This document shows, in pieces, positions 1 to 64,000 of a stretch of 64,000 bases of DNA. This DNA is from Arcobacter sp. (GTDB lineage: Bacteria; Acidobacteriota; Terriglobia; Bryobacterales; Bryobacteraceae). Both the position numbers and the translations under genes were made by a program. The DNA lies in contig DYJN01000004.1 of the NCBI GenBank assembly GCA_020723085.1, positions 1 to 64,000 of the forward strand. Direction: 5' to 3'. The notes beneath the pieces were generated by a model that did not search any database, had not been told where the DNA came from, and worked only from the letters and a program-made list of their open reading frames with translations. Every line of letters starts with the position of its first letter. The first letter of the stretch is position 1.

Positions 1-402
1 AGCCGGGAAGTTGACCATGGCTTCGATGACGCGCACGGGCGCGCCGGGGGCGCCGGGATTGGCCCGGCGGCGCTCGTACAGGATGGCGAGAATGGCCATG
101 CGCCGGCCGGCTTCCGTGGTGACAGCGTCATAGAAGCGCCGCGGAGACAACGTGGGCGCCGCCTCCTCTTCCTTGGGCATCAGGGAATCGAAAGCCGCCC
201 GCGTCGCCGGGTTCGAGAGGACTTCGTAGGCCTCTGTGACGGCGTCGTACTTCTGTGGATCCGGCGATGCGCCGTTTCTGGGGTGGTGCTTGGAGGCCAG
301 CGCCGAGTAGGCCTTGTGAATCTCTTCAGACGTGGCCTTGCGCGGCACGCCGAGCACGGCGTAGTGGTCCTGGAATCTCGTCGAGGGCAGGGAAGCGCTC
401 AT
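1..402 (-). CDS. J-domain (DnaJ-like) protein, 3' end cut by the window edge
   Basis: The first 134 codons are visible, starting at ATG 402 and running open to the window edge. Residues 12-75 read as a J-domain: the YAVLGV start of helix I, a helix II ending KHHP, and a helix III ending EAYEVLSNPATRAAFD. J-domains stimulate the ATPase of DnaK/Hsp70 through an invariant His-Pro-Asp. Here the tripeptide is H40-P41-R42, so the aspartate needed for Hsp70 stimulation in known J-proteins is missing. After the domain comes an acidic linker and a helical region (about 87-134) that I do not recognise. It could be a J-like protein that no longer stimulates DnaK. The upstream neighbour is divergent. Confidence 0.75.
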   Translation of the reverse strand, partial: MSASLPSTRFQDHYAVLGVPRKATSEEIHKAYSALASKHHPRNGASPDPQKYDAVTEAYEVLSNPATRAAFDSLMPKEEEAAPTLSPRRFYDAVTTEAGRRMAILAILYERRRANPGAPGAPVRVIEAMVNFPA

Positions 403-462
403 CGGGTCTCCTGGTCGAAAGATCGTCAGAATGAGCGCCGGACTTGAGCCGCCGCGGCGCGA

Positions 463-1905
463 ATGACTAAAGCGTGCGGCGCCGGCTGCCGATGGAGGAG
501 TGTGGCCCGCCCGGCCTTCCTGCTATTCGTGTTTGCCGCCGCCGTGCAGGGTGCGGAGATCAGCCGTCTGGAGACAGGGCTGGCCGTGGCGGCGGACGCC
601 TGTCGCCTCTCCTGTCAGGCTGCGTCGGTGCAGTCGCATGAAGCCCACATTCTGGTGCGGTTCACGGCGCGGGTAAGGGCGGACGAGTCGTTCGCGGTGG
701 AATGGGTCAGCCCGGCGGGGGCGGTCGTGGAGAGCGCCGAGTACAGGAATCTGCCGCCGGGCAAAACCGTGTGCGTGGTGAACGCGCTCCAGATCGGCGG
801 CTTCGTTCCGGCGACACAGCCCGGGCGGTGGCGCGTGCGCGTAGTGTCAGGCGGCCGCGTGGCGGGCGAACGCGAATTCGAGATTCTCGGCAAGGCGACA
901 CCCCTGGCCGTGCGGGTGTCGGCGGTGGGCCCCGGTGGTCTGATCCTCGACACGGTGGGCGCCGAGCCCGATACCACGGTCAACATTGCACGATACCGGG
1001 ACAATGCCGGTTGGGAATACGTGGCGGTGGTGCTCCCCTCGCAGCGGGAGGGCGACCGGCTGCGTGCGGATCCCGGGCCGCTCGCGCCGGGCGAGTATCT
1101 TGTGATTCTGCGCAACCCGAACGGCGACGAAAGCCCGCCGGCGCGCTTCGTCGTGGCTTCCGCGGAGACCTACCGCAAGCCGTTCCCCGAGGGGCAGGCG
1201 TGGCGCGTGACGCAGCGGCCCTATGGCGCCTTCTCGCATTACGGACGGGCGCTCCATGCCTGGGACTTCGCACCCACGGAGGGCCGCTATGTGACGGCCA
1301 TGCGGGGGGGCGTGGTGCTGGCGCGCGATCTCCGGCTGGGCCAGACGCCGAACCGGCGCCTGTTTGGCAACTACATCACCATCGACCACGGCGATGGAAC
1401 CTTCGCTCATTACGCACACCTGAAAACCGGATCCTTCCGCGTGCGCACGGGGCAGCGGGTCGAGGCGGGGCAGATTCTGGCCGAGGCAGGCAACAGCGGC
1501 TATTCTTTCGGCCGTCATGTGCACGTGCACGTTACGAGGGCGCCGCCGATCGCCGCGCCGAGCATCCCATTCCGGTTCCAGGACGGCGCCTCGGGGCCGG
1601 TGGTGGCTTCGGCGGCGCCATCCCGGCGGCGGTGGGAGGGCGCCGCCGCCTTCGCGCAATGGTGGACGCGGCCGATCCGGGTGCCAGGCAACGCCAAGAA
1701 GCTGGCCGTGCGGCTGGAGTACGGCGGTTCCGGCGCCGAACTGGACCTGTGGCTGGTGAGCCCTGAAGGCAGATGGATTCGGGCCGGCGGGGCGAGAGCC
1801 GAAGTGGCCCGCCCGCAGCCGGGCATTTGGCGCGTAGCGGTGCAGAGCGTCCGCGGGGAGGGCTCGTTCCGGGTGGAGCCGGAAATCACACTATCCAGTC
1901 CATGA
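463..1905 (+). CDS. Secreted M23-family (LytM-type) metallopeptidase
   Basis: A 480-residue exported protein with an N-terminal hydrophobic signal segment (about residues 13-31, likely cleavage after VQGAE). Two beta-rich regions (about 35-235) of unknown type follow, then an M23 zinc peptidase domain at about 245-365. Visible metal-site elements are H259/H265 and D268 in the SHYGRALHAWDF stretch, the HYAH segment at 316-319 and the HVHVHV segment at 352-357. The family cleaves peptide cross-links of peptidoglycan or acts as a scaffold for other hydrolases. The C-terminal 100 residues look like a second beta domain of the P/CBM type. No Shine-Dalgarno sequence precedes ATG 463, so the exact start is uncertain. 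Confidence 0.8.
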   Translation: MTKACGAGCRWRSVARPAFLLFVFAAAVQGAEISRLETGLAVAADACRLSCQAASVQSHEAHILVRFTARVRADESFAVEWVSPAGAVVESAEYRNLPPGKTVCVVNALQIGGFVPATQPGRWRVRVVSGGRVAGEREFEILGKATPLAVRVSAVGPGGLILDTVGAEPDTTVNIARYRDNAGWEYVAVVLPSQREGDRLRADPGPLAPGEYLVILRNPNGDESPPARFVVASAETYRKPFPEGQAWRVTQRPYGAFSHYGRALHAWDFAPTEGRYVTAMRGGVVLARDLRLGQTPNRRLFGNYITIDHGDGTFAHYAHLKTGSFRVRTGQRVEAGQILAEAGNSGYSFGRHVHVHVTRAPPIAAPSIPFRFQDGASGPVVASAAPSRRRWEGAAAFAQWWTRPIRVPGNAKKLAVRLEYGGSGAELDLWLVSPEGRWIRAGGARAEVARPQPGIWRVAVQSVRGEGSFRVEPEITLSSP

Positions 1906-1942
1906 TTCGGCCGCGGGGCTATACTTGTAGGCGAGGCCCCAT

Positions 1943-2389
1943 ATGAAGACCTACCTGCGATTCGGCATCCTCGTGGCGGCGGTTCTCGGCACGCTGGCAT
2001 GGCTGGCGGCGAGCGGCATCCGCGAATCGAAGACGTATTACAAGACGATCTCCGAGCTGAAGTCCATGCCGCAATCGGAGGCGGGCAAGCGGGTTCGGGT
2101 GACGGGCGACGTGGTGGCGGGATCCATCCGGCGCGAGGGAACGGCCGTGCATTTCCAGATCTGCGAGAAGGAACGCGGTTCCACGCTGAATGTCGTGTAC
2201 ACGGGGAAAGATCCGCTGCCGGACACCTTCCGCGCCGAGGCGCAGGCGATGGCGGACGGCAAGATGGCCCCGGACGGGACGTTCCACGCCAGTTCGATCG
2301 CCGCCAAATGCCCGTCGAAGTATGAAGCCGCGCCCGGGAAAGCTGCGCCTCAGCCGCTGAACCCCGGCCCCTCGCGGTCCTCTCTGTAG
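1943..2389 (+). CDS. ccmE: CcmE, cysteine-type (CXXXY) periplasmic heme chaperone
   Basis: A 148-residue protein with one N-terminal membrane anchor (about 5-24) and an OB-fold domain, the layout of CcmE, which carries heme from CcmABCD to the CcmF lyase on the periplasmic side. Classical CcmE binds heme covalently through His in HXXXY; here the site reads C123-P-S-K-Y127, the cysteine variant known from Desulfovibrio and some archaea. It is the first gene of the ccm operon, and ccmF follows after about 30 bp. A TATACT hexamer at 1920-1925 could be a -10 element, but I see no convincing -35. The tail after residue 130 is Pro/Ala-rich. Confidence 0.88.
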   Translation: MKTYLRFGILVAAVLGTLAWLAASGIRESKTYYKTISELKSMPQSEAGKRVRVTGDVVAGSIRREGTAVHFQICEKERGSTLNVVYTGKDPLPDTFRAEAQAMADGKMAPDGTFHASSIAAKCPSKYEAAPGKAAPQPLNPGPSRSSL

Positions 2390-2420
2390 TGCGGTCCCAA
2401 TCCACGTTCGGAGCGGAATC

Positions 2421-4436
2421 ATGGAGACTCTCGGCGCATACAGTCTGCTGCTGGCGCTTTGCCTGGCGGCATATGCCCTGCTGGCTTCCGTCATCGGCGG
2501 CTGGAAGAACAAGCCCTTCCTCGTAGAGAGCGCGCGGCGCGCCGTCTACGGCGTATTTCTGACGCTGACGGCGGCATCGGCCATTCTGGTGTACGCGCTG
2601 ATGACGAGCGATTTCCGGTTCGCCTATGTGGCGGAGCGCTCCAACCGCGCCATGCCTGCCTTGTACAAATTCGCCGCGTGGTGGGGCGGGCAGGAGGGGT
2701 CGCTCCTGCTGTGGAGCTGGATGCTGTCGCTGTACTCATCCATCGTCGTCTGGACCAACCGCGCAAAGCACCGGAATCTGATGCCGTGGGTGATGGCCGT
2801 GCTCGCCTTCACGCAGACGTTCTTCTGTCTGCTGAATGTGTTTGTCGAGCCGCCGTTCCAGATGCTGGCGGTGGGGCGCGGCGTGACTTCGGTGCCCGAC
2901 GGCAACGGTCTGAATCCGCTGTTGCAGTACCCGATGATGGCGATTCACCCGCCGGCTCTGTACCTCGGCTTCGTGGGGTTTGTGGTCCCCTTCGCCTTCG
3001 CGTTCGCCTCGCTGCTGAAACGCGAGCCGGGCGAGGGCTGGATCGCCACCACGCGCAGGTGGTCGCTGGTGACGTGGGGCTTTCTCTCCATCGGCATCAT
3101 GCTTGGGCAGGCGTGGGCGTACGCGGTGCTGGGCTGGGGCGGCTACTGGGGATGGGATCCGGTGGAAAACGCTTCGCTGCTGCCCTGGATCACGGGTACG
3201 GCCTTCCTGCATTCGGTGATGATGCAGGAGAAAAAAGGCATGATGAAAGTCTGGAATATGGTGCTGATTTCAGCCACCTATTTCCTCTGCATCTTCGGCA
3301 CTTTTCTCACGCGCAGCGGCATCGTCTCGAGCGTCCACGCCTTCGCGCAGTCCTCGCTGGGTTCCTGGTTCGTGGGCTTCCTGGCCATCAGCATCTCGGT
3401 TACCGTGTTCCTGATCCTGCGGCGCCTGGATTACCTGAAGAGCGAGTCGCACCTGGAAAGCGTGCTGAGCCGCGAGTCGAGCTTCCTGTTCAACAACCTC
3501 CTGCTGCTGGCTTCCTGCTTCGCCGTGCTGTGGGGGACGCTGTTCCCCGTGCTGACGGAGGCGGCGATGGGGGAAAAGATCACCGTGGGCGCGCCGTTTT
3601 TCAACAAGGTGAACATTCCGATCGGGTTGGCGCTGCTGCTGCTCACCGGAGTGGGGCCGCTGATTGCGTGGAGGCGCAGCTCGTGGGAGAGCCTGAAGCG
3701 CGCCTTCCGCTGGCCGGTGCTGGCGATGGGCGTGGCCGTCGCCGCGCTGCTCGCTTTCGGGGTGCGGCATTTCTACGCGCTGGTGAGCCTCGGGCTGTGC
3801 GCCTTTGTCGCCGCGACCGTCGTGATGGAGTTCTACAAAGGGGCGCGGTCCATCGCCGTCCGGAACCAGATGAACATCCTCCGCGCCACCGTTGAGCTGA
3901 CGCACCGCAATACCCGGCGCTATGGCGGCTATCTGGTCCACACGGGCATCGTGCTGATGTTCATCGGCTACACCGGCTCGGCGTTCAACAAAGACACGAC
4001 CGAGGAAGTGAAGATCGGCTCGCATTTCACCATCGGAAGCTACCAGTTGCAGATCAAGGAGGTGACCGACGGTTCGAACCCGAACTATTCCTGGCAGCGC
4101 GCCGTCATCGCCGTGCACTGCAATGGCCGGTATCTGGGCGATCTGAAACCCGAGCGGCGCGTCTATGCAGCCTCGCAGCAGCCTACTTCGGAAGTGGCCA
4201 TCCGCAGGCGGCTCAACGAGGACCTGTATCTGAATTTCGCCAGCATGAGCCAGTCGGACCCGGAGGCGGCCATCATTCAGGCATATGTCTTTCCGCTGGT
4301 GAGCTGGATCTGGATCGGCTTCTACGTGCTGCTGTTCGGCACCGTCGTCTGCCTGATCCCGAGCAAAGTGAAATATGCTTATCCGAAGACGCAGGTGGTG
4401 GGCGTGTATGAACGCCAGGCTGAGCCGGCGCAGTGA
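2421..4436 (+). CDS. ccmF: CcmF, cytochrome c heme lyase subunit
   Basis: A 671-residue polytopic membrane protein of the heme-handling CcmF/CcmC/CcsA superfamily, the usual length for CcmF. It contains the tryptophan-rich WWD motif (WGGYWGWDPVENASLLPW, about residues 238-255), which presents heme at the periplasmic face. Conserved histidines stand in AIHPPALYLG, FLHSVMM, SSVHAFAQS and GGYLVHTG. CcmF takes heme from holo-CcmE and ligates it to CXXCH motifs of apocytochromes. In the classical system it works with CcmH, but no ccmH lies in this operon, as expected for a system with cysteine-type CcmE. Confidence 0.95.
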   Translation: METLGAYSLLLALCLAAYALLASVIGGWKNKPFLVESARRAVYGVFLTLTAASAILVYALMTSDFRFAYVAERSNRAMPALYKFAAWWGGQEGSLLLWSWMLSLYSSIVVWTNRAKHRNLMPWVMAVLAFTQTFFCLLNVFVEPPFQMLAVGRGVTSVPDGNGLNPLLQYPMMAIHPPALYLGFVGFVVPFAFAFASLLKREPGEGWIATTRRWSLVTWGFLSIGIMLGQAWAYAVLGWGGYWGWDPVENASLLPWITGTAFLHSVMMQEKKGMMKVWNMVLISATYFLCIFGTFLTRSGIVSSVHAFAQSSLGSWFVGFLAISISVTVFLILRRLDYLKSESHLESVLSRESSFLFNNLLLLASCFAVLWGTLFPVLTEAAMGEKITVGAPFFNKVNIPIGLALLLLTGVGPLIAWRRSSWESLKRAFRWPVLAMGVAVAALLAFGVRHFYALVSLGLCAFVAATVVMEFYKGARSIAVRNQMNILRATVELTHRNTRRYGGYLVHTGIVLMFIGYTGSAFNKDTTEEVKIGSHFTIGSYQLQIKEVTDGSNPNYSWQRAVIAVHCNGRYLGDLKPERRVYAASQQPTSEVAIRRRLNEDLYLNFASMSQSDPEAAIIQAYVFPLVSWIWIGFYVLLFGTVVCLIPSKVKYAYPKTQVVGVYERQAEPAQ

Positions 4437-4487
4437 CGCCGCGGGCGCGCCGCAAGCGCCCGCGGGTGGAAAGATGGTTCAACCGAG

Positions 4488-4910
4488 ATGATATTGGCAG
4501 TGGCTGTGGCGCTCACCGCGGGTGTGCTGGCCTTTGTGTTTCTTGTCCGTCCGCAGGATCTTCCTCCGGAGGAAGCGCCGCCTCCGTGGGCGCACCTGGA
4601 AGAGCGCCGGGAAGTTCTCTACGACAACCTGCGCGATCTGAATTTTGAGTACGGGCTGGGCAAGCTTTCCGACGGCGACTATGCGAAGGCGAAGGCCAGG
4701 CTGCAAGCGGAGCTGAATAAAGTGAACGCCGAGCTGGAGCGGATGCAGGGGCCGGGTCCGGCCAAATCCGCCAAGCCCGCCGCGGCAAGACAGACGCCGG
4801 CGGCGCGGCCCTCGCCGGGCACGGTGTGCCCGCACTGCGGGGCGAAGTTCGACAAGCCGCTCAAATTCTGCGGCGAGTGCGGCAAGCCGATGGCGGGAGG
4901 CGATGCATGA
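4488..4910 (+). CDS. CcmI-like membrane protein with C-terminal zinc ribbon
   Basis: A 140-residue protein. Residues 2-20 form a membrane segment. Residues 40-85 form a helical stretch with the pattern L-R-D-L-x-F-E-Y-x-x-G-K-L-S-x-x-D-Y, typical of the N-terminal cytoplasmic/anchor part of CcmI (CycH). A Pro/Ala linker leads to a four-cysteine zinc ribbon (CPHCG ... CGECG, about residues 115-133). Typical CcmI instead carries a periplasmic TPR domain that holds apocytochromes. The position between ccmF and ccmA supports a role in cytochrome c maturation. The ribbon's role is unknown. The stop overlaps the next start. Confidence 0.7.
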   Translation: MILAVAVALTAGVLAFVFLVRPQDLPPEEAPPPWAHLEERREVLYDNLRDLNFEYGLGKLSDGDYAKAKARLQAELNKVNAELERMQGPGPAKSAKPAAARQTPAARPSPGTVCPHCGAKFDKPLKFCGECGKPMAGGDA

Positions 4911-5884
4911 GAGGCGCGTGGATATTGGTGCTGGCGGCGCTGCCGGCGCTGGCCGACATCAGCGGAACCGTGATCAACCGCACGACGGGCAAGCCGCAGG
5001 CTGGCGTCTTCGTCCATCTAGCGCAGATGGGGGAGGGCGGGACGGCGCCGGCGGGCAGCGCACGGACGGGCGAAGACGGGCGCTTCGTCATCCGCGCGCA
5101 GGGCGCGGGTTCGCTGCTGTTGCAGGCTGTATACAAAGGCGTGAGCTATTCCCGTCCGGTGGAGGCGGGCGCAGCGAACCTGGAGGTCGAAGTCTTCGAC
5201 GCGGCGCCGCGCGTGCCCGGCGTGCGCGTCACACAGCACATGGTCCTGGTGGAGGGCGACGGCAACGAGTGGGTGGTCAACGAGACGGTTCTGTTCGAAA
5301 ACGGCACCAACGTGACCTGGAACAATCCGCAGCAGGGCACGCTGCAGTTCACGGCGCCGGCGGCAGCCGGCGGCAATGTCCGCGCGCGCGCCACCTCGCC
5401 CGGCAGCGTGCCTGTGGAACGGGAACCGCGGCGCGTGCGGCCGGGCGTGTTCGCGCTGGATTTCCCGGTGAAGCCGGGGGGCGAAACACGGTTCGATATC
5501 AGCTACAAGTTCCCCGCGAAGGAAAACACCGTGCTCGAGGGCCGGATCCTGCACGCGCCCGGGCCGGTGCGGCTGGTGGTTCCGGAAGGCATTCAGGCGG
5601 AAGGAGCGGAGCTGAAGCTTCTGGGGCAGGAGCCCTCGACGCGCGCGGCGGTCTTCGATATCACCGGCAGCAGTTACGAAATCCGCCTTTCCGGCACGGG
5701 CGCGCTGCCGGAGATACCCGCTGCGAGCGAGAGCGAAGAGGACGGCCCGAGGATTGAACGGATCCTGCCGCCGGGCTACGAGCGCTGGTGGAAGATTGCC
5801 CTGGTTCTGCTGGCGGCGTTCCTCGCGCTCAGCTTCTGGGCGCAGTGGATCAAGTCCGGCGCAGCCGGCAAGCGCAGCGCGTGA
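4907..5884 (+). CDS. Membrane-anchored protein with carboxypeptidase-regulatory-like domain, in the ccm operon
   Basis: A 325-residue protein starting at ATG 4907, which overlaps the previous stop. It has a signal peptide (ILVLAALPALAD). A beta-sandwich of the carboxypeptidase-regulatory type follows (about 18-95; begins ISGTVINRTTGKPQAGVFV), then a second beta-rich region and a single membrane helix near 297-315 followed by a basic tail. This places most of the protein in the periplasm. Its start and stop both overlap neighbours inside the ccm operon, so it is co-translated with heme-transport genes. I cannot name a function; a periplasmic accessory of cytochrome assembly is inference from position. 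Confidence 0.7.
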   Translation: MRGAWILVLAALPALADISGTVINRTTGKPQAGVFVHLAQMGEGGTAPAGSARTGEDGRFVIRAQGAGSLLLQAVYKGVSYSRPVEAGAANLEVEVFDAAPRVPGVRVTQHMVLVEGDGNEWVVNETVLFENGTNVTWNNPQQGTLQFTAPAAAGGNVRARATSPGSVPVEREPRRVRPGVFALDFPVKPGGETRFDISYKFPAKENTVLEGRILHAPGPVRLVVPEGIQAEGAELKLLGQEPSTRAAVFDITGSSYEIRLSGTGALPEIPAASESEEDGPRIERILPPGYERWWKIALVLLAAFLALSFWAQWIKSGAAGKRSA

Positions 5885-6582
5885 TGACCGCTCTCGCCGT
5901 CGACAACGTCTGGAAATACTACGGCGACTTTCCCGCTCTGCGCGGATTTTCCTTCGAGGCGCCACAGGGCGCCTGCGTGGCGCTTCTGGGGCGGAACGGC
6001 GCGGGAAAGACGACGCTGCTGCGAATCCTGGCAGGATTGTCGAGGCCGAGCAAGGGAGCGGTGCGCGTGATGGGGCAGGATTGCCTTTCGGCGGAAGTGC
6101 GCCGCATGACCGGGCTGCTGGGCCATGGGATCGGCATCTACGAGGAGCTCTCCGCCTATGAGAACCTGCGGCTGTTCGCCGCGCTGTACGGCCTGCCGGA
6201 CGCGCGCCGCGCGGCGATGGAATGGCTGGAGCGCACCGGTCTTGACCGCGTGCGGGACGGGCTGGTGCGTGAGTTCTCACGCGGGATGAGGCAGCGGCTG
6301 GCGGTGGCGCGGGCGTTCCTGCACAAACCGTCGCTGCTGCTGCTGGACGAGCCGTTTACGGCGCTCGACGACCGCGCGGTTGCCCTGTTGCAGGGACTGC
6401 TGCGCGAATCGCTGGATGCGGGGGCGACGATCGTGATGTCCACTCATCAGCTCCGCGAGGCGCTCGAGCTGGCGACGCACGTGGCGCTGATCGTCCGCGG
6501 CAGGCTCGCGCACGCCGGCGAGCGAACGGCGGAGATGCTCGACGATCCGGGCTACCTGTACCGGACCTACGGAGAAGCCTGA
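5884..6582 (+). CDS. ccmA: CcmA-type heme exporter ATP-binding protein
   Basis: A 232-residue ABC ATPase starting at ATG 5884, which overlaps the preceding stop by one base. Walker A GRNGAGKT is at 36-43, the signature region reads EFSRGMRQRLAVARA, and Walker B is LLLLDEPFTALD, followed by the switch histidine in STHQ. In System I, CcmA with CcmB and CcmC uses ATP hydrolysis to release holo-CcmE from the CcmCD complex. Assignment as CcmA rather than a generic ABC ATPase rests on the position directly before ccmB and ccmC, with an ATGA-type overlap to ccmB. Confidence 0.92.
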   Translation: MTALAVDNVWKYYGDFPALRGFSFEAPQGACVALLGRNGAGKTTLLRILAGLSRPSKGAVRVMGQDCLSAEVRRMTGLLGHGIGIYEELSAYENLRLFAALYGLPDARRAAMEWLERTGLDRVRDGLVREFSRGMRQRLAVARAFLHKPSLLLLDEPFTALDDRAVALLQGLLRESLDAGATIVMSTHQLREALELATHVALIVRGRLAHAGERTAEMLDDPGYLYRTYGEA

Positions 6583-7262
6583 TGCTGTACCTCCGCCAAG
6601 CGTGGACGGTTGCGGCGAAGGATCTCCGCAGCGAACTGCGCACGAAGGAGGCGCTGAACGCCTCGCTGTCGTTCGCGCTCGTGATCCTGCTGCTGTTCAG
6701 CTTCGCCTTCGACCCGACGGCGGAGCTGACGCGGGAGATCAGCGGCGGGCTGCTGTGGCTGGTGTTCGCCTTCGCCGGGGCGCTGCTGCTGAACCGCAGT
6801 TTCGCGCGCGAGCTGGACAACGACTGCCTGGACGTGCTGGTGACGAGCCCCGTGCCCGCCTCGGCGCTGTTTCTGGGGAAAGCTTTGGCCAACTGGCTGC
6901 TGCTGCTGGGCATCGAAGTGGTGTGCCTGCCCGTTTTCGGGGTGTTCTACAACGTGGACTGGACGCGGCAGCCCGCCTGGCTGGCGCTGGTGCTGGCGCT
7001 GGCCACTTGGGGCGTCACGGTGATCGGAACGATGTTTTCCGCGCTGACGGTGAACCTGCGGCTGCGGGAGCTGATGCTGCCGATGCTCGTGTATCCAATG
7101 CTGATCCCGTGCCTGATGGCGGCGATGCAGCTGACCACGGCGCTGGTGGCGGGGCAGGCGCCGGCGGGGGACCAACTCGCCTGGCTGCGGATGCTGGTGG
7201 GATTCGATATCATCTTCACTGCGCTTTCGGTGGCGCTGGTGGAGACGGTGCTGATCGGGTGA
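6582..7262 (+). CDS. ccmB: CcmB, heme exporter permease subunit
   Basis: A 226-residue membrane protein with six predicted hydrophobic segments and the typical CcmB opening (a cytosolic helix ending RSELRTKEALNA, then a long membrane helix). The characteristic LDVLVTSPVPASALFLGKALANW stretch is seen near residues 86-108. CcmB is the permease partner of CcmA in holo-CcmE release. Its ATG overlaps the ccmA stop, and ccmC starts 4 bp after its stop, so the three are translationally coupled. The length matches the family (about 220). Confidence 0.92.
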   Translation: MLYLRQAWTVAAKDLRSELRTKEALNASLSFALVILLLFSFAFDPTAELTREISGGLLWLVFAFAGALLLNRSFARELDNDCLDVLVTSPVPASALFLGKALANWLLLLGIEVVCLPVFGVFYNVDWTRQPAWLALVLALATWGVTVIGTMFSALTVNLRLRELMLPMLVYPMLIPCLMAAMQLTTALVAGQAPAGDQLAWLRMLVGFDIIFTALSVALVETVLIG

Positions 7263-7266
7263 AGGG

Positions 7267-7944
7267 ATGAGAGAAAAGATCCTCTACACGCTGGGCGCGG
7301 CTGCCGTGCTGCTGCTGGCGCGCAACATCTGGGTGATGCTGACCGGGCTGCCCGACGAGGCGTTTCAGGGCGCCATTTTCCGTATCATTTTCTTCCATGT
7401 GCCGGCGGCATTTACCTGTTTTCTGTGCTTTTTCGTGGCGCTGATCGCGTCGATCGGCTACCTGAAAACGGGGCGGATGGACTGGGACGCGCTGGCGGTT
7501 TCGACGACCGAAGCGGGGCTGGCTTTCGGGGCTGCGAATCTGATCAGCGGCATGATCTGGGCGCGCATCATCTGGGGCATCTGGTGGACGTGGGACTGGC
7601 GGCTGACCTCGATGCTGGTCTGCTGGCTGCTCTACGCCGGCTATCTGGTGCTGCGGCGGGCGGTGGAAGAGCCGGCGCAGCGGGCGCGGCTGGCAGCCGT
7701 GCTCTCGATCCTGAGCTTCACGGTGGTGCCGTTCGTGTTCTTTTCGATCAAGTGGTTCCGCACGCAGCACCCGCAGCCGGTGCTGTACGGGGAAGGGAAG
7801 ATGGACGCAGGCTACCGCGCCATGCTGTACGGCAACTGGGTTCCGCTGCTGATGATCGCCGTGATCCTGGTGATGGTGCGGATGGAGCAGGAGAAGCGCC
7901 TGCGCGAGCTGGACGCGCTGCGGCGCGAGGCGCACGCATTCTAG
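7267..7944 (+). CDS. ccmC: CcmC, heme-handling membrane protein
   Basis: A 225-residue protein with six hydrophobic segments and the CcmC form of the WWD motif, WGIWWTWDWRLTS (about residues 99-111). One flanking heme-ligand histidine is in FFHVPAA and the other in the FRTQHPQPVL loop. CcmC loads heme onto CcmE at the periplasmic surface, usually with the small protein CcmD. It follows ccmB by 4 bp and precedes the small CcmD-like gene by 18 bp. The C-terminal tail is charged and helical. Confidence 0.93.
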   Translation: MREKILYTLGAAAVLLLARNIWVMLTGLPDEAFQGAIFRIIFFHVPAAFTCFLCFFVALIASIGYLKTGRMDWDALAVSTTEAGLAFGAANLISGMIWARIIWGIWWTWDWRLTSMLVCWLLYAGYLVLRRAVEEPAQRARLAAVLSILSFTVVPFVFFSIKWFRTQHPQPVLYGEGKMDAGYRAMLYGNWVPLLMIAVILVMVRMEQEKRLRELDALRREAHAF

Positions 7945-7962
7945 CCGGAAAGGAATTCGCTC

Positions 7963-8127
7963 ATGGGTGACGCCGCCGCGAGGAATTTTCAGTATCTGGC
8001 CTACGGGCTCATCGCCGTGTGGGCCATCCTCGCCGTGTATGTATTGACGCTCGCGAGCCGGGAACGCAAGATCGGGCGCGAGATCGAAAGCCTGAAGAGG
8101 ATGATCGAAGACCGGGAAGGGAAGTGA
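7963..8127 (+). CDS. ccmD: CcmD-like small membrane protein
   Basis: A 54-residue protein preceded by GGAAAGGA as ribosome binding site. It has one membrane helix (about 12-31, LAYGLIAVWAILAVYVLTLA) followed by a positively charged amphipathic cytoplasmic tail, RERKIGREIESLKRMIED. This is the size and layout of CcmD, which stabilises the CcmC-CcmE complex, and it stands immediately after ccmC. Sequence conservation of CcmD is poor, so the name rests on size, topology and location. It is the last gene of the ccm operon. Confidence 0.75.
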   Translation: MGDAAARNFQYLAYGLIAVWAILAVYVLTLASRERKIGREIESLKRMIEDREGK

Positions 8128-8131
8128 TGCC

Positions 8132-9466
8132 ATGAAGCGCCGAAGCCTGTTGGGAGCCCTGGCTGCCGCCCCGCTGGCGGCGCGCGGATCGAAGGCGCAG
8201 GAAGCCGCGGCACGCGCCGCGCGCGGGATGCCCGCGCCGCGCATCCGCGATGTGCAGGTGATCGCCACCGCGCCGCAGGGGCTGCGGCTGACGGTGGTCA
8301 AAATCGTCACCGATCAGGACGGGCTGTACGGATACGGCTGCGCCACCTACACGCAGCGCGCCGAGCTGGTGGTAGCGGCGGTGGAGCGCTACCTGCGGCC
8401 GTTTCTGATGGGGAAGCCCGCCGACCGCATCGACGACCTCTGGCAGGCGATGTACAACTCGTCCTACTGGCGCAACGGACCGGTGCTGAACAACGCGATC
8501 AGCGGCGTCGATGAGGCGCTGTGGGACATCAAGGGGCGCATGGCGGGCATGCCCGTGTACCAGCTGCTTGGGGGCAAGTGCCGCGAGGCGGCCGATTGCT
8601 ACGGGCACGCCAGCGGGCGCGAGATCGCGGAGGTGATCGACAACGCGCGGAAGCTTATGGCGCAGGGTTTTCGCCACATCCGCGTGCAGGTGGGCGTGCC
8701 GGGGCAGGCGGGCTATGGGGCGGGCGCGGGCGCCGGGCAGACGGCCAAGCTCCACGACGCGCCGGTGTTCGAGCCGGAGGATTATCTGCGGCGGGCGCTG
8801 CGGCTGTTCGAGACGGCGCGCAAAGAGCTGGGCGAGGAGGTGGAACTGCTGCACGACGTGCACGAACGGATCTCACCGATCCAGGCGGTGCGGTTCTGCA
8901 AGGAGTGCGAGCGGTTCCGGCTGTTTTTCCTGGAAGACCCGCTGTCGCCCGAGGACATCGAGTGGTTCCGCATCATCCGGCAGCAGTGTTCGACGCCGCT
9001 GGCGATGGGCGAGCTGTTCAACAGCCCGCACGAGTGGACGCCGCTGATCCGCGACCGGCTGATCGACTTCATCCGCATCCATGTGTCGCAGGCTGGCGGG
9101 CTCACGCCCTGCCGCAAGATCGCGGCGATGGCGGAGCTGATGGGCGTCAAGACCGCTTGGCACGGACCGGGCGACGTCTCGCCGGTGGGGCACATGGCGA
9201 ACATCACGCTGGATGTGGCCTGCTACAACTTCGGCATTCAGGAGAGCGTGTTCTTCCCTGACGCCGTGCGGGAAGTTTTCACAGGATGCCCGGTGCTGAA
9301 GAACGGGTATTTCTATGCGAACGAGGCGCCGGGGTGGGGCATCGAGGTCAACGAAGCGGCGGCGAAGAAATACCCGTACGGTTACGGCGAGAAGGGCGAG
9401 CGGCAGCGGCTGAACGGCGGCTGGGGCGAGATCCGCCGCCGCGACGGAACAGTCATCAAGCAATAG
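8132..9466 (+). CDS. Enolase-superfamily sugar-acid dehydratase (ManD/RspA-like), Tat-exported
   Basis: A 444-residue protein with a twin-arginine leader (MKRRSLLGALAAAPLAA). An enolase-superfamily capping domain and a (beta/alpha)7-beta barrel follow. Magnesium ligands are likely the Asp of LLHDVHERI, the Glu of FFLEDPLSPE and the Glu of AMGELFNSPHEW. The WHGPGDVSPVGH stretch near residue 345 is typical of the mannonate dehydratase/RspA subgroup, which dehydrates C6 sugar acids such as D-mannonate. The C-terminal segment after KYPYGYGEKG differs from well-characterised ManD, so the substrate is open. Export of such an enzyme is less usual but recurs in polysaccharide-degrading bacteria. It starts 4 bp after the ccm operon. 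Confidence 0.8.
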   Translation: MKRRSLLGALAAAPLAARGSKAQEAAARAARGMPAPRIRDVQVIATAPQGLRLTVVKIVTDQDGLYGYGCATYTQRAELVVAAVERYLRPFLMGKPADRIDDLWQAMYNSSYWRNGPVLNNAISGVDEALWDIKGRMAGMPVYQLLGGKCREAADCYGHASGREIAEVIDNARKLMAQGFRHIRVQVGVPGQAGYGAGAGAGQTAKLHDAPVFEPEDYLRRALRLFETARKELGEEVELLHDVHERISPIQAVRFCKECERFRLFFLEDPLSPEDIEWFRIIRQQCSTPLAMGELFNSPHEWTPLIRDRLIDFIRIHVSQAGGLTPCRKIAAMAELMGVKTAWHGPGDVSPVGHMANITLDVACYNFGIQESVFFPDAVREVFTGCPVLKNGYFYANEAPGWGIEVNEAAAKKYPYGYGEKGERQRLNGGWGEIRRRDGTVIKQ

Positions 9467-9473
9467 GCGGGGA

Positions 9474-9497
9474 GGGCGGACGCGGGCGCGCCCGCCC
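9474..9497. terminator. GC-rich hairpin between convergent genes
   Basis: GGGCGG at 9474-9479 can pair with CCGCCC at 9492-9497 around a 12-nt GC-rich loop. It lies between two converging stop codons (9466 on plus, 9510 on minus). No T tract follows on either strand, so a rho-independent terminator role is only a possibility. Confidence 0.3.
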
Positions 9498-9509
9498 CAA
9501 CGGCAGCCG

Positions 9510-10988
9510 TCAGTAGCGCCTGCCTCCGTCCGGCTCGCCGGCGGAGGCCGCCTCCGTTGCGGCGAGGCGGGTGCGGAGGTCTTCCGCCCTCATGCGGATC
9601 TCGGCCGGACTGCGGTATCCCCGCCTCTCCAAATCCTCTATCCGAAGGGGTGCGGAATCCGGAAGGTGCGGGTGCAGGATGCTCTTGTAATCCTGGCAGG
9701 CTGGCCGTCCGATGTCAGTCGAGCAGAGAAAGGTGAGGAACTCATAAACCGTCTCCATCCGCGTATTGAAAGATCTATGCGCGTCCGCCACCGGAATGAT
9801 GTCTTCGAAGAACTGAGTCATCAACCCGGCGCTGCCGGTCGCCATGGCGAGCTTGGATAGGGCGCCCGCGGCGGCGTAAGCGTCATAACCGGAGATCATG
9901 GCGAACATCGCTCCCCAGATGTCGGCGTCGAGTTCTACGTTGTCCGGATGCCACAGGAGCAAGCCGCCCGCCCTCTGCTGAACAATGTGGCCGAGTTCAT
10001 GGCCGACCACGTAGGCGAGCTCGCTGTCGCTGTCTCCCAACAGCTCGCTCAAGCCCATGTAGACGCCCACCTCGCTCCCGCCCTTCGCGTAAGCGTTCAC
10101 CTGTTTGTCATACAGGATGACGAGACGCGGGGATGGGCCAGTGATGAAGTCGGTTTCGCGGGCGGCGTGCAAGACCCGCTGATAGACGTTCCAGATCCGG
10201 TCCCAATGGGAGATGGGAGGCGTAACGTTGCCGGGCGGGAGGCTGGAGAAGGTCCCGCTCGCGTCCGCGTTCATCGTCCAGGCCAGAAACAGGTCATCGG
10301 GACACGACACGCACTCCAGCCTGAGCATGGAATCGCGGAAGTCCGCCGCCGGGAAGCGGTCCCGCACGTTGAAAGCCGTGTGGCCATAAGGCGGCAGCGC
10401 AATCAGCGACGGGCCCAGCAGAGCCCCGTCGGCGGTGAGCAGCGAGGCTGTCACCTGCAAAGAGCGGTTCCGCGGATTGGCGACCGCCACGCCAAGCTCC
10501 CGGTTCGCGTAGGACGCATAGTAGGCTGTGGGCAGAGTAGGAGGGGCGGTCACTTCCTGAACAGCCCTGCCGCCCAGCCAGAGCCGGTAGGAGGCGCTTC
10601 CCATGAGGGGAAGATCGGCGAAGACCCGGGCCCACCCGCTGCGGACGGGCACGGTGGAGGGCCGGCTGGCGAGAGTGACGGAACCTTCGGGCGGGATCTG
10701 CACCATGTGTTTCGACTGCATGCCGCCGCCGAAATCCACCGGCAGCTCCGCGCCCTGGCTGTTGTAAAACTCGATGAGGGCCTCAGCGCCTTTCGTGTTC
10801 GTGTTCACCAGCGTGATGACGGTCTGCCAGCGCCCGCCGTCAAACTGGCCGTCGGCGATCTGCGCGAAATACAGGTTGACGTGCGCCGAGGCGGGCTGGG
10901 GCTGAGCCTGCGCCACCCACGGAGCAGAGGCCAAAATGCAGGAAAAGATGGAGGGCAAAAGCCGGAAACGCTTGTTCGAGAACCGCAT
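9510..10988 (-). CDS. Secreted zinc metallopeptidase, M48-like, with N-terminal beta domain
   Basis: A 492-residue exported protein: a signal peptide (about 1-28, ending AQAQ), a beta-rich region about 35-250, then a metallopeptidase domain. The zinc motif HELGH occurs in LAYVVGHELGHIVQQ near residue 330, followed about 20 residues later by ELDADIWG, which supplies the third ligand in M48-type proteases. The N-terminal region resembles a beta sandwich found in proteins that anchor to or bind other secreted proteins, but I cannot name it. No adjacent partner gene. The two following genes are also exported, which suggests a secreted-enzyme neighbourhood. Confidence 0.7.
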   Translation of the reverse strand: MRFSNKRFRLLPSIFSCILASAPWVAQAQPQPASAHVNLYFAQIADGQFDGGRWQTVITLVNTNTKGAEALIEFYNSQGAELPVDFGGGMQSKHMVQIPPEGSVTLASRPSTVPVRSGWARVFADLPLMGSASYRLWLGGRAVQEVTAPPTLPTAYYASYANRELGVAVANPRNRSLQVTASLLTADGALLGPSLIALPPYGHTAFNVRDRFPAADFRDSMLRLECVSCPDDLFLAWTMNADASGTFSSLPPGNVTPPISHWDRIWNVYQRVLHAARETDFITGPSPRLVILYDKQVNAYAKGGSEVGVYMGLSELLGDSDSELAYVVGHELGHIVQQRAGGLLLWHPDNVELDADIWGAMFAMISGYDAYAAAGALSKLAMATGSAGLMTQFFEDIIPVADAHRSFNTRMETVYEFLTFLCSTDIGRPACQDYKSILHPHLPDSAPLRIEDLERRGYRSPAEIRMRAEDLRTRLAATEAASAGEPDGGRRY

Positions 10989-11107
10989 GCCATTCTTTTA
11001 GCCGGCCCACCGGCTCACAGGATGATCCTTTCGCGCCACGTTGGAGAAAAAACGTTCCGAGTCTTGCGGCGCGGCGCGCCTCCGGGGGCGCACGGCATGG
11101 GGCGGGC

Positions 11108-13696
11108 TTAGAGCTGGAACGGGCGGCTGGGCGTGACTAGGGCTGGCGATTGAATCGGGATGGGCCTGGCTTCCACGCGAAGGGACGCGAACTCAAGCCT
11201 GCCTTCCACGGCTTCGATGCGCAAGGCGGGGACAGCGCCCCGGCGGGCGGGGCGGGACAGTTCGAACACGCCCCACCCGGCCGCCGTGCTCCAGAAGCCA
11301 CGGAAGGGGCGTGTCTTCAGCGCGGGCGCGATCTCCAGCGACCGGTCCGCGGCGTTGTAAAAGAAGCCGCAGCCCAGGACGACTGCGCTCCAGGCCGAGA
11401 GCGCCCTTGCATAATGATGGCCGCACTCCGGCTCGTCAAACGGGTTGCGCCGCACGCCGTCATGCCGCCGCCGAGCGGCCTCGATGATGGCCAGCCCCTC
11501 TTCCACCATTCCCAGGCCGATCATCTGCGCCGCGGCCGGGTACTCGATACCGGTCCATGCCTCGGCGAAGTAGGGGAAGGGGATCCGCGGCCGGGGCGCC
11601 TTGCCGTAGTCGCAGATCAGCAGGCCGGACTCGTCGTTGAGCGCGTACGTGCGCTGCATGTTTTCGTGGTCTTCGAGCGAGGAGCGCCGGTTGTAACGGT
11701 AAATGGAGGAGAGAGCACGGCGGATGTTTTCCTGCTTCAGCAGCGGGCCGAGACGGCACAAGTCGGCCTGATATTGCCCGATGAGCTGATCGGCAAGACA
11801 TCCTTCTCCCAGCTGGTAATCGGGCTTTTCGGTGTCGTCGGCGCCCATGGTGGAGACGAGCGTTTCGGCGATCGATTTCCGCGGGATTCCCCGCACTTTC
11901 TGGATGTAATAGTCGCCATTAAACAGATTTCCGTCGATCCAGGCCGAGCCGCGCCGGGAAAGCTCCATGCAGGTTTCCGCAAACGCCGCATCACCGGCAG
12001 CGCGGGCGAGTTCCGCTGCGGCGCGCAGTCCTCCCAAATAATAAATTCCGCACTGCGGGTTCGGCCCGAAGAACTCGATGTCGTAGGTGTTGTGCTGTGC
12101 GCCTTCCATCACGCCGTCGCGGTCGGCGTCCCAGCCGCCCGCGATCCAGCAGAATTCCACGGCTTTTTTCACCGAAGGCCAGATGGCGGCCAGCCATTTC
12201 CGGTCGCCGGACAGGCGGAAATCCAGCCAGGTTTTCATCACCTGGCCCATCTGCCCGTCGGCGGCCGCCAGGCCGGAACGCCCCGTGCCTTTCGGCAGGA
12301 TTTCCCGGAAGTGGATGGCGCCGCGTCCATCCATCATGTGCCCGAACGTGGCGTTGCGCAGGCTGCGCGCCAGCTGAGGGAAAAGATGGCTTGTCGTCGA
12401 TTCGTAATTCCACACGTGCGTGCAGGAGCCGAAGCAGCAGCCGCTGTGGTCATTGGCCCCTTCGAATGCGTGGAACTCCCCGTCGGCGGTGCGGAAGCAG
12501 ACCTGCGTGGCCAGCGTCGTCAGATTGCTCATCGCCGCGTCTTTCACGCAGCCCGGCAGGGACGCGGACTTCATGGCATCGACGAAAGCGCGCGTGTGCT
12601 TCTCGAGCTCCGTCAGGTGCGCCGCCAGGTAGCGCGCGGCGTTCCACGCGCCGGCGAACCGCGTGGCGTACCAGTTGCCCACCACGGCGTGCTCGTTGCC
12701 TTTTGACGCCGACCAGCCGCAGCGGGCCGGCGTGCGGTTCGGACAGCGCCAGGCAAGAATGAATTCGAACCGCGCCTCGCCGCCGGCGGGGATCTCGCGC
12801 ATCAGGTGCACGGCGCCGACCGTGCCCGGCTGCTCGGGTTCCGGGCCGAGCTTCGCGTCCGCCTTGAAGGCATCCCAGAACAGCATCGGGCTGTTGAACC
12901 AGCGCGAGCGCGGCCATCCGCGCCACACGGTGCAGGCGGCCGGATCGAGCGCCGCGAGCACGAACTCTCCCGCCGCAGGGCTGCCTGCGTCCAGCCCCGA
13001 GTTCGTCATGACGAGGCCGGCGAGCAGTTCGTCCCGGCGCGGCTGGTTGCGTCGCGCATCCCGCGCCGGCCGCGCGGCGCCGGAGTCCGGCGCGGAGCGG
13101 AACGGGTTGTCGATCGAGAAGCAGAGGCTCGCCTTCGCCGGCGCAGGGCCCGGATTGCGGACGATATACCGCAGCAGCGCGGCGGGCAGCCCGCTCGAAT
13201 CGGCGTCGAGCGGAAACACCGGAGTGAACGCTTCCAGGGAGAGCCGCACCGGCAGCCGCCGGTCTTCGAAGTCGATCCTTGCGATCGGATAGGACGACGT
13301 GAACACCGCCGAGGCCAGCCGCGGCATGCCGGGCACGTTGTTCGATCCAAGCCCGGAGGCGCCCTCGAACGGCGGCAGGAGGCGCGCTTCCGCAATGCGC
13401 GCCACGGGACGGCGGCCCGTCGTCTCCACGCGGATCGCTGCAAAGGCGAAGGCCGGCTGGTTGCCCTTGTCCGGGCGGTTGAAGATCTCCCAATCGCGCA
13501 GCTGCCCGCGCCCGCCCAGCGAGATGGAGCCGGCGGCGATGCCGCCCAATGGCATGGCGATGGTGGACAAAGCCGGACCGCGGAACACGCGCGGCCACTC
13601 GATGGTGAGCGCCGCCGCCCGCGATTGCGGCTGAGCGCCCGCTGCGGCGGGCAGGGCGGCGGTGGTCTTCAGGAACGTACGCCGGTCGGTGGGCAT
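11108..13696 (-). CDS. GH116 family glycosidase (beta-glucosidase/glucosylceramidase type), Tat-exported
   Basis: An 862-residue protein. I chose ATG 13696 rather than a TTG twelve codons upstream because it begins MPTDRRTFLKTTAALPAAAG, a clean twin-arginine leader. The N-terminal beta domain begins with WPRVFRGPALSTIAMPLGGIAAG, and an (alpha/alpha)6 barrel follows, the layout of GH116 (formerly DUF608). Candidate catalytic residues are the glutamate in HVWNYESTTSHLFP and the aspartate in HNTYDIEFFGPN, by analogy with characterised GH116 enzymes. These cleave beta-glucosides, beta-xylosides or related substrates. The start codon faces the divergent radical SAM gene. Confidence 0.85.
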   Translation of the reverse strand: MPTDRRTFLKTTAALPAAAGAQPQSRAAALTIEWPRVFRGPALSTIAMPLGGIAAGSISLGGRGQLRDWEIFNRPDKGNQPAFAFAAIRVETTGRRPVARIAEARLLPPFEGASGLGSNNVPGMPRLASAVFTSSYPIARIDFEDRRLPVRLSLEAFTPVFPLDADSSGLPAALLRYIVRNPGPAPAKASLCFSIDNPFRSAPDSGAARPARDARRNQPRRDELLAGLVMTNSGLDAGSPAAGEFVLAALDPAACTVWRGWPRSRWFNSPMLFWDAFKADAKLGPEPEQPGTVGAVHLMREIPAGGEARFEFILAWRCPNRTPARCGWSASKGNEHAVVGNWYATRFAGAWNAARYLAAHLTELEKHTRAFVDAMKSASLPGCVKDAAMSNLTTLATQVCFRTADGEFHAFEGANDHSGCCFGSCTHVWNYESTTSHLFPQLARSLRNATFGHMMDGRGAIHFREILPKGTGRSGLAAADGQMGQVMKTWLDFRLSGDRKWLAAIWPSVKKAVEFCWIAGGWDADRDGVMEGAQHNTYDIEFFGPNPQCGIYYLGGLRAAAELARAAGDAAFAETCMELSRRGSAWIDGNLFNGDYYIQKVRGIPRKSIAETLVSTMGADDTEKPDYQLGEGCLADQLIGQYQADLCRLGPLLKQENIRRALSSIYRYNRRSSLEDHENMQRTYALNDESGLLICDYGKAPRPRIPFPYFAEAWTGIEYPAAAQMIGLGMVEEGLAIIEAARRRHDGVRRNPFDEPECGHHYARALSAWSAVVLGCGFFYNAADRSLEIAPALKTRPFRGFWSTAAGWGVFELSRPARRGAVPALRIEAVEGRLEFASLRVEARPIPIQSPALVTPSRPFQL

Positions 13697-13760
13697 GCCT
13701 GGGACTCTATCACTCGACAAGGCCCTTGACAAATGGCGAATATAAGGCGAAAATCAGAGC

Positions 13761-14795
13761 ATGGGCGCTGCGCTGGCGGAGAGGGCGAAGCAGGCGGAAT
13801 TGCTGCTGGGGAAGGCTCGGACCGAGTACCGGCTGCTGCCCGCCGGGCGCATGCTGAACCGCTGCGCGGCGGGCTCGCTGATGCCGTTTCAGTGGACGAT
13901 CAACCCCTACCGCGGATGCGAGCTGGGCTGCTGCTACTGCTACGCGCGCTACACCCACGAGTACCTGGAACTGGACGGCGGCGCATTTGAGCGGATCATC
14001 TTCGTAAAACAATTCAGCCGGAATCTGTTTGAACGGGAGCTGCGCGCCGTGCGTGCCGGCGAGTGGATCGCCATCGGGACGGCGACGGACCCTTATCAGC
14101 CCGCCGAGCGGCGCTATGGGGTGACGCGGGCGCTGCTGGAGGTGCTGGCGCGGCAGGCGGGGCTGCGCGTGGCTCTGACCACGAAGTCCGATCTGGCGGC
14201 GAGGGACGCCGGGCTGCTCGGGCGGCTGGCGGAGCGCAACGACGTGCGGGTGAACTTCACCGTCACCACGCTGGACGCCGGGCTGGCGCGGCGGCTGGAG
14301 CCGGGCGCGCCGCGCCCGGAGCTGCGGCTGCGGGCGCTGCGGAGGCTGGCGGAGGCGGGCATCGAGACGGCGGTCTTTGCCAGCCCGGTGCTGCCGGGGA
14401 TCAACGATGGCGCGGGCGAACTGGAAGCGCTGGCGCGGGCGGCGCGGGAGGCGGGAGCGAAACATTTCGGGGCGCAAATGTTGTTTCTCCGCGATCCGGC
14501 CCGGAGCGTGTTTCTGGCGGCGCTGGAGCGCGATTTTCCCCATCTGGCAGCCCGCTACCGGCGGCTGTACGCGCATGGATCGCGCGTGGACGCCCGGATG
14601 AGGGAGGCGCTGGAGCTGCGCGTGGCGCGCATCCGGCAGGATCTGGATCTGTCCCGGCGCGCCTCCGCCTGCGCCGCCGCGTGGGGGCAGCTCGGCCTGT
14701 TCGAGAACGCTGCGACCGCGCCCGGCGGCGGTGCGGGCGTCCTGATCCGGCTGCGGGAAGCGGTCGAGGAGGCGGCGGCGGAAGCCCGGGGGTAA
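13761..14795 (+). CDS. Radical SAM protein, SPL-like (Rv2578c/PA0069 type)
   Basis: A 344-residue protein with the radical SAM cluster C-x3-C-x2-C at GCELGCCYCYAR (about residues 54-65), preceded by WTINPYRG. The following text (ATDPYQPAERRYGVTRALLE, ALTTKSDLAARD, VTTLDAGLARRLEPGAPRPELRL) is typical of the spore-photoproduct-lyase-like subgroup, whose function in non-sporeformers is unknown. A TTGACA at 13726-13731 and a weak GAAAAT at 13749, spaced 17 bp, could be its promoter in the short divergent gap. The last 70 residues are Ala/Arg-rich and less conserved in look. Confidence 0.85.
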   Translation: MGAALAERAKQAELLLGKARTEYRLLPAGRMLNRCAAGSLMPFQWTINPYRGCELGCCYCYARYTHEYLELDGGAFERIIFVKQFSRNLFERELRAVRAGEWIAIGTATDPYQPAERRYGVTRALLEVLARQAGLRVALTTKSDLAARDAGLLGRLAERNDVRVNFTVTTLDAGLARRLEPGAPRPELRLRALRRLAEAGIETAVFASPVLPGINDGAGELEALARAAREAGAKHFGAQMLFLRDPARSVFLAALERDFPHLAARYRRLYAHGSRVDARMREALELRVARIRQDLDLSRRASACAAAWGQLGLFENAATAPGGGAGVLIRLREAVEEAAAEARG

Positions 14796-14863
14796 GGGGC
14801 GGCGGGCTGCGCAGCGGCGTGGCGGCCGCCTGCGGCTGCGCCGGCTGTGTCAGACTGCTACGC

Positions 14864-16603
14864 ATGCGACGGCTTTTGTTTCTTCTGGGTATTCCCTGCT
14901 CCTGCCTGCTCGCCTGGCAGGCGCCCGTTCCGGCGGCGCGGCAGGCGCCGCCGCCGCCCTACGAGCAGGCGCGCCCGCTGATCGTCTCCAGGCACGGCAT
15001 CGTGGCGGCGTCCAACTTTCTGGCTTCGCAAGCGGCGGCAAAGATTCTGGAGCAGGGCGGCAACGCCGTGGATGCGGCTATCGCCGCCAACGCGATGACG
15101 GGGCTGGTGCAGCCGTTCGTCAACGGCGTGGGCGGCGATCTGTTCGCCATCGTGTACGAGGCGAAGACAGGCAGGGTGTACGGGCTGAATTCCAGCGGCT
15201 GGGCGCCGAAGGCTCTGACGCTCGGCTGGGTGCGGGAGCGGCGGGTGCGGATCAACGAGCGCACGAAGAAGTTCGAGGACCTCAGCGTGCACACGGTGAC
15301 CGTGCCCGGCTGCGTGGCCGGGTGGCATGCGCTGCGGGAGCGTTTCGGTGCCAAAACATTCTCCGAGATTCTTGCTCCGGCCATCCATTACGCGGAAAAC
15401 GGTTTCGCGCTGTCGGCGGTGAGCGCGCGCTCGCTGGTGCAGCGGCGGTATCTCCAGCAACCCGGGTTCAAGGAGACGTACCTGGCGGCGGGCGAAACGC
15501 CGCAGCCGGGCGACCTGTTCCGCAATCCGGCGCTGGCGGCGACGCTGCGCCGCATCGCCGCGCAGGGGCGCGACGGCTTTTACAAGGGCGAACTGGCCGA
15601 GCGCATGGTGCGGTTCTTCCGCGAGCAGGGCGGGGCGCATGCGGCCGAGGATTTCGCCGAGTTCCAGCCGGAGTGGGTGGAGCCGGTGTCGACCACCTAC
15701 CGCGGCTGGACCGTCTACGAGCTGCCGCCCAACGGGCAGGGCGTGGCGGCGCTGTCGATGCTGAACATCATGGAGCGCTTCCCCCTGGGCGATTACGGGC
15801 AGAATTCGGCCGCCGCGCTGCACGTGATGATCGAGGCCAAAAAGCTCGCCTACGCCGACATGGAGCGCTACGTCGGCGATCCGCGGTTTACGCCCGTGCC
15901 GGTGGCGCAGATGCTGTCGAAAGAGCTTGCGGCGGAGCGCGCCCGCATGATCGACATGCGGAAGGCCGCCTGCCGGGTGCTGCCGAGCGAGCTGAAAGAG
16001 TCCTTGGCCGCCAAGGGCAGCGACACGATCTATCTTTCCGTTGTGGACCGCGACGGCAACATCGTGAGCCTGATCCAGTCCAACTATGGCGGCTACGGCA
16101 CCGGACTGGTGGCGCCCGGAGCGGGGTTCACCTTCCACAACCGCGGCGCGAGCTTCGACATCGAGCCGGGCAAGCCGAACTCGCTTGCCGGACGCAAGCG
16201 CCCCCTGCACACGATCATTCCCGCGCTCATGAGGAAGGACACGACGGTGATCGGCTTCGGCATCATGGGCGGGTGGAACCAGAGCCAGGCGCATGCGCAG
16301 TTCGTCTCTAACGTCGCCGACTTCGGCATGAACGTGCAGCAGGCGCTGGAAGCGCCGCGCTTCACCAAGACGACTTTCGACGGCTGCGATGTGCAGATCG
16401 AGAGCCGGATTCCGGAAAACATCCGCGTCGAGCTGCAGCGGCGGGGGCATGTGGTGCGGCCCACGGCGCCCTACTCGAGCGTGTTCGGCTTCGGCAGCGC
16501 TGTCGTGCACGACCTGAAGCGCAAGGTCCAGATGGCGGGAACGGATCCGCGTGTAGACGGCGCCGCTGTGCCCGAAATGCCGAACTTCAGCCCGGCTCGG
16601 TAA
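14864..16603 (+). CDS. ggt: Gamma-glutamyltransferase family protein, secreted
   Basis: A 579-residue protein starting at ATG 14864 with a signal peptide (MRRLLFLLGIPCSCLLAW; the cysteine could make it a lipoprotein). It has Ntn-hydrolase features of gamma-glutamyltransferase: GIVAASNFLASQAAAKILEQGGNAVDAAIA at the large-subunit start, and GSDTIYLSVVDRDGNIVSLIQSN, where the threonine after Asp would be the nucleophile freed by autocleavage. The TIYLS form rather than the classical TTH is the YwrD-like branch, so true transpeptidase activity is not certain. Family role: breakdown of glutathione and other gamma-glutamyl compounds in the periplasm. Reading frame upstream of 14864 is open but lies over the radical SAM gene and is not real. 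Confidence 0.85.
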   Translation: MRRLLFLLGIPCSCLLAWQAPVPAARQAPPPPYEQARPLIVSRHGIVAASNFLASQAAAKILEQGGNAVDAAIAANAMTGLVQPFVNGVGGDLFAIVYEAKTGRVYGLNSSGWAPKALTLGWVRERRVRINERTKKFEDLSVHTVTVPGCVAGWHALRERFGAKTFSEILAPAIHYAENGFALSAVSARSLVQRRYLQQPGFKETYLAAGETPQPGDLFRNPALAATLRRIAAQGRDGFYKGELAERMVRFFREQGGAHAAEDFAEFQPEWVEPVSTTYRGWTVYELPPNGQGVAALSMLNIMERFPLGDYGQNSAAALHVMIEAKKLAYADMERYVGDPRFTPVPVAQMLSKELAAERARMIDMRKAACRVLPSELKESLAAKGSDTIYLSVVDRDGNIVSLIQSNYGGYGTGLVAPGAGFTFHNRGASFDIEPGKPNSLAGRKRPLHTIIPALMRKDTTVIGFGIMGGWNQSQAHAQFVSNVADFGMNVQQALEAPRFTKTTFDGCDVQIESRIPENIRVELQRRGHVVRPTAPYSSVFGFGSAVVHDLKRKVQMAGTDPRVDGAAVPEMPNFSPAR

Positions 16604-16633
16604 GCACTTGCAACAGCGGGCATTGACGTGGGT

Positions 16634-16664
16634 GGCTGGGGGGAGGAGGAGAATCCCCCCAGCC
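16634..16664. repeat. Perfect 10-bp inverted repeat
   Basis: GGCTGGGGGG at 16634-16643 pairs perfectly with CCCCCCAGCC at 16655-16664 around an 11-nt purine-rich loop (AGGAGGAGAAT). It lies 31 bp after the gamma-glutamyltransferase stop. There is no T tract. It may end transcription or be the first helix of a structured RNA, since two more hairpins follow. Confidence 0.5.
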
Positions 16665-17100
16665 AAGGCGTCTCCGCCGACCGGTATCGCGGAGCCGCAA
16701 ACGGCTCGGCTCCCGGGCGGAAACCCGTGTTGTTTACATTGTATCGGAAACAAACTCATTTGGCGCGGGAATTGATCGTGGCAACAAGTTAAGTTCGCGC
16801 AAGCCGACTCAATTCGCTCGCCCCGGGACGAGGCCTAACCTTCCTGTGCTCTATGCATTACCGGAACCTGCTGCCGGATCGCCGGTTCATTTGCGCCCCC
16901 CGCGCGTCATGGGGCGGCAGAAAACTGGCTAAGGATGGGAGCACTTGAGCAGAAGCGGAGCTAATATCGTTCTGGGTTCCTACGGAATCTTGTAACCGCA
17001 AGCAGTGCAATGGGTTTTCCGTTCCATTTCATGTAACTAATCCTGTAGTACTGTTGGCACGCGGACTGTGCTGTGAGATACTGAAATTGAAGCGAGGGCC
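16665..17100. other. Non-coding stretch with two further hairpins
   Basis: About 440 bp without a supportable gene. GAGCCG/CGGCTC at 16692-16707 (loop CAAA) and CGGG/CCCG at 16714-16727 add to the stem at 16634-16664, so about 95 bp could fold into three consecutive hairpins. The rest is clearly less GC-rich than the neighbouring genes. I matched the stretch from memory against common riboswitch consensus elements (cobalamin, TPP, c-di-GMP, c-di-AMP) and found no fit. It leads into the gene at 17101 and may hold its promoter and leader. Confidence 0.4.
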
Positions 17101-18453
17101 ATGACACTGCTGAGCGAGGCGATTGCCCGCTATCACCGCATCCTGGAAGAGCTGGCTGCCAATGGCGAGCCGTGGACAGAAGAGCTGCGCGAGCAGTTGC
17201 GGCGGCGCGGGCTGGAGGGCAGCGGCAGCGGGGTGTCCCCTGTGTTGCGCCCGCATTTCCTTTCGCGGCGGCAGTACGACAATCTGGTTTCTTCGGCGGA
17301 AGCGCTTTCGCGTGCGATCCACCGGGTGAAGGAGATGGCGCTGGCGGATCCGCAGGTGTTGGCGCGGCTGGCGTTGCTGCCCGGCGAGCGGATGCTGGTT
17401 TCCCTCGATCCGGGGTATTCGACTCCGGCGGTGGCATCCGTGCTGGATGCGGTGGTCGTAAACGGACACCTGCACCTGTCTTCACCGCGGGCTGACCTGC
17501 CGCGGGGCGCCGTCGCGAGCGACGTCCTGGCGGAGGCGTTTCTGGAAACGGCGCCGATGAAGCAGTTCCGGAAGCGTTACAAGGTGACGCGCCCGCCCGG
17601 GGCGAAGCCGCTGGTGGCGAGCCTGTTGAAAGCCTGGAAGGACTTTGGGGGCAAGGGCAAGCCGAATGTGGGAATTCTGGACTTCCCTGGTCCGCAGGGC
17701 GCGGGCGAGACGCCCGAGGACGCGCTTCTGGAGGAGTTCCTGCGCTCGCAGGGGCTCGAGGCGCAGCGGCTGTGGCCAGAGGATCTGGAGTTCTCGGGCG
17801 GCGTGCTCCGCCGCGGCGATTTCCGCTTCGATTTGATCCTGCGTGGAGTCAAAGCGCAGGAACTGCTCATGCGCTATGACCTGTCGCACCCGCTGGTGCG
17901 CGCCTGCCAGCAGCGCAAGGTATGTCTGGTGAACAGTTTCCGCGCGGAGGTGTTGCGCAAGCGGGCGCTGCTGGCGCTGCTGACTGACGAGGCGGTGACC
18001 GGCAGCTTCCCCGCCGACGAGCGGAAAGCGATCCGAAACACGATTCCGGAGACGCGCGTCGTGGCTCAGTGCAAGACCACGTGGCAGGGCGAGACGGTCG
18101 ACCTCGTGGAGTTCATCCTGAAGAACCGGCCGCGGCTGGTGTTGCGGCCGAACGAGGACACGAGCGAGTTGCACGCCACCGACGGAGCGCGCGTGGACGA
18201 CCTTGTCTGGGAGCGCGCGCTGCGGACGGCGCTGCGGTTCCCTTATGTCGTGCAGGAGCGGGTGGAGGCGCCGCCGTGTCTGTTCCCGCTCGACTATTTT
18301 GGCGAGCTGACCTACCGCGAGATGACGGCGGATGTGTCGCCGCACTTCTTCCTCGGCAAGATGCACGGCTTCTCGGCGCGGCTTTCGGCGCCGGGCGGCG
18401 GTTTCTCTTCAGCCGCGGGGCTGGGGCCCGCCATGATCCTGGAAGCCCGCTGA
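17101..18453 (+). CDS. Circularly permuted ATP-grasp-like protein, function unknown
   Basis: A 450-residue cytoplasmic protein with no signal or membrane segment. The region RPRLVLRPNEDTSELHATDGARVDDLVWERALRTAL followed by PYVVQERVEAP (about residues 340-395) matches the ATP-grasp pattern of circularly permuted type-2 ATP-grasp proteins, where a Lys/Arg-Pro-Asn-Asp stretch binds nucleotide and the QER segment sits in the active site. The usual glycine-rich loop (GGHGV) is not seen. These proteins often ligate amino acids or peptides, but the substrate here is unknown. It is a single gene, preceded by the structured non-coding stretch. Confidence 0.6.
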   Translation: MTLLSEAIARYHRILEELAANGEPWTEELREQLRRRGLEGSGSGVSPVLRPHFLSRRQYDNLVSSAEALSRAIHRVKEMALADPQVLARLALLPGERMLVSLDPGYSTPAVASVLDAVVVNGHLHLSSPRADLPRGAVASDVLAEAFLETAPMKQFRKRYKVTRPPGAKPLVASLLKAWKDFGGKGKPNVGILDFPGPQGAGETPEDALLEEFLRSQGLEAQRLWPEDLEFSGGVLRRGDFRFDLILRGVKAQELLMRYDLSHPLVRACQQRKVCLVNSFRAEVLRKRALLALLTDEAVTGSFPADERKAIRNTIPETRVVAQCKTTWQGETVDLVEFILKNRPRLVLRPNEDTSELHATDGARVDDLVWERALRTALRFPYVVQERVEAPPCLFPLDYFGELTYREMTADVSPHFFLGKMHGFSARLSAPGGGFSSAAGLGPAMILEAR

Positions 18454-18652
18454 GTCGTCCGGCCACGGCCGGGTACGGATTCTGGAACGCGCGCTCCGGT
18501 TTTTGGGATCTGCCGGGCGGGGATGGAATCCAATTTTTCCCTTTGCATGCACTGCCTTCCGGTGTAGGCTGAGAGTAGCAGGCGGTCTTGTAGCATGGCA
18601 CGCGGGTTGCAAAGCTGCGTTTGGGCGTCGTGTATGCCGGCGATGACGGCCT

Positions 18653-21604
18653 GTGGAGTCTAAGGTGGAACAGGGACTGAAAAGCCAGTTCCTCGGCGCG
18701 CTGCTTGTTGTGCTGACGCTGACGGCCATCATCTGCGCGGGCGTCAATTACCAGCAGCAGCGGCGGTTCCACCTTCCTGAAGACGGCGCGGCGTGGATGG
18801 ATGCTGCCGGACCGAACGGCGCCACGAGAGTGGTGGCGGCCTATGTCAAGCCGGGCGGACCAGCCGACCGGGCGGGCATCCAGCCCGGCGATGTCCTGCT
18901 GCGCGTCGCCCCGATCGAAAACACGCCGGCGGTGGAAGTCCGGCAGGCGACCGATGTGGTGCAGCTGCTGTTCCGCACGGGAGTCTGGGGAAAGGCGAAT
19001 TACACGCTGCAGCGGGGCGGGGTGGAGATCCCTGCCAGGGTCATCGTGGCGGACGCGAACCGGGACCGCGCCTTGTATGCGCAGTACGCGGTGGGCGCGG
19101 CATACCTGATCATCGGGCTGTTCGTCTTCTTCCGCCGCAACCGGGCGCCGAAGGCGCTGCATTTCTACCTGCTGTGCGTGGCGAGCTTCGTGCTGCACAC
19201 CTTCCACTACACCGGCAAGCTGAACGCCTTCGACACGGTCATCTACATGGGCAACGCGGCGGCGGGGCTGCTGGCGCCGGCGCTGTTCCTGCACTTCTGC
19301 CTGACCTTCCCGGAAGGCCGCCGGGCGTTTCCGCTGCGCCGCGCCGCGTCGATCTACCTGCCGGCGGTCTCGCTTATGGCCCTGCAGCTGGGATTCGCCG
19401 CGGGCGTGGTGCGGAGTTCCGTACCGCTGGTCGAGCTGAACTGGCTTCTGGACCGCATCTGGCTCGCCCTGTATTCGGCCTGTTATCTGGCGGGCGCGGC
19501 GGCGCTGCACTTCAGCTTCCGCCGGGCGGAAGACCCGATTCAGCGGCAGCAGCTGAAGTGGCTGCGGAACGGCGCGCTGGCAGGCATGGTTCCGTTCACC
19601 CTGCTGTACGCCGCGCCGTTCGCCGCCGGAGTGGTGCCCACCGAGGCGATGCGCCTGAGCGTGCTGTTCCTGGCTTTCCTGCCGCTGGCGTGGGCCTATG
19701 CCATCCTGCGCTACCGGCTGATGGACGTCGACATCATTTTCCAGCAGGGTTATGTCTACCTGCTGGCGACGCTGGCGGTGCTCGGCATCGTGTCGCTGCT
19801 GATCTATGCGCTCGGACGGCGCGACGAGTTGAGCCCCACGGCGGTGATGCTGCTGGTGCTGATCGCGGCGCTGGTGTTCGAGCCGCTGCGCCACTGGATT
19901 CAGGAGCAGCTGGACCGCCATGTGTTCTATAAAGACCGTTTCGACCACCGCCGCACGCTGCTGAGCTTCGCCCGCGAGCTGACGTCGGAAATGGATCTGG
20001 ACCGCACGCTGCGCAGCGTGGGCGAGAGGCTGCTGTCGACGCTGTCAGTGGACCATGTGGCGTTCTTCCTCTCGCAGGAGGACGGCGGCGGCTTCCGGCT
20101 GCATTCGGCGCTGGACCGCGACGGCGCGCTGCTGCACCTGCAGAAGGAGCCGCTGGACCTGTCCTTCCTGCCCGAGCCGCCGCAGGAGCCGTACCTGTTC
20201 TTCGAGCGCACGCAGCATGCGCTCGACATCGTCTCCCGGCGCCTGCCTCCGCCGGTGCGGGAGACGCTGGCGGTGCTGGATCTCACCTACTACCTGCCGT
20301 GCCGCTTCCGCGGGCGCACGCTGGCGTGGCTCGGCGTGAGCCGCACGGCGAAGGGCGACTTCCTGACGTCGGACGACATCGAGCTGCTGATCTCGCTGGC
20401 GGGCTACATTGCCATGGCGGTGGAGAACGCGCGGCTGTACCGGTCGCTGGCGGACAAGGTGCAGCAGTACGAGCGGCTGAAGGAGTTCAGCGAGAACATC
20501 GTGGAGTCGATCAACGTCGGCATCCTCGCCGCCGATCTGGAAGACCGCGTGGAAAGCTGGAACTCGCAGCTGGAGCGGCTCACCGGCGTGCCGCGCTCGG
20601 CGGCGGCCGGGCGGCGGCTGGGGGAGCTGTTCCCGCCCGAGCTGTCGGTGCACTTCGACGCCCTGCGGGCGGAGACCGAGGTGCACCAGTTGTACCGGAT
20701 TCCGCTGCGCCGCTCTTCGCTGCCCCCGCATGGATCGGGCGGCAACGGGGACGGCGGCTCGGATGCCGCCGCGCGCGACGCCATCGTGAACCTTGCCATC
20801 GCCCCGCTGGTGACCAAGGACGGCCAACGGATCGGGCGCCTGATCATCTTCGACGACGTGACCGAGCGCGAGGAGCTGGAGCGGCGGCTGATTCAGGCTG
20901 ACAAGCTCAGCTCGATCGGGCTGCTGGCGGCGGGCGTGGCGCACGAGGTGAACACGCCGCTGGCGGTGATCTCGACTTACGCTCAGATGCTGGCCAAGCA
21001 GCTGATGGGCGACGAGCAGAAGACGCGGCTGCTCGACAAGATCGCGCGGCAGACCTTCCGCGCCTCGGAGATTGTCAACTCGCTGCTGAATTTCTCGCGC
21101 ACCTCCGGCGCCGAGTTCGAGCCTCTGGATCTGAACCGCGTGATCCGCGACACGGTGTCGCTTCTCGAACATCAACTGGAGAAGCACGGCATCGAGGTCG
21201 TCTACGATCTGGCGCCGGATGCGCCCCCGATCCGGGGCAATACGGGCAAGCTCCAGCAGGTGTTTCTCAACCTGCTGCTGAACGCGCGCGACGCCATGGC
21301 GGAGCTGCCGCCGGGCGCGCCTCGCCGCCTCGTGCTGCGCACCCTCTCCGACGGCGCCACGGTAAAGGCGGAAGTGCGGGACTCCGGTCCGGGCATCCCC
21401 CCCGAGCATCTGCCTCGGATCTTCGATCCGTTCTTCACCACCAAGGGGGCGCGCAAGGGCACCGGGCTCGGCCTCAGCGTCACTTATGGCATTGTGGAAG
21501 AGCATGGCGGCCTGATCGAAGCCGGGTCGCTGCCTTCCGGCGGCGCGGTGTTCCGGCTTGAATTTCCCGCCGTGAACCGGAAGACTGCGGATGCCTCTGC
21601 CTGA
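18653..21604 (+). CDS. PDZ-7TM-GAF-PAS sensor histidine kinase (NtrB-like)
   Basis: A 983-residue membrane kinase with GTG start at 18653. Order: TM1 (about 13-32); a PDZ-like domain (about 45-125, PGGPADRAGIQPGDVLLRV); about seven membrane helices (140-400); GAF (about 440-590); PAS (about 615-740); HisKA with the phospho-acceptor in LLAAGVAHEVNTPLAV (His near 763); then HATPase_c with N-box NLLLNARDAM, DSGPGIPPEHLPRIFDPFFT and GTGLGLSVTYGIVEEHGG. All catalytic boxes look intact. The stop overlaps the regulator gene by 14 bp, so the two form a pair. The PDZ domain lies between TM1 and TM2, that is on the periplasmic side, and could sense misfolded or C-terminal peptides (inference). Confidence 0.88.
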   Translation: MESKVEQGLKSQFLGALLVVLTLTAIICAGVNYQQQRRFHLPEDGAAWMDAAGPNGATRVVAAYVKPGGPADRAGIQPGDVLLRVAPIENTPAVEVRQATDVVQLLFRTGVWGKANYTLQRGGVEIPARVIVADANRDRALYAQYAVGAAYLIIGLFVFFRRNRAPKALHFYLLCVASFVLHTFHYTGKLNAFDTVIYMGNAAAGLLAPALFLHFCLTFPEGRRAFPLRRAASIYLPAVSLMALQLGFAAGVVRSSVPLVELNWLLDRIWLALYSACYLAGAAALHFSFRRAEDPIQRQQLKWLRNGALAGMVPFTLLYAAPFAAGVVPTEAMRLSVLFLAFLPLAWAYAILRYRLMDVDIIFQQGYVYLLATLAVLGIVSLLIYALGRRDELSPTAVMLLVLIAALVFEPLRHWIQEQLDRHVFYKDRFDHRRTLLSFARELTSEMDLDRTLRSVGERLLSTLSVDHVAFFLSQEDGGGFRLHSALDRDGALLHLQKEPLDLSFLPEPPQEPYLFFERTQHALDIVSRRLPPPVRETLAVLDLTYYLPCRFRGRTLAWLGVSRTAKGDFLTSDDIELLISLAGYIAMAVENARLYRSLADKVQQYERLKEFSENIVESINVGILAADLEDRVESWNSQLERLTGVPRSAAAGRRLGELFPPELSVHFDALRAETEVHQLYRIPLRRSSLPPHGSGGNGDGGSDAAARDAIVNLAIAPLVTKDGQRIGRLIIFDDVTEREELERRLIQADKLSSIGLLAAGVAHEVNTPLAVISTYAQMLAKQLMGDEQKTRLLDKIARQTFRASEIVNSLLNFSRTSGAEFEPLDLNRVIRDTVSLLEHQLEKHGIEVVYDLAPDAPPIRGNTGKLQQVFLNLLLNARDAMAELPPGAPRRLVLRTLSDGATVKAEVRDSGPGIPPEHLPRIFDPFFTTKGARKGTGLGLSVTYGIVEEHGGLIEAGSLPSGGAVFRLEFPAVNRKTADASA

Positions 21605-23048
21605 TCCAGAAATCCTCGACAGCGCCGCCGCCGCCGCGCCGCGCGGCCGGATCCTCGTGGTGGACGACGAAGCCGACATACGCGAATCGCTTCAGATTCT
21701 GCTGGAAGGGGAGGGCTACGCGGTCTCGACGGCGGAGAACGCCGTGGAGGGGCTCCGCCGTTTCGAGTCCGGCGTCTTCGACCTCGTCCTGCTGGACCTG
21801 ATGATGCCGGACCGCTCCGGCTTCGAGGTGCTGGACGAGATCCGCAAACGCGACCGCGAGACGCCGGTGTTCCTCATCACCGCCTACGGGTCGGTGGAAG
21901 TGGCCGTGGAGGCGCTGAAATCGGGCGCCAGCGACTACTTCTCCAAGCCCTGGGACAACGAGAAGCTCCTGATCGAGATCGACCGCCAGATCGCGCGGAC
22001 CCGGCTCGAGCGCGAAAACCGCGAGCTCCGCCGCGCCCTCAAGCAGCGCTACGCATTTCCCAACATCGTCGGCAAGAGCGAGCGCATGCTGCGCGTGCTC
22101 GATCTGGTGGCGCAGGTGGCGCCGTCGAAGAGCAACATCCTCATCACGGGAGAGACGGGCACCGGCAAGGAGCTGATCGCCAAAGCGATTCACGCCAACT
22201 CGCCGCGCGCCGACCAGCCGTTTGTCGGCGTGAACTCCGGCTCGCTGCCTCCGGATCTGCTCGAATCCACGCTCTTTGGCCACGTCAAAGGAGCCTTCAC
22301 CGGCGCGGTGGCCAACCGCCGGGGCTACTTCGAGACAGCCAACCACGGCACCATCTTCTTCGACGAGATCGGCACGCTCACGCCCGACATGCAGGTGAAG
22401 CTGCTGCGGGTGATCCAGGAGCGCGAGTTCATGCCCCTCGGATCGGCCGAGACGATCCGCGTCGATGTCCGCATCCTCGCCGCCACCAACGCGGATCTGG
22501 CCAGGCTGGTCGAGGAAGGGCGCTTCCGCCAGGACCTCTACTACCGGCTCAACGTCATCAACCTCCACCTGCCTCCGCTGCGCGAGCGCAAAGAAGACAT
22601 CCCGCTGCTGGTCGAACATTTCTTTCAGGCCTACTGCCGGGAGAACAACAAGTTTCTCGACGCCGGGGGGCGCTCGATGCTGCGCTTCGAGCCCGAAGCC
22701 ATGCACCTGCTGATGGACTACAACTGGCCGGGCAATGTGCGCGAGCTGGAAAACGCCATCGAACGCGCCGTCGTGCTCGCCACCAGCGAGGTCGTGTCCG
22801 TAAGCGTGCTGCCCGAGCAGCTTCTCCAGTCGACGGGCGTGCGCACCACCGAGCCTTCGGGAGCGCTGCCGCCCGACGCCTCGCTGTTCGAAAAGGTCGC
22901 CGACTTCGAGGCGCGCACGATCATCGAGGCGTTGGAGGAAACCCGCTATTCGCAGACGGAAGCCGCGGCGCTGCTGCGCATTCCGCTGTCCACGCTGAAT
23001 CAGAAGATCAAGCGGCTCGGCATCCCGATCCGCAAGCGGTCTTCCTGA
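21591..23048 (+). CDS. Sigma-54-dependent response regulator (NtrC family)
   Basis: A 485-residue protein: receiver domain 20-135 with VVDDE and phospho-acceptor D69 ([13 protein letters not shown]); a sigma-54 AAA+ domain about 160-395 with Walker A GETGTGKE, an intact GAFTGA loop ([10 protein letters not shown]) and Walker B IFFDEIG; and a C-terminal Fis-type helix-turn-helix (about 445-480, [26 protein letters not shown]). It activates sigma-54 promoters when phosphorylated, presumably by the overlapping PDZ kinase. Targets are unknown; I found no clear GG-N10-GC promoter next to it. Confidence 0.93.
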
Positions 23049-23067
23049 TCGAACCAGGAGATCCAGG

Positions 23068-23355
23068 ATGCTTACTGTTGTGGCTGAAATCATCGCCAAA
23101 CCGGGCTGCGAAGAACGCCTGCGGGAAGAGCTGCTGCGCTGCATCGAGCCCACGCGGGCGGAAGACGGCTGCCTTCAGTATGATCTGCACGTGGCGACGG
23201 ACAGGCCCGGGCACTTTCTGTTTTATGAGAACTGGACCTCGCGCGAGGTGCTTGACCGGCACCTGGCCACCCCGCATCTGGAGCGGCTGTCGGGTCTGCT
23301 GCCGGAACTGGCCGAGGGCGAGCCGCGTATTTCGACGTTCCAACGCATCGCCTGA
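23068..23355 (+). CDS. Antibiotic biosynthesis monooxygenase (ABM) domain protein, YgiN-like
   Basis: A 95-residue single-domain protein of the dimeric ferredoxin-like ABM fold: it opens MLTVVAEIIAKPGCEERLREEL, with DGCLQYDLHVATDRPGHFLFYENW and a His in the LDRHLATPHLERL helix. Members include quinol monooxygenase YgiN and heme or quinone-modifying enzymes. The length is normal for the family. The start is 20 bp after the response regulator and preceded by CAGGAGATCCAGG, so it may be co-transcribed with the two-component pair. No substrate can be named. Confidence 0.8.
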   Translation: MLTVVAEIIAKPGCEERLREELLRCIEPTRAEDGCLQYDLHVATDRPGHFLFYENWTSREVLDRHLATPHLERLSGLLPELAEGEPRISTFQRIA

Positions 23356-23449
23356 TGGATTTGAGAGGCGGCAGCATGGCTGCAACCTCCGGGCGTCCGG
23401 CCCCGTCCAATGCGGCGGCTGGAGTAGCAGGGAAGGGAAGGATCAGCTC

Positions 23450-24505
23450 ATGAATGAATGGAAGCGCTACCTTGCCGGCGCCGCCGGCCTGCTCCTGATG
23501 GCGGGGACTGCCGCGGCGCAAACCGCCATCTCCGCCCGCGCCGGGATGATTAACGTGGCCGAGGGCGACGTCTTCTTCCTCGACGCCCGTGATGCGGCGC
23601 CGCAGCGCGTCGAGCCCAAGCCCCAGGAACTGGTTTCCATGAAGGAGGGCCAGACGCTGCGCACGGAGGAGGGCCGCGCTGAGGTGCTCCTCACGCCGGG
23701 GGCCTTCCTGCGCCTGGGCGAATCGAGCGCCGTCAGGCTGCTTTCCGGCCGGCTGTCCTCGGTCAAGTTCGAACTGCTGGAGGGCGGCGCCCTGATCGAC
23801 GTCGTCGAACTGCTGAAGGACAATTCCGTGATCGTCCGCGTGGCGGGGGCCGAAGCCGAACTGGAGAAAGCAGGGCTGTACCGGTTGGATGCCGAACCTC
23901 CACGCATCCGTGTTTTCCGCGGGCAGGCGGAGGTGCGCGCCGCCGGAAAGTCCCAGACGCTGAAATCCGGACGCGAACTCCGGCTGGAAGGGACGCAATG
24001 GGCCATGCGGAAGTTCGATGCGGACAAAGAGACGGACTCGCTCTACCGCTGGTCGAAGCGCCGTTCCGGCTACATCGCCATGGCGAACGTGTCGGCGGCG
24101 CGGCAGGCGGGCTCGCTCTGGGGGATGAACAGCCTGCGCGGCGGCACGTGGCTCTGGAATCCGTATTTCGGCTTCGCCACCTACCTTCCGTGGGGCGACA
24201 CGGTCATGAGCCCGTTCGGCTACTACTACTACACGCCACGAACGGTGTATCAGGTTTACTACCCGCCACGCAACGCGCCGGCCTTCGGCGGCGGCTTTGA
24301 CCGCGGCGGCCCGGCATTTGCCGGATCGATGCCGCGGAGAAGCGCCGGATCCACATACACGCCCGCCGCGCCGGTCTCAGCCTCGGCGCCTTCCGCGCCG
24401 GCGGCGGGTGCGGGCAGCGTGGGCAGCCGCGGCGGCGGAGCGGCCGGCGGCAGTGTGGGCGGCGCCGGCGGCGTGCGCGCCGGCTCTGGCGGGCGCGGCC
24501 ACTGA
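23450..24505 (+). CDS. Secreted FecR-domain protein with glycine-rich tail
   Basis: A 351-residue exported protein with ATG 23450 and signal peptide (LAGAAGLLLMAGTAAAQ). Residues about 35-185 form a FecR-like beta domain (EGQTLRTEEGRAEVLLTPGAFLRLGESSAVRLLS; later GQAEVRAAGKSQTLKSG). An aromatic-rich stretch (about 240-280, YYYYTPRTVYQVYYPPRNAPAFGGG) and a long Gly/Ala/Ser-rich C-terminus follow. In TonB signalling FecR relays a signal to an ECF sigma factor, but stand-alone secreted forms like this one lack the cytoplasmic part and have unknown roles. It faces cheB convergently with 17 bp between. Confidence 0.75.
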   Translation: MNEWKRYLAGAAGLLLMAGTAAAQTAISARAGMINVAEGDVFFLDARDAAPQRVEPKPQELVSMKEGQTLRTEEGRAEVLLTPGAFLRLGESSAVRLLSGRLSSVKFELLEGGALIDVVELLKDNSVIVRVAGAEAELEKAGLYRLDAEPPRIRVFRGQAEVRAAGKSQTLKSGRELRLEGTQWAMRKFDADKETDSLYRWSKRRSGYIAMANVSAARQAGSLWGMNSLRGGTWLWNPYFGFATYLPWGDTVMSPFGYYYYTPRTVYQVYYPPRNAPAFGGGFDRGGPAFAGSMPRRSAGSTYTPAAPVSASAPSAPAAGAGSVGSRGGGAAGGSVGGAGGVRAGSGGRGH

Positions 24506-24522
24506 CGGCAGCGGCCGCAAGG

Positions 24523-25596
24523 TCAGGCCGCGGCGGGGGCGGGTGCGCGTTTCAGGAGCGCGCCGGCGATCTCGTCGAGCGGAAGCACCTGCTGGACGGC
24601 TCCCAGGCGGACCGCCTCACGGGGCATGCCATAGACGACGCAGGTGTCTTCGTTTTGGGCGATGGTGCCGGCGCCGGCGCGGCGCATCTCGAGCAGGCCC
24701 GCGGCGCCGTCGGCTCCCATGCCGGTGAGCAGGACGCCGATCGCGTGCGAGCCGGCTTCGCGGGCGACGCTGCGGAACAGGACGTCGACCGAAGGCCGCT
24801 GATAGCAGACTTTGGGGCCGTCGTGGAGCCGCGTGCGCCAGCCGCCGCCGCCGATGCGCTCAATCTCCAGGTGGCGGTTTCCGGGCGCGACCACGGCCAT
24901 GCCGCAGGACAGGATTTCTCCGCCCGCGGCTTCCCTGACCTCAAGGGCGCAGATCTTGTTCAGCCGCTGGGCGAAAGTGGCGGAGAAGCCCGGGGGAATG
25001 TGCTGGGCGACCACGATGGGGGGCATCGACGCGGGCAGATTTTCCAGCACGCGCTCGATGGCGACCGTGCCGCCGGTGGACGCGCCGATGGCGATCAGAT
25101 GCTGGGCCGGCTGGCCGTTTTTGACAGCCGGCGCCGATGGCGCCACGGGCGCGGGTGTCCGCGGAGCGGGTGGCGGCGCGGCGGCGCGCAGCCTGGCTGC
25201 GGCGGCGGCGCGCACGCGCTGCGGCAGGTCGTCCTTCAGATCCGCGACCGAGTACGGCCCGCCGGGCTTGGCGAGCACGTCCACCGCGCCCCGGCTGAGG
25301 GCCTCCAGCGCGGCGCGGGTCGAGTTCTGCGTGAGCGAACTGACCACGATCACCGGCAGCGGATAGTGCTTCATGAGCTTCTCGAGGAAGGTCAGCCCGT
25401 CCATGCGGGGCATCTCGACGTCGAGCGTGAGCACGTCGGGCCTCAGCGCGACGATCTTGTCCCGCGCCACGAAGGCGTCCGGCGCCGTGCCGGCGACTTC
25501 GATGTCGGGCTGCTGGCTCAGGATGTCGGTCAGGACTTTCCGGACGATGGCCGAATCGTCGACCACGAGGACCCGGATTTTCCGTGCAGCGGTCAT
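24523..25596 (-). CDS. cheB: CheB, protein-glutamate methylesterase
   Basis: A 357-residue protein starting at ATG 25596, which overlaps the cheX stop. The receiver domain has VVDDS and phospho-acceptor D59 (LTLDVEMPRMDG). The linker is Ala/Pro-rich (about 130-158). The C-terminal methylesterase has catalytic Ser in GASTGG, His in VAQHIPPGFS and Asp in LLTGMGADGA. CheB removes methyl groups from (or deamidates) chemoreceptors, opposing CheR. It is the last gene of the chemosensory operon. All catalytic residues are present. Confidence 0.94.
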   Translation of the reverse strand: MTAARKIRVLVVDDSAIVRKVLTDILSQQPDIEVAGTAPDAFVARDKIVALRPDVLTLDVEMPRMDGLTFLEKLMKHYPLPVIVVSSLTQNSTRAALEALSRGAVDVLAKPGGPYSVADLKDDLPQRVRAAAAARLRAAAPPPAPRTPAPVAPSAPAVKNGQPAQHLIAIGASTGGTVAIERVLENLPASMPPIVVAQHIPPGFSATFAQRLNKICALEVREAAGGEILSCGMAVVAPGNRHLEIERIGGGGWRTRLHDGPKVCYQRPSVDVLFRSVAREAGSHAIGVLLTGMGADGAAGLLEMRRAGAGTIAQNEDTCVVYGMPREAVRLGAVQQVLPLDEIAGALLKRAPAPAAA

Positions 25597-26054
25597 TGCA
25601 CCTCCTCGCTGATAAGAGTCACCGCCACCTCGCCCGCAGCGAGGGGAAAGCGCAGCCAGCGGCGGCCCTCGCAGGGCGGCATGCCGCGGCTCGCCTCCGG
25701 CGGCGCAATCCGCAGGCGCCCGTGCGGCTCCAGCCGGCTCAACGTGGCGCCGCAGAGCATGTTGGCCAGCTCGGACGCCATCAGCAGCACCTCCTGACCG
25801 CCCACCTGCTCCTCTTCCAGCCCCAGAAACGCCGCCGCCAGACGCCGCGGCGCCTCGCCTGCCAGCGCCACGTGCAGCACCCCTCGCAGGCTGCCCTCGA
25901 AGCGCGCCGAAGCGCGCAGGTCGGCTCCAGCCGGCGCGGGGCCCGCTTCCGGCTCGGCGGCGGGAAACTCGAAGCACATCGTCTCCAGCACTTCCAGCAC
26001 CGCCTCCTCCAGCGCCTGCCGGACTTCGGCGCTTTGCTGCTTCGTCTCTTCCAT
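25593..26054 (-). CDS. CheX/CheC-like phosphatase-domain protein
   Basis: A 153-residue protein between cheY and cheB. The stretch VGGQEVLLMASELANMLCGATLSRLEP (about residues 82-108) carries the E-x2-N pattern of the CheX/CheC/FliY phosphatase fold, where Glu and Asn remove phosphate from CheY. Upstream is a helical segment with several glutamates (EEAVLEVLETMCFEF) and then a beta region. It has one copy of the motif, as in CheX. Its product would reset the neighbouring CheY. Start and stop sit within 4 bp of the neighbours, so it is translationally coupled to cheB. Confidence 0.7.
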   Translation of the reverse strand: MEETKQQSAEVRQALEEAVLEVLETMCFEFPAAEPEAGPAPAGADLRASARFEGSLRGVLHVALAGEAPRRLAAAFLGLEEEQVGGQEVLLMASELANMLCGATLSRLEPHGRLRIAPPEASRGMPPCEGRRWLRFPLAAGEVAVTLISEEVQ

Positions 26055-26056
26055 AG

Positions 26057-26473
26057 TCAGAAACCCTCCTCCGCCGGCGGCGCGCCGCCGGGCAGAAGCC
26101 CGCCGAGCACTTCGCTCAGCCGCTCCGGCGGGAACGGCTTGCGCACATAGTCGCTGGCTCCGAGCCGCAGCAGCGCGCCGACGCGGTTCTCAGTCGAGTC
26201 GGTGGAGACGACGACGACCGGAATCGAACGCAGACCGGGGTCGGCCTTCAGTTCGCCGATGAGCTGTTCGCCGTCCATGACAGGCATGTTGATGTCGGTG
26301 AGGATCAGGTCCACGGCGGGCGAAGCCGGCGAGCCGCGCAGCTTGTCAAGCGCCTCCCGGCCGTTGGAGGCTTCCAGGATCTCCGACGTCTGGAACCCGG
26401 CCAGGGCGATGGTCCGTTTCACAAAGGCCCGCATCACGGGCGAATCATCCACAATCATGAGGCGGCTCGGCAC
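26057..26473 (-). CDS. cheY: CheY-like single-domain response regulator
   Basis: A 138-residue receiver starting at GTG 26473; a near-perfect AAGGAGGT precedes it by five to six bases, which decides the start over internal ATGs. Phospho-acceptor is D60 (LILTDINMPVMDG), with D9/D10 in VDDS, Thr/Ser in VVVSTDS and Lys in VRKPFPPE. There is no output domain, so it probably conveys the CheA signal to an effector by protein contact. It overlaps cheD by 19 bp. Because no flagellar gene is near, the effector could be a type IV pilus motor or something else. Confidence 0.88.
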   Translation of the reverse strand: MPSRLMIVDDSPVMRAFVKRTIALAGFQTSEILEASNGREALDKLRGSPASPAVDLILTDINMPVMDGEQLIGELKADPGLRSIPVVVVSTDSTENRVGALLRLGASDYVRKPFPPERLSEVLGGLLPGGAPPAEEGF

Positions 26474-26994
26474 TCCGCACCTCCTTCCGGCACCGCGGCC
26501 GGCTTGCCGGCCCTCAATTCCCGCACCACGCCCGACGGCTCGCTCACCGTGCACCGGCCCGTCTCCACATCCAGGCGCACCGTGCGCGACACCGATCCCC
26601 CGACCTCCTCTCCATGAACCAGCACGCCCGCCTTCCACAGGATCTTGCGCACCGCGGCATGGTTGCGGCGGCCGATGTTGAACACGCCGCCGCTGTCGAC
26701 CACGTTGGCCCCTCCGGCCAGCCGCACCTGCAGCCGGCGCTTCTCGGCGCCTTTCTCATAGGCCAGCCGGAACAGCAGCGGCGTGCCGGTGTCAGCGTAG
26801 CGGAAGGGGTTTGCGCGCCCTTGCGTCGCGCGGTCCACCGAACTGTCGGGCAGCATGAAGTGCAGCAGCCCGCCCACCTTCACGACCGGATCCCAGATCG
26901 CCACGGCGATGCACGAGCCCAGCGCGAAGGTCACCAGCTCTACCGGCTCCGCCGCCACTTTGCAGTCTCCAATGCCCACCACCAGCGTCCTCAC
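26455..26994 (-). CDS. cheD: CheD, chemoreceptor glutamine deamidase
   Basis: A 179-residue protein with the CheD active-site layout: T22 and C28 in VTFALGSCIAVAIWD and H45 in GGLLHFMLPDS, the Cys-His-Thr set used to deamidate receptor glutamines. A RLAGGANVVDSGGVFNIGRRN stretch follows, as in the family. CheD can also bind the CheY phosphatase (CheC) and is here encoded two genes from a CheX-like protein. The C-terminal 25 residues after SGVVREL are an Ala-rich extension. Start overlaps the cheR stop by 4 bp. Confidence 0.92.
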   Translation of the reverse strand: MRTLVVGIGDCKVAAEPVELVTFALGSCIAVAIWDPVVKVGGLLHFMLPDSSVDRATQGRANPFRYADTGTPLLFRLAYEKGAEKRRLQVRLAGGANVVDSGGVFNIGRRNHAAVRKILWKAGVLVHGEEVGGSVSRTVRLDVETGRCTVSEPSGVVRELRAGKPAAVPEGGAECRAAS

Positions 26995-27833
26995 ACGCTC
27001 CTCCCGCCGCCCAGGGCGGATCTCGACGGCTTGCGGTACACGGCCGGCTTCACGTAGTCCAGCTCATGCCGCACGCCCATCAGCCCTTCGCTGTGGCCGA
27101 TCAGGAACCACCCTCCCGGCTCGAGCCGGTCCGTGAAGCGCGCCACCAGCCGCTCCTGCGTCGGCTTGTCGAAATAGATCATGACGTTCCGGCAGAAGAT
27201 CACACGGAAGCGCGGCAGATGCGAGAAGTCCTGCATCAGGTTCAGCCGCCGGAACTCGACGCGCGCGCGCCATTCCCGCTTTACCCGCACGCTGCCCTCC
27301 CACCGGCCCTCGCCCTTCTGGAAAAACCGCTGCGCCCAGCCGGGCGGCAGCCCCTCCAGGCGCTCCCGCGGATAGATGCCCGCCTTCGCCGTGTCCAGCA
27401 CCCGCGTCGAGATGTCGGTCGCCAGCAGCTCGAGCGCGCCGATCCGCTCCGCGCCGAGCACGTCAGCCGCCGTGAACAGGATCGTGTACGGCTCCTCGCC
27501 CGTCGAGCAGCCCGCGCTCCAGATCCGGACCCCGCCCCGCCCGCGCAGCGGCGGCAACACCGTCTCGCGCAGCAGAGCGAAATGCTGCGGCTCGCGCAGG
27601 AAGCTCGTGTGGTTCGTCGTCAGCGCGTTGATCAACCGCTCGAGCTCCTCGCCCGTCCGGTCCGCCTTCACCGCCTCGACATACTCCGAAAGGCTGCCCA
27701 GCCCGAGTTCCTGCACCCGCCGCGCCAGCCGCGCGTTGACCAGCGCCTCCTTGCCCGGGCGCAGGTCCAGCCCGAAGCTGCGGTAGGCCAGCTCCCGGAT
27801 CTCCCGGAATTCTTTCTCGGTCAGCCCCTGCAT
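26991..27833 (-). CDS. cheR: CheR, chemoreceptor glutamate methyltransferase
   Basis: A 280-residue SAM-dependent methyltransferase. The N-terminal helical domain (LTEKEFREIRELAYRSFGLDLRPGKEALVNARLARRVQ) is followed by NHTSFLREPQHFALLRE, the SAM-binding region IWSAGCSTGEEPYTI, and FCRNVMIYFDKPTQERLVARF near residue 215. It methylates receptor glutamates and tunes MCP signalling, with CheB in opposition. No C-terminal TPR or chemoreceptor-binding pentapeptide domain is fused. It lies 27 bp after cheA. Confidence 0.95.
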   Translation of the reverse strand: MQGLTEKEFREIRELAYRSFGLDLRPGKEALVNARLARRVQELGLGSLSEYVEAVKADRTGEELERLINALTTNHTSFLREPQHFALLRETVLPPLRGRGGVRIWSAGCSTGEEPYTILFTAADVLGAERIGALELLATDISTRVLDTAKAGIYPRERLEGLPPGWAQRFFQKGEGRWEGSVRVKREWRARVEFRRLNLMQDFSHLPRFRVIFCRNVMIYFDKPTQERLVARFTDRLEPGGWFLIGHSEGLMGVRHELDYVKPAVYRKPSRSALGGGRSV

Positions 27834-27860
27834 CTTGCCTTCCTTCCGCCCTCTCCGCGC

Positions 27861-29675
27861 TCAGCTCCGCAGCACCGCCCCGGCCTCGCCCGCGATCGCC
27901 GCCAGGTCGAGGATCAGGCCCACGCGCCCGTCGCCCAGAATGGCTCCGCCGGCGAAGCCGCGCGCGTCGCGGAAGGCCGGACCCAGGCTCTTGATCACCA
28001 CCTCCTGCTTGCCCGCGAGCTCGTCCACCAGCAGGCAGAACACGCGGCTGCCGCTTTCGCCGACGATCATCAGCCCCTGGCAGGGATCTTCGCTGCGCGG
28101 CGCCACGCCCAGTCTCGCCGCCAGCCGCACCAGCGGCAGGAGCCGCCCGCGCACCATCACCATCTCTCCCTTGCCTTCCACCGTGAAGACCTGCTCCGGC
28201 GACGCCTTGAACATCTCCCGCACGGCGAAGATCGGCACGATGAACCGTTCGCCGCCCACCGACACGATCAGCCCGTCAATGATGGCCAGCGTCAGGGGCA
28301 CCTTCAACAGGAACGTCGTGCCGGCTCCCGAAGAGCTGACGATCTCGATCCGGCCGCGCAGCTTGTTGATGTGCTTCCGCACCACGTCCATGCCCACGCC
28401 GCGGCCGCTGACATCGGTCACCTGTTCGGCCGTCGAGAAGCCGGGTTCGAAGATCAGATGGAACGCCTCCGTGTCGCCCAGCTTGGCGTCGGCCGGGATC
28501 AGGCCGCGCTCCACCGCCTTGCGGATGATCTTGTCCCGGTTCAGTCCGCGGCCGTCGTCGCCGATCTCGATGACGATCATGCCCGCCTGATGGGACGCCG
28601 CCAGCCGGATGCGCCCGGCGGCCGGCTTGCCCTTCGCCTCGCGCTCGGCCGGCATCTCCAGCCCGTGATCCATGCTGTTGCGCAGCATGTGCACCAGCGG
28701 ATCGTGCAGCTCCTCGACGATCGTCCGGTCCAGCTCGACGTCCTCGCCCTGCAGCTCGAGCTCGGCCAGCTTGCCGGACTTGCGGGCCAGGTCCCGCACG
28801 AGCCGCGTCATGCGCCGGAACAGTTGCCCGATCGGCACCATGCGCATGGCCATCGCCGTCTTCTGCACCTCGCCGGTGACGCGCGTCAAATGGGCGATGT
28901 CGCGCTGGAGCTTCGGCGAGCGGACCTGCGCGAACTCCGGGTTGTGCCGCAGCATGGTCTGCGCGATCACCAGCTCGCCCACCATGTCGACCAGGTATTC
29001 CAGCTTCGACGTGTCCACCTTCACGAGCGCCGCATCGGCGCCGCCCCGGCTTCCGCTCCTCTCCGCCGGCGCCGCCGCCTCCGGAGGGGCCGCTTCAGCC
29101 TGCGGCGCGGCCTTTTCGGGTTCGGCCGGTTCGCCTTCCGCGGCCGCCTGCACGCGCGCGATCAGCGCATCGGGCTCGGGCGGCGGCTGCGCGGGGCGGC
29201 CTGCCGCCGCGGCCTCGATCGCATTCAGCCACGTCCGCAGATAGTCGCCCGCGGACAGCACCACGTCCACCGTCGCCGGCCGCATGACGAGCTTGCCGTT
29301 GCGCGCCAGATCGAGCAGCGTCTCGGTCTCGTGCGCCACGCGCTGCATGACCGTGTAATCCAGGAAGCCGGCCAGGCCCTTGATCGTGTGGAAGCTGCGG
29401 AAGGCCGCGTGCAGCGTCTCCTGCGAGTGCACGCCCTGCTCGATCTCCAGCAGGCAGGCCTCGATCTGCGCCAGGTGCTCGCGCGCTTCCACCAGGAAGT
29501 CCTGCACGAGCTCCGGATCCTGCGCCAGCGGATTGGCCGCCGCCGCGGCCGAGTCCATGCTCTCGGCCAGCGCCCGCAGCCCTTCGGCCGCGTCCGGCCG
29601 CGCAGAGGCGGCGTCCTCCAGGCGGTCCGGCCCGGCCGCCGGGCCGGATTCTTGGTTGAGCTTGTCCTCAGACAT
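27861..29675 (-). CDS. cheA: CheA histidine kinase lacking a P2 domain
   Basis: A 604-residue kinase. The P1 phosphotransfer domain has H96 in AFRSFHTIKGLAGFL. An Ala/Pro/Glu-rich linker (about 175-210) stands where the CheY-binding P2 domain is usually found. P3 dimerisation helices follow (LEYLVDMVGELVIAQTML), then the P4 ATPase with N-box EELHDPLVHMLRNSMDHGLE and GDDGRGLN, ATP-lid text TDVSGRGVGMDVV, and a CheW-like P5 (about 470-600). Without P2, phosphotransfer to CheY or CheB would depend on direct P1 contact. It is third in the operon after cheW and the MCP. Confidence 0.92.
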   Translation of the reverse strand: MSEDKLNQESGPAAGPDRLEDAASARPDAAEGLRALAESMDSAAAAANPLAQDPELVQDFLVEAREHLAQIEACLLEIEQGVHSQETLHAAFRSFHTIKGLAGFLDYTVMQRVAHETETLLDLARNGKLVMRPATVDVVLSAGDYLRTWLNAIEAAAAGRPAQPPPEPDALIARVQAAAEGEPAEPEKAAPQAEAAPPEAAAPAERSGSRGGADAALVKVDTSKLEYLVDMVGELVIAQTMLRHNPEFAQVRSPKLQRDIAHLTRVTGEVQKTAMAMRMVPIGQLFRRMTRLVRDLARKSGKLAELELQGEDVELDRTIVEELHDPLVHMLRNSMDHGLEMPAEREAKGKPAAGRIRLAASHQAGMIVIEIGDDGRGLNRDKIIRKAVERGLIPADAKLGDTEAFHLIFEPGFSTAEQVTDVSGRGVGMDVVRKHINKLRGRIEIVSSSGAGTTFLLKVPLTLAIIDGLIVSVGGERFIVPIFAVREMFKASPEQVFTVEGKGEMVMVRGRLLPLVRLAARLGVAPRSEDPCQGLMIVGESGSRVFCLLVDELAGKQEVVIKSLGPAFRDARGFAGGAILGDGRVGLILDLAAIAGEAGAVLRS

Positions 29676-29720
29676 GGTTCTTCGCCCAGTGCCACCGGTT
29701 CGGTCTCGGGCCTCCGGCCC

Positions 29721-31295
29721 TCAGAAGTCGCGGAATCCGTCCTCGAGCGGAATTTCGTTTCGCGCCGAAGTCCGGACGCCCGCGGGCGCCGCCGTCTGCG
29801 CGCGCCGGGGCGGGCGTGGCGCGGCAGCGCCTCCCGCCGGGCCGCGTTCGAAGTCTTCGTCCGCTCCCGCCAGCTCCCGCAGCCGCTCGACGGCCGCCTC
29901 GAGGGCCTGCGCCTGCGCCGTCATCTCCTCGCCCGCCGAGGCGCTCTGTTCGGCGCTGGCGGCCGTCGACTGCGTCACCTGCTGCATCTGCGCCACGGCG
30001 CGCGCGATCTGCTCGATGCCGCGGGCCTGCTCCTGGCTGCCCATGTGCACTTCGCTCGACAGCACGCGGATGCGCGAAGCGTTCTCGAACACGCGCGTGA
30101 TGCAGGCCGCCACTTCGTCCAGCCGCACCTTGCCCTCGTTGGACCGCACGATCGACTCCTCGATCAGGTCCGATGTGTCCTTGGCCGCCTGCGCGGCGCG
30201 CTGCGCGAGATTGCGGACCTCGTCGGCCACCACCGCAAAGCCCATGCCCGCCTCGCCCGCGCGCGCCGCCTCCACGGCCGCGTTCAGCGCCAGGATGTTG
30301 GTCTGGAAGGCGATCTCGTCGATCACCCGGATGATGCGGCTGATCTTCTCGCTCGAAGCGTTGATCTCCTTCATCGACTCGAGCATCTCGCCGAGCTTCT
30401 CGTTGGTCTCCTTGAGCAGCTGATCGGCCTTCTCGGTCTCGCCCGCTGCCAACGAGGCGTTCTCGGCGTTCTTCTGCGTCATCGAGTTCAGCTCTTCGGT
30501 CGACGCCGAGGTCTGCTCGAGCGACGCCGCCTGCTCGCTGGATCCCTGCGCCAGCGCCTGCGAACTGCTCGACACCTGCGCCGCCGCGCCGGCCACCTGC
30601 CGCGCCCCGTCGGCGATCTCGGCGGCGATGCGCTTCAGCGTCCGGTCGGCCCCCCGCATCACCCAGATCGCCGCGCCCGCCACCGCCGCGGCGACGATCA
30701 CGCCGATCACCAGCAGAATGATGGACAGCCTGGACCGGAAGTTGGCCGCCGCGGCCGACTCGTCGAGCAGGCGCCGCTGCAGCGCCGCCATCGCCGCCGC
30801 ATCCTTCTGCGCCCGCTCCATCACCGGACCGATCGCCGCCGCCTGCAGCCTGGTCGCCTCGTCGAAGCGCTGTTCCCGGATGTGCGCGTCGAAGACGGGC
30901 GCCAGGCGCGACCATTCCTCCAGGTCCGCTTTGAGGCTCGCCTCGATCCGCCTGCCCTCGCCCGACCACAACAGCGGATCGATCGCCGCCACGGCTTCGC
31001 CCGCCGCGCGCTGCGCCTGCGCCGCCTTGCGCTGCGATTTCTGCAACAGCGGGGCGTCGCCGGTCATCGCCCCCAGCAGCATGCCCCGCAGCGCGCCCTC
31101 AGCCGCCGCGATGTTCCTCTCGATTACGAGGGCGTTCTGCACCTTCCGCCCCTCCCTGTTCACGGTCTGGCCGACCAGCCCGCTCAGCATCGAAGCGCTG
31201 TAGATGCCCCCGGCGCCGACCAGCAGCAGGAACCCTCCGGTCAGGCCCAGGCTCAGATACATCTTGCTGCCCAAGTTCCGTTTCGAAAACGACAT
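29721..31295 (-). CDS. Methyl-accepting chemotaxis protein
   Basis: A 524-residue receptor starting at ATG 31295 behind GGAAGGAAG (an in-frame TTG seven codons upstream is less likely). TM1 is at about 12-38. A helical periplasmic region of about 140 residues follows, probably of the four-helix-bundle type. TM2 is near 180-205. I see no clear HAMP. The long cytoplasmic coiled coil has the hairpin tip [40 protein letters not shown]. The C-terminus is Arg/Pro-rich and ends EDGFRDF, with no NWETF-type tether. It is encoded next to cheW and cheA and is the likely input of this system. Confidence 0.92.
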
Positions 31296-31351
31296 TGCTT
31301 GCTTCCTTCCTTGCAAATGCTGGAATTCGTCCGATCCGCCCGGCGCCGCTT

Positions 31352-31918
31352 CTACGCTTCCGCCGGAGCCTCTTCGCCCAACGGCAGCAGTTCGAGCCCG
31401 CCGAGCTCCTGCGCCGTCATCACCTCGTCAATGTCGAGCAGGATCTTCACCCGCCCCTTCACCTTCGCCATGCCGAGGATGTAAGGCAGGCGCACGTCCT
31501 CGCCGAACGACGGCGTGTCCTCGATCTCCTGCTCCTGGATGGTGAGCACCTCGCTGACGCCGTCGACGACGACGCCCATCAGCAGCGGATCGCCCGACCC
31601 GCTGCGGCGCCGCACCTGAAGGACGATGATGCAGGTGCGGGAGGTCTGCTCCCCGTCCGGCATGCCGAACTTGCGCCGCAGATCCACCACCGGGATCACC
31701 TTGCCGCGCAGGTTGATGACCCCCCGCACGTAATGGGGCGTCTGCGGCACCTCGGTGATCTCCTGCAGCCCCATGATCTCGCGCACCTTCAGCACGGCCA
31801 CGGCGAACTCCTCGCGGCCAAGGTGGAAGACGAGATACTTGCCCTGGCGGCCCTCGGCCGTCCGGCCCTGCTTGCTCACAGCGCTCTGCACGCCCATACG
31901 TCCCGCTTTCCTCGCCAT
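31352..31918 (-). CDS. cheW: CheW, chemoreceptor-kinase coupling protein
   Basis: About 188 residues from ATG 31918; a later ATG at 31897 (MGVQSAV) is also possible and has GAGGA 11 bases upstream. Two linked beta subdomains of CheW are visible: [52 protein letters not shown], then [21 protein letters not shown] and [11 protein letters not shown]. It links MCP and CheA in the array. It is the first gene of the eight-gene operon, which is transcribed away from the peroxiredoxin gene; both promoters must lie in the 150 bp between them. Confidence 0.92.
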
Positions 31919-32068
31919 CGGCGGCCGCGCTCCGGGATGCGAGCATCCGCGGGGCGCGGCTCTCACCGCTCATATCGGATTGCGAGGGATCAATCGCAGG
32001 AAAAGTTCGGGCCCGTGATATGCTTGACGGCAGTCCGCGGTCCTCGCGGATGCCGCGAAGGAGGCTCG

Positions 32069-32596
32069 ATGCGTTCCGGGATTCTCACCGCCATGCTCGC
32101 CGCGCTGGCCTTCGGCCAAGCGGCCGCCCCGCCGGAAACCCATCTGAAGCCCGGCGGCGAGGCGCCGGACTTCCGTCTGAGCACCACCGGCGGCACGGAG
32201 TTCCACCTGGCCGCTCTCCGCGGCAGGACCGTCGTGGTAGCCTTTTTCCCGGCCGCCTTCACCGGCGGTTGAACGAAGGAGATGACGGCGTACCAGGCTG
32301 GTATCGCGGAATTCCAAAAGACCGGCGCCGCTGTGGTCGGCGTCAGCACGGATAACCTGCCCTCCCTGCGCCACTGGGCGCAGGAGGTCCTCAAACTCGG
32401 CTTCCCGCTGGCCAGCGACTTCGCCCGCCGCGAGGTGGCGCGCGCTTACGGGGTGCTGAACGAGGCGAGCGGCGTCGCCAACCGCACGACTTTCGTCATC
32501 GGGCCTGACGGCCGCATCCTGCACATTGACGAGGGCCCGGCTGCGCTCGATCCCGAAGGCGCGCTCGCCGTCTGCCGCCGGACGAAGAGGCCATAA
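32069..32596 (+). CDS. Selenocysteine-containing peroxiredoxin (AhpC/TSA type, in-frame TGA read as Sec)
   Basis: Read through the TGA at 32270-32272, this is one 175-residue protein. It has a strong GAAGGAGG ribosome binding site, a signal peptide (LTAMLAALAFGQAAA) and a thioredoxin-fold peroxiredoxin domain. Upstream of the TGA is VVVAFFPAAFTGG and downstream is TKEMTAYQAGIAEFQK, in the same frame. The TGA (position 68) is exactly the peroxidatic cysteine of the P-x3-T-x2-C motif. The active-site Arg is probably that in NRTTFVIGPDGRI, and C169 could be a resolving residue. Sec at this site is known in some bacterial peroxiredoxins. A frame-internal hairpin with GG loop (32288-32307) fits a bacterial SECIS. 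The alternatives, a pseudogene or sequencing error, are less likely because the only defect is at the redox residue. Role: reduction of peroxides, probably in the periplasm. Confidence 0.85.
32288..32307 (+). promoter_or_regulatory. Candidate bacterial SECIS element
   Basis: GCG (32288-32290 region) pairs with CGC at 32305-32307, a single bulged U is at 32304, and UACCA (32291-32295) pairs with UGGUA (32299-32303), leaving a GGC apical loop. The two loop guanines are about 24 nt after the TGA. This fits the known bacterial SECIS rule of a short stem with G in the first loop positions, 16-37 nt from the UGA. SelB would bind it to deliver Sec-tRNA. The fold is hand-made and not energy-tested. 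Confidence 0.6.
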
Positions 32597-32675
32597 CGCC
32601 AGGCTGGCGGCCACGGAGCCGCGGCCCCGGCGGCCGCCGGGGCCGAGACTGTCCCGGCGCCTGCCGGGCGCAGCC

Positions 32676-33314
32676 TCAGGGCAGCTCCCGGATCCAGATA
32701 TCGCGGAATTGCATGTGGCCTTCTCCGCCCGAGTGGAGCTGCAGGGCGATCGTGCCCGTCAGGAACGGCGCCCGCGGATCGGTGAAATCGATCATCTGGA
32801 CGCCGTTCAGCCGCGAACTGTAGCGGTTGCCGTTCACCGTGACGAGCATCTCGTTCCACTCATTCTGGCGGACCACCGTTTCGTTTTCCGGGGCGGGCCA
32901 GACGATCCAGGAGCGGCCGAAGCCGTAGACGCCGCCCGTGTGGCGGCCGATCCTGCAGTCGATCTCGAACTGCGCCCCCTGGCTGACGTCGGCGGTGCCG
33001 GGCTTGAAACGGGTGTGGAAATACACGCCGGAATTTCCCGTTCCGATGCACTTGAATTTCAGCGAAAGCTGGAAATTCCGGTAATCCTTCGTTGTCTCCA
33101 GATACCCGTAGTCCTTCGTCACGGCCCGGCCGATGAGGACGCCATCGGACACGGTCCATTCTTCCTTGCCGACGGGATTCCAGCCGGCGAGATCCTTGCC
33201 GTTGAACAGCCGCACCCAGTCCTCTCCGGGCGGGCGCGCGCCCTTCGGCAACTGGGCCAGCAGCCCGGCGGCCGCGGCGGCGCAGAGGAGGGTGATGGTG
33301 AGAGAACGCTTCAT
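32676..33314 (-). CDS. Secreted DUF1080 (3-keto-disaccharide hydrolase-like) protein
   Basis: A 212-residue exported protein with signal peptide (LTITLLCAAAAAGLLAQ). One concanavalin-like beta-sandwich of the DUF1080 family covers about 35-212: WVRLFNGKDLAGWNPVG, DGVLIGR, NFQLSLKFKCIGTGNSGVYFHTRF, EFEID-like QFEIDCRIG, ending MQFRDIWIRELP. Some DUF1080 proteins hydrolyse 3-keto-glycosides; others bind sugars. It stands alone, convergent with the peroxiredoxin gene and 33 bp upstream of the aminotransferase gene on the same strand, so co-transcription is possible but functionally unexplained. Confidence 0.85.
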   Translation of the reverse strand: MKRSLTITLLCAAAAAGLLAQLPKGARPPGEDWVRLFNGKDLAGWNPVGKEEWTVSDGVLIGRAVTKDYGYLETTKDYRNFQLSLKFKCIGTGNSGVYFHTRFKPGTADVSQGAQFEIDCRIGRHTGGVYGFGRSWIVWPAPENETVVRQNEWNEMLVTVNGNRYSSRLNGVQMIDFTDPRAPFLTGTIALQLHSGGEGHMQFRDIWIRELP

Positions 33315-33347
33315 GCATTCCAGCTTATCGCGGCCCGCGGCCGCGTG

Positions 33348-34460
33348 CTAGACGCCCGGCCAGCGGTTGCAGGCCTCGATCACGGCGTGCGCCTCGGCAT
33401 CGGCGAGGTAGGGATGAATCGGGAGGCTCGCTTCGCGGCGGCAGAAGCGGCGGGCGGGTCCGGGATCTCCCGCAATCTGATAAGCCACGCCGCGCATGGC
33501 GGGTTGATCGAACAAGGGAAGGGGATAATGTTCCGCCGTCTGCACGCCGCAATCGGCCATGTGGCGCCGGAAGCGCTCCTTGGCGCCATCCGGCACGAGC
33601 ACGGGGAAGAGGTGCCAGACGGAATCCGAACCGGGGGGCGGCGCCGGGATCTCGATCTGCGGGTGCCGGATTCCTTCGATGTAAGCGCGGGCGATCGCGC
33701 GCCGGCGGGCGGTCCACGCCTCCAGCCGAGGCAGCCCGGCATCGGAGAGGAACGCCGCCTGGAGCTCGTCCAGCCGGCTGTTGACACCTGCCACGGCGTG
33801 GTCGTACTTGCTCCTCTGGCCGTAATCCCGCCAGCAGCGGGCCTGCGAGGCCAGTTCCGCATCAGAAGTCAGGATGGCGCCGCCGTCGCCCATGGCGCCG
33901 AGATTTTTGGTCGGATAGAAGCTCGCCGCAGCCGCCCGGCCTGCCGAGCCGCAGGGGCGTCCATTCCAGCGGGCGAGGATGGACTGCGCGCAGTCTTCGA
34001 CGATGCGGACGCCGCGGGCGGCGATGGCGCCGAGCCGGTCCATGTCGAGACAGTGGCCGTACAGATGCACGGGGAGGAAGAAGCGGATGGCGGGATCCCG
34101 CTCGAGGATCTCCGCGCAGGCGTCGAGATCGGCCAGTCCGTTCGGCGAGCAGGGCGCGAAAACGGGCGCGCCGCCGGCGTGCAGCACGGCAAGCGCGGTG
34201 GCGAAAGCGGAGACGGGCGCTAGCAGCACGCGGTCCCCGGCGCGGAGACCCAGCGTGCGGAGGGCGATCCCGAGGGCGTCGAGCCCGCTAGCGACGCCCA
34301 CGGCATGGGGGAGCCCCCAGACGGCGGCGAGGCTCTGTTCGAAACGCTCCACTTCGCGGCCGAGGATGTACCAGCCGGAAGCGCCGGTGCGCTCGAGCGC
34401 GCGGTGAAAATCCTCTCCGGCATCCGCCCACTGGCGCCGGAAATCATTCATCAGGATCAT
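33348..34460 (-). CDS. DegT/DnrJ/EryC1 family PLP-dependent sugar aminotransferase
   Basis: A 370-residue cytoplasmic enzyme starting at ATG 34460 (MILMNDF). Fold-type I aminotransferase signs: GVASGLDALGIALRTLGL, the aspartate of IVEDCAQSI that contacts the PLP ring nitrogen, and the Schiff-base lysine in SFYPTKNLGAMGDGGAI. C-terminal text (HYPLPLFDQPA, LPIHPYLADAEAHAVIEAC) is typical of the family, which aminates nucleotide-linked keto-sugars for surface polysaccharides or antibiotics. No other nucleotide-sugar gene is nearby, so the substrate is open. Confidence 0.9.
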   Translation of the reverse strand: MILMNDFRRQWADAGEDFHRALERTGASGWYILGREVERFEQSLAAVWGLPHAVGVASGLDALGIALRTLGLRAGDRVLLAPVSAFATALAVLHAGGAPVFAPCSPNGLADLDACAEILERDPAIRFFLPVHLYGHCLDMDRLGAIAARGVRIVEDCAQSILARWNGRPCGSAGRAAAASFYPTKNLGAMGDGGAILTSDAELASQARCWRDYGQRSKYDHAVAGVNSRLDELQAAFLSDAGLPRLEAWTARRRAIARAYIEGIRHPQIEIPAPPPGSDSVWHLFPVLVPDGAKERFRRHMADCGVQTAEHYPLPLFDQPAMRGVAYQIAGDPGPARRFCRREASLPIHPYLADAEAHAVIEACNRWPGV

Positions 34461-34674
34461 GGGACGCAATTCCGATTCAAAGGCGATTTGCGGGGAATTT
34501 CCACGCCGGCCGCCGCGCCACGCGGGCTCCCTTTCCAGTTGCCGGCCCGGCCGCCTCGCCCAAGACAGGCGCGCCGCCTTCCTGCCGGCCATGGATGCCA
34601 GTATAGCGGCGGGGGCTGGATTCCGGCGTGCGGCAGTGCTAGCTTGTGGCCAAGGGTTCCAACGGAGGTGAGCG

Positions 34675-35907
34675 ATGGCGCTACGCGGATGGCTGGGCGC
34701 GGCGGCGCAACGCGCCGGCGCGCGGATTTTGGCTGCTGCGGGCAACCCGCCTGTACGCATTCTGCTGCCGGATGGAACTGCGGTGGAAGCGGCAGGAGAG
34801 GGGGCGCGGTTCACGCTGCGGATTGGAAGCTGGCGCGCGGTGGCGGCGATGCTGGCGGATCCGGAGACCGGATTCGCCGAGAGCTACGCTTCCGGCGCCG
34901 CGGAAGTGGAAGGGCCGCTGGCGGAGTTCTGTGAAGCGATCTACCGGCATTATCCGCGCCAGGGAGAAAGCCGCGGGGCGTGGAAATGGCTGTCGCGGTA
35001 TCTGGACTGGACGCAGCGGCGGTCGGTGCGCGCGGCGAAAAAGAACATCCGCCGCCACTATGACCTCGGCAACGAGTTTTACCGGTTGTGGCTCGACGAG
35101 GAGATGCTGTATACGTGCGCCTTCTTCCCCCGTGAGGACGCCTCGCTGGAGGAAGCGCAGACGGCGAAGATGGAGCGGGTGGCGCGGAAGCTGGCGCTCG
35201 AGCCGGGCGAGCGCGTGGTGGACGCGGGCTGCGGGTGGGGCGCCTTCGCGCTTTACATCGCGCGGGTGCACGGCTGCCGCGTGCGCGCGTTCAATATCAG
35301 CGAGGAGCAGATCGCCTGGGCGCGGCGGCGCTGCCGCGAGCTGGGGCTCGAAAGCCGCGTCGAGTTCGTGCTCGACGACTACCGCAACATTACGGGCGCT
35401 TACGACGCCTTCGCGTCGATCGGCATGCTGGAACATGTGGGCCGGGAGCACTATGGAGAGCTCGGCGAGACGATCCGGCGCACGGTCGGCGAGACAGGGC
35501 GCGGGCTGCTGCACTTCATCGGGCGCTCCCGCCCCGCCCCGCTGAGCCCGTGGATCCGCAAGCGGATCTTTCCCGGCGCGTATGCGCCCGGGCTGAGCGA
35601 GATGCTGCCGCTGCTGGAGGCGGGCGCCTATCACGTGGCCGACGTGGAGAACCTGCGTTCCCATTACGCGCGCACGCTGCGCTGCTGGCGCGAGCGTTTC
35701 GAAGCGGCCGAGCCGCAGGCGGCGGCGATGTTCGATGAAGAGTTCGCCCGCGCCTGGAAACTGTATCTGGCCGGATCGGAGGCGTCGTTCCGGAGCGGCG
35801 CCCTGGAGCTGTACCAGGTGCTGTTCGCCGGGCCGCGCTGCACGAAGAAGCTGTGGACGCGGGACATCCCGCTGGAGGCGGCGGCGCGGGCCGGGGGACG
35901 CGCATGA
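34675..35907 (+). CDS. cfa: Cyclopropane-fatty-acyl-phospholipid synthase family methyltransferase
   Basis: A 410-residue protein with a GGAGGTGAGCG ribosome binding site. An N-terminal lipid-binding region (about 15-115) is followed by the SAM methyltransferase core with NIRRHYDLGNEFYRLWLDEEMLYTCAFF, SAM motif I VVDAGCGWGAFALYIA, FDAFASIGMLEHVG-like YDAFASIGMLEHVG and YRNITGAYDAF. The family adds a methylene (cyclopropane) or methyl group to unsaturated phospholipid acyl chains. Its stop overlaps the following flavoprotein start by 4 bp, so the product may be a modified lipid finished by that reductase. Confidence 0.85.
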   Translation: MALRGWLGAAAQRAGARILAAAGNPPVRILLPDGTAVEAAGEGARFTLRIGSWRAVAAMLADPETGFAESYASGAAEVEGPLAEFCEAIYRHYPRQGESRGAWKWLSRYLDWTQRRSVRAAKKNIRRHYDLGNEFYRLWLDEEMLYTCAFFPREDASLEEAQTAKMERVARKLALEPGERVVDAGCGWGAFALYIARVHGCRVRAFNISEEQIAWARRRCRELGLESRVEFVLDDYRNITGAYDAFASIGMLEHVGREHYGELGETIRRTVGETGRGLLHFIGRSRPAPLSPWIRKRIFPGAYAPGLSEMLPLLEAGAYHVADVENLRSHYARTLRCWRERFEAAEPQAAAMFDEEFARAWKLYLAGSEASFRSGALELYQVLFAGPRCTKKLWTRDIPLEAAARAGGRA

Positions 35908-37010
35908 TCGCCTACGATGCGATCATCATCGGGGGAGGGCCGGCGGGTTCGGCGTGCGCCGCGCGGCTGACGCGCGGCGGGCTGGAAGCGCTGGTGGTGG
36001 ACCGCGCCCGCTTCCCGCGCGACAAGCCCTGTGCGGGCTGGATCACGCCTGAGGTTCTGGCGCGCCTCGGCCTGCCGCCGGAGGAATATGCACGCCAGGG
36101 CAGCATAACGGCCATCAAGGCTTTCCAAGTGTCGCTGCTCGGCGGCAGGCCCTTGCCGGTGGAGTACGACGCGCCGGTGAGCTGGGCGATCCGGCGCTGC
36201 GAGTTCGACACGTTTCTGCTGCAGCGCGCGGGCGCAGCGGTCCGCAGCGGAACCGAGGCGGCCTCGATCGAACGCCGCAACGGCAAGTGGGTGGTGAATG
36301 GCGAGTGGGAAGCGCCGGTGCTGGTGGGCGCCGGCGGCCACTTCTGCCCGGTGGCCCGCCTCCTGGGCGCCAAGCCCTCGGAGGAGCCGGCGGTGGCGGC
36401 GCAGGAATCCGAGTTCGAGATGACGGAAGAGGAGGCCGCGCGCTGCGCGCTGCCCGGCGGTTGCGTGGACCTGAGCTTCGCCCGCGATCTGGAAGGCTAC
36501 GGATGGTGCGTGCGCAAGGGGCGCTGGCTGAACACGGGCTTCGGCACGCTGCGCCATCACAGCCTGAAGGCTCTGCTGGAGCGGTACATGAACTGGCTGC
36601 ACCGGCGCGGCATCGTGCCTCAGGGCCGTGAAACGCCGGTGCGCGGCCACGCCTACCTGCTGCGGAGCCTGGCCCGGCGCCCGGTGTCTGGCGACGGCGT
36701 GCTGCTCGTGGGGGACGCCGCGGGGCTGGCCCATGAAGCGAGCGGCGAGGGCATCCTGCCGGCCATCGTGTCCGGAACGCTGGCGGCGGAAACGATCCTG
36801 GCCGCCGGGCTCAGGCCCGAGCGGCTGGACGGGGCTGCCTACGCCGCGGCGCTCGAAAAGGAGCTGGGGCCCCGCGGCACGGGCAGGAAAGGCGCGTCCT
36901 GGCTGGAACGGCTGGCTGCGCCTCTGGCCTTCCGGTCGGCTGACTTTGTGCGGCGCGAGATCCTCGAGAAGCGCTTCCTGCGGCGGAATGGATCAGAGAC
37001 GGGGAGCTGA
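35904..37010 (+). CDS. FAD-dependent oxidoreductase of the geranylgeranyl reductase family
   Basis: A 368-residue flavoprotein starting at ATG 35904 over the previous stop. N-terminal Rossmann motif IIIGGGPAGSACAARL (about 7-22), then DRARFPRDKPCAGWITPEVL, typical of geranylgeranyl reductase-like proteins. A second FAD motif is GDGVLLVGDAAGLAHEASGEGILPAIVSG (about 271-300). Members reduce isoprenoid double bonds or hydroxylate/oxidise lipid-like substrates. Coupling to the CFA-type methyltransferase suggests joint work on membrane lipid chains (inference). The 3' end overlaps the convergent HAD gene by 18 bp. Confidence 0.85.
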   Translation: MIAYDAIIIGGGPAGSACAARLTRGGLEALVVDRARFPRDKPCAGWITPEVLARLGLPPEEYARQGSITAIKAFQVSLLGGRPLPVEYDAPVSWAIRRCEFDTFLLQRAGAAVRSGTEAASIERRNGKWVVNGEWEAPVLVGAGGHFCPVARLLGAKPSEEPAVAAQESEFEMTEEEAARCALPGGCVDLSFARDLEGYGWCVRKGRWLNTGFGTLRHHSLKALLERYMNWLHRRGIVPQGRETPVRGHAYLLRSLARRPVSGDGVLLVGDAAGLAHEASGEGILPAIVSGTLAAETILAAGLRPERLDGAAYAAALEKELGPRGTGRKGASWLERLAAPLAFRSADFVRREILEKRFLRRNGSETGS

Positions 37011-37814
37011 TTCCGGGAAGAGGCAGCGCTGCAATTCGTCCAGGCAAAGATAATTCGGAATAATATAATCGGCGCCCACAGAAATCAGCCGGTTCCTTTT
37101 CCACTCATCCACCCGCAGGCATTCCGGCTCATCCGTGGCTACTCCGACGGCCACGCCGCCCACCGCCTTGACGTTTTCGATCTCCACATAACCGTCGCCG
37201 AATCCCAGCAGCTCGCCGCCCGCGGCCTCCGACCGGCTGATGATGCGCTCAATGAGGATTTTTTTCGAGAAACTCCGGTAGTCATCCAGCGCGCCGAAGA
37301 CCCCGCCGTCGAAATACTCCGTCAGGCGCAGGAGCTCGGCCTCGCGGCGCATGAACGCCTCGTCGGTTCCGGAGGCGAGATACAGCTTCAGTCCGCGCCG
37401 CCGCAGCATCTCCAGCAGGGCGCGGGAGCCCGGCACAAGATACTTCTCCGGCGGCGCGGCGCCGGACTCCAGCTCCTCCAGCCGGTGGCGGATGCGGGCG
37501 TGGAGCCGGTCGAGATACCGGTGCTTGTAGACGAGCGGATCCTCCGGCTTGCCGCCGCGCAGCTCCACTTGGCGGGCGAGCTCGATCATCTGGTAGATGG
37601 TCTGCTTGCCTGTCAGCCGGTAGACAAACTCGCGGACCGTGCGCTCCAGCTCTTCTTCCGGCTCGCCGGTGGCGAGGGAGGCAAGCGCCTCCACCATCAT
37701 CGGCACCATCACGTCGAACCACCCGGAGCGGACGAGCGACAGAGTGCCGTCGAAATCAAAAAGCGCCACGCGCGCGCGCGTGGCGGCGGCGCCCGAGACG
37801 ATTTCCACTCCCAT
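36993..37814 (-). CDS. HAD-superfamily phosphatase
   Basis: A 273-residue hydrolase with the HAD nucleophile motif ALFDFDGTLSLV (D20 and D22), a helical cap region (about 40-140), motif II in LASGTDEAF, a lysine in SKKILIERI (about 200) and motif III/IV GFGDGYVEIENVKAVGG. These enzymes hydrolyse phosphomonoesters. The last part (DYIIPNYLCLDELQRCLF) resembles sugar-phosphatase-like members. The gene abuts the IclR gene (shared base at 37814), so they may share a message; the substrate cannot be named. Confidence 0.8.
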   Translation of the reverse strand: MGVEIVSGAAATRARVALFDFDGTLSLVRSGWFDVMVPMMVEALASLATGEPEEELERTVREFVYRLTGKQTIYQMIELARQVELRGGKPEDPLVYKHRYLDRLHARIRHRLEELESGAAPPEKYLVPGSRALLEMLRRRGLKLYLASGTDEAFMRREAELLRLTEYFDGGVFGALDDYRSFSKKILIERIISRSEAAGGELLGFGDGYVEIENVKAVGGVAVGVATDEPECLRVDEWKRNRLISVGADYIIPNYLCLDELQRCLFPESAPRL

Positions 37815-38638
37815 CAGCCGAGCGCCTTCTTCAGCCTCTGGGCCACATCGCCGGCGTGGTCGATCATCATTTGGGGCAGCACTTCTTCGATCTGTTTCGT
37901 GAATCTCGCTTTGGGCATGGACATGCTGACCGCCGCGAACACCCCTCCGTCGGGCAGAGGAATGGGTGCGCCGCAGCAGATGCCGCCGAGCACGGTTTCC
38001 TCGCGGTCCCAGGCATAACCGCGCTCGCGCACGGCGGCGAGGTCGTCCTGGATGGCGCGGAAATCGGTCAGCGTGTTCGGCGTGAGCGCGAAGATGCCGT
38101 ATGTATAGAGCAGGCGTTGCGCCAGTTCGGGCGTCTGGAATGCGGTAATCGATTTGCCCAGCGACGAGGCGTACGGCTGCAGGATGCCGCCGCGGTAGTT
38201 CGACATGCGGATGTGATGCGTGCTCTCGATCACTTCCACGACGCGAATGATGTCGTCGAAGAGAAAGGCGAGCGCGACCGTTTCACCCAGCTCCGCGTTG
38301 AGCCGGGCGAGCACAGGCATGGCGCACTCCCGCAAGGCGGTGAGGCGCATCTGCTGCTTCAAGGTGGGCCAGACACGCTCGCAGTAATAACTCTCGTGCT
38401 CATCGCGGTGAATGTAGCCGAGCCCCTGCAACGTGCGCAGCAGGCGGAGAGTGGATGCCTTGCCCAGACCGATCAGCGCCGCAATCTCCTTGAGCGGCAT
38501 CGCTCCGTCACGGGAGGCGAGCGCCTCCACGATCATCAGCCCTTTGGCCAGGGAGCGCGACTCAAGGCCTGAGGCAGCGGCCCGGGTTGCGGTCTTCGTG
38601 GAACGACGTTTCGATTTCGGGTTTGACTGGCTCAACAT
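37814..38638 (-). CDS. IclR family transcriptional regulator
   Basis: A 274-residue regulator starting at ATG 38638. A basic N-terminal tail (about 1-28) precedes a winged helix (LAKGLMIVEALASRDGAMPLKEIAALIGLGKASTLRLLRTLQGLGYI). The IclR effector domain covers about 95-265, with GETVALAFLFDDIIRVVEVIESTHHIRMS, PYASSLGKSITAF, and WDREETVLGGICCGAPI. Such proteins sense small organic acids and usually control neighbouring catabolic genes, here most likely the divergent DapA-family lyase. An inverted repeat lies 4 bp upstream of the start. Confidence 0.9.
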   Translation of the reverse strand: MLSQSNPKSKRRSTKTATRAAASGLESRSLAKGLMIVEALASRDGAMPLKEIAALIGLGKASTLRLLRTLQGLGYIHRDEHESYYCERVWPTLKQQMRLTALRECAMPVLARLNAELGETVALAFLFDDIIRVVEVIESTHHIRMSNYRGGILQPYASSLGKSITAFQTPELAQRLLYTYGIFALTPNTLTDFRAIQDDLAAVRERGYAWDREETVLGGICCGAPIPLPDGGVFAAVSMSMPKARFTKQIEEVLPQMMIDHAGDVAQRLKKALG

Positions 38639-38642
38639 CTTT

Positions 38643-38653
38643 GTATACCATAC
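38643..38653. promoter_or_regulatory. Candidate operator between iclR and the DapA-family gene
   Basis: GTAT ACC ATAC is an 11-bp inverted repeat immediately upstream of the IclR start and about 65 bp upstream of the divergent lyase start. Its position suits self-regulation and co-regulation, but no second copy was found by eye. Confidence 0.35.
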
Positions 38654-38716
38654 TGAATAGCGATCTAGCGGGGTACAGGGCCACGACGGCTCTCCCGCGA
38701 TCTGGAGTACACCATT

Positions 38717-39646
38717 ATGTCTCGAAATTTGCCGCTTCGTGGCGTTATCGCGGCGGTGCTGCTGCCGCGGGATGAGGAGGGGCGCCCCGAATGGGACGAA
38801 TTCGAGCGGCTGGTGGCATTCGTGCGCTCCTGCGGCGCGGCGGGCGTGTGCGTCAACGGCGCGACGGGCGAATACGTCCGCGCGGCGCCGGAGGAGAGGC
38901 GCACCGCCGTCGCTGCCGCACGCCGCGCCGCCGGCAACGGCGTAGTGATCGCTGGCGCAGGCTCGGCTTGTACGCAGATGACGATCCGGCTTCTGCGCGA
39001 GGCGGAAGCGGCGGGCGCCGATGCGCACCTGGTGCCTCCGCCCTCCTTCTTCCGCTACCGCGGCGATGATGTCGAGCAGTTCTACCGAGCCGTGGCGGCG
39101 GCGGCGGAGAAGCCGATTCTCATTTACAACCTGCCCGCGTTTGTCACCGAAGTGAGCCGCCCCACTGTTGTCGAGCTGCTGCGCTCGGAGCCTCAAATCG
39201 CGGGCGTGAAAGACAGCAGCGGGCGGCTCGAGATTCTGGAGCATCTGACGGCGAATCCGGCGCTCGGGGCGAGCCGCTTCATCGGCAACGACTGGGTGCT
39301 GGCGGAAGCCTGCCGGCGCAGGCTCGCCGACGGGGCGATCTCCGGCGTGGCGTGCGTGCTGCCCGAACTGCTCGTTGCGCTTTGGGAGGCTACGCTGCAA
39401 GGCGATCCCGCGCTGTCGGCGAGGCTGGAACAAACCCTGGCGGAAGCGCTCGCATGGATCGACGCCTGGCCCGCGCCCATGGGGCTGGAGGTGCTGGCGG
39501 AAGCGCGCGGGCTCCGCCGCTGCCTGCCGGCGGTGCCGCTGTCGCCCGCGCGCCGGGAACAGGCCGAGGAGATGAAACGCTGGTTCGAACCGTGGTGGCA
39601 GAGCCAGCAGGATGCACTGGCTTCACCGCTCCTGATCCGGCGCTGA
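38717..39646 (+). CDS. DapA/N-acetylneuraminate-lyase family aldolase
   Basis: A 309-residue (beta/alpha)8 protein. The Schiff-base lysine is K165 in IAGVKDSSGRLE, Y137 stands in LIYNLPAF, and a GATGEY stretch is at 48-53. The family makes or splits 2-keto acids with pyruvate: dihydrodipicolinate synthase, N-acetylneuraminate lyase, or keto-deoxy sugar acid aldolases. Because an IclR regulator is divergent and no lysine gene is near, catabolism of a sugar acid is more likely than lysine synthesis (inference). No terminator follows within 90 bp, but a strong hairpin lies 100 bp further on. Confidence 0.85.
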   Translation: MSRNLPLRGVIAAVLLPRDEEGRPEWDEFERLVAFVRSCGAAGVCVNGATGEYVRAAPEERRTAVAAARRAAGNGVVIAGAGSACTQMTIRLLREAEAAGADAHLVPPPSFFRYRGDDVEQFYRAVAAAAEKPILIYNLPAFVTEVSRPTVVELLRSEPQIAGVKDSSGRLEILEHLTANPALGASRFIGNDWVLAEACRRRLADGAISGVACVLPELLVALWEATLQGDPALSARLEQTLAEALAWIDAWPAPMGLEVLAEARGLRRCLPAVPLSPARREQAEEMKRWFEPWWQSQQDALASPLLIRR

Positions 39647-40652
39647 CCCCCTGGCTGCCCGCCGGGTTCAGTCTCCTCCCACCGGTTCCGGAATTCAGGA
39701 GCGCCACCCGTGTCAGCCCGGCTGAGATCGTGCCGCCAGACAAGCGGGGTTCTGGCGGCAATCCGCCAGAACCCCTGCCCGCCACCCGGCGGCTGTGGCA
39801 TCCCCCGCCGGCGGCATGCACGCTCCTCCGCGATGCATGCGCCGGCGCGCCCAAACTCGCAGGCGGGGCCGCCGCTGCATTCGGCAACGGCCCCGCCCTC
39901 CTCCTCCACTCTCCGGATCGCCGCCGGCTGAGACCCGCTCCCGCCGGGCGGCTCCGTTCTCACCGATCCAACGCCGGTCCTCTATGGCCGGGCATCCCCT
40001 GAAATCCGGTCCGCTTCCGCTCCGCCAGGTGCGGCCAGGCGGCGGATCCGGGAATCGCAAATCTCGCGCCCCCTCCAGACTGATTTCGCGCCATGACGTT
40101 CATGCCAAGCCGGTCCGGCATGCTCCCGCTGGCTGGCATGATCTGCACCAGCGCTCCGGCTTCATTGGAACCGGATGGGCGCTTCTCCTGAACTTCTCCG
40201 GGCAGCGCGGAGACCTTCCCGGCAGCGGGCAGTGCGGCCTTCGCCAGCAGGCAGTCGCGCGCCATCCCTGTTTCAGCGGCATTTCCTGGCAGGCGAGTTT
40301 CCGGTCGCCCGGGGCAGGTCTGCGCCGCCACCGTATGAGGGGTCAGCCAGGCGGCTCCTCGAGCCGGGGCGACGCCCCGCACCCGGTTCAAGACTGGCGC
40401 CTTGTTCATATCCCTCTGTCCAGACAACGGATTTTGACGCCGAGTTTTTGCGGTGGATCGCCATAGATTTTGTATTTCCCGAGCCCGGCGCCTGATCTCG
40501 CGCCGTGCCATGGCGCCAGCCGCCGCCTCGCGAGAGCCGCGCGCCCCCTCGCTGCGGGAGGACCTTGTTGTCCGGCGATCCTGCCGGCATCCGCGCGGAC
40601 GGTCAACAGTGCCGGCGCCGCCGGCGGGAGGGGGAATGATGCAGGCGCCCGG
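39647..40652. other. About 1 kb with no supportable gene
   Basis: I see no gene here on either strand. Open frames in this stretch lack ribosome binding sites, carry Pro/Arg/Gly-rich nonsense-like translations and do not match any family I know. One strong hairpin is present (listed separately). The 40400-40490 part is more A/T-rich and may hold a promoter. The stretch may be decayed coding DNA or contain an unannotated RNA. Confidence 0.5.
39746..39775. repeat. Perfect 13-bp hairpin with CAAT loop
   Basis: GGGGTTCTGGCGG at 39746-39758 pairs with CCGCCAGAACCCC at 39763-39775, leaving a 4-base CAAT loop. It is 100 bp after the DapA-family stop. No T run follows, so it is not a classical terminator; it could be a single REP-like element. 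Confidence 0.6.
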
Positions 40653-41000
40653 TCAGACCGTTTCTCTCGCGCGGCGGATTTCCGCGCGCCATTGGTCGAG
40701 CAGTTCCTGAAGAGGGTGCTCGCCCCAATAGACGTGCTGGTAGCCTACCGCCACACTGCGGAGGAACATCACCGCCAGCCGCACGCGGTTTTCCACGCGC
40801 CTCGCCACCCAGCGGTACTCGCCGCTGGAGATCAGCCAGACGCACTCTCCTGAGCCGGACGTCTCCAGGTCGTCGAGAGCTGCCGAAAGGTCAGCAAGGG
40901 CGGATTCCGGGTCGGCGCTGAAGACGGAATGCTGCTCCTGCCGGTCGCCGAGAACGCATTCGAGGCGCCCGAAATCGTCCTTGCGGAGGCAGAAGCGCAT
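40653..41000 (-). CDS. Hypothetical protein (115 aa)
   Basis: A 115-residue soluble protein with no signal or membrane segment. It begins MRFCLRKDDFGRLECVLGDRQ, with an acidic mid-part (ALADLSAALDDLETS) and a basic region GEYRWVARRVENRVRLAVMFL, then WGEHPLQELLDQWRAEIRRAR. The composition and codon use look coding, unlike the 1 kb downstream. I do not recognise the family. It is on the same strand as the hybrid kinase, separated from it by a degenerate cytochrome fragment. Confidence 0.55.
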   Translation of the reverse strand: MRFCLRKDDFGRLECVLGDRQEQHSVFSADPESALADLSAALDDLETSGSGECVWLISSGEYRWVARRVENRVRLAVMFLRSVAVGYQHVYWGEHPLQELLDQWRAEIRRARETV

Positions 41001-41048
41001 ACGGCCATCTTATCGAGTTCCGCATGCGCTTCTCCGGTTCGTGCGCCG

Positions 41049-41462
41049 TTACGGATTGGGGCCGTTGTGGCAGCTATCGCAGCCGATCAGCGTTCCCTTC
41101 GGGAACGAGAACGTCCCCTGCCCGGTGTTGAAAGTGCGGCTCGCCAGCGCAGCCGGCAGGACGGTTCCGCGCAGGTCCCCGCCATGGCGGTCCCGGCAGG
41201 CGCCGTAGCCCTGGCTTTCCACCAGGCCGCCGTGCTCGCCGGCCCAGGACGCGGCCGCGGGATGCATGCCGCGCGGGCCCTTCAGGAAGTTGCTCGCCGC
41301 GCTCCCGTGGCACGGCGAGCACTCCGAGAGGGCGCCCGATCCGCCGCGGAGCCGGGCAGGTTCCTGCTGGCGGACTTCTGCTGCTGATTGGTGCGCGTGA
41401 CCGCATGCGGGTGCGGCGTCAGCAGGACCTGACCTGAGGGGGATCGCGCCGGCTCTACGGCT
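41049..41462 (-). pseudogene. C-terminal remnant of a multiheme cytochrome c
   Basis: The frame is open from the stop codon of the upstream kinase (41463-41465) to TAA/TGA at 41049 but has no plausible start, signal peptide or ribosome binding site at its 5' end. It encodes two c-heme motifs, CSPCH (41307-41321) and CDSCH (41067-41081), and CRDRH (41184-41198), where the second cysteine is replaced by arginine (CGC; TGC would differ by one base). Context such as GDLRGTVLPAALASRTFN resembles the tail of large extracellular multiheme cytochromes. It looks like the end of a deleted gene whose heme site has begun to decay. Confidence 0.6.
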
Positions 41463-42689
41463 TCATCCGGCGGTGAGGAAACGCCGGACCGTCTCGAGCA
41501 GCTCGCGGGCGTGCACCGGCTTGGTGAGAAACGCCGCCATGCCGCGCTGCCTGCATTGCTGGCGCAATTGAGCGTTCACTTCCGCGGTCAAGGCCAGCAC
41601 GGGCGTCGATTCATAGCCGGGGATCTGCCTCAGGCGTTCCAGCGTTTCCAACCCGTCCATGCCCGGCATGAACAGATCCATGAGCACGAGCCGGTACCGG
41701 CGCCGCGCCGCCGCTGCCAGCGCTGAGGCGCCGTCGCTGCAGCATTCCATTTTGTAATCGCCCTTGGCGAGGACCGCGCGCAGGACGCGCTGGCTCACCG
41801 GATTGTCTTCGACCACCAGGATGACGGCGTCCGCCTCGCCGCCGCCGGCGCCGGCGCCGCCCTGTGGCGAGTGTCCAGGCAGGCGGGCTGGAATCTTCGC
41901 CGTCAGCCGCACCTCGCCCTGCGCGTCCTCGAACTCCAGGGTGCCATTCATCAGCCGGGTGATGGAGCGCGCCAGCGCCAGGTCCAGGGCCAGGCCGTGG
42001 AAATGGCCCGCCCAGCCCTGTCGCTCTGACTCAAACTCTTCCGCCAGAGACCGGACCGCATCCACGGTGAGACCGTTGCGGCACTGCAGCACGATCGCCA
42101 GAGTCACCGTTTCGGCCTCTCCCGCGGCGTCCAGTTTGGTGCCCACCATGACGCCGCCGGAGGAGACCGTTCGCATGGCGTAGCGAAGCATGAACCGCAG
42201 AAGTTGTGTGAGCCGGCCCGCGTCTGCATGGACGATCCGCGGCAAAATCGGGTCGAGCACCCATTGCAGCTCGAGCCGCCGGTCCTCGGCCTGCGCCATG
42301 AATTCGGTCATCACCGCCTGGAGGGTGTCGCGCAGGTCGAACTCGGCTTCGTCAAGCCGGCCGAGGCCGCTGGCCAGGGAGTTGTACTCCAGCGTGTTGT
42401 TCAGCAGATCCAGCAGGCCGCTGGCGGACTCCCGCGCCATCATGGCGAACTCCCGCTGCTCGTCGGTCAGCCGCGTCTCGAGCAGCAGGTCGATCGCTCC
42501 CAGCACGCCGCTGAGCGGAGTCCGGATCTCGTGGTTCAGGCTCGTCAGCAATTGGACGGGCTGCTGCCCGCCGGGGGCCGGAGCCCTGAAGGAGGTCTCC
42601 GCCTCCGGCGCCCCAGCGGCCTGCACAGCCTCTTCGGGCCTCGTAGTCATGCGGGCATACCGCTCCCTCCGTATCATCGGCGCATACAC
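41463..42689 (-). CDS. Hybrid histidine kinase-response regulator with degenerate ATPase domain
   Basis: A 408-residue cytoplasmic protein (a start at ATG 42650 is also possible). HisKA is at about 43-110 with H53 in SLNHEIRTPLSGVLGA. Then follows a region of HATPase size (about 150-275) in which I see neither a proper N-box (here LLRFMLRYAMRTV) nor a DxGxG G1 box. A C-terminal receiver covers about 295-405 with VVEDN and the acceptor Asp in LVLMDLFMPGMDG. With the ATPase degraded it may be a phosphotransfer or scaffold protein instead of an active kinase. No partner gene is adjacent. Confidence 0.75.
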   Translation of the reverse strand: MYAPMIRRERYARMTTRPEEAVQAAGAPEAETSFRAPAPGGQQPVQLLTSLNHEIRTPLSGVLGAIDLLLETRLTDEQREFAMMARESASGLLDLLNNTLEYNSLASGLGRLDEAEFDLRDTLQAVMTEFMAQAEDRRLELQWVLDPILPRIVHADAGRLTQLLRFMLRYAMRTVSSGGVMVGTKLDAAGEAETVTLAIVLQCRNGLTVDAVRSLAEEFESERQGWAGHFHGLALDLALARSITRLMNGTLEFEDAQGEVRLTAKIPARLPGHSPQGGAGAGGGEADAVILVVEDNPVSQRVLRAVLAKGDYKMECCSDGASALAAAARRRYRLVLMDLFMPGMDGLETLERLRQIPGYESTPVLALTAEVNAQLRQQCRQRGMAAFLTKPVHARELLETVRRFLTAG

Positions 42690-42720
42690 GCCCGCACTTT
42701 ACCCTTCTGAGGCCGCCGGT

Positions 42721-43584
42721 TCAGTCCTCGCTGCGGAAGAAGCCGCCAAGCGACTCGAGCGGACTCCGCTCGTCGCCGCCTGCCTGTCCGGGGCTCAACT
42801 CCCGGCGCAGCTTCTCAAGCGTCATGCTCTGGAGGATCACTCTTCCCGGTCCCCGCAGCGTGGCCAGAAACAGCCCCTCCCCGCCGAAAATGGCGGTCTT
42901 GATGCCGCCCGCGAACTGCACGTCATATTCAACGCTCTCGTCAAAGGCCACGATGCATCCCGTGTCCACCTGAAGGACCTCGCCGGCTCCGAGGTCAAAC
43001 TCGATAAAATCTCCGCCGGCGTGGATGAAGGCGATGCCCGGTCCGGTGATCTTCTCCAGGATGAAACCCTCTCCGCCGAACAGTCCGGCGCCGATCTTCT
43101 TCACGAACGCGATGTCGACCCGCGTGGAAGACTGCGCGCAAACGAAACTGTCCCGCTGCGCGAGAATCGACTGGCCCGCTTTCAGATCAAAGGCCTGAAT
43201 GCGGCCCGGATAGGCGCCGGCGAAGCCCACTTCGCCGGGCGCGGAAGCCCGGAAATACGTCCAGAACAGCGATTCGCCCATCAGCTTGCGCTTCAGCGCG
43301 CCCCAGATCTTCTCGCCCATCGACTGGCCCGACATCCGGCTCTCCCATTGCACGGCGGACGTCTTGTAGATCATCTTGCCCGCCTCGGCGTAGACTTCCT
43401 GACCGGGCTTGAGGCGGATGCGCACTACCTGCAGGTTGTCACCCTGAATGCTGTATTCGACCGGTTCGGCGGGCGCGAATCCGAATGCAGGCGCGGCGAC
43501 GGCGCCTCCCAGCGAGGCTCCGCACCGGGCGCAGAATTTCGCCCCCTCCGCAGCCTCTGATCCGCAGCTCGTGCAATAGGGCAT
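42721..43584 (-). CDS. Zinc-ribbon AIM24/TIGR00266 family protein
   Basis: A 287-residue protein. A zinc ribbon at the N-terminus (MPYCTSCGSEAAEGAKFCARCGA) is followed by a beta-helical TIGR00266/AIM24 domain (about 42-265): QVVRIRLKPGQEVYAEAGKMIYKTSAVQWE, GGEGFILEKITGPGIAFIHAGG and FGGEGLFLATLRGPGRVILQSM, repeats of a typical jelly-roll-like fold. The function of the family is unknown. The protein appears cytoplasmic. It stands downstream of no obvious partner; the divergent gene at 43673 starts 88 bp away. Confidence 0.85.
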   Translation of the reverse strand: MPYCTSCGSEAAEGAKFCARCGASLGGAVAAPAFGFAPAEPVEYSIQGDNLQVVRIRLKPGQEVYAEAGKMIYKTSAVQWESRMSGQSMGEKIWGALKRKLMGESLFWTYFRASAPGEVGFAGAYPGRIQAFDLKAGQSILAQRDSFVCAQSSTRVDIAFVKKIGAGLFGGEGFILEKITGPGIAFIHAGGDFIEFDLGAGEVLQVDTGCIVAFDESVEYDVQFAGGIKTAIFGGEGLFLATLRGPGRVILQSMTLEKLRRELSPGQAGGDERSPLESLGGFFRSED

Positions 43585-43672
43585 GGTGGTCCTCCCTCAC
43601 GGTTCAGCCGCTATTCTGAAGACAGAGCCCGCAACGGCGCTGCCGCCGGGTCCGTCCATTGGGTGAACATTC

Positions 43673-45907
43673 ATGATACGAAGATCTGTCCTGGCAGGTT
43701 CCCTCCTCCTGTGGCTGGCGGCTGCCGTGTCGCCGGCGCGCACCGTGCCCCGCGTCTGCGGCACGGAGCGCGGGGCCCGGCTGGCCGCTCCGGCCGAGCA
43801 CGAGGCTCAGTGGCGGCAGTCGCGGCGGCTGAAGCCGGCCCTGCGGGCGGCGGCAAAACCTTGGGCGCGCGATTACGGCCAAATTGCTGTGCTGGACGCC
43901 CAGGGCGGCGTCGTGATGGAGCCGAATTCCTTCAACCTCACAGGCCGCAGCGTCACTTTTCTTCCCGTTGTCCCCGGCGCCTCGCGCTACAGGCTGGTCA
44001 CCGGGCCGCAGGGCTACGACGGGCAGGCGGCCGATCAGGGCCAGGCCATCCAGGGCCTGGGGGATGACGATTACCGTTCCATCGGCCTTCCTTTTGATTT
44101 CCCGTTCTTCGGCCGGCCGCACCGCAGCATGCTCGTCCATTCCGACGGCTCGGTCACTTTCGGCCAGCCCGATGCGGACTCGTCCTCGCGCAGCCTGGGC
44201 CGCCTGTTCGCCGGTCCGCCGCGCATCGCCCCCCTGTTCGCCGACCTCGACCCCTCGCGCGGAGGATCGGTGATCGTGAACCTGGACGCCAACCGCGTGA
44301 CCGTCACCTGGCGCGACGTGCCGGAATACCGCGACTACGGCACAGGGCCGCGTCAGACCGTGCAGCTTGTGCTTGAGCCCGGCGGCCGCATCGCCTTTCA
44401 CTATTTCTCCGGCGCCCCCTCGGCTGCTGTTGTCGGCATTGCGCCGGGCTATCTCCAGGGCCAGGCCGAAGTCGCCGACTTTGACGCGCCGCCGGCCGGC
44501 GAGTTCTCCTCCGCCCTGGCCGAACGCTTCGGCAGCGAGCGCTCGCTCGACATCGTCCGCATCGCCCAGCGGTTTTACGAGACGCACGAAGACGCCTACG
44601 ACTATCTGGTCATCTTCAACTCGCTGGGCATCGAGGCATCCCAGGGGGCCGTGGCGTATGAAGTGACCGTGCGCTCGAACACGACCGGAATCGGCGATCT
44701 GCCGCTGGACCGCGGATTTGTCTACGGCTCGCCGTGGCGGCTGCAGGCGGTGATGAACATGGGACCGCTGAGCCAGTATCCGCGCGATCCGTATGCGCGC
44801 GTGGGCTCGCGCGGCGCCATTACCGGCGATTCGACGATGACCCTCCTCGGCCACGAAGCCGGCCACCTGTTCCTCGCGCTCGCCAGCGTGCGCGACCCCG
44901 AGCGCCCGGGCGACCTGCCCATGCTCGGAGCGCAGTTGGCCCATTGGAGCTTCAACTTCCACTCCGATGCATCGCTGCTGGAGGGCAACCGGATCGCCGA
45001 CAATGGCGACGGCACTTTCCTCACGACGGCCACCGTGGAAGGCTTTTCCGCGCTCGATCAATACCTGATGGGGCTGCGCGGTCCCGGCGAGGTCGCGCCG
45101 TCCTTTTACGTGGCCGGCTCGAACGTCTCGCGCAGCGCGCTGCCGCGCGTCAACGTGACGCTGCGCGGCTCGCGCCGCAACGTGACCGTCGAAGAGTTGG
45201 CCGCGGCCGAGGGGCGCCGCACGCCGGATGACACGATGGCTCAGCGCCTCTTCCGGTTTGCTTTCGTTCTCGTTGTGCCGCCGGGCGCGGAGCCTTCAGC
45301 CGAAGAGCTCGAGCAGCTCGAGGCCTACCGCTCCGAATTCGAGCCGTTCTACCACCGCGCCGCGGGCGGGCGCGCGTGGGCGGGCGCGTCGCTGCAGCGC
45401 ATGCTGAAGTCCACGCTGTGGCCGGCGGCGGGCGGCGTCGCCGGCGAACCCATCCCTGTCCGGTTTTCCATTGCGCGCGCGTTGGATCACGATCTCCGCA
45501 TCCGCCTCTACGCATCCAGCTTCATCGAACCCATGCCGCCGGTTGTGATTCCCGCCGGCGCCACGGAGGCGGGCGCGCAACTCCGCGCCTCGGCTGCCGG
45601 TGTCGCCGACGTCTACTTCTTCGCCGACGATCCTTCGTTCGAGGTCCTGCATCAGAAGCTCGAGGTGAAGGCCTCGCGCGGCGACGTGGCTCTGGTGGAC
45701 TACTGGCGCGACGAAGGGCTGCTTGTGCTGCGCGCCACGGATCCGAATCGCATCCCCTACCCCGGGCTGCCCGTCCGGATTGAAGGAATGGACCAGCCGG
45801 CGCTCACCGATTCCGGCGGGTTTGTCTGGCTTGCCTGGGATGGCGCGGAGCCGGTGGCTGCGTGGATCGACGGAGCCCCGTCGACCCGGATCGAAGTGCG
45901 GCCTTGA
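43673..45907 (+). CDS. Large secreted protein with nidogen-like region and HExxH motif
   Basis: A 744-residue exported protein with signal peptide (MIRRSVLAGSLLLWLAAAVSPA). Residues about 130-270 read like a nidogen/NIDO beta domain (GLPFDFPFFGRPHRSMLVHSDGSVTFG, APLFADLDPSRGGSVIV, VTVTWRDVPEY). Near 385 is a zinc-protease motif LLGHEAGHLFLALAS, followed by a region up to 560, and then beta-rich C-terminal repeats. This suggests an extracellular metallopeptidase with adhesive domains; the third zinc ligand is not obvious to me. It is a single gene flanked by a hairpin before efp. Confidence 0.65.
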   Translation: MIRRSVLAGSLLLWLAAAVSPARTVPRVCGTERGARLAAPAEHEAQWRQSRRLKPALRAAAKPWARDYGQIAVLDAQGGVVMEPNSFNLTGRSVTFLPVVPGASRYRLVTGPQGYDGQAADQGQAIQGLGDDDYRSIGLPFDFPFFGRPHRSMLVHSDGSVTFGQPDADSSSRSLGRLFAGPPRIAPLFADLDPSRGGSVIVNLDANRVTVTWRDVPEYRDYGTGPRQTVQLVLEPGGRIAFHYFSGAPSAAVVGIAPGYLQGQAEVADFDAPPAGEFSSALAERFGSERSLDIVRIAQRFYETHEDAYDYLVIFNSLGIEASQGAVAYEVTVRSNTTGIGDLPLDRGFVYGSPWRLQAVMNMGPLSQYPRDPYARVGSRGAITGDSTMTLLGHEAGHLFLALASVRDPERPGDLPMLGAQLAHWSFNFHSDASLLEGNRIADNGDGTFLTTATVEGFSALDQYLMGLRGPGEVAPSFYVAGSNVSRSALPRVNVTLRGSRRNVTVEELAAAEGRRTPDDTMAQRLFRFAFVLVVPPGAEPSAEELEQLEAYRSEFEPFYHRAAGGRAWAGASLQRMLKSTLWPAAGGVAGEPIPVRFSIARALDHDLRIRLYASSFIEPMPPVVIPAGATEAGAQLRASAAGVADVYFFADDPSFEVLHQKLEVKASRGDVALVDYWRDEGLLVLRATDPNRIPYPGLPVRIEGMDQPALTDSGGFVWLAWDGAEPVAAWIDGAPSTRIEVRP

Positions 45908-45909
45908 GC

Positions 45910-45926
45910 CCTCCTTTGGAAGGAGG
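45910..45926. terminator. Short hairpin between convergent genes
   Basis: CCTCCTT (45910-45916) pairs with AAGGAGG (45920-45926) around a TGG loop, placed 2 bp after the stop of the secreted protein and 28 bp from the efp stop. The seven-base stem lacks a T run, so a weak or factor-dependent terminator is the best guess. Confidence 0.4.
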
Positions 45927-45954
45927 CGGAGAGCGCGCTTGCCAGGATGGCGGC

Positions 45955-46521
45955 TCAGGCCGTGGCCACTCGCTCCTGGTAAGTGCCCTCGGAAGTGTTC
46001 ACGCGGATCACGTCGCCTTCGTTGACGAACTGCGGCACGGTCACCACCAGGCCCGTTTCCACCTTCGCCGGCTTGCCGACATTGGACGCGCTGGCGCCTT
46101 TGATGCCGGGCTCGGTTTCGACGACCTTCAGATCCACCGTCGGCGGCAGTTCCACGCTGATCGGCTTTCCTTCGTAGAATTCGACATGGACGCGCAGGTT
46201 GGGCGCCAGGTATTCAGTGCCGTCGCCCAGTTCGTTCTTGGTCAGGTGGATCTGTTCGAAGTTCTCGGTGTTCATGAAGTAGTAGAACTCGCCGTCGTCG
46301 TACATGTACTCCATCTCCACTTCCTCGAGCACGGCCTTCTCAACGCGGTCTTCGGATGAGAACCGGTGTTCGATCATCGCGCCCGTGCGCAGGTTGCGCA
46401 TCTTGGCCTGGACAAAGCCGCGAAGGTTGCCGGGCGTGCGGTGGAAGACGGAAAACACAGAGTGCAGCTCGTTGTTGAACTTGATCACCATGCCTGGGCG
46501 CAGTTGGGTCGCCTGGATCAT
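45955..46521 (-). CDS. efp: Elongation factor P with asparagine at the loop tip
   Basis: A 188-residue protein with three beta-barrel domains of EF-P, which relieves ribosomes stalled on polyproline. The P-site loop reads [15 protein letters not shown], so the tip residue that is a modified lysine in E. coli (KPGKGQ) is asparagine N32. This form should not be beta-lysylated, and an arginine for rhamnosylation is not at that exact position either. The remaining text ([21 protein letters not shown]-terminal [32 protein letters not shown]) is canonical. Length 188 is normal. Confidence 0.95.
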
Positions 46522-46617
46522 GCAGAGTCACGCTCCTCGCTGTAAGATGGAAACCTTCAGTTTATCGAAATTTCCCGCCTTCCGCCCGCGCCGTGCATCT
46601 AAGCGAACAGGCCGCGT

Positions 46618-47262
46618 ATGAAGTTGCCGTTGCTCCTCACCCTGGCCTGCCTGAGCCTGCCCGCGCAGGAGCCGGCCGCTCCAGCCGCGGCGGAGCAGCG
46701 CGAACCTGTCGCGCAGTCCTGGGGACGGTATTTCAATACAGTGGAGCGCGGCACGTGGCGGCCGCTGACGGGCAAAGAGCGCTGGCGCATTTACTGGCGG
46801 GCGACTTACGCCTCGCCGGGTACGATTTTCCGAGCCGCCGGACCGGCTCTCGCGGATCAGCTGAACCACCGTCCTGAAACGTGGCCGCAGGGCGTGGAGG
46901 GCTATTCGCGGCGCTTCGCCAACCGCTTCGCCCGGTTTGCTTTGCAGGACTCGATGTCGCACGCCGCATCCGCTGCCCTCGGCTACGAAGTGCGCTACGT
47001 GAGATGCGGCTGCCAAGGCTTTTGGCCTCGCTTCGGCCATGCTCTGCTGTGGAACTTTCTGACTCTCGACCGCAACGGCGCCACCGTGGTGAACATGCCG
47101 CGCATCGGCTCGGCCTTCGCAGCCGAATTCATCGGCAACGCGTGGATGCCCCGGGGCTACCGCACCAACGCCGAAGCGTTCCGCGGCGTGGGCGTGCAAT
47201 TGGGGGTGGGCGCGCTGTTTAATACGGTCCGCGAGTTCGCGCCCCGCGGCAAAAGGCGCTGA
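46618..47262 (+). CDS. Secreted hypothetical protein (214 aa)
   Basis: A 214-residue exported protein with a short signal peptide (MKLPLLLTLACLSLPAQ). The mature part contains SWGRYFNTVERGTWRPLTGKERWRIYWRATYASPG, then RRFANRFARFALQDSMSHAASAALGYEVRYVRCGC and a C-terminal part with GVQLGVGALFNTVREF. Several hydrophobic stretches suggest a small outer-membrane or membrane-associated protein. I do not recognise the family. It is divergent from efp and convergent with the OsmC gene, with 9 bp between stops. Confidence 0.6.
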   Translation: MKLPLLLTLACLSLPAQEPAAPAAAEQREPVAQSWGRYFNTVERGTWRPLTGKERWRIYWRATYASPGTIFRAAGPALADQLNHRPETWPQGVEGYSRRFANRFARFALQDSMSHAASAALGYEVRYVRCGCQGFWPRFGHALLWNFLTLDRNGATVVNMPRIGSAFAAEFIGNAWMPRGYRTNAEAFRGVGVQLGVGALFNTVREFAPRGKRR

Positions 47263-47271
47263 GCGCAGCGG

Positions 47272-47718
47272 CTACTGCTTCACCTGGACGGTCACCGGGA
47301 TGCCCTCGCGGACGCTCTGCGAGACGACGCAGAAGTTCTCGAACAGCTCCAGGCAGCGCGCTGCCTTCTCGCGCCCGCCGGGCGGGAAATGCGGATCGAT
47401 CTCGACTTCCAAGGAAGCGATGCGGAGCCTCCCGCGTTCGTTCCGGCCAAGCTGGACGCGCACGCGCGTCTCCATCGGGCCCAATTCCACGCGCGCCTTG
47501 CGCGTGCAGAACAGCAGGCTGGCGCTGAGGCAGTTGCCGATCGCCGCGGCCAGTATTCGGGTGGCATTCGGCGCGGAGTCGCTGCCGAGCGGTTCAGGCT
47601 CATCCATGTGCAGCGGCGCGTACTGTTCCTTGTCGAACCGCACCTCGAACCGGTAGTTTTCGAGCTGCCTCACCGAAATCGTGAATTCGTCAACGATCTG
47701 CATCTGCGGATCTGCCAT
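47272..47718 (-). CDS. OsmC/Ohr-like family protein
   Basis: A 148-residue protein starting at ATG 47718 (MADPQMQIVDEF) after CCGGGAGACGAT. The OsmC fold shows the two conserved cysteines, C63 in AAAIGNCLSASLLFC and the one in LFENFCVVSQSV, which reduce organic peroxides. A third cysteine at 71 is also near. The HMDEPEPLGSDSAPNATRILAAAIG lead is typical of the YhfA-type branch. It would act in the cytoplasm against hydroperoxides, complementing the peroxiredoxin at 32 kb. Not next to an OhrR-type regulator. Confidence 0.85.
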   Translation of the reverse strand: MADPQMQIVDEFTISVRQLENYRFEVRFDKEQYAPLHMDEPEPLGSDSAPNATRILAAAIGNCLSASLLFCTRKARVELGPMETRVRVQLGRNERGRLRIASLEVEIDPHFPPGGREKAARCLELFENFCVVSQSVREGIPVTVQVKQ

Positions 47719-47970
47719 ATCGTCTCCCGGCAATGCCAGCGTACCCTGCCCGGCAGCGGCTTCCTCGGGCCGCGCTGCGGCGTTCAAAGCCTCCTGAAAT
47801 CCCGGCCGGCGGCTCGAGCCGTGCAGCCATCCGAATTCCTTCCCCGGCTCCTTCGCCTTCGCGGCGCCGGGGCGGAGGCCACACGAGCGCCCGGCGGGGA
47901 TCTCCGCTCCCAGGCGGCGCACCACCAGAGCCGGTCCGCTCAGCAAGCGCGTCTGGAAGGAGAGCTGCCG

Positions 47971-48064
<94 letters not shown>

Positions 48065-48232
48065 GCGAAGTGCGTGGTCATTCGCATCTTACCATACGCG
48101 GCGCGTGCGGCAGGCGTTCTGGCGCAGGTGGTGGCGCTGGCTCGGAGAGCGGGAGTCCGGCATGGCGAGGAGTGTCTCGGCGACCGAAAAGGCGCGGCTG
48201 GCAGAGGCACGGGGCAGCTTCACAGGCGCCGT

Positions 48233-49366
48233 TCAAACGGGCTGCTGATCGACGATCTCGATGTTGAAGCCTTCCAGCGCCACAACCTTGCGCGGGTGGT
48301 TGGTGAGCAGGCGGATTCTGCGGAGGCCGAGGTCGGCGAGGATCTGCGCGCCGATGCCGGTTTCGTGCTGCAGCAGGCGCTGGCCAGCCGGGGAAGCGTA
48401 ATGCATGTAGGCGCGCGTGTGGGAGACGAGCCGCGGCAGCCCTCCCGAGGGGGCGGGATCGATCTGCCGGATGCCGGGACCGGTTTGGTGAAGGTAGACG
48501 AGCACGCCGGCGCCTTCCGCCACGATCTTTTCGAGAGCCGAGCGCAGGATCCGGTGGCAGTCGCACTCGATGGAGTGGAACACGTCGCCATAGGTGCATC
48601 GCGTGTGCATGCGGACCAGCGCGGCGTCGCGCAGCCAGGGCTCGCCGTAAACCAGGGCGAGATGGGTTTCAGGATCGATGGACGAGGCGTAGGAGATGGT
48701 GCGGAAATCGCCGATGTCGGTCTTCAGCAGCCCCTCGGCGGCGCGGCGGACGATGCTCTCATGCTCCAGACGGTAACGGATCAGGTCCGCCACGGAGATC
48801 ATCTTCAGGTTGTGCTCGGCGCAGAAGCGCTCCAGTTCAGGGACTCGCGCCATCGAGCCGTCGTCGTTCATGACTTCGCAGATCACACCGCCCGGGCGGA
48901 GGCCGGCCAGGCGCGCGAGATCCACGGCGGCCTCTGTCTGACCGGAGCGGACGAGGACTCCGCCTTCACGGGCGCGCAGCGGGAAGATGTGGCCGGGGCG
49001 GGCGAGATCGGCGGGCTTCGAATCCGGCTTGATGGCAACCTGAACGGTGCGGGCGCGGTCGGCGGCGGAGATGCCGGTAGTGACGCCCGTGGCGGCGTCT
49101 ATGGCTTCGCAAAAAGCGGTGCCGAACTGCGACGTGTTGCGCGAGGACATCAAGGGGAGGTTCAGCCGGTCGCAGATCTCAGGCGCGAGAGCGAGGCAGA
49201 TCAAGCCGCGGCCGTACTTGGCCATGAAGTTGATCGCTTCCGGAGCGGCGAACTCGGCGGCGAGGGTCAGATCGCCTTCATTTTCCCGGTCCTCGTCGTC
49301 GACGACCACGAGCATCTCGCCGCGGCGGAACGCTTCGATGGCGTCGGGGATGGGTGCGAACGGCAT
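48233..49366 (-). CDS. ribBA: RibBA: DHBP synthase with apparently inactive GTP cyclohydrolase II domain
   Basis: A 377-residue fusion. The N-terminal 3,4-dihydroxy-2-butanone-4-phosphate synthase (RibB, about 1-200) has VVVDDEDRENEGDL and RPGHIFPLRAREGGVL intact. The C-terminal RibA-like half keeps the zinc cysteines (CTYGDVFHSIECDC). However, the nucleophile loop EGRGIGL of GTP cyclohydrolase II reads HQTGPGIRQ (48463-48490), so the catalytic arginine position is changed. The dead half may regulate or stabilise RibB, as in RibBX-type proteins. A stand-alone RibA with an intact loop is encoded at 58343. No FMN riboswitch is seen upstream. Confidence 0.85.
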   Translation of the reverse strand: MPFAPIPDAIEAFRRGEMLVVVDDEDRENEGDLTLAAEFAAPEAINFMAKYGRGLICLALAPEICDRLNLPLMSSRNTSQFGTAFCEAIDAATGVTTGISAADRARTVQVAIKPDSKPADLARPGHIFPLRAREGGVLVRSGQTEAAVDLARLAGLRPGGVICEVMNDDGSMARVPELERFCAEHNLKMISVADLIRYRLEHESIVRRAAEGLLKTDIGDFRTISYASSIDPETHLALVYGEPWLRDAALVRMHTRCTYGDVFHSIECDCHRILRSALEKIVAEGAGVLVYLHQTGPGIRQIDPAPSGGLPRLVSHTRAYMHYASPAGQRLLQHETGIGAQILADLGLRRIRLLTNHPRKVVALEGFNIEIVDQQPV

Positions 49367-49436
49367 AGGGTTCCGCCTTTCATTATCGGCGAGGCGGCGT
49401 CAGCGGGGCGGGCGCACACGGTGATAGATTCCGGAC

Positions 49437-51137
49437 ATGCGAATCCGCATTGTCTTTTCTCTTCTCGCCTCGCTCTCCGCCGCGGCCGCGGAAGAGCCTG
49501 GCGCGGGAGTACGCGTGAACCAGGCAGGTTACCTCACGGACGCACCGAAAGTGGCCGCCGTCGTCTCCGCAGGCGAGGGGCGGGAGTTCACGGTGCGGCA
49601 GGCAGGCACGGGCAAAGAGGCGTTCCGCGGGAAGCTGTCGCCGGCTGTGCAGGACGCGGACAGCGGAGACACGGTGCGGCCGGCGGACTTTTCCGCGCTC
49701 CGGAAGCCGGGCCGGTATTTTGTCGAAGTGGCAGGCGCGGGGAAAAGCTCCGAATTCGAGATCGGGCCGCGCCCCTATGACCGGGTGTTTTATCTCGCCA
49801 TGCGGTCTTATTATGGGCAGCGGTGCGGAACGGACGTGGACCTGGGGCCGGAGTTCCCTGGATACCGCTACGAGGCGTGCCACCGCGAAGGCGCCTGGCA
49901 CCCGTCCTCCGGCAGGGAAGGGAAGGCCCCGTCGGTCAAAGGATGGCATGACGCCGGCGACTACGGGCGTTACGTCGTGAATTCCGGGATTGCGACCGGC
50001 ACTCTCCTGTGGACATACGAGCTTTATGGGGACAAGGCGGGAAAAGTCCGCCTGAATATCCCCGAGTCCGGCGACAAGACTCCGGATATTCTCGACGAAA
50101 TCCGCTGGAACCTGGACTGGATGATGACGATGCAGGACGCCGACGGCGGCGTCTGGCACAAGCAGACGACGGAGAGATTCTGCGGGTTCGTGATGCCCCA
50201 TGAGGACACGATGACGAGCTACGTCATCGGCGCAGGCGCGGCGCCCTACAAGAGCACGTGCGCCACGGCGGACTTCGCGGCGGTGATGGCGATCGCGGCG
50301 CGGCTGTACCGCCCCTTCGATCCGCAGTTCGCCCGGAAGGCGCTGGAGGCGGCCGAAAGGGCCTGGCGCTGGACGGAACAGAATCCTGCGGTCCTGTTTT
50401 CAAATCCGAAAGGCGTCTCCACCGGCGCCTACGGCGACCGGGACTGCTCCGATGAACGGCTCTGGGCGGCCGCGGAGCTCTGGAGAACCACAAGAGCCCG
50501 GAATTACGAGTCGTATTTTCTCGGGAACTGGGAGAAATTCCGGCCGCAGATCGCCGATGACCGGCCGCCGGCGTGGCCGCAGGTGGCGCCGCTCGCCCTC
50601 TGGGGCTGGGCGCTCTCCGGCGGTCCTGGCGCGGAGAAGATCCGGCCGCTGATCCTGGAGGCCGCAGACAGGCTGGCGGCGCGCACGGCGCGGAACGGCT
50701 ACCGGGTGAGCCTGATGAGGAAGGACTACATCTGGGGTTCGAACGCCGTAGCGGCGAACTACGGCATGCAGTTGCTGGTGGCGCACCGGCTCCATCCGAA
50801 ACCGGAATACCGGGCGGCAGCGCTGGACAACCTGCACTACCTTCTGGGCAGGAATGCATTATTGCTGTCTTTTGTCTCTCAGGTGGGCGCCAACCCTTGC
50901 CGGCATCCGCACCACCGGCCCTCGGGGGCGGACAAAAACCCCGAGCCGTGGCCCGGGCTGCTGGCAGGAGGGCCCAACGCGCGGCGGCAGGATCCGGCAA
51001 TGAAGAAGCTCCCTGAAGGGCTTCCTCCGGCGAAGATGTATCTCGACGAACAGGAGTCTTATGCCACCAACGAAGTGGCCATCAACTGGAACGCGCCTCT
51101 CGTGTTCCTGCTGGCGGGCGCGATGAGCGGCCGTTGA
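49437..51137 (+). CDS. GH9 endoglucanase with N-terminal Ig-like domain
   Basis: A 566-residue secreted enzyme with signal peptide (IVFSLLASLSAAAAEE). An N-terminal CelD-type Ig-like domain (about 24-115; VRVNQAGYLTDAPKVAAVV) precedes a GH9 (alpha/alpha)6 domain. The nucleophile-activating aspartates are in WHDAGDYGRYVVN, a conserved His is in ANPCRHPHHRPSG, and the general acid is the Glu in ATNEVAINWN. GH9 enzymes invert beta-1,4-glucans such as cellulose or xyloglucan. The upstream minus gene starts 70 bp away, and the next gene converges within 9 bp. Confidence 0.92.
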   Translation: MRIRIVFSLLASLSAAAAEEPGAGVRVNQAGYLTDAPKVAAVVSAGEGREFTVRQAGTGKEAFRGKLSPAVQDADSGDTVRPADFSALRKPGRYFVEVAGAGKSSEFEIGPRPYDRVFYLAMRSYYGQRCGTDVDLGPEFPGYRYEACHREGAWHPSSGREGKAPSVKGWHDAGDYGRYVVNSGIATGTLLWTYELYGDKAGKVRLNIPESGDKTPDILDEIRWNLDWMMTMQDADGGVWHKQTTERFCGFVMPHEDTMTSYVIGAGAAPYKSTCATADFAAVMAIAARLYRPFDPQFARKALEAAERAWRWTEQNPAVLFSNPKGVSTGAYGDRDCSDERLWAAAELWRTTRARNYESYFLGNWEKFRPQIADDRPPAWPQVAPLALWGWALSGGPGAEKIRPLILEAADRLAARTARNGYRVSLMRKDYIWGSNAVAANYGMQLLVAHRLHPKPEYRAAALDNLHYLLGRNALLLSFVSQVGANPCRHPHHRPSGADKNPEPWPGLLAGGPNARRQDPAMKKLPEGLPPAKMYLDEQESYATNEVAINWNAPLVFLLAGAMSGR

Positions 51138-51146
51138 GCGCGCCGG

Positions 51147-52574
51147 TCAGCGGGCGCGTACGAGTTTCAGCGCCGCATCCGGCCGGAAGGCTGGCGTGGG
51201 GAGACGCAGGAACCCTGCCGCGTGCTCCACCGTCTCTGAGGCCAGCACGGCCCCGTCCTCGGGCCGGATCCACTGCGCGCGGTACGCGCCGGGCGGGACG
51301 TCCAGCAGGATATGGGCGCCGCCCTCGCCGGTGAGGTAGACGGCGTAAGCTTCGCCGGGTTTTGCCAAGGCGACCGCCTCGGCGCCGGGGGCGTGCCGGA
51401 CGAGTTCGCGGGCGGGCTTCATGGAGAGCAGCGGCAGCGATTCGAGCCACTCGCGCAGAATCCGGAACTGCCGCCGCAGCGCCGGGCTGCCGCCGCCGGG
51501 GCTTTTGGCCTGACTGTCCGTGCCGTCCTCTCTGCCCACGCTGAAGGAGTAGTCGAGGTGGTTGAACAGCCCGCCGCCGGAGAGCATGAACCGCCACGCC
51601 TGCCTGCGGTAGGATTCATCGCGGGCGCCGAGGAAACCGGTTTCGTCATACGAGATGGGGAGGTTCCACTCGTAGTTCCACCACACCGCCTCCGGGTAGG
51701 TGTAGTGGAAATTCACGATGTCCGCGTTCTTGAGAATGGAACGCAGAGGCGCGCGGAAATTGCAGGCGTTCCAGGCGATCAGGTGGCGCTTTGGCAGGGG
51801 TGACTCTTCTGAACGGATCCATTCGGCCACCCGTTCCTGCCACCGCAGCGAAGCCTGGTCGGCGCAGTCAGCGGTGTTGGGCCAGCGGCCCATGGCGTAA
51901 GGGTTGACCGGCTCTCCGGTGACCGTGCGGTCGGCCCAGGGCTCGTTCTGGATCTCGAAAATCACGTTGGAGTAAGAATTCAATTCACGGACGAATTTCC
52001 GCACGAGCTTTTCCTGCATGGGCAGGATTTTGCCGTTGTCAAGGGTGTGCAGAAACTTCCAGTCTTTCACTTCCGTGGCATTGGAATTGTTCGAGGGGTT
52101 GAAAGGGCTGACGCTCCACTGCTTTGCACCGTAAGTGGAGCAGAAAAGGGTGATCTCGACCGCGATGCCGAGCTTCTCGGCTTCGGCGACAAACGCCTTC
52201 AGGCGCTCAAAGTAGCCTGGGTTCCAGGTCTCGAGATCGAATTTGCCATCTCGCTGCGGCCAGGGAGCGATGAAGCGCACCGGCGCCAGCGTGTTGCGCT
52301 CGATGCCGAAATCGCCCGGAGTTTCCCTATAAGTCCCGGTGAAAAGGCGCGTATAGTTCATGCCTTCGCGAGCCAGCGTGGCGAGATATCTGCGCCAGTC
52401 GAAATCGCCGTTCAGGACGGCTCCGTAATGTTCGCCTGAAGTGACTACAAGAAAAGGCTTGCCTTGCCAGAGAAGGTAGTGCGGATTGCCGGGGTGGACG
52501 CGGATGGGTTCTGCTGCGCGGGCGCAGGGCGCCAGGACGGCGCACAGGGCGGCAAGGAAGATGGAGTGCTTCAT
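51147..52574 (-). CDS. Secreted TIM-barrel glycoside hydrolase-like protein (GH5/DUF4038-like)
   Basis: A 475-residue exported protein starting at ATG 52574 after AAAGGTG, with signal peptide (FLAALCAVLAPCARAAE). TIM-barrel signs are HPGNPHYLLWQGKPFLVVTSGEHYGAVLNGDFDWRRYLATLAREGMNYTRLFTG, acid/base Asn-Glu in NVIFEIQNEPWAD and a candidate nucleophile Glu in PISYDETGFLG. The start resembles the DUF4038/putative-cellulase group of clan GH-A. The C-terminal 80 residues are a beta domain. Divergent from the GH2 gene at 52657, so the two may share an 82-bp regulatory gap. Substrate unknown. Confidence 0.8.
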   Translation of the reverse strand: MKHSIFLAALCAVLAPCARAAEPIRVHPGNPHYLLWQGKPFLVVTSGEHYGAVLNGDFDWRRYLATLAREGMNYTRLFTGTYRETPGDFGIERNTLAPVRFIAPWPQRDGKFDLETWNPGYFERLKAFVAEAEKLGIAVEITLFCSTYGAKQWSVSPFNPSNNSNATEVKDWKFLHTLDNGKILPMQEKLVRKFVRELNSYSNVIFEIQNEPWADRTVTGEPVNPYAMGRWPNTADCADQASLRWQERVAEWIRSEESPLPKRHLIAWNACNFRAPLRSILKNADIVNFHYTYPEAVWWNYEWNLPISYDETGFLGARDESYRRQAWRFMLSGGGLFNHLDYSFSVGREDGTDSQAKSPGGGSPALRRQFRILREWLESLPLLSMKPARELVRHAPGAEAVALAKPGEAYAVYLTGEGGAHILLDVPPGAYRAQWIRPEDGAVLASETVEHAAGFLRLPTPAFRPDAALKLVRAR

Positions 52575-52656
52575 GGGTGCACCTTTCGATAGAGTAATGC
52601 GGGTCCGCCTGCAGCGGGGCGGGCGGCGCGGACGCGTGTCCGCATAGAATACGGAC

Positions 52657-54459
52657 ATGCGATTTCCGGTTGTCCCCGCTTTCCTCGTTTCATTGCTGGC
52701 GGCAGCGGCTCAGCAGACGCCGCGGCCCGAACACCCGCAGCCGCAGTTCATGCGGGCGGAGTGGCGGAGCCTGAACGGCCCGTGGCAGTTTGCCTTCGAC
52801 GACAAAGACGAAGGGCTGGGCGCTGGCTGGCACAGTTCGGCGGAGCCTTTCAAGCGGAACATTGTAGTGCCCTTCTGTTTCGAGAGCAGGCTGAGCGGGA
52901 TCGGAGACACCTCCTTTCATCCCGTGGTGTGGTACCGCCGCCAGTTCGAGGTTCCGGCTGAGTGGAAGGGGCGCCGCGTGCTGCTGCACTTCGGGGCGGT
53001 GGACTACAAGGCGACCGTCTGGGTGAACGGGCAGGCGGCGGGCGAGCACGAGGGCGGCAACACGCCGTTCCGGTTCGACATCACGCCGATGCTCAAGGCG
53101 GGCGCGAACACGGTGGTGGTGCGTGCGTGGGATCCGCCGCAGGACCGCGCCATCCCGCGCGGCAAGCAGTATTGGGAGCCGAGGTCGCGCGGCATTTTCT
53201 ACACGCGCACAAGCGGGATCTGGCAGAGCGTGTGGCTGGAAGCGGCGGGACAGAGCTGGCTGGAGCACGCGCGGATCGTGCCGAGGCTCGACGGTACGGT
53301 CACGATTCATGCGAGGGCGGCGCGCCCGCAACCCGGGCTGATGCTGCATGTGACGGTGAAATCCGGCGATCAGGTGGTGGCGGCGGGCATGGGCTCTCTG
53401 ACGGACGCCAAGTACCTGGACGCGGCCGTGCTCGTGCGGAACCCGCGGTTGTGGACGCCCGGGCACCCGAACCTGTATGACGCCGTGCTGGAGCTGAAGA
53501 ATGGCGGCGAGGCGCTCGACACCGTGCAGACGTATTTCGGCTTCCGCGAGGTCTCCATCGAAAACGGGCGCTTCTGCCTGAACCACCGGCCCGTGTATCT
53601 GAAGCTGCTGCTCGATCAGGGCTACTGGCCCGAGAGCCTTCTCACCCCGCCTTCGGACGAAGCGATTCAGTACGACATCCGGATGGCGAAGGAGATGGGC
53701 TTCAACGGCGTGAGGAAGCACCAGAAGGTGGAAGACCCGCGCTTCCTGTACTGGGCTGACAAGATGGGTTTCCTCGTGAGCGGGGAAATGGCGAACGCGT
53801 ATCTGTACGACGAGCAGTACGTGTCGCGGTTCCTGCGGGAGTGGACCGAGGCTGTGGAGCGCGACATCAACCACCCGTCGCTGGTGATTTGGGCGCCGCT
53901 CAACGAGAGCTGGGGCGTGCCCGACCTGCGCGACCCGCGGCAGCAGGCGCATCTGCGCACGCTCTACCATCTGACGAAGTCGCTGGACCCGACGCGCCCG
54001 GTGATCGACAACGAGGGCTGGGAGCACGTGGAGACGACGGATCTCTATGCCGTTCACGATTACGCCCCGGCTCATGACGCGCTGTACGGGCGCTGGGCGA
54101 AGGTCGAGGCGAAGCCCGGCTCGCCGCTTCCCCCGAACGGGCGGGCCTATGCGGCGCCGGGATGCCAGTACAACGGCGCGCCGCTGTACCTGAGCGAATT
54201 CGGCGGCATCGCCTACATTCCCCCGGGCGCGAGCGTGCCCGAGTCCGCCTGGGGCTATGCGGGCGTCGAAAAGACGGCGGAAGCCGCTCTGCAACGGCTT
54301 GCCGGACTTTACGACGCCATCGCGAAACTCCCGTTCATCGGCATCTGCTACACGCAGATCACCGACGTCGAGCAGGAGATCAACGGGCTGATGACCTACG
54401 ACCGGAAGCCGAAATTCGACCCGAAAGCGATCAAGGCGCTGAACGACAGGCTCCGGTGA
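52657..54459 (+). CDS. GH2 family beta-glycosidase
   Basis: A 600-residue secreted enzyme with signal peptide (FPVVPAFLVSLLAAAAQQ). It has a sugar-binding jelly-roll domain (RAEWRSLNGPWQFAFDD, GDTSFHPVVWYRRQFEVP), an Ig-like domain (about 215-300) and a GH2 TIM barrel with acid/base Glu in LVIWAPLNESWGVPD, and a candidate nucleophile Glu in APLYLSEFGGIAY. Family members act on beta-galactosides, beta-mannosides or beta-glucuronides; the specificity cannot be read here. With the GH9 and GH5-like genes it makes a small polysaccharide-degrading group. Confidence 0.9.
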   Translation: MRFPVVPAFLVSLLAAAAQQTPRPEHPQPQFMRAEWRSLNGPWQFAFDDKDEGLGAGWHSSAEPFKRNIVVPFCFESRLSGIGDTSFHPVVWYRRQFEVPAEWKGRRVLLHFGAVDYKATVWVNGQAAGEHEGGNTPFRFDITPMLKAGANTVVVRAWDPPQDRAIPRGKQYWEPRSRGIFYTRTSGIWQSVWLEAAGQSWLEHARIVPRLDGTVTIHARAARPQPGLMLHVTVKSGDQVVAAGMGSLTDAKYLDAAVLVRNPRLWTPGHPNLYDAVLELKNGGEALDTVQTYFGFREVSIENGRFCLNHRPVYLKLLLDQGYWPESLLTPPSDEAIQYDIRMAKEMGFNGVRKHQKVEDPRFLYWADKMGFLVSGEMANAYLYDEQYVSRFLREWTEAVERDINHPSLVIWAPLNESWGVPDLRDPRQQAHLRTLYHLTKSLDPTRPVIDNEGWEHVETTDLYAVHDYAPAHDALYGRWAKVEAKPGSPLPPNGRAYAAPGCQYNGAPLYLSEFGGIAYIPPGASVPESAWGYAGVEKTAEAALQRLAGLYDAIAKLPFIGICYTQITDVEQEINGLMTYDRKPKFDPKAIKALNDRLR

Positions 54460-54537
54460 GCGGCTTCCAGCACTGGAGGGCGCGGCAGGCCGGAAAAATG
54501 TGCAACCCGCCTGAGGCCGGTCCGTAACAGAAGGCAG

Positions 54538-55050
54538 ATGGACAGGACGCCCGACTTTGCCGAGATCGTCCGCGAGCATCAGGCGATGGTCTACAGCCTG
54601 GCGCTCCATGCCCTGCGGGACTCCGCCGCGGCTGAAGACATCACGCAGGACGTGTTTCTCGCCCTGCATCAGAACCTCGGCCGGCTGGAGGGCCCGTCGC
54701 ACATCCGGCACTGGCTCGCGCGAGTGACCAGCCACCGCTGCATCGACGAGATCCGCAAACGCGGCTACCGCCGCGGACCGGCGCTTGAAGAAGTGAGCGA
54801 GCCTGGACGGAGCGACACGGACCGCGACCCGCTGCTCCGGCAACGCCTGCGGCAGATGGTGGCGGCGCTGCCCGCGCCGGCGCGGCTGATGATTCTTCTC
54901 CGGTATCAGGAGGAAATGGAACTGGCAGAGATCGCCCGGGTGCTGGATGTGCCGGTGCAGACGGTGAAGAGCCGGCTGCACCGGGCCCTCGGTCTGCTGA
55001 GAGAGAAAATGGGCCGCCAAAGAGCCGCGGTCACGGAGGCACGGTCATGA
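54538..55050 (+). CDS. ECF-type RNA polymerase sigma factor
   Basis: A 170-residue sigma-70 family factor with region 2 (IVREHQAMVYSLALHALRDSAAAEDITQDVFLALHQNL; about 10-47) and region 4 helix-turn-helix (LRYQEEMELAEIARVLDVPVQTVKSRLHRALGLLREKM; about 120-157). The DITQDVF text is typical. Its ATG follows GAAGGCAG. The stop overlaps the next gene by 4 bp, and that gene encodes a small single-pass membrane protein, so an anti-sigma arrangement is likely. Targets are unknown. Confidence 0.93.
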   Translation: MDRTPDFAEIVREHQAMVYSLALHALRDSAAAEDITQDVFLALHQNLGRLEGPSHIRHWLARVTSHRCIDEIRKRGYRRGPALEEVSEPGRSDTDRDPLLRQRLRQMVAALPAPARLMILLRYQEEMELAEIARVLDVPVQTVKSRLHRALGLLREKMGRQRAAVTEARS

Positions 55051-55400
55051 ATCCTGTGGATCCTTTCGAGCAGCAGTTGCGGGAAGCGTTTCGGCGCGTC
55101 GAGCCGCCGCCGGGGCTTGAGCGGAAGATTCTCCTGCGGATCCAGCCGCGCCAGCCGCGGCGTCTGCCGTCGTGGTTCGCCGTGGCGGCAAGCCTGGTCC
55201 TCGTCGTGGGCGGCTCGCTGGGGGTGATGCGGTGGCAGGAGCATCAGCAAAGGCAGCGCGAGGCGGAGCGCGTGCGGCAGCAGCTGGCGCTAACGCTGGA
55301 AATCACCTCGCGGACGCTTGCCAAAGCCGACCAGCGTCTGAAGTCCATCGGAGTGGAACGGATTCGATTGCAGGAGGTTTCTTCATGGCAAGAATACTGA
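55047..55400 (+). CDS. Small single-pass membrane protein, candidate anti-sigma factor
   Basis: A 117-residue protein overlapping the sigma factor gene. It has a cytoplasmic N-terminus of about 45 residues (EQQLREAFRRVEPPPGLERKILLRI), one membrane helix (about 46-64, SWFAVAASLVLVVGGSLGVM) and a helical periplasmic coil. There is no zinc H-x3-C-x2-C motif of ZAS anti-sigma factors. Position and topology make an anti-sigma role likely, but I cannot match it to a family. It overlaps the next ORF by 16 bp. Confidence 0.65.
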   Translation: MNPVDPFEQQLREAFRRVEPPPGLERKILLRIQPRQPRRLPSWFAVAASLVLVVGGSLGVMRWQEHQQRQREAERVRQQLALTLEITSRTLAKADQRLKSIGVERIRLQEVSSWQEY

Positions 55401-55948
55401 TTCTCGCCTCCATGCTGCTGCCGCTCGGCGCCCAGCAGATCGACTACAGTCTTTTCGACAGGCTTGCTGAAAAGGCGAAGGAGTCGGCTGTCGTCAACCT
55501 CGGACCGGAGCAGCTCTCGCTGCTTGCCGGCATGCAGCCGAAAGAGGGAGGCAAAGACCTGGCCGATCTGGCCAAGACCCTGAAAGGGATTCAGGTGCGC
55601 AGCCTGGAGTTCGACTCGCCCGGGCAGTATGACCTCAACGAGGTCCGCGCGCTCGGGGCGAAGATCAAGGGCAGCGGGACGTGGATGCCGCTGGTCACCG
55701 TGAAAGAGAAAGGCGAGTTTACCGAGATCCTGATCCGCAAGGGGGCGGACGGGAAATCGAACGGGCTGCTGATCCTGGCGGCTGAGCCGAAAGAGCTGAC
55801 GCTCGTTCACATCGACGGCGTGGGCGACATTGCGTCTCTGGCCAAGCTCGGAGGGCTGGCGGGGATTCCTGAGATCGCCGGCGCGCTGGGAGGCGGCAAG
55901 AAATCCGAATCGAAGAAGGCGCCGGCGCCGAAGAAGAACGACGAGTAG
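55385..55948 (+). CDS. Secreted DUF4252-like protein
   Basis: A 187-residue exported protein starting at ATG 55385 with signal peptide (ILILASMLLPLGAQQ). It contains FDRLAEKAKESAVVNLGPEQLSLL, then LAKTLKGIQVRSLEFDSPGQYDLNEVRALGAKI, SGTWMPLVTVKEKGEFTEILIRK and a region before a Lys-rich tail (GGGKKSESKKAPAPKK). The layout resembles DUF4252 proteins found next to ECF sigma operons; the function is unknown. It is the third gene of the sigma operon. Confidence 0.7.
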   Translation: MARILILASMLLPLGAQQIDYSLFDRLAEKAKESAVVNLGPEQLSLLAGMQPKEGGKDLADLAKTLKGIQVRSLEFDSPGQYDLNEVRALGAKIKGSGTWMPLVTVKEKGEFTEILIRKGADGKSNGLLILAAEPKELTLVHIDGVGDIASLAKLGGLAGIPEIAGALGGGKKSESKKAPAPKKNDE

Positions 55949-55984
55949 CCGGAGAGAGGCAGGAGCGGCATCTGCCATGAACAA

Positions 55985-56019
55985 AGGGGCGGCTTGCCGA
56001 TAACCGGAAAGCCGCCCCT
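55985..56019. terminator. Bidirectional rho-independent terminator
   Basis: AGGGGCGGCTT at 55985-55995 pairs with AAGCCGCCCCT at 56009-56019 (11 bp) with a 13-nt loop. TGTTCATTT follows on plus, and TTTGTTCAT on minus. It lies between the converging stops of the DUF4252-like gene and the hypothetical protein at 56046 and should serve both strands. Confidence 0.75.
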
Positions 56020-56045
56020 GTTCATTTCCGCCGGTGCGGGCCTGA

Positions 56046-56900
56046 TTACTGCCGGAGCGGGGTGAAGCGGAACTGGACCGTATCCGTCCAGCCGTCCTGA
56101 GCCACGGTGAGCAAATAGCCCTTCATCAGTTCGAGGTCGAAATTGGGAACCGCGGCGAGATTCACCATGATCGTGTCCGAATTGCCCGACTGGCGCCACA
56201 TGGCGTCCTGGGGCACCACGATGTCTTCCAAAACCACATACGTCTTTGCGTCGGGGATAAACCGCCCCTGAATCTCCAGCCAGTGCCCGGCGCCGCTCCA
56301 GAACTGCCGCCACGAGTTGATCCCCGGCACCATGTAGTCCACGTCGACGATGTCGCGGAAATAGCCTCTTCCAGCGAAGTCGGCCGCGGAGGCGGACTGC
56401 GCGCCGTCCGGCGTCTCCACGATCACCAGGTACGTGGTGAGTCCGCTCTGCCAGAAGTCGCCGAGCGTTTTCAGCCCCGGCAGGTAAAACGAGAAGCCCG
56501 GCGGCAGGTCCTCGTCCGCTTCCAGCGCCTCCATCGCCCACTCCTGCTCGTTGTCGGGCGGCAGGATGAAGAACTGCACCAGGCTGCCCATGGGCAGGGT
56601 CTCTGTCAGGACAAAGTACGCCTCGCGTCCGGAGTCGAACAGATTGATCTGCACGACGCCGGGCGCCATCGCTTCCGGCAGCACCCCCCGCTGCGACGCT
56701 GCCGCCCGCCGCATGCCGCGCTTGTCCCGCGCCAGCGCAAAGGACCGCGCCGCCTTCCGCGCCGACTCGGTGAATTTCGCCTTCACCACCTTGCCCGCCA
56801 TCTGCGCCTGCACGCGCTCGGCGCGCGTGGCGCGCTCCGCCATCGCGGGCATCAGTACCAGGCAAGCCGCCGCTCCCGCCAGCCAAATAGTCCGCATCAT
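56046..56900 (-). CDS. Secreted hypothetical protein (284 aa)
   Basis: A 284-residue exported protein starting at ATG 56900 or the next codon at 56897 (AAGGAG lies 10-13 bases upstream) with signal peptide (MMRTIWLAGAAACLVLMPAMAE). The mature part contains QINLFDSGREAYFVLTETLPMGSLVQFFILPPDNEQEW, PGFSFYLPGLKTLGDFWQSGLTTYLVIVETPDG and GYFRDIVDVDYMVPGINSWRQFWSGAGHWLEIQG, all beta-rich. I do not recognise the family. It is on the same strand as the LytS-like kinase upstream, with an 84-bp gap. Confidence 0.6.
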   Translation of the reverse strand: MMRTIWLAGAAACLVLMPAMAERATRAERVQAQMAGKVVKAKFTESARKAARSFALARDKRGMRRAAASQRGVLPEAMAPGVVQINLFDSGREAYFVLTETLPMGSLVQFFILPPDNEQEWAMEALEADEDLPPGFSFYLPGLKTLGDFWQSGLTTYLVIVETPDGAQSASAADFAGRGYFRDIVDVDYMVPGINSWRQFWSGAGHWLEIQGRFIPDAKTYVVLEDIVVPQDAMWRQSGNSDTIMVNLAAVPNFDLELMKGYLLTVAQDGWTDTVQFRFTPLRQ

Positions 56901-56984
56901 GTCGTGAATTCTCCTTCCTCGTTCCAAGCCGGCCAGCGCACTGAAAGACGCAAGTTGCGCGCCGCCGGTTGCATCCATTCTCCC

Positions 56985-58274
56985 TCAAACCGGCAGCTCG
57001 ATCACGGTGCGCGTCCCCTCGCCCTTCTGAGACGTGATGCTCAATCCATAATTGGCCCCGAACAGGACCTGCAGCCGCTCGTTCACGTTCGATACGCCGA
57101 TGCCCGCCTGGTTGAGGATCGACTTCAGCCGCTCTTCCTCCATGCCCACCCCGTCGTCGGCGACGGTCAGCACCAGGCGCCGCCCCCGCCTCTCCTCATC
57201 GATGCGGCTTTCGATCCGCACCTCGCCGCCGTCGATCTTGTGCGCCAGCCCGTGCCGGATGGAGTTTTCGACCAGAGGCTGCAACAGCATGGCGGGCACC
57301 TGGCAGTCCAGCGTCCGCTCGTCGATGTCCTTCACTACGCGCAGCTTGTGCCCGAACCGCGCCATCTCGATGGAAAGATAGTCGTCGATGAAGGCCAGCT
57401 CCTCGCGCAGCGGCGCGAAGTTGTCCGTCTTGCGCAGCAGCCGCCTCAGAATGTTCGACAGCCGGTAGACGACCTGGCGCGCCTTGTCGGGATCGGTGCG
57501 GATGAGCGAGCCCACCGTGTTCAGGGTGTTGAACAGGAAATGCGGGTTGATCTGCGAACTGAGCGCGCTGAGGCGCGCCTGCACGAGCAGCCGCTCCTTG
57601 CTTTCGAGCAGCCGCTCGTTGCGCGCGCTGCCCCAGATCTTGATCGGCAGCGAGACGGTGAAGATCGTGGTCACGAACACCGCCACGTTGGCCCAGCCGC
57701 GCGCCGGATCGTACAGCGTGAAGATCATCTTCGGCCCGAACAGCTGGTAGACGGTGTAACGCATCAGCTCCGACAGAAGGATCGCCGCCAGCCCGGCGAT
57801 CTGGAACAGGCTGCGCAGGCGGTCCTCGGGGTGGAAGATCAGCCGCCATAGGCTCAGGTCGAAGAACGGGCTGATCCGCCAGACCTCCTCGGCGCGCGGC
57901 GCGAGGTCCCGGAGGAGGCCGCCCAACACGCCGACGGCTGCATAGAGAGGCATCGCCAGGTATTCGCCCGAGAAGAACGCCGGCATCGACGTCAGCACCC
58001 CGGACACGAGGCCCGGCACATACCCGCCGATGATGCCGGCCAGGAGGCTGCCCTCCATCGCCATCTCCGCCGCCGAGTAGCTGCCGGTGGCGATGCGGAT
58101 GAAGCTGCCGGCCACGCAGAAGGCTGAAATCATGCCCGCCATTTGCAGCCCTTCGAGCGACGTGCGCTCCTCGCGCAGCAGGAGCCCGAGGAAGTGGCTC
58201 GAGCGCGACAGGATGCTCGCGATCGAGGCCGCCGCCGCCAGCTTGATCATCAGGACGATGATCTGGTTGTTCAT
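56985..58274 (-). CDS. LytS-like (5TM) sensor histidine kinase
   Basis: A 429-residue membrane kinase. Residues about 5-190 hold five to six hydrophobic segments of the 5TM-5TMR_LYT type (SGYVPGLVSGVLTSMPAFFSGEYLAMPLYAAVG). The His_kinase domain has phospho-acceptor His in LSSQINPHFLFNTLNTVGSLIR, an N-box PLVENSIRHGLAH, and ADDGVGM with GIGVSNVNERLQVLFG. The LytS family sends its signal to LytTR-type regulators. No such regulator is adjacent, so the partner is elsewhere. Confidence 0.88.
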   Translation of the reverse strand: MNNQIIVLMIKLAAAASIASILSRSSHFLGLLLREERTSLEGLQMAGMISAFCVAGSFIRIATGSYSAAEMAMEGSLLAGIIGGYVPGLVSGVLTSMPAFFSGEYLAMPLYAAVGVLGGLLRDLAPRAEEVWRISPFFDLSLWRLIFHPEDRLRSLFQIAGLAAILLSELMRYTVYQLFGPKMIFTLYDPARGWANVAVFVTTIFTVSLPIKIWGSARNERLLESKERLLVQARLSALSSQINPHFLFNTLNTVGSLIRTDPDKARQVVYRLSNILRRLLRKTDNFAPLREELAFIDDYLSIEMARFGHKLRVVKDIDERTLDCQVPAMLLQPLVENSIRHGLAHKIDGGEVRIESRIDEERRGRRLVLTVADDGVGMEEERLKSILNQAGIGVSNVNERLQVLFGANYGLSITSQKGEGTRTVIELPV

Positions 58275-58342
58275 CGCTGCCTGTCCGCCTGACGGAGCCT
58301 CCCGGCCCCCATACTAGAATAAAGATAAAGAGCCCCCCTGAT

Positions 58343-58957
58343 ATGGAAACCTCCTCAGAGATCACGCTACGGCACGTGGCCGACGCCGATTTCCCCAGCG
58401 AATTCGGCCATTTCCGTATCCACGGCTTCGAGGGCGAGCGCGGCGGGGCACGCGAAGAAGCGGTCGTGCTCGTCATGGGCGAGCCGCAGGGTGCGCCGCT
58501 GCTGGTCCGGATCCATTCGCAGTGCTTCACCGGCGACGTGCTCCACTCGCTCCGCTGCGACTGCCGGGCGCAGCTCGAGCTGGCGCTGGAGGCGATCGCC
58601 GCGGCAGGCCGCGGCATGATCATCTACGAGATGAAGGAGGGCCGGGGAATCGGGCTCATGAACAAGCTCCGGGCCTACTGCCTTCAGGATCAGGGCGCCG
58701 ACACGGTCGAGGCCAACCAGCAGCTCGGCTTCGAGCCGGACCTGCGGGCGTACGAGTTGCCCGCCGCCATCCTCCAGCACTTCGGCGTGGCCGAGGTCCG
58801 CCTGCTGACGAACAACCCTGACAAGATCGCCGCGCTCGAGCGGGCGGGCATCCGCGTAGCCGAACGCGTCCCCTGCCAGCCGAAGCCGCTCACTCACCAC
58901 GCCGCGCGCTATCTGAAAACGAAGAAGAAGCGCATGGGGCATCTGCTCGAGCTATAG
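58343..58957 (+). CDS. ribA: Stand-alone GTP cyclohydrolase II
   Basis: A 204-residue enzyme of first-step riboflavin synthesis, making the pyrimidine precursor from GTP. The zinc cysteines are C61, C72 and C74 (HSQCFTGDVLHSLRCDC), and the catalytic loop EGRGIGLMNKLRAY with R101 is intact. A conserved LLTNNPDKI follows. This contrasts with the RibBA at 48 kb, whose cyclohydrolase loop is altered, so this gene likely provides the activity. Its N-terminus has a 50-residue variable region before the catalytic core. Divergent from the LytS-like gene. Confidence 0.93.
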   Translation: METSSEITLRHVADADFPSEFGHFRIHGFEGERGGAREEAVVLVMGEPQGAPLLVRIHSQCFTGDVLHSLRCDCRAQLELALEAIAAAGRGMIIYEMKEGRGIGLMNKLRAYCLQDQGADTVEANQQLGFEPDLRAYELPAAILQHFGVAEVRLLTNNPDKIAALERAGIRVAERVPCQPKPLTHHAARYLKTKKKRMGHLLEL

Positions 58958-58987
58958 AGGTGCGCCGCGCGGACCGGAGCCGCCAGG

Positions 58988-59929
58988 GTGAAGGAGAAAC
59001 CGAACTTCTCTGCCGTCCGCTTCTCCCGCCGCTCGCTGCTGGCTGCGCCGCTCTTCCGCCGCCCGCGCGGAGGGCTGTTCCGCGGAACCTTCTTCCAGCC
59101 CTGGGCGCGCCATCTGGATTGGACCCCCGGACAGTGGGAGGATCTGTTGGATGCGCTTGCCGCGCTCGGGTGCGAAGAGATCGTTCTTCAGTGGTGCCGC
59201 TATGACGGGTTCGATTACGCGCCATTGGCCGCGCGGCTGCTCGACCTGGCGCGCGCCCGCCGCATGCGGCTGCTGATCGGCCTGCCTTACTCCAGCCGGT
59301 GGTGGAAGGGGATCGAGGCCGATGCCGCGCAGGCGCTGGAGGAATTGGCCGACCGCGCCCGGAGTTTCTCGGATTCGGCTGAGGCCAGCCTGTGGCGGCG
59401 GCACCCTGCCTTCGCCGCCTGGTATCTGCCGGAAGAGATCGACGACGATCACTGGTCCGCCCCGGCGCGGCGGCGCATGCTCGCCGGCGTGCTGGACCGC
59501 CTGGCCGGCAGCCTGCGTCCGCTGGCGGCCTCGGGTTTCACGAATCGCCGGCGCTCGGCGTTCGAGGTGGCTGAGTTCTGGCACGAACTCGCCGCCCGGC
59601 GGCGGCTCGCGCGGGTGCTGTTCCAGGACGGCGTCGGGTCGGGCAAGATGACGCTGGCGGCGTGGCCGGCGTATCTGGAGGCGTTGCGCTCGCGGCTGGG
59701 GCGGAGGCTGGACGTGGTCGTGGAGATTTTTGAGTTGCGGCCGGCAGAGGCAGGTTTTGATGCCGCGCCCGCGCCTGTGGACCGGATCCGGCGGCAGGTG
59801 GATCTGGCGCGGCGCGCCTTGCGCCGGGCGCCACAGTGTTTCAGCCTGCCCGACTACGCCACGCCGCAGGCCGGCCCGGCCGCGGCGGAGTTGTATCAGA
59901 CTCTGGCAGCTCTGGCGGGCCAGGGCTGA
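58988..59929 (+). CDS. Exported DUF4434-like TIM-barrel protein
   Basis: A 313-residue protein with a Tat-like leader (RFSRRSLLAAPLFRRP). The mature part shows RGTFFQPWARHLDWTPGQWEDLLDALAALGCEEIVLQWCRYDG, then RMRLLIGLPYSSRWWKG, AAWYLPEEIDDDHWS and LARVLFQDGVGSGK, similar to the DUF4434 group of putative glycoside hydrolases. Glutamates in LPEEIDDD and VEIFELRP could be catalytic. The function is unproven. It follows ribA by 30 bp and may be co-transcribed, but no functional link is visible. Confidence 0.65.
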   Translation: MKEKPNFSAVRFSRRSLLAAPLFRRPRGGLFRGTFFQPWARHLDWTPGQWEDLLDALAALGCEEIVLQWCRYDGFDYAPLAARLLDLARARRMRLLIGLPYSSRWWKGIEADAAQALEELADRARSFSDSAEASLWRRHPAFAAWYLPEEIDDDHWSAPARRRMLAGVLDRLAGSLRPLAASGFTNRRRSAFEVAEFWHELAARRRLARVLFQDGVGSGKMTLAAWPAYLEALRSRLGRRLDVVVEIFELRPAEAGFDAAPAPVDRIRRQVDLARRALRRAPQCFSLPDYATPQAGPAAAELYQTLAALAGQG

Positions 59930-60034
59930 TTTTCTTTCAAGGACTGCCGCCATGGACCGATAAGGCCCGTGACTCCCCGGAACTGCAGCCGGGGACGCAC
60001 GAGTCCAAACCCAAGGGTCAAGGAGAGAATCAGA

Positions 60035-60385
60035 ATGAACATTTCCCAGTGGATCCGCTGCGCCGTGGCCGTGGCCATAGCTCTTGCGCTGCCCGCATTC
60101 GGCCAGCAAGAGATGACCACGGCAAACGCAATGGGCCGAGTTGTCAAGAAGGTTGCCCCAACCTATCCCGTGGCCGCCAGGCAGCTCAGCGTGACGGGCT
60201 CGCAGGACCTCCAGATCGTCGTCGATGAACAGGGCAACGTCATCGACGCCAAGGTGCTCAAGGGCAACGCCCTGTTCACTCAGTCCTCGCTCGCCGCCGT
60301 CAAAGAATGGAAATTCACGCCGCTGCTCAAGGACGGCCAGCCCGCGAAATTCACCACTGTAATCACCTTTAATTACACGAAATAA
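60035..60385 (+). CDS. TonB C-terminal domain protein, secreted
   Basis: A 116-residue protein behind AAGGAGAG with signal peptide ([19 protein letters not shown]). The rest is one TonB C-terminal domain: [66 protein letters not shown]. It lacks the N-terminal membrane anchor and the Pro-rich spacer, so it cannot couple ExbBD energy as TonB does. Such short forms are common in Acidobacteria and their role is unknown. A CCCCGG...CCGGGG hairpin lies just upstream at about 59976-59995. Confidence 0.8.
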
Positions 60386-60477
60386 CCCGCAAATCCCCCC
60401 TGGGCGGGCGCGCTTCCGACGAGGCCGTCCGCCCCCGGTTCGCCCTCTCTTGCCCGCGCCGGGCAAAATGAAAACAC

Positions 60478-60981
60478 ATGGCCGCCCGGCTCTCCATCAC
60501 CCTCCTCCTCGTCTTCCTCGCCCCCACCGCCTCAGCTCAGACTCTCCCACCCACCTTCCAGGCTCGCGTCATCTCCATCACCGACGGCGACACCTTGACC
60601 GTCCTCCACAACCGAAGCATGATCCGCATCCGCCTCTACGGCATCGATTGCCCGGAGCGCGGCCAGCCCTTCCACTCCCGCGCCGCACAACGCACCGCGG
60701 CTCTCGCCTACGGCCAAACTGTCACCATCCGGGCCGAATCCCGCGACCGTTACGGCCGCCTCGTCGCCTGGATCGTGCTGCCCGGCGGACGGTCGCTCAA
60801 CGAGACGCTTGTTGCCGAAGGCCTTGCCTGGCACTTCCGCCGCTACGCCCCGCGGAACAGAAGGCTCGCAGACCTGGAACAATCCGCCCGTCAGGCACGC
60901 CGCGGCCTCTGGCAGGACCGCAATCCCATCCCCCCATGGGAATGGCGCCGCCACTCCCGCCGTCCCGCTGGGCGACAATGA
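60478..60981 (+). CDS. Secreted thermonuclease-family (SNase) nuclease
   Basis: A 167-residue protein with signal peptide ([15 protein letters not shown]) and a staphylococcal-nuclease domain: [13 protein letters not shown] (calcium-binding Asp), [22 protein letters not shown] (catalytic Arg region), [31 protein letters not shown]. These residues match active members, so it should cut DNA or RNA outside the cytoplasm. The C-terminal [10 protein letters not shown] tail is basic. Codon use is more C-rich than neighbours. The stop overlaps the following start region. Confidence 0.88.
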
Positions 60982-60989
60982 TCCTTGCC

Positions 60990-61409
60990 ATGAAAAGCTA
61001 CCGGAAAGAGCTGTGGTTCGAAGTCCCCTCGCGCCGCGCCTTCATCAACATCACGCCTCAGGTAGAGCAATGCCTGAAGGAAAGCGGCGTCCGCGAAGGG
61101 CTGTGCCTCGTCAACGCGATGCACATCACCGCCAGCGTCTTCATCAACGACGACGAATCCGGCCTGCACCACGATTATGACGTCTGGCTGGAAAAACTCG
61201 CCCCGCACGAGCCCGTCTCCGCCTATCGCCACAACCGTACCGGTGAAGACAACGCCGACGCTCACATGAAGCGCCAGATCATGGGCCGCGAAGTGGTCGT
61301 CGCCATCACGGGCGGCAAGCTCGACTTCGGCCCCTGGGAGCAGATTTTCTACGGCGAGTTCGACGGCCGCCGCCGCAAGCGCGTGCTCGTCAAAATCATC
61401 GGCGAATAG
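60990..61409 (+). CDS. YjbQ family (secondary thiamine-phosphate synthase-like) protein
   Basis: A 139-residue protein (an in-frame ATG at 60978 would add four residues and overlap the nuclease stop). UPF0047/YjbQ features are [54 protein letters not shown] and [48 protein letters not shown]. The conserved histidines and NADAH motif are present. E. coli YjbQ has weak thiamine-phosphate synthase activity, and the real substrate is unknown. The following ftsY starts 42 bp later. Confidence 0.88.
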
Positions 61410-61451
61410 CGCGCACGCCCCGCTACACTAGAAGATGACCCTGAGCGATCT

Positions 61452-62369
61452 ATGCCCGGCCTCCTCGAACGACTCAAGCAGGGAATCCAGAAAACCCGCG
61501 CCGGCCTTGTCGGCAAGGTGGAAGACGTCCTTCTCGGCAAGAAGGAAATCGATCCGGATCTGCTCGACGAACTCGAGTACACGCTCATCACCGCCGACGT
61601 CGGCGTGCGTACGGCCACCGAGATTCTCGAGTCCATCCGGCAGCGCGTCGACCGCCATCTGGTGAACGACCCCGGTGAGCTGCGCCAGCTCATCCGCGAA
61701 CACCTCCTGAATGTGCTCGAAGCCGGCGACCGCCCGCTCAATTGGCCCGCGCAGCCTCCGGCTGTCATCCTGCTGGTGGGCGTCAACGGATCCGGCAAAA
61801 CCACGACCGCCGGCAAGCTGGCGGCGCAGTTCAAGGCGCAGGGCAAGAACGTGCTGCTGTGCGCCGCTGACACCTTCCGCGCCGCGGCCATCGATCAGCT
61901 CGAAGTGTGGAGCCGCCGCGCCGGAGCCGACATCATCCGCCAGGGCGCGGGCGCCGACCCGAGCGCCGTCCTGTTCGACGCCATTCAGGCAGCCAAAGCC
62001 CGCAATGCGGACATGCTGTTCGCCGACACTGCCGGCCGCCTGCACACAAAATCGAACCTGATGGCGGAGCTGGAAAAGATGCGCCGCACGGCTGCGCGCC
62101 TGATCGACGGCGCGCCCCATGAAGTGTGGCTCGTCCTCGACGCGACTACGGGGCAGAACGGGCTCGAGCAGGCGCGCCGCTTCACGGAATCGGCGGGTGT
62201 CACCGGGCTCATCCTGACCAAGCTCGATGGCACGGCCAAGGGGGGCGTCATCGTGGCGATCGCCCGCGAGCTCAGCCTGCCCATCCGCTACGTCGGCGTC
62301 GGCGAGCAGGCAGACGACCTGCTGCCGTTTGATCCGCACCAGTTCATCGACTCGCTCTTCGAACCATGA
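61452..62369 (+). CDS. ftsY: FtsY, signal recognition particle receptor
   Basis: A 305-residue SRP GTPase. The N domain (about 1-95) precedes a G domain with Walker [40 protein letters not shown], the [19 protein letters not shown] switch, [16 protein letters not shown] and the [22 protein letters not shown] end. It docks SRP-ribosome complexes at the membrane. The acidic A domain of E. coli FtsY is absent, as usual outside enterics. Its stop overlaps the ribD start (ATGA). Confidence 0.96.
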
Positions 62370-63466
62370 ACCCTGAGTGGATCCGCGAAGCGCTCGCCCT
62401 GGCCCGCCAGGGCGCCGGCCGCGTTTCGCCCAACCCGGCGGTCGGCGCGGTGGTCGTCGCGGGGGGCCGGGCCGTGGGCCGCGGCTATCATACCTGGGCC
62501 GGCGTGAAGCACGCGGAAGTGCTGGCTCTGGAAGAAGCGGGAGAGGCGGCGCGCGGCGCGGATCTCTACGTCACGCTCGAGCCCTGTGCGCACACCGGCC
62601 GCACGCCTCCCTGCGTGGACGCCATCCTCCGCGCGGGCATCGCGCGCGTCTTCTCGATCACCGAGGATCCCAACCCGCAGGTCAGCGGTAGAGGTTTTGC
62701 GCGGCTGCGCGAGGCGGGCGTCGAGGTGGCGCTTCTGGAAGAGTTCGCCGAGGAAGCGCGGCGGCTGAACCTTGCCTTCTTCCACTTCATGCGCACGGGC
62801 CGCCCGCTGGTGACGCTGAAATCGGCGCTCACGCTCGACGGCAAGATCGCCGCCCCGGAAGACAACACCGGCTGGATCACTTCCGAGCGCGCCCGCGCCC
62901 ATGTGCAACTGGTGCGGCATGAGCACGACGCAATTCTGACGGGCATCAACACCGTGCTCGGCGACGACTGCCTGCTGACCGACCGCAGCGGGCTGGAGCG
63001 CGCGCGTCCGCTGCTGCGCATCGTTCTCGATTCGCTCCTGCGCCTGCCGCCGGACAGCCGCATGGCCGGGAGCTGCCGCGGCGACGTGCTGGTGGTGTGC
63101 ACGTCCGTGGCGCCGGCGGCGCGGCGCGCCGCGCTGGAACAGCGGGGCGTGGAAGTGGTGGCGCTTGACGGAGCGGGCGGGCGCCCGGACCTGCTGCGCG
63201 TCGTCGCGCTTCTCGCGGAGCGGCAGTATCAGTCGCTGATGATCGAAGCGGGAAGCAAGGTGAACTGGTCGGCGCTCGAGTCCGGCGCCGTGGACCGCAT
63301 CCTGTTCTATTACGCGCCCAAGATCCTGGGCGGCGTGGATTCGCTCCCTGTAGCCGGCGGCCTTGGACGCCGGCGCCGCTCCGACGCCATCCTGTTCCGC
63401 GACGTCCGCCTGATGCCGATCCCGCCGGACGAGTTCCTGCTGGAAGCCTGGCTCGTGAAGCCTTGA
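62366..63466 (+). CDS. ribD: RibD, bifunctional riboflavin deaminase/reductase
   Basis: A 366-residue enzyme of riboflavin synthesis. The N-terminal deaminase has zinc motifs HAEVLALEEAG and PCAHTGRTPPC (about 50-85). The C-terminal reductase has VTLKSALTLDGKIA, DDCLLTDRSG and MIEAGSKVNWSALESGAVD. It carries out the second and third steps after RibA. It overlaps ftsY by 4 bp, an unusual partner, while ribA and ribBA are at separate loci, so the pathway is scattered. Confidence 0.95.
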   Translation: MNPEWIREALALARQGAGRVSPNPAVGAVVVAGGRAVGRGYHTWAGVKHAEVLALEEAGEAARGADLYVTLEPCAHTGRTPPCVDAILRAGIARVFSITEDPNPQVSGRGFARLREAGVEVALLEEFAEEARRLNLAFFHFMRTGRPLVTLKSALTLDGKIAAPEDNTGWITSERARAHVQLVRHEHDAILTGINTVLGDDCLLTDRSGLERARPLLRIVLDSLLRLPPDSRMAGSCRGDVLVVCTSVAPAARRAALEQRGVEVVALDGAGGRPDLLRVVALLAERQYQSLMIEAGSKVNWSALESGAVDRILFYYAPKILGGVDSLPVAGGLGRRRRSDAILFRDVRLMPIPPDEFLLEAWLVKP

Positions 63467-63479
63467 GCCGGCTGCGGCG

Positions 63480-63914
63480 CTACTGGTTCACGTAGGACAG
63501 CAGCCGCTCGTGCACCGCCTTGGCGCGCTGGTTGTCCCAGCAGGCGACGAACACCGTGTCGTCCCCTGCGACGGTGCCGGCGACCTCCGCCCAGTCCTCC
63601 TGATCGAGCGCCACGGCGAGTGAATTGGCGCTGCCCGTGGAGGTCTTGAGGATGACGATGTGTTGCGCCAGGCGGACGTCCAGCAGGTACTCGGCCATCA
63701 CCTGGGCGAGGCTGGGTCCCGTGGGGTCCGGCAGGATTTCACGATAGCCATCGGCGGTTTTCACAATCCCCATCTCGCGCAGGTCGCGCGAGAGAGTGAC
63801 CTGCGTGACTTCGATGCTCTGGGCGCGCAGTTCCTGGGCGAGTTCTTCCTGCGTATTGATCCGCTTCGAGCGGACCAGCTTGAGGATTTGTCCCTGGCGG
63901 TAGTTCTTGGTCAT
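63480..63914 (-). CDS. argR: ArgR, arginine repressor
   Basis: A 144-residue regulator with an N-terminal winged helix (RQGQILKLVRSKRINTQEELAQELRAQSIEVTQVTLSRDLREMGIVK) and a C-terminal arginine-binding hexamer domain (DVRLAQHIVILKTSTGSANSLAVALD; VAGTVAGDDTVFVACWDNQRAKAVHERL, where GT-x-AGDDT-F binds arginine). Its ATG overlaps the stop of the upstream argH-like gene, so it is probably translated from an arginine biosynthesis message. Confidence 0.94.
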   Translation of the reverse strand: MTKNYRQGQILKLVRSKRINTQEELAQELRAQSIEVTQVTLSRDLREMGIVKTADGYREILPDPTGPSLAQVMAEYLLDVRLAQHIVILKTSTGSANSLAVALDQEDWAEVAGTVAGDDTVFVACWDNQRAKAVHERLLSYVNQ

Positions 63915-64000
63915 GAGATCGACTCCAGGCGCCGCCGGGCCTCGGCCAGCGCGGCGGCGACGGTTTGCGGGGCGGCGCCTCCGGGCGCCAGGCGCGTTGC
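63911..64000 (-). CDS. argH: Argininosuccinate lyase, C-terminal fragment cut by the window edge
   Basis: Only the last 29 residues are visible, ending just before argR with an ATGA overlap. The text RLAPGGAAPQTVAAALAEARRRLES matches the common tail of argininosuccinate lyase (PGG-x2-P-x2-V-x3-L-x2-A). The presence of argR next to it supports the call. Too little is seen for certainty. Confidence 0.6.
   Translation of the reverse strand, partial: ATRLAPGGAAPQTVAAALAEARRRLESIS

Follow-up and report, generated by a model that had tools for sequence, protein, structure and literature searches.

A probable selenocysteine peroxiredoxin gene with an in-frame TGA at the peroxidatic position in a Bryobacteraceae genome, as read from comparative sequence analysis

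The window analysed here, a single stretch of 64,000 nucleotides, carries a peroxiredoxin gene whose reading frame contains one TGA codon at the position of the peroxidatic cysteine. Judged from sequence comparison, we consider it about 93% probable that this gene encodes a selenoprotein peroxiredoxin of the AhpC/TSA family, probably exported, in which UGA 32270 would be decoded as selenocysteine (Sec) by tRNA-Sec and SelB recruited by a SECIS hairpin. What looks like a pseudogene would thereby become the gene of a catalytic selenoenzyme, and gene callers without Sec handling are expected to truncate such genes. Sec peroxiredoxins with a TxxU motif are an already established selenoprotein family. 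The features discussed below are compiled in Table 1.

Table 1. Coordinates of the features (positions in the window unless a contig is named)
Feature	Position	Strand	Remarks
Ribosome binding site GGAGG	32060..32064	+	4 bases 5' of ATG 32069; read directly
Probable selenocysteine peroxiredoxin gene	32069..32596	+	175 residues, Sec = residue 68, TAA stop
Hydrophobic N-terminus MRSGILTAMLAALAFGQAAA, probable export signal	32069..32128	+	crude hydropathy rule; low model confidence
TGA probably read as Sec, peroxidatic position (PxxxTxxU)	32270..32272	+	frame and homologue comparison
Bacterial SECIS stem-loop UACC-AGGCU-GGUA	32291..32303	+	+21..+33 from U of UGA = 0
Codon of Cys169, probable resolving residue	32573..32575	+	only Cys besides residue 68
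Neighbouring chemotaxis genes	24523-31966	-	CheW, MCP by Pfam
selB, frame-split	contig C72 (L230), about 841-2677	-	match in two frames
selD with one in-frame TGA	contig C3:26081-26986 (L061)	-	KLTARVKAAG-U-ASK, near N-terminus

On the plus strand, positions 32069-32596 form a single peroxiredoxin frame of 175 residues, which runs from ATG 32069 to the TAA at 32594-32596 and whose sole internal stop is the TGA at residue 68, in the context PAAFTGG-U-TKEM. With C put for U, the Pfam profile AhpC-TSA (PF00578) gives one match over residues 29-152 (120.5 bits vs. a cut-off of 26, E 5e-35); since this single match extends over both halves, there is no frameshift. The peroxidatic motif PxxxTxxC/U is present, and the TGA falls in the column where homologues have their invariant peroxidatic Cys. 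In a 14-row alignment P61, C/U68 and R139 are invariant, and T65 is either T or S. An earlier note on this DNA had described two stretches in the same frame, separated by a TGA exactly at the peroxidatic cysteine and free of any frameshift, as parts of one peroxiredoxin, a description that is borne out by the 175-residue frame, the single profile match and the alignment; the AAGGAG that it saw directly abutting ATG 32282 is present as well. Between the window and four relatives of the same genus, dN/dS amounts to 0.09-0.18 after the TGA and to 0.10-0.53 before it, with the comparison kept to the genus and values outside it set aside because of unaligned length differences. These ratios indicate that the part of the peroxiredoxin downstream of the TGA is under purifying selection within the genus.

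A family-wide search covered 237 genomes from 76 genera, and the comparison set drawn from it consists of the best 150 listed homologues rather than all members. Three genes (L010, L011 and L012, identical to L104, L085 and L141, respectively) were left out, and the remaining 150 are all distinct. At the peroxidatic site, the best 150 listed genes carry TGA in 122 cases, TGC in 27 and TGT in one, and their frames stay open for at least 66 residues before and at least 103 residues after this codon. The 122 TGA genes of this set come from 120 genomes. In the four nearest relatives, which belong to the same genus and are 82-84% identical, the TGA is kept throughout and no further stop is found; the peroxiredoxin gene of L009 is identical to that of G142, a genome of the same genus as the window. 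Weaker members were examined in 37 further, selected genomes of the family, and 29 of these proved to have a TGA locus; four of the loci (L206-L209) are partial matches, two of which (L206, L209) apparently leave the frame upstream or downstream of the active site. In total, the TGA form occurs in at least 151 of the 237 genomes of the family. It also extends beyond the family: in a class-level draw of 299 genomes, some of them already seen, 100 give a match at E 1e-30 and the genomes with TGA copies include some from other families and orders, and among 16 class-level loci that were read, 13 show TGA (16 copies, as three loci hold two) and three show Cys. In each of the loci with two copies (L240, L244, L247), the additional TGA copy has diverged further and is found on the stretch that also carries the first; at least one such copy, in L240, lacks the tail Cys but retains the SECIS stem. 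Two homologues (G416:C56:127796-128257 and G361:C1:4694581-4695069) contain a TAG in addition to the TGA and are perhaps decaying copies.

The SECIS hairpin begins 18 bases 3' of the UGA. A published bSECIS model, in the part of PMC13188914 that was accessible, specifies a loop of 3-9 nt, an upper stem of 4-16 bp, a distance of 16-37 nt from the UGA, an MFE of -7.5 or lower and a G in the first two loop positions within the pattern N1-G-[G/U]-N-N2. The window hairpin agrees with this model in its stem (UACC/GGUA), its loop (A-GGC-U, with N1-N2 = A-U), its UGA-to-loop spacing of 22 nt and its MFE of -12.6 kcal/mol, calculated for a 51-mer, the latter two being inside the limits. Taken alone, it reaches a z of -1.56 and is equalled in folding by 11 of 200 shuffles; as the fold is thus only mildly better than the shuffles, the evidence for the SECIS is comparative. 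None of the 153 distinct TGA sequences has lost any of the three inner pairs, whereas these are intact in only 3 of 31 Cys ones; the counts exclude three rows of distant Cys paralogues. Compensatory double changes are found among the 153 (A-U to U-A in 16, C-G to U-A in 16). The paired cells amount to 97.4%, compared with 20-66% when the 3' side is slid by 1-3 columns and a maximum of 92.0% over 500 shuffles. The four-pair stem is formed in 102 of 118 distinct family sequences, whereas none of 200 synonymous recodings gives it in more than 17, and the outermost of the four pairs (21-33) is open in 16 of the 153 TGA sequences. Codons 7-10 after the UGA are near-fixed in the TGA genes as TAC CAG G/TCT GGT, wobble bases included. 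In the best-150 set, CAG occurs in 118 of 122 TGA genes vs. 15 of 28 Cys genes and GGT in 114 of 122 vs. 3 of 28. From these sequence patterns we conclude that the hairpin is under selection and goes together with the UGA.

The source genome (4.19 Mb in 181 contigs, rated 100% complete, with the window in contig C23) possesses a tRNA-Sec (74 bits; called tRNA-SeC with anticodon TCA by ARAGORN), selA (490 bits, positions 1-453), selD (357 bits) and selB, the last as two matches of 306 bits (positions 1-334) and 32 bits (464-578) in different frames. The tRNA-Sec, selA, selD and the first part of selB all score above their cut-offs. Hence, the search for selA, selB, selC and selD proposed in the earlier note recovered every one of them, selB being frame-split in the source assembly. 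The selD frame has one in-frame TGA, in what we take to be the known Sec/Cys site of SelD, and selenophosphate synthetase is thus likely to be the genome's second selenoprotein. Within the window, a candidate at 47973-48066 on the minus strand that reaches the cut-off of the tRNA-Sec model with 47 bits was rejected, being a tRNA-Ser (GCT) according to ARAGORN. As a tRNA-Ser attains this score, counts of tRNA-Sec that rely on the cut-off alone should be treated with caution.

Across the family, the TGA form co-occurs with Sec genes. The best-150 set comprises 120 genomes with a TGA copy and 23 that initially showed Cys only; two of the latter (G086, G149) hold a weaker TGA copy together with the machinery, and the Cys-only genomes thus number at most 21. 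Using a selB search that scored up to 5 candidates per genome and a tRNA-Sec search with stricter filters, we found tRNA-Sec or selB in 118 of the 120 TGA genomes; single-genome selB status was read from E-values, which gives 186 positives vs. 187 in the tally. The two exceptions, G053 and G073 (79 and 80% complete), contain selA instead, which in G073 is split into two fragments, each at a contig end and each below the cut-off. The follow-up added 29 TGA genomes, 28 of them with tRNA-Sec or selB. The remaining one, G090 (99% complete, 7% contamination), yielded no tRNA-Sec and no selB above cut-off, and has selA only, above its cut-off. With G086 and G149 included, all 151 TGA-bearing genomes of the family accordingly show one or more of the three genes (tRNA-Sec, selB, selA), if only as a trace. 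In six genomes (G046, G070, G128, G131, G155, G193), no tRNA-Sec, no selA and, as read from the E-values, no selB above the cut-off was found; only Cys copies were fetched from them, and five of the six are at least 91% complete.

Several other explanations for the TGA were weighed. The Cys codons (TGC or TGT) in 28 of the 150 best-listed homologues would be expected if the TGA were a nonsense mutation in a decaying Cys gene or a sequencing error in a misread one. That the same TGA recurs in 122 of the 150 and in other families of the class, that long open frames with low dN/dS in the genus follow it and that the hairpin is under selection render this explanation all but untenable, and sequencing error in particular does not explain 122 TGA genes from 120 genomes. 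Here, two suggestions of the earlier note apply: alignment with cysteine homologues places Cys codons at the TGA column in those 28 members, and the close relatives, inspected for further disabling mutations, have none among the four nearest. A reassignment or general suppression of TGA in the source genome, e.g. as Trp, would also yield a full-length product, as would any readthrough. We regard it as hardly credible, because TGA is the closing stop in 14 of the 122 TGA-bearing homologues, including L031 of the same genus, because the codon aligns with Cys and not with Trp, and because the genome contains a tRNA-Sec with anticodon TCA along with selA and selD. Very improbable, too, is the production of two proteins, a short one ending at the TGA and another made by reinitiation at ATG 32282. 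The AAGGAG abutting this ATG might serve such a start, but it is at the same time a K-E codon pair; Met is present at this position in only 70 of the 122 TGA homologues, with L, I, F or V in most others, the conserved P61 and Arg139 would end up on separate products, and the SECIS hairpin would be left without a role.

The split selB bears on a different question, namely whether the source strain itself still inserts Sec. If the break were real, the strain could not decode UGA, and a family of true selenoproteins would be represented here by a truncated product only. In four genomes of the same genus selB is unbroken, each time in an open frame of 646 residues, and compared with these genes the source selB has a 2-base gap. 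This gap, however, lies in a G-rich run, about 1.6 kb from the contig end in a gene that comes within about 0.85 kb of that end; no further gap is reported within the aligned gene, and both parts are conserved. Moreover, neither the peroxiredoxin of the window and its hairpin nor selA, selD or tRNA-Sec shows signs of damage. With the remaining machinery apparently intact and a lone gap in a G-rich run, an assembly error is the simpler account; the frame split is probably of this kind, and a loss of Sec insertion in the source strain is improbable. The selenocysteine peroxiredoxin proposed in the earlier note is thus supported, as two of the three outcomes it had named as speaking against such a protein, missing sel genes and disabled relatives, were looked for and neither occurred.

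The hydrophobic N-terminus of the window protein points to export. By the same crude hydropathy rule, a signal-peptide-like N-terminus is present in 132 of the 150 best-listed members, that of the window included, and in 109 of the 122 TGA ones, where start codons were set by a simple rule and some may be wrong. RR within the first six residues, found in 29 of the 150, would fit Tat export in some members. AlphaFold predicts the fold of a peroxiredoxin with confidence (mean pLDDT 86.1; residues 1-4 and 6-17 below 50, active-site block 64), and the structures nearest to this model are Prx1, Bcp and AhpE chains. A second conserved Cys, as in a 2-Cys-type peroxiredoxin, is present: Cys169 is situated in the last helix of the model (163-172), a C.R motif occurs within the last 25 residues of all 150 best-listed members, and the tail Cys is the only Cys besides Sec in 95 of the 122 TGA members. 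On these sequence grounds Cys169 is likely the resolving partner, and attack by Sec68 followed by resolution through Cys169 is the likeliest chemistry. Once the UGA has been decoded, the Sec selenolate would reduce peroxide and be converted to the selenenic acid, which Cys169 of the C-terminal helix, from the same or the partner subunit, would resolve as a selenylsulfide; an extracytoplasmic thiol reductant would then recycle the enzyme.

No gene for such a redox partner was recognised beside the peroxiredoxin in 21 regions, i.e. the window and 20 regions of about 10 kb, in which we considered ORFs of at least 90 aa passing a filter on GC by codon position. The three widest-shared clusters were discarded, as the first (24 of 25) and the third (8 of 8) consist of the peroxiredoxin frame or of frames antisense to it and the placed members of the second overlap the peroxiredoxin. 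Chemotaxis genes are common to 5 of the 21 regions (the window and, with part of its set, 4 of 20 relatives); in the window, CheA-, CheR-, CheD-, CheY- and CheB-like ORFs were additionally noted by eye at 24523-31966 on the minus strand. A protein of ~1100 residues follows 3' of the peroxiredoxin on the same strand after a short gap in 4 of the 21 regions (L258, L262, L263, L267), and that of L258 contains Pfam Rce1-like (CAAX protease) and DUF4901 matches. Neither the chemotaxis genes nor the CAAX-protease-like protein is a known reductant.

A quick tree of the best 150 proteins and two outgroup rows requires no fewer than 13 exchanges between Sec and Cys (parsimony minimum). Only the catalytic column was masked for this tree, and sequences may therefore group partly by the codons that the SECIS constrains. 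When the two Cys outgroups serve as the root, the tree yields 3 gains and 11 losses of Sec at equal cost and 17 gains and 4 losses when a loss costs double, i.e. the direction of change depends on the costs. Five genomes contain both Sec and Cys forms, with two more in the class-level draw, and in G060 (L079) and G123 (L109) the TGA copy and the Cys copy adjoin. We see an even chance that the Acidobacteriota proteins form a class-wide, exported Sec-peroxiredoxin branch acting as an extracytoplasmic Sec/C-terminal-Cys (selenylsulfide) peroxidase, in which Sec would be the old state, often exchanged for Cys with loss of the SECIS. If true, the branch would offer a naturally replicated experiment on the retention of selenium. 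With many Sec and Cys versions at hand, some adjacent in one genome, the question of Sec retention at a peroxidatic site can be tested on close natural pairs.

The Sec peroxiredoxin family appears in the accessible parts of PMC13188914, PMC9312934, PMC5029168, PMC1794560 and PMC1088965. In these parts, 12 members are given in a 2006 table (PMC1794560), 43 genes are counted in the Sargasso Sea set, a survey reports 91 in 78 organisms (PMC5029168), and the TxxU family is included in a 2026 listing (PMC13188914). The earlier note was therefore right that bacterial Sec peroxiredoxins are known, and its "few" understates their number. For Acidobacteria, a passage of PMC1794560 counts 3 selenoprotein families with 4 selenoproteins, the families not being named in that passage, and the available text of PMC12013277 gives 3 known selenoprotein genes for Occallatibacter riparius. 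With Acidobacteria selenoproteins on record, we make no claim that a member has never been catalogued. A literature search lying mostly outside subscription journals and preprints returned, in the text it covered, no description of the Bryobacteraceae peroxiredoxin, nor of a probably exported branch with a C-terminal Cys and its clade-wide spread.

None of the NCBIfam models scored the window protein above its cut-off. For thiol peroxidase Prx-SUH (NF045827), likewise a peroxiredoxin-like selenoprotein family, the score is 34.9 bits vs. a cut-off of 298, and its motif is CxxU, not TxxU, according to the accessible part of PMC13188914. AhpE of Mycobacterium tuberculosis (1xxu, 4x0x, 5id2) is among the nearest sequences (E about 1e-18), and its folds are among the nearest to the window model (TM 0.77-0.80 by query length). 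Both proteins share AFTG-x-C and V-[LF]-NE-x-x-G-[VI]-ANR-x-TFV; AhpE, however, is a Cys enzyme, 1-Cys by its entry title, and the alignment stops at residue 150, before the C-terminal Cys of the window protein. In PrxQ, the usual resolving Cys resides in helices 2 or 3, whereas the only other Cys of the window protein is in the last helix. Among Bcp/PrxQ-like proteins (2ywn, 3hjp), 2ywn is the best sequence match (E 1e-19) and has an AFT-x-x-CTKEM active site. The Sec peroxiredoxin family of PrxU from Eubacterium acidaminophilum (COG1225/PF00578) shares the replacement of the peroxidatic Cys by Sec in PxxxTxxU and is likewise bacterial, of the AhpC/TSA type, with a SECIS just after the UGA. 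Since the score of the window protein against NCBIfam peroxi_PrxU (NF040737), 66.2 bits, is below the cut-off of 270, we file it as a Sec peroxiredoxin and not as a PrxU equivalog; unlike PrxU, it has a C-terminal Cys and, probably, an export signal.
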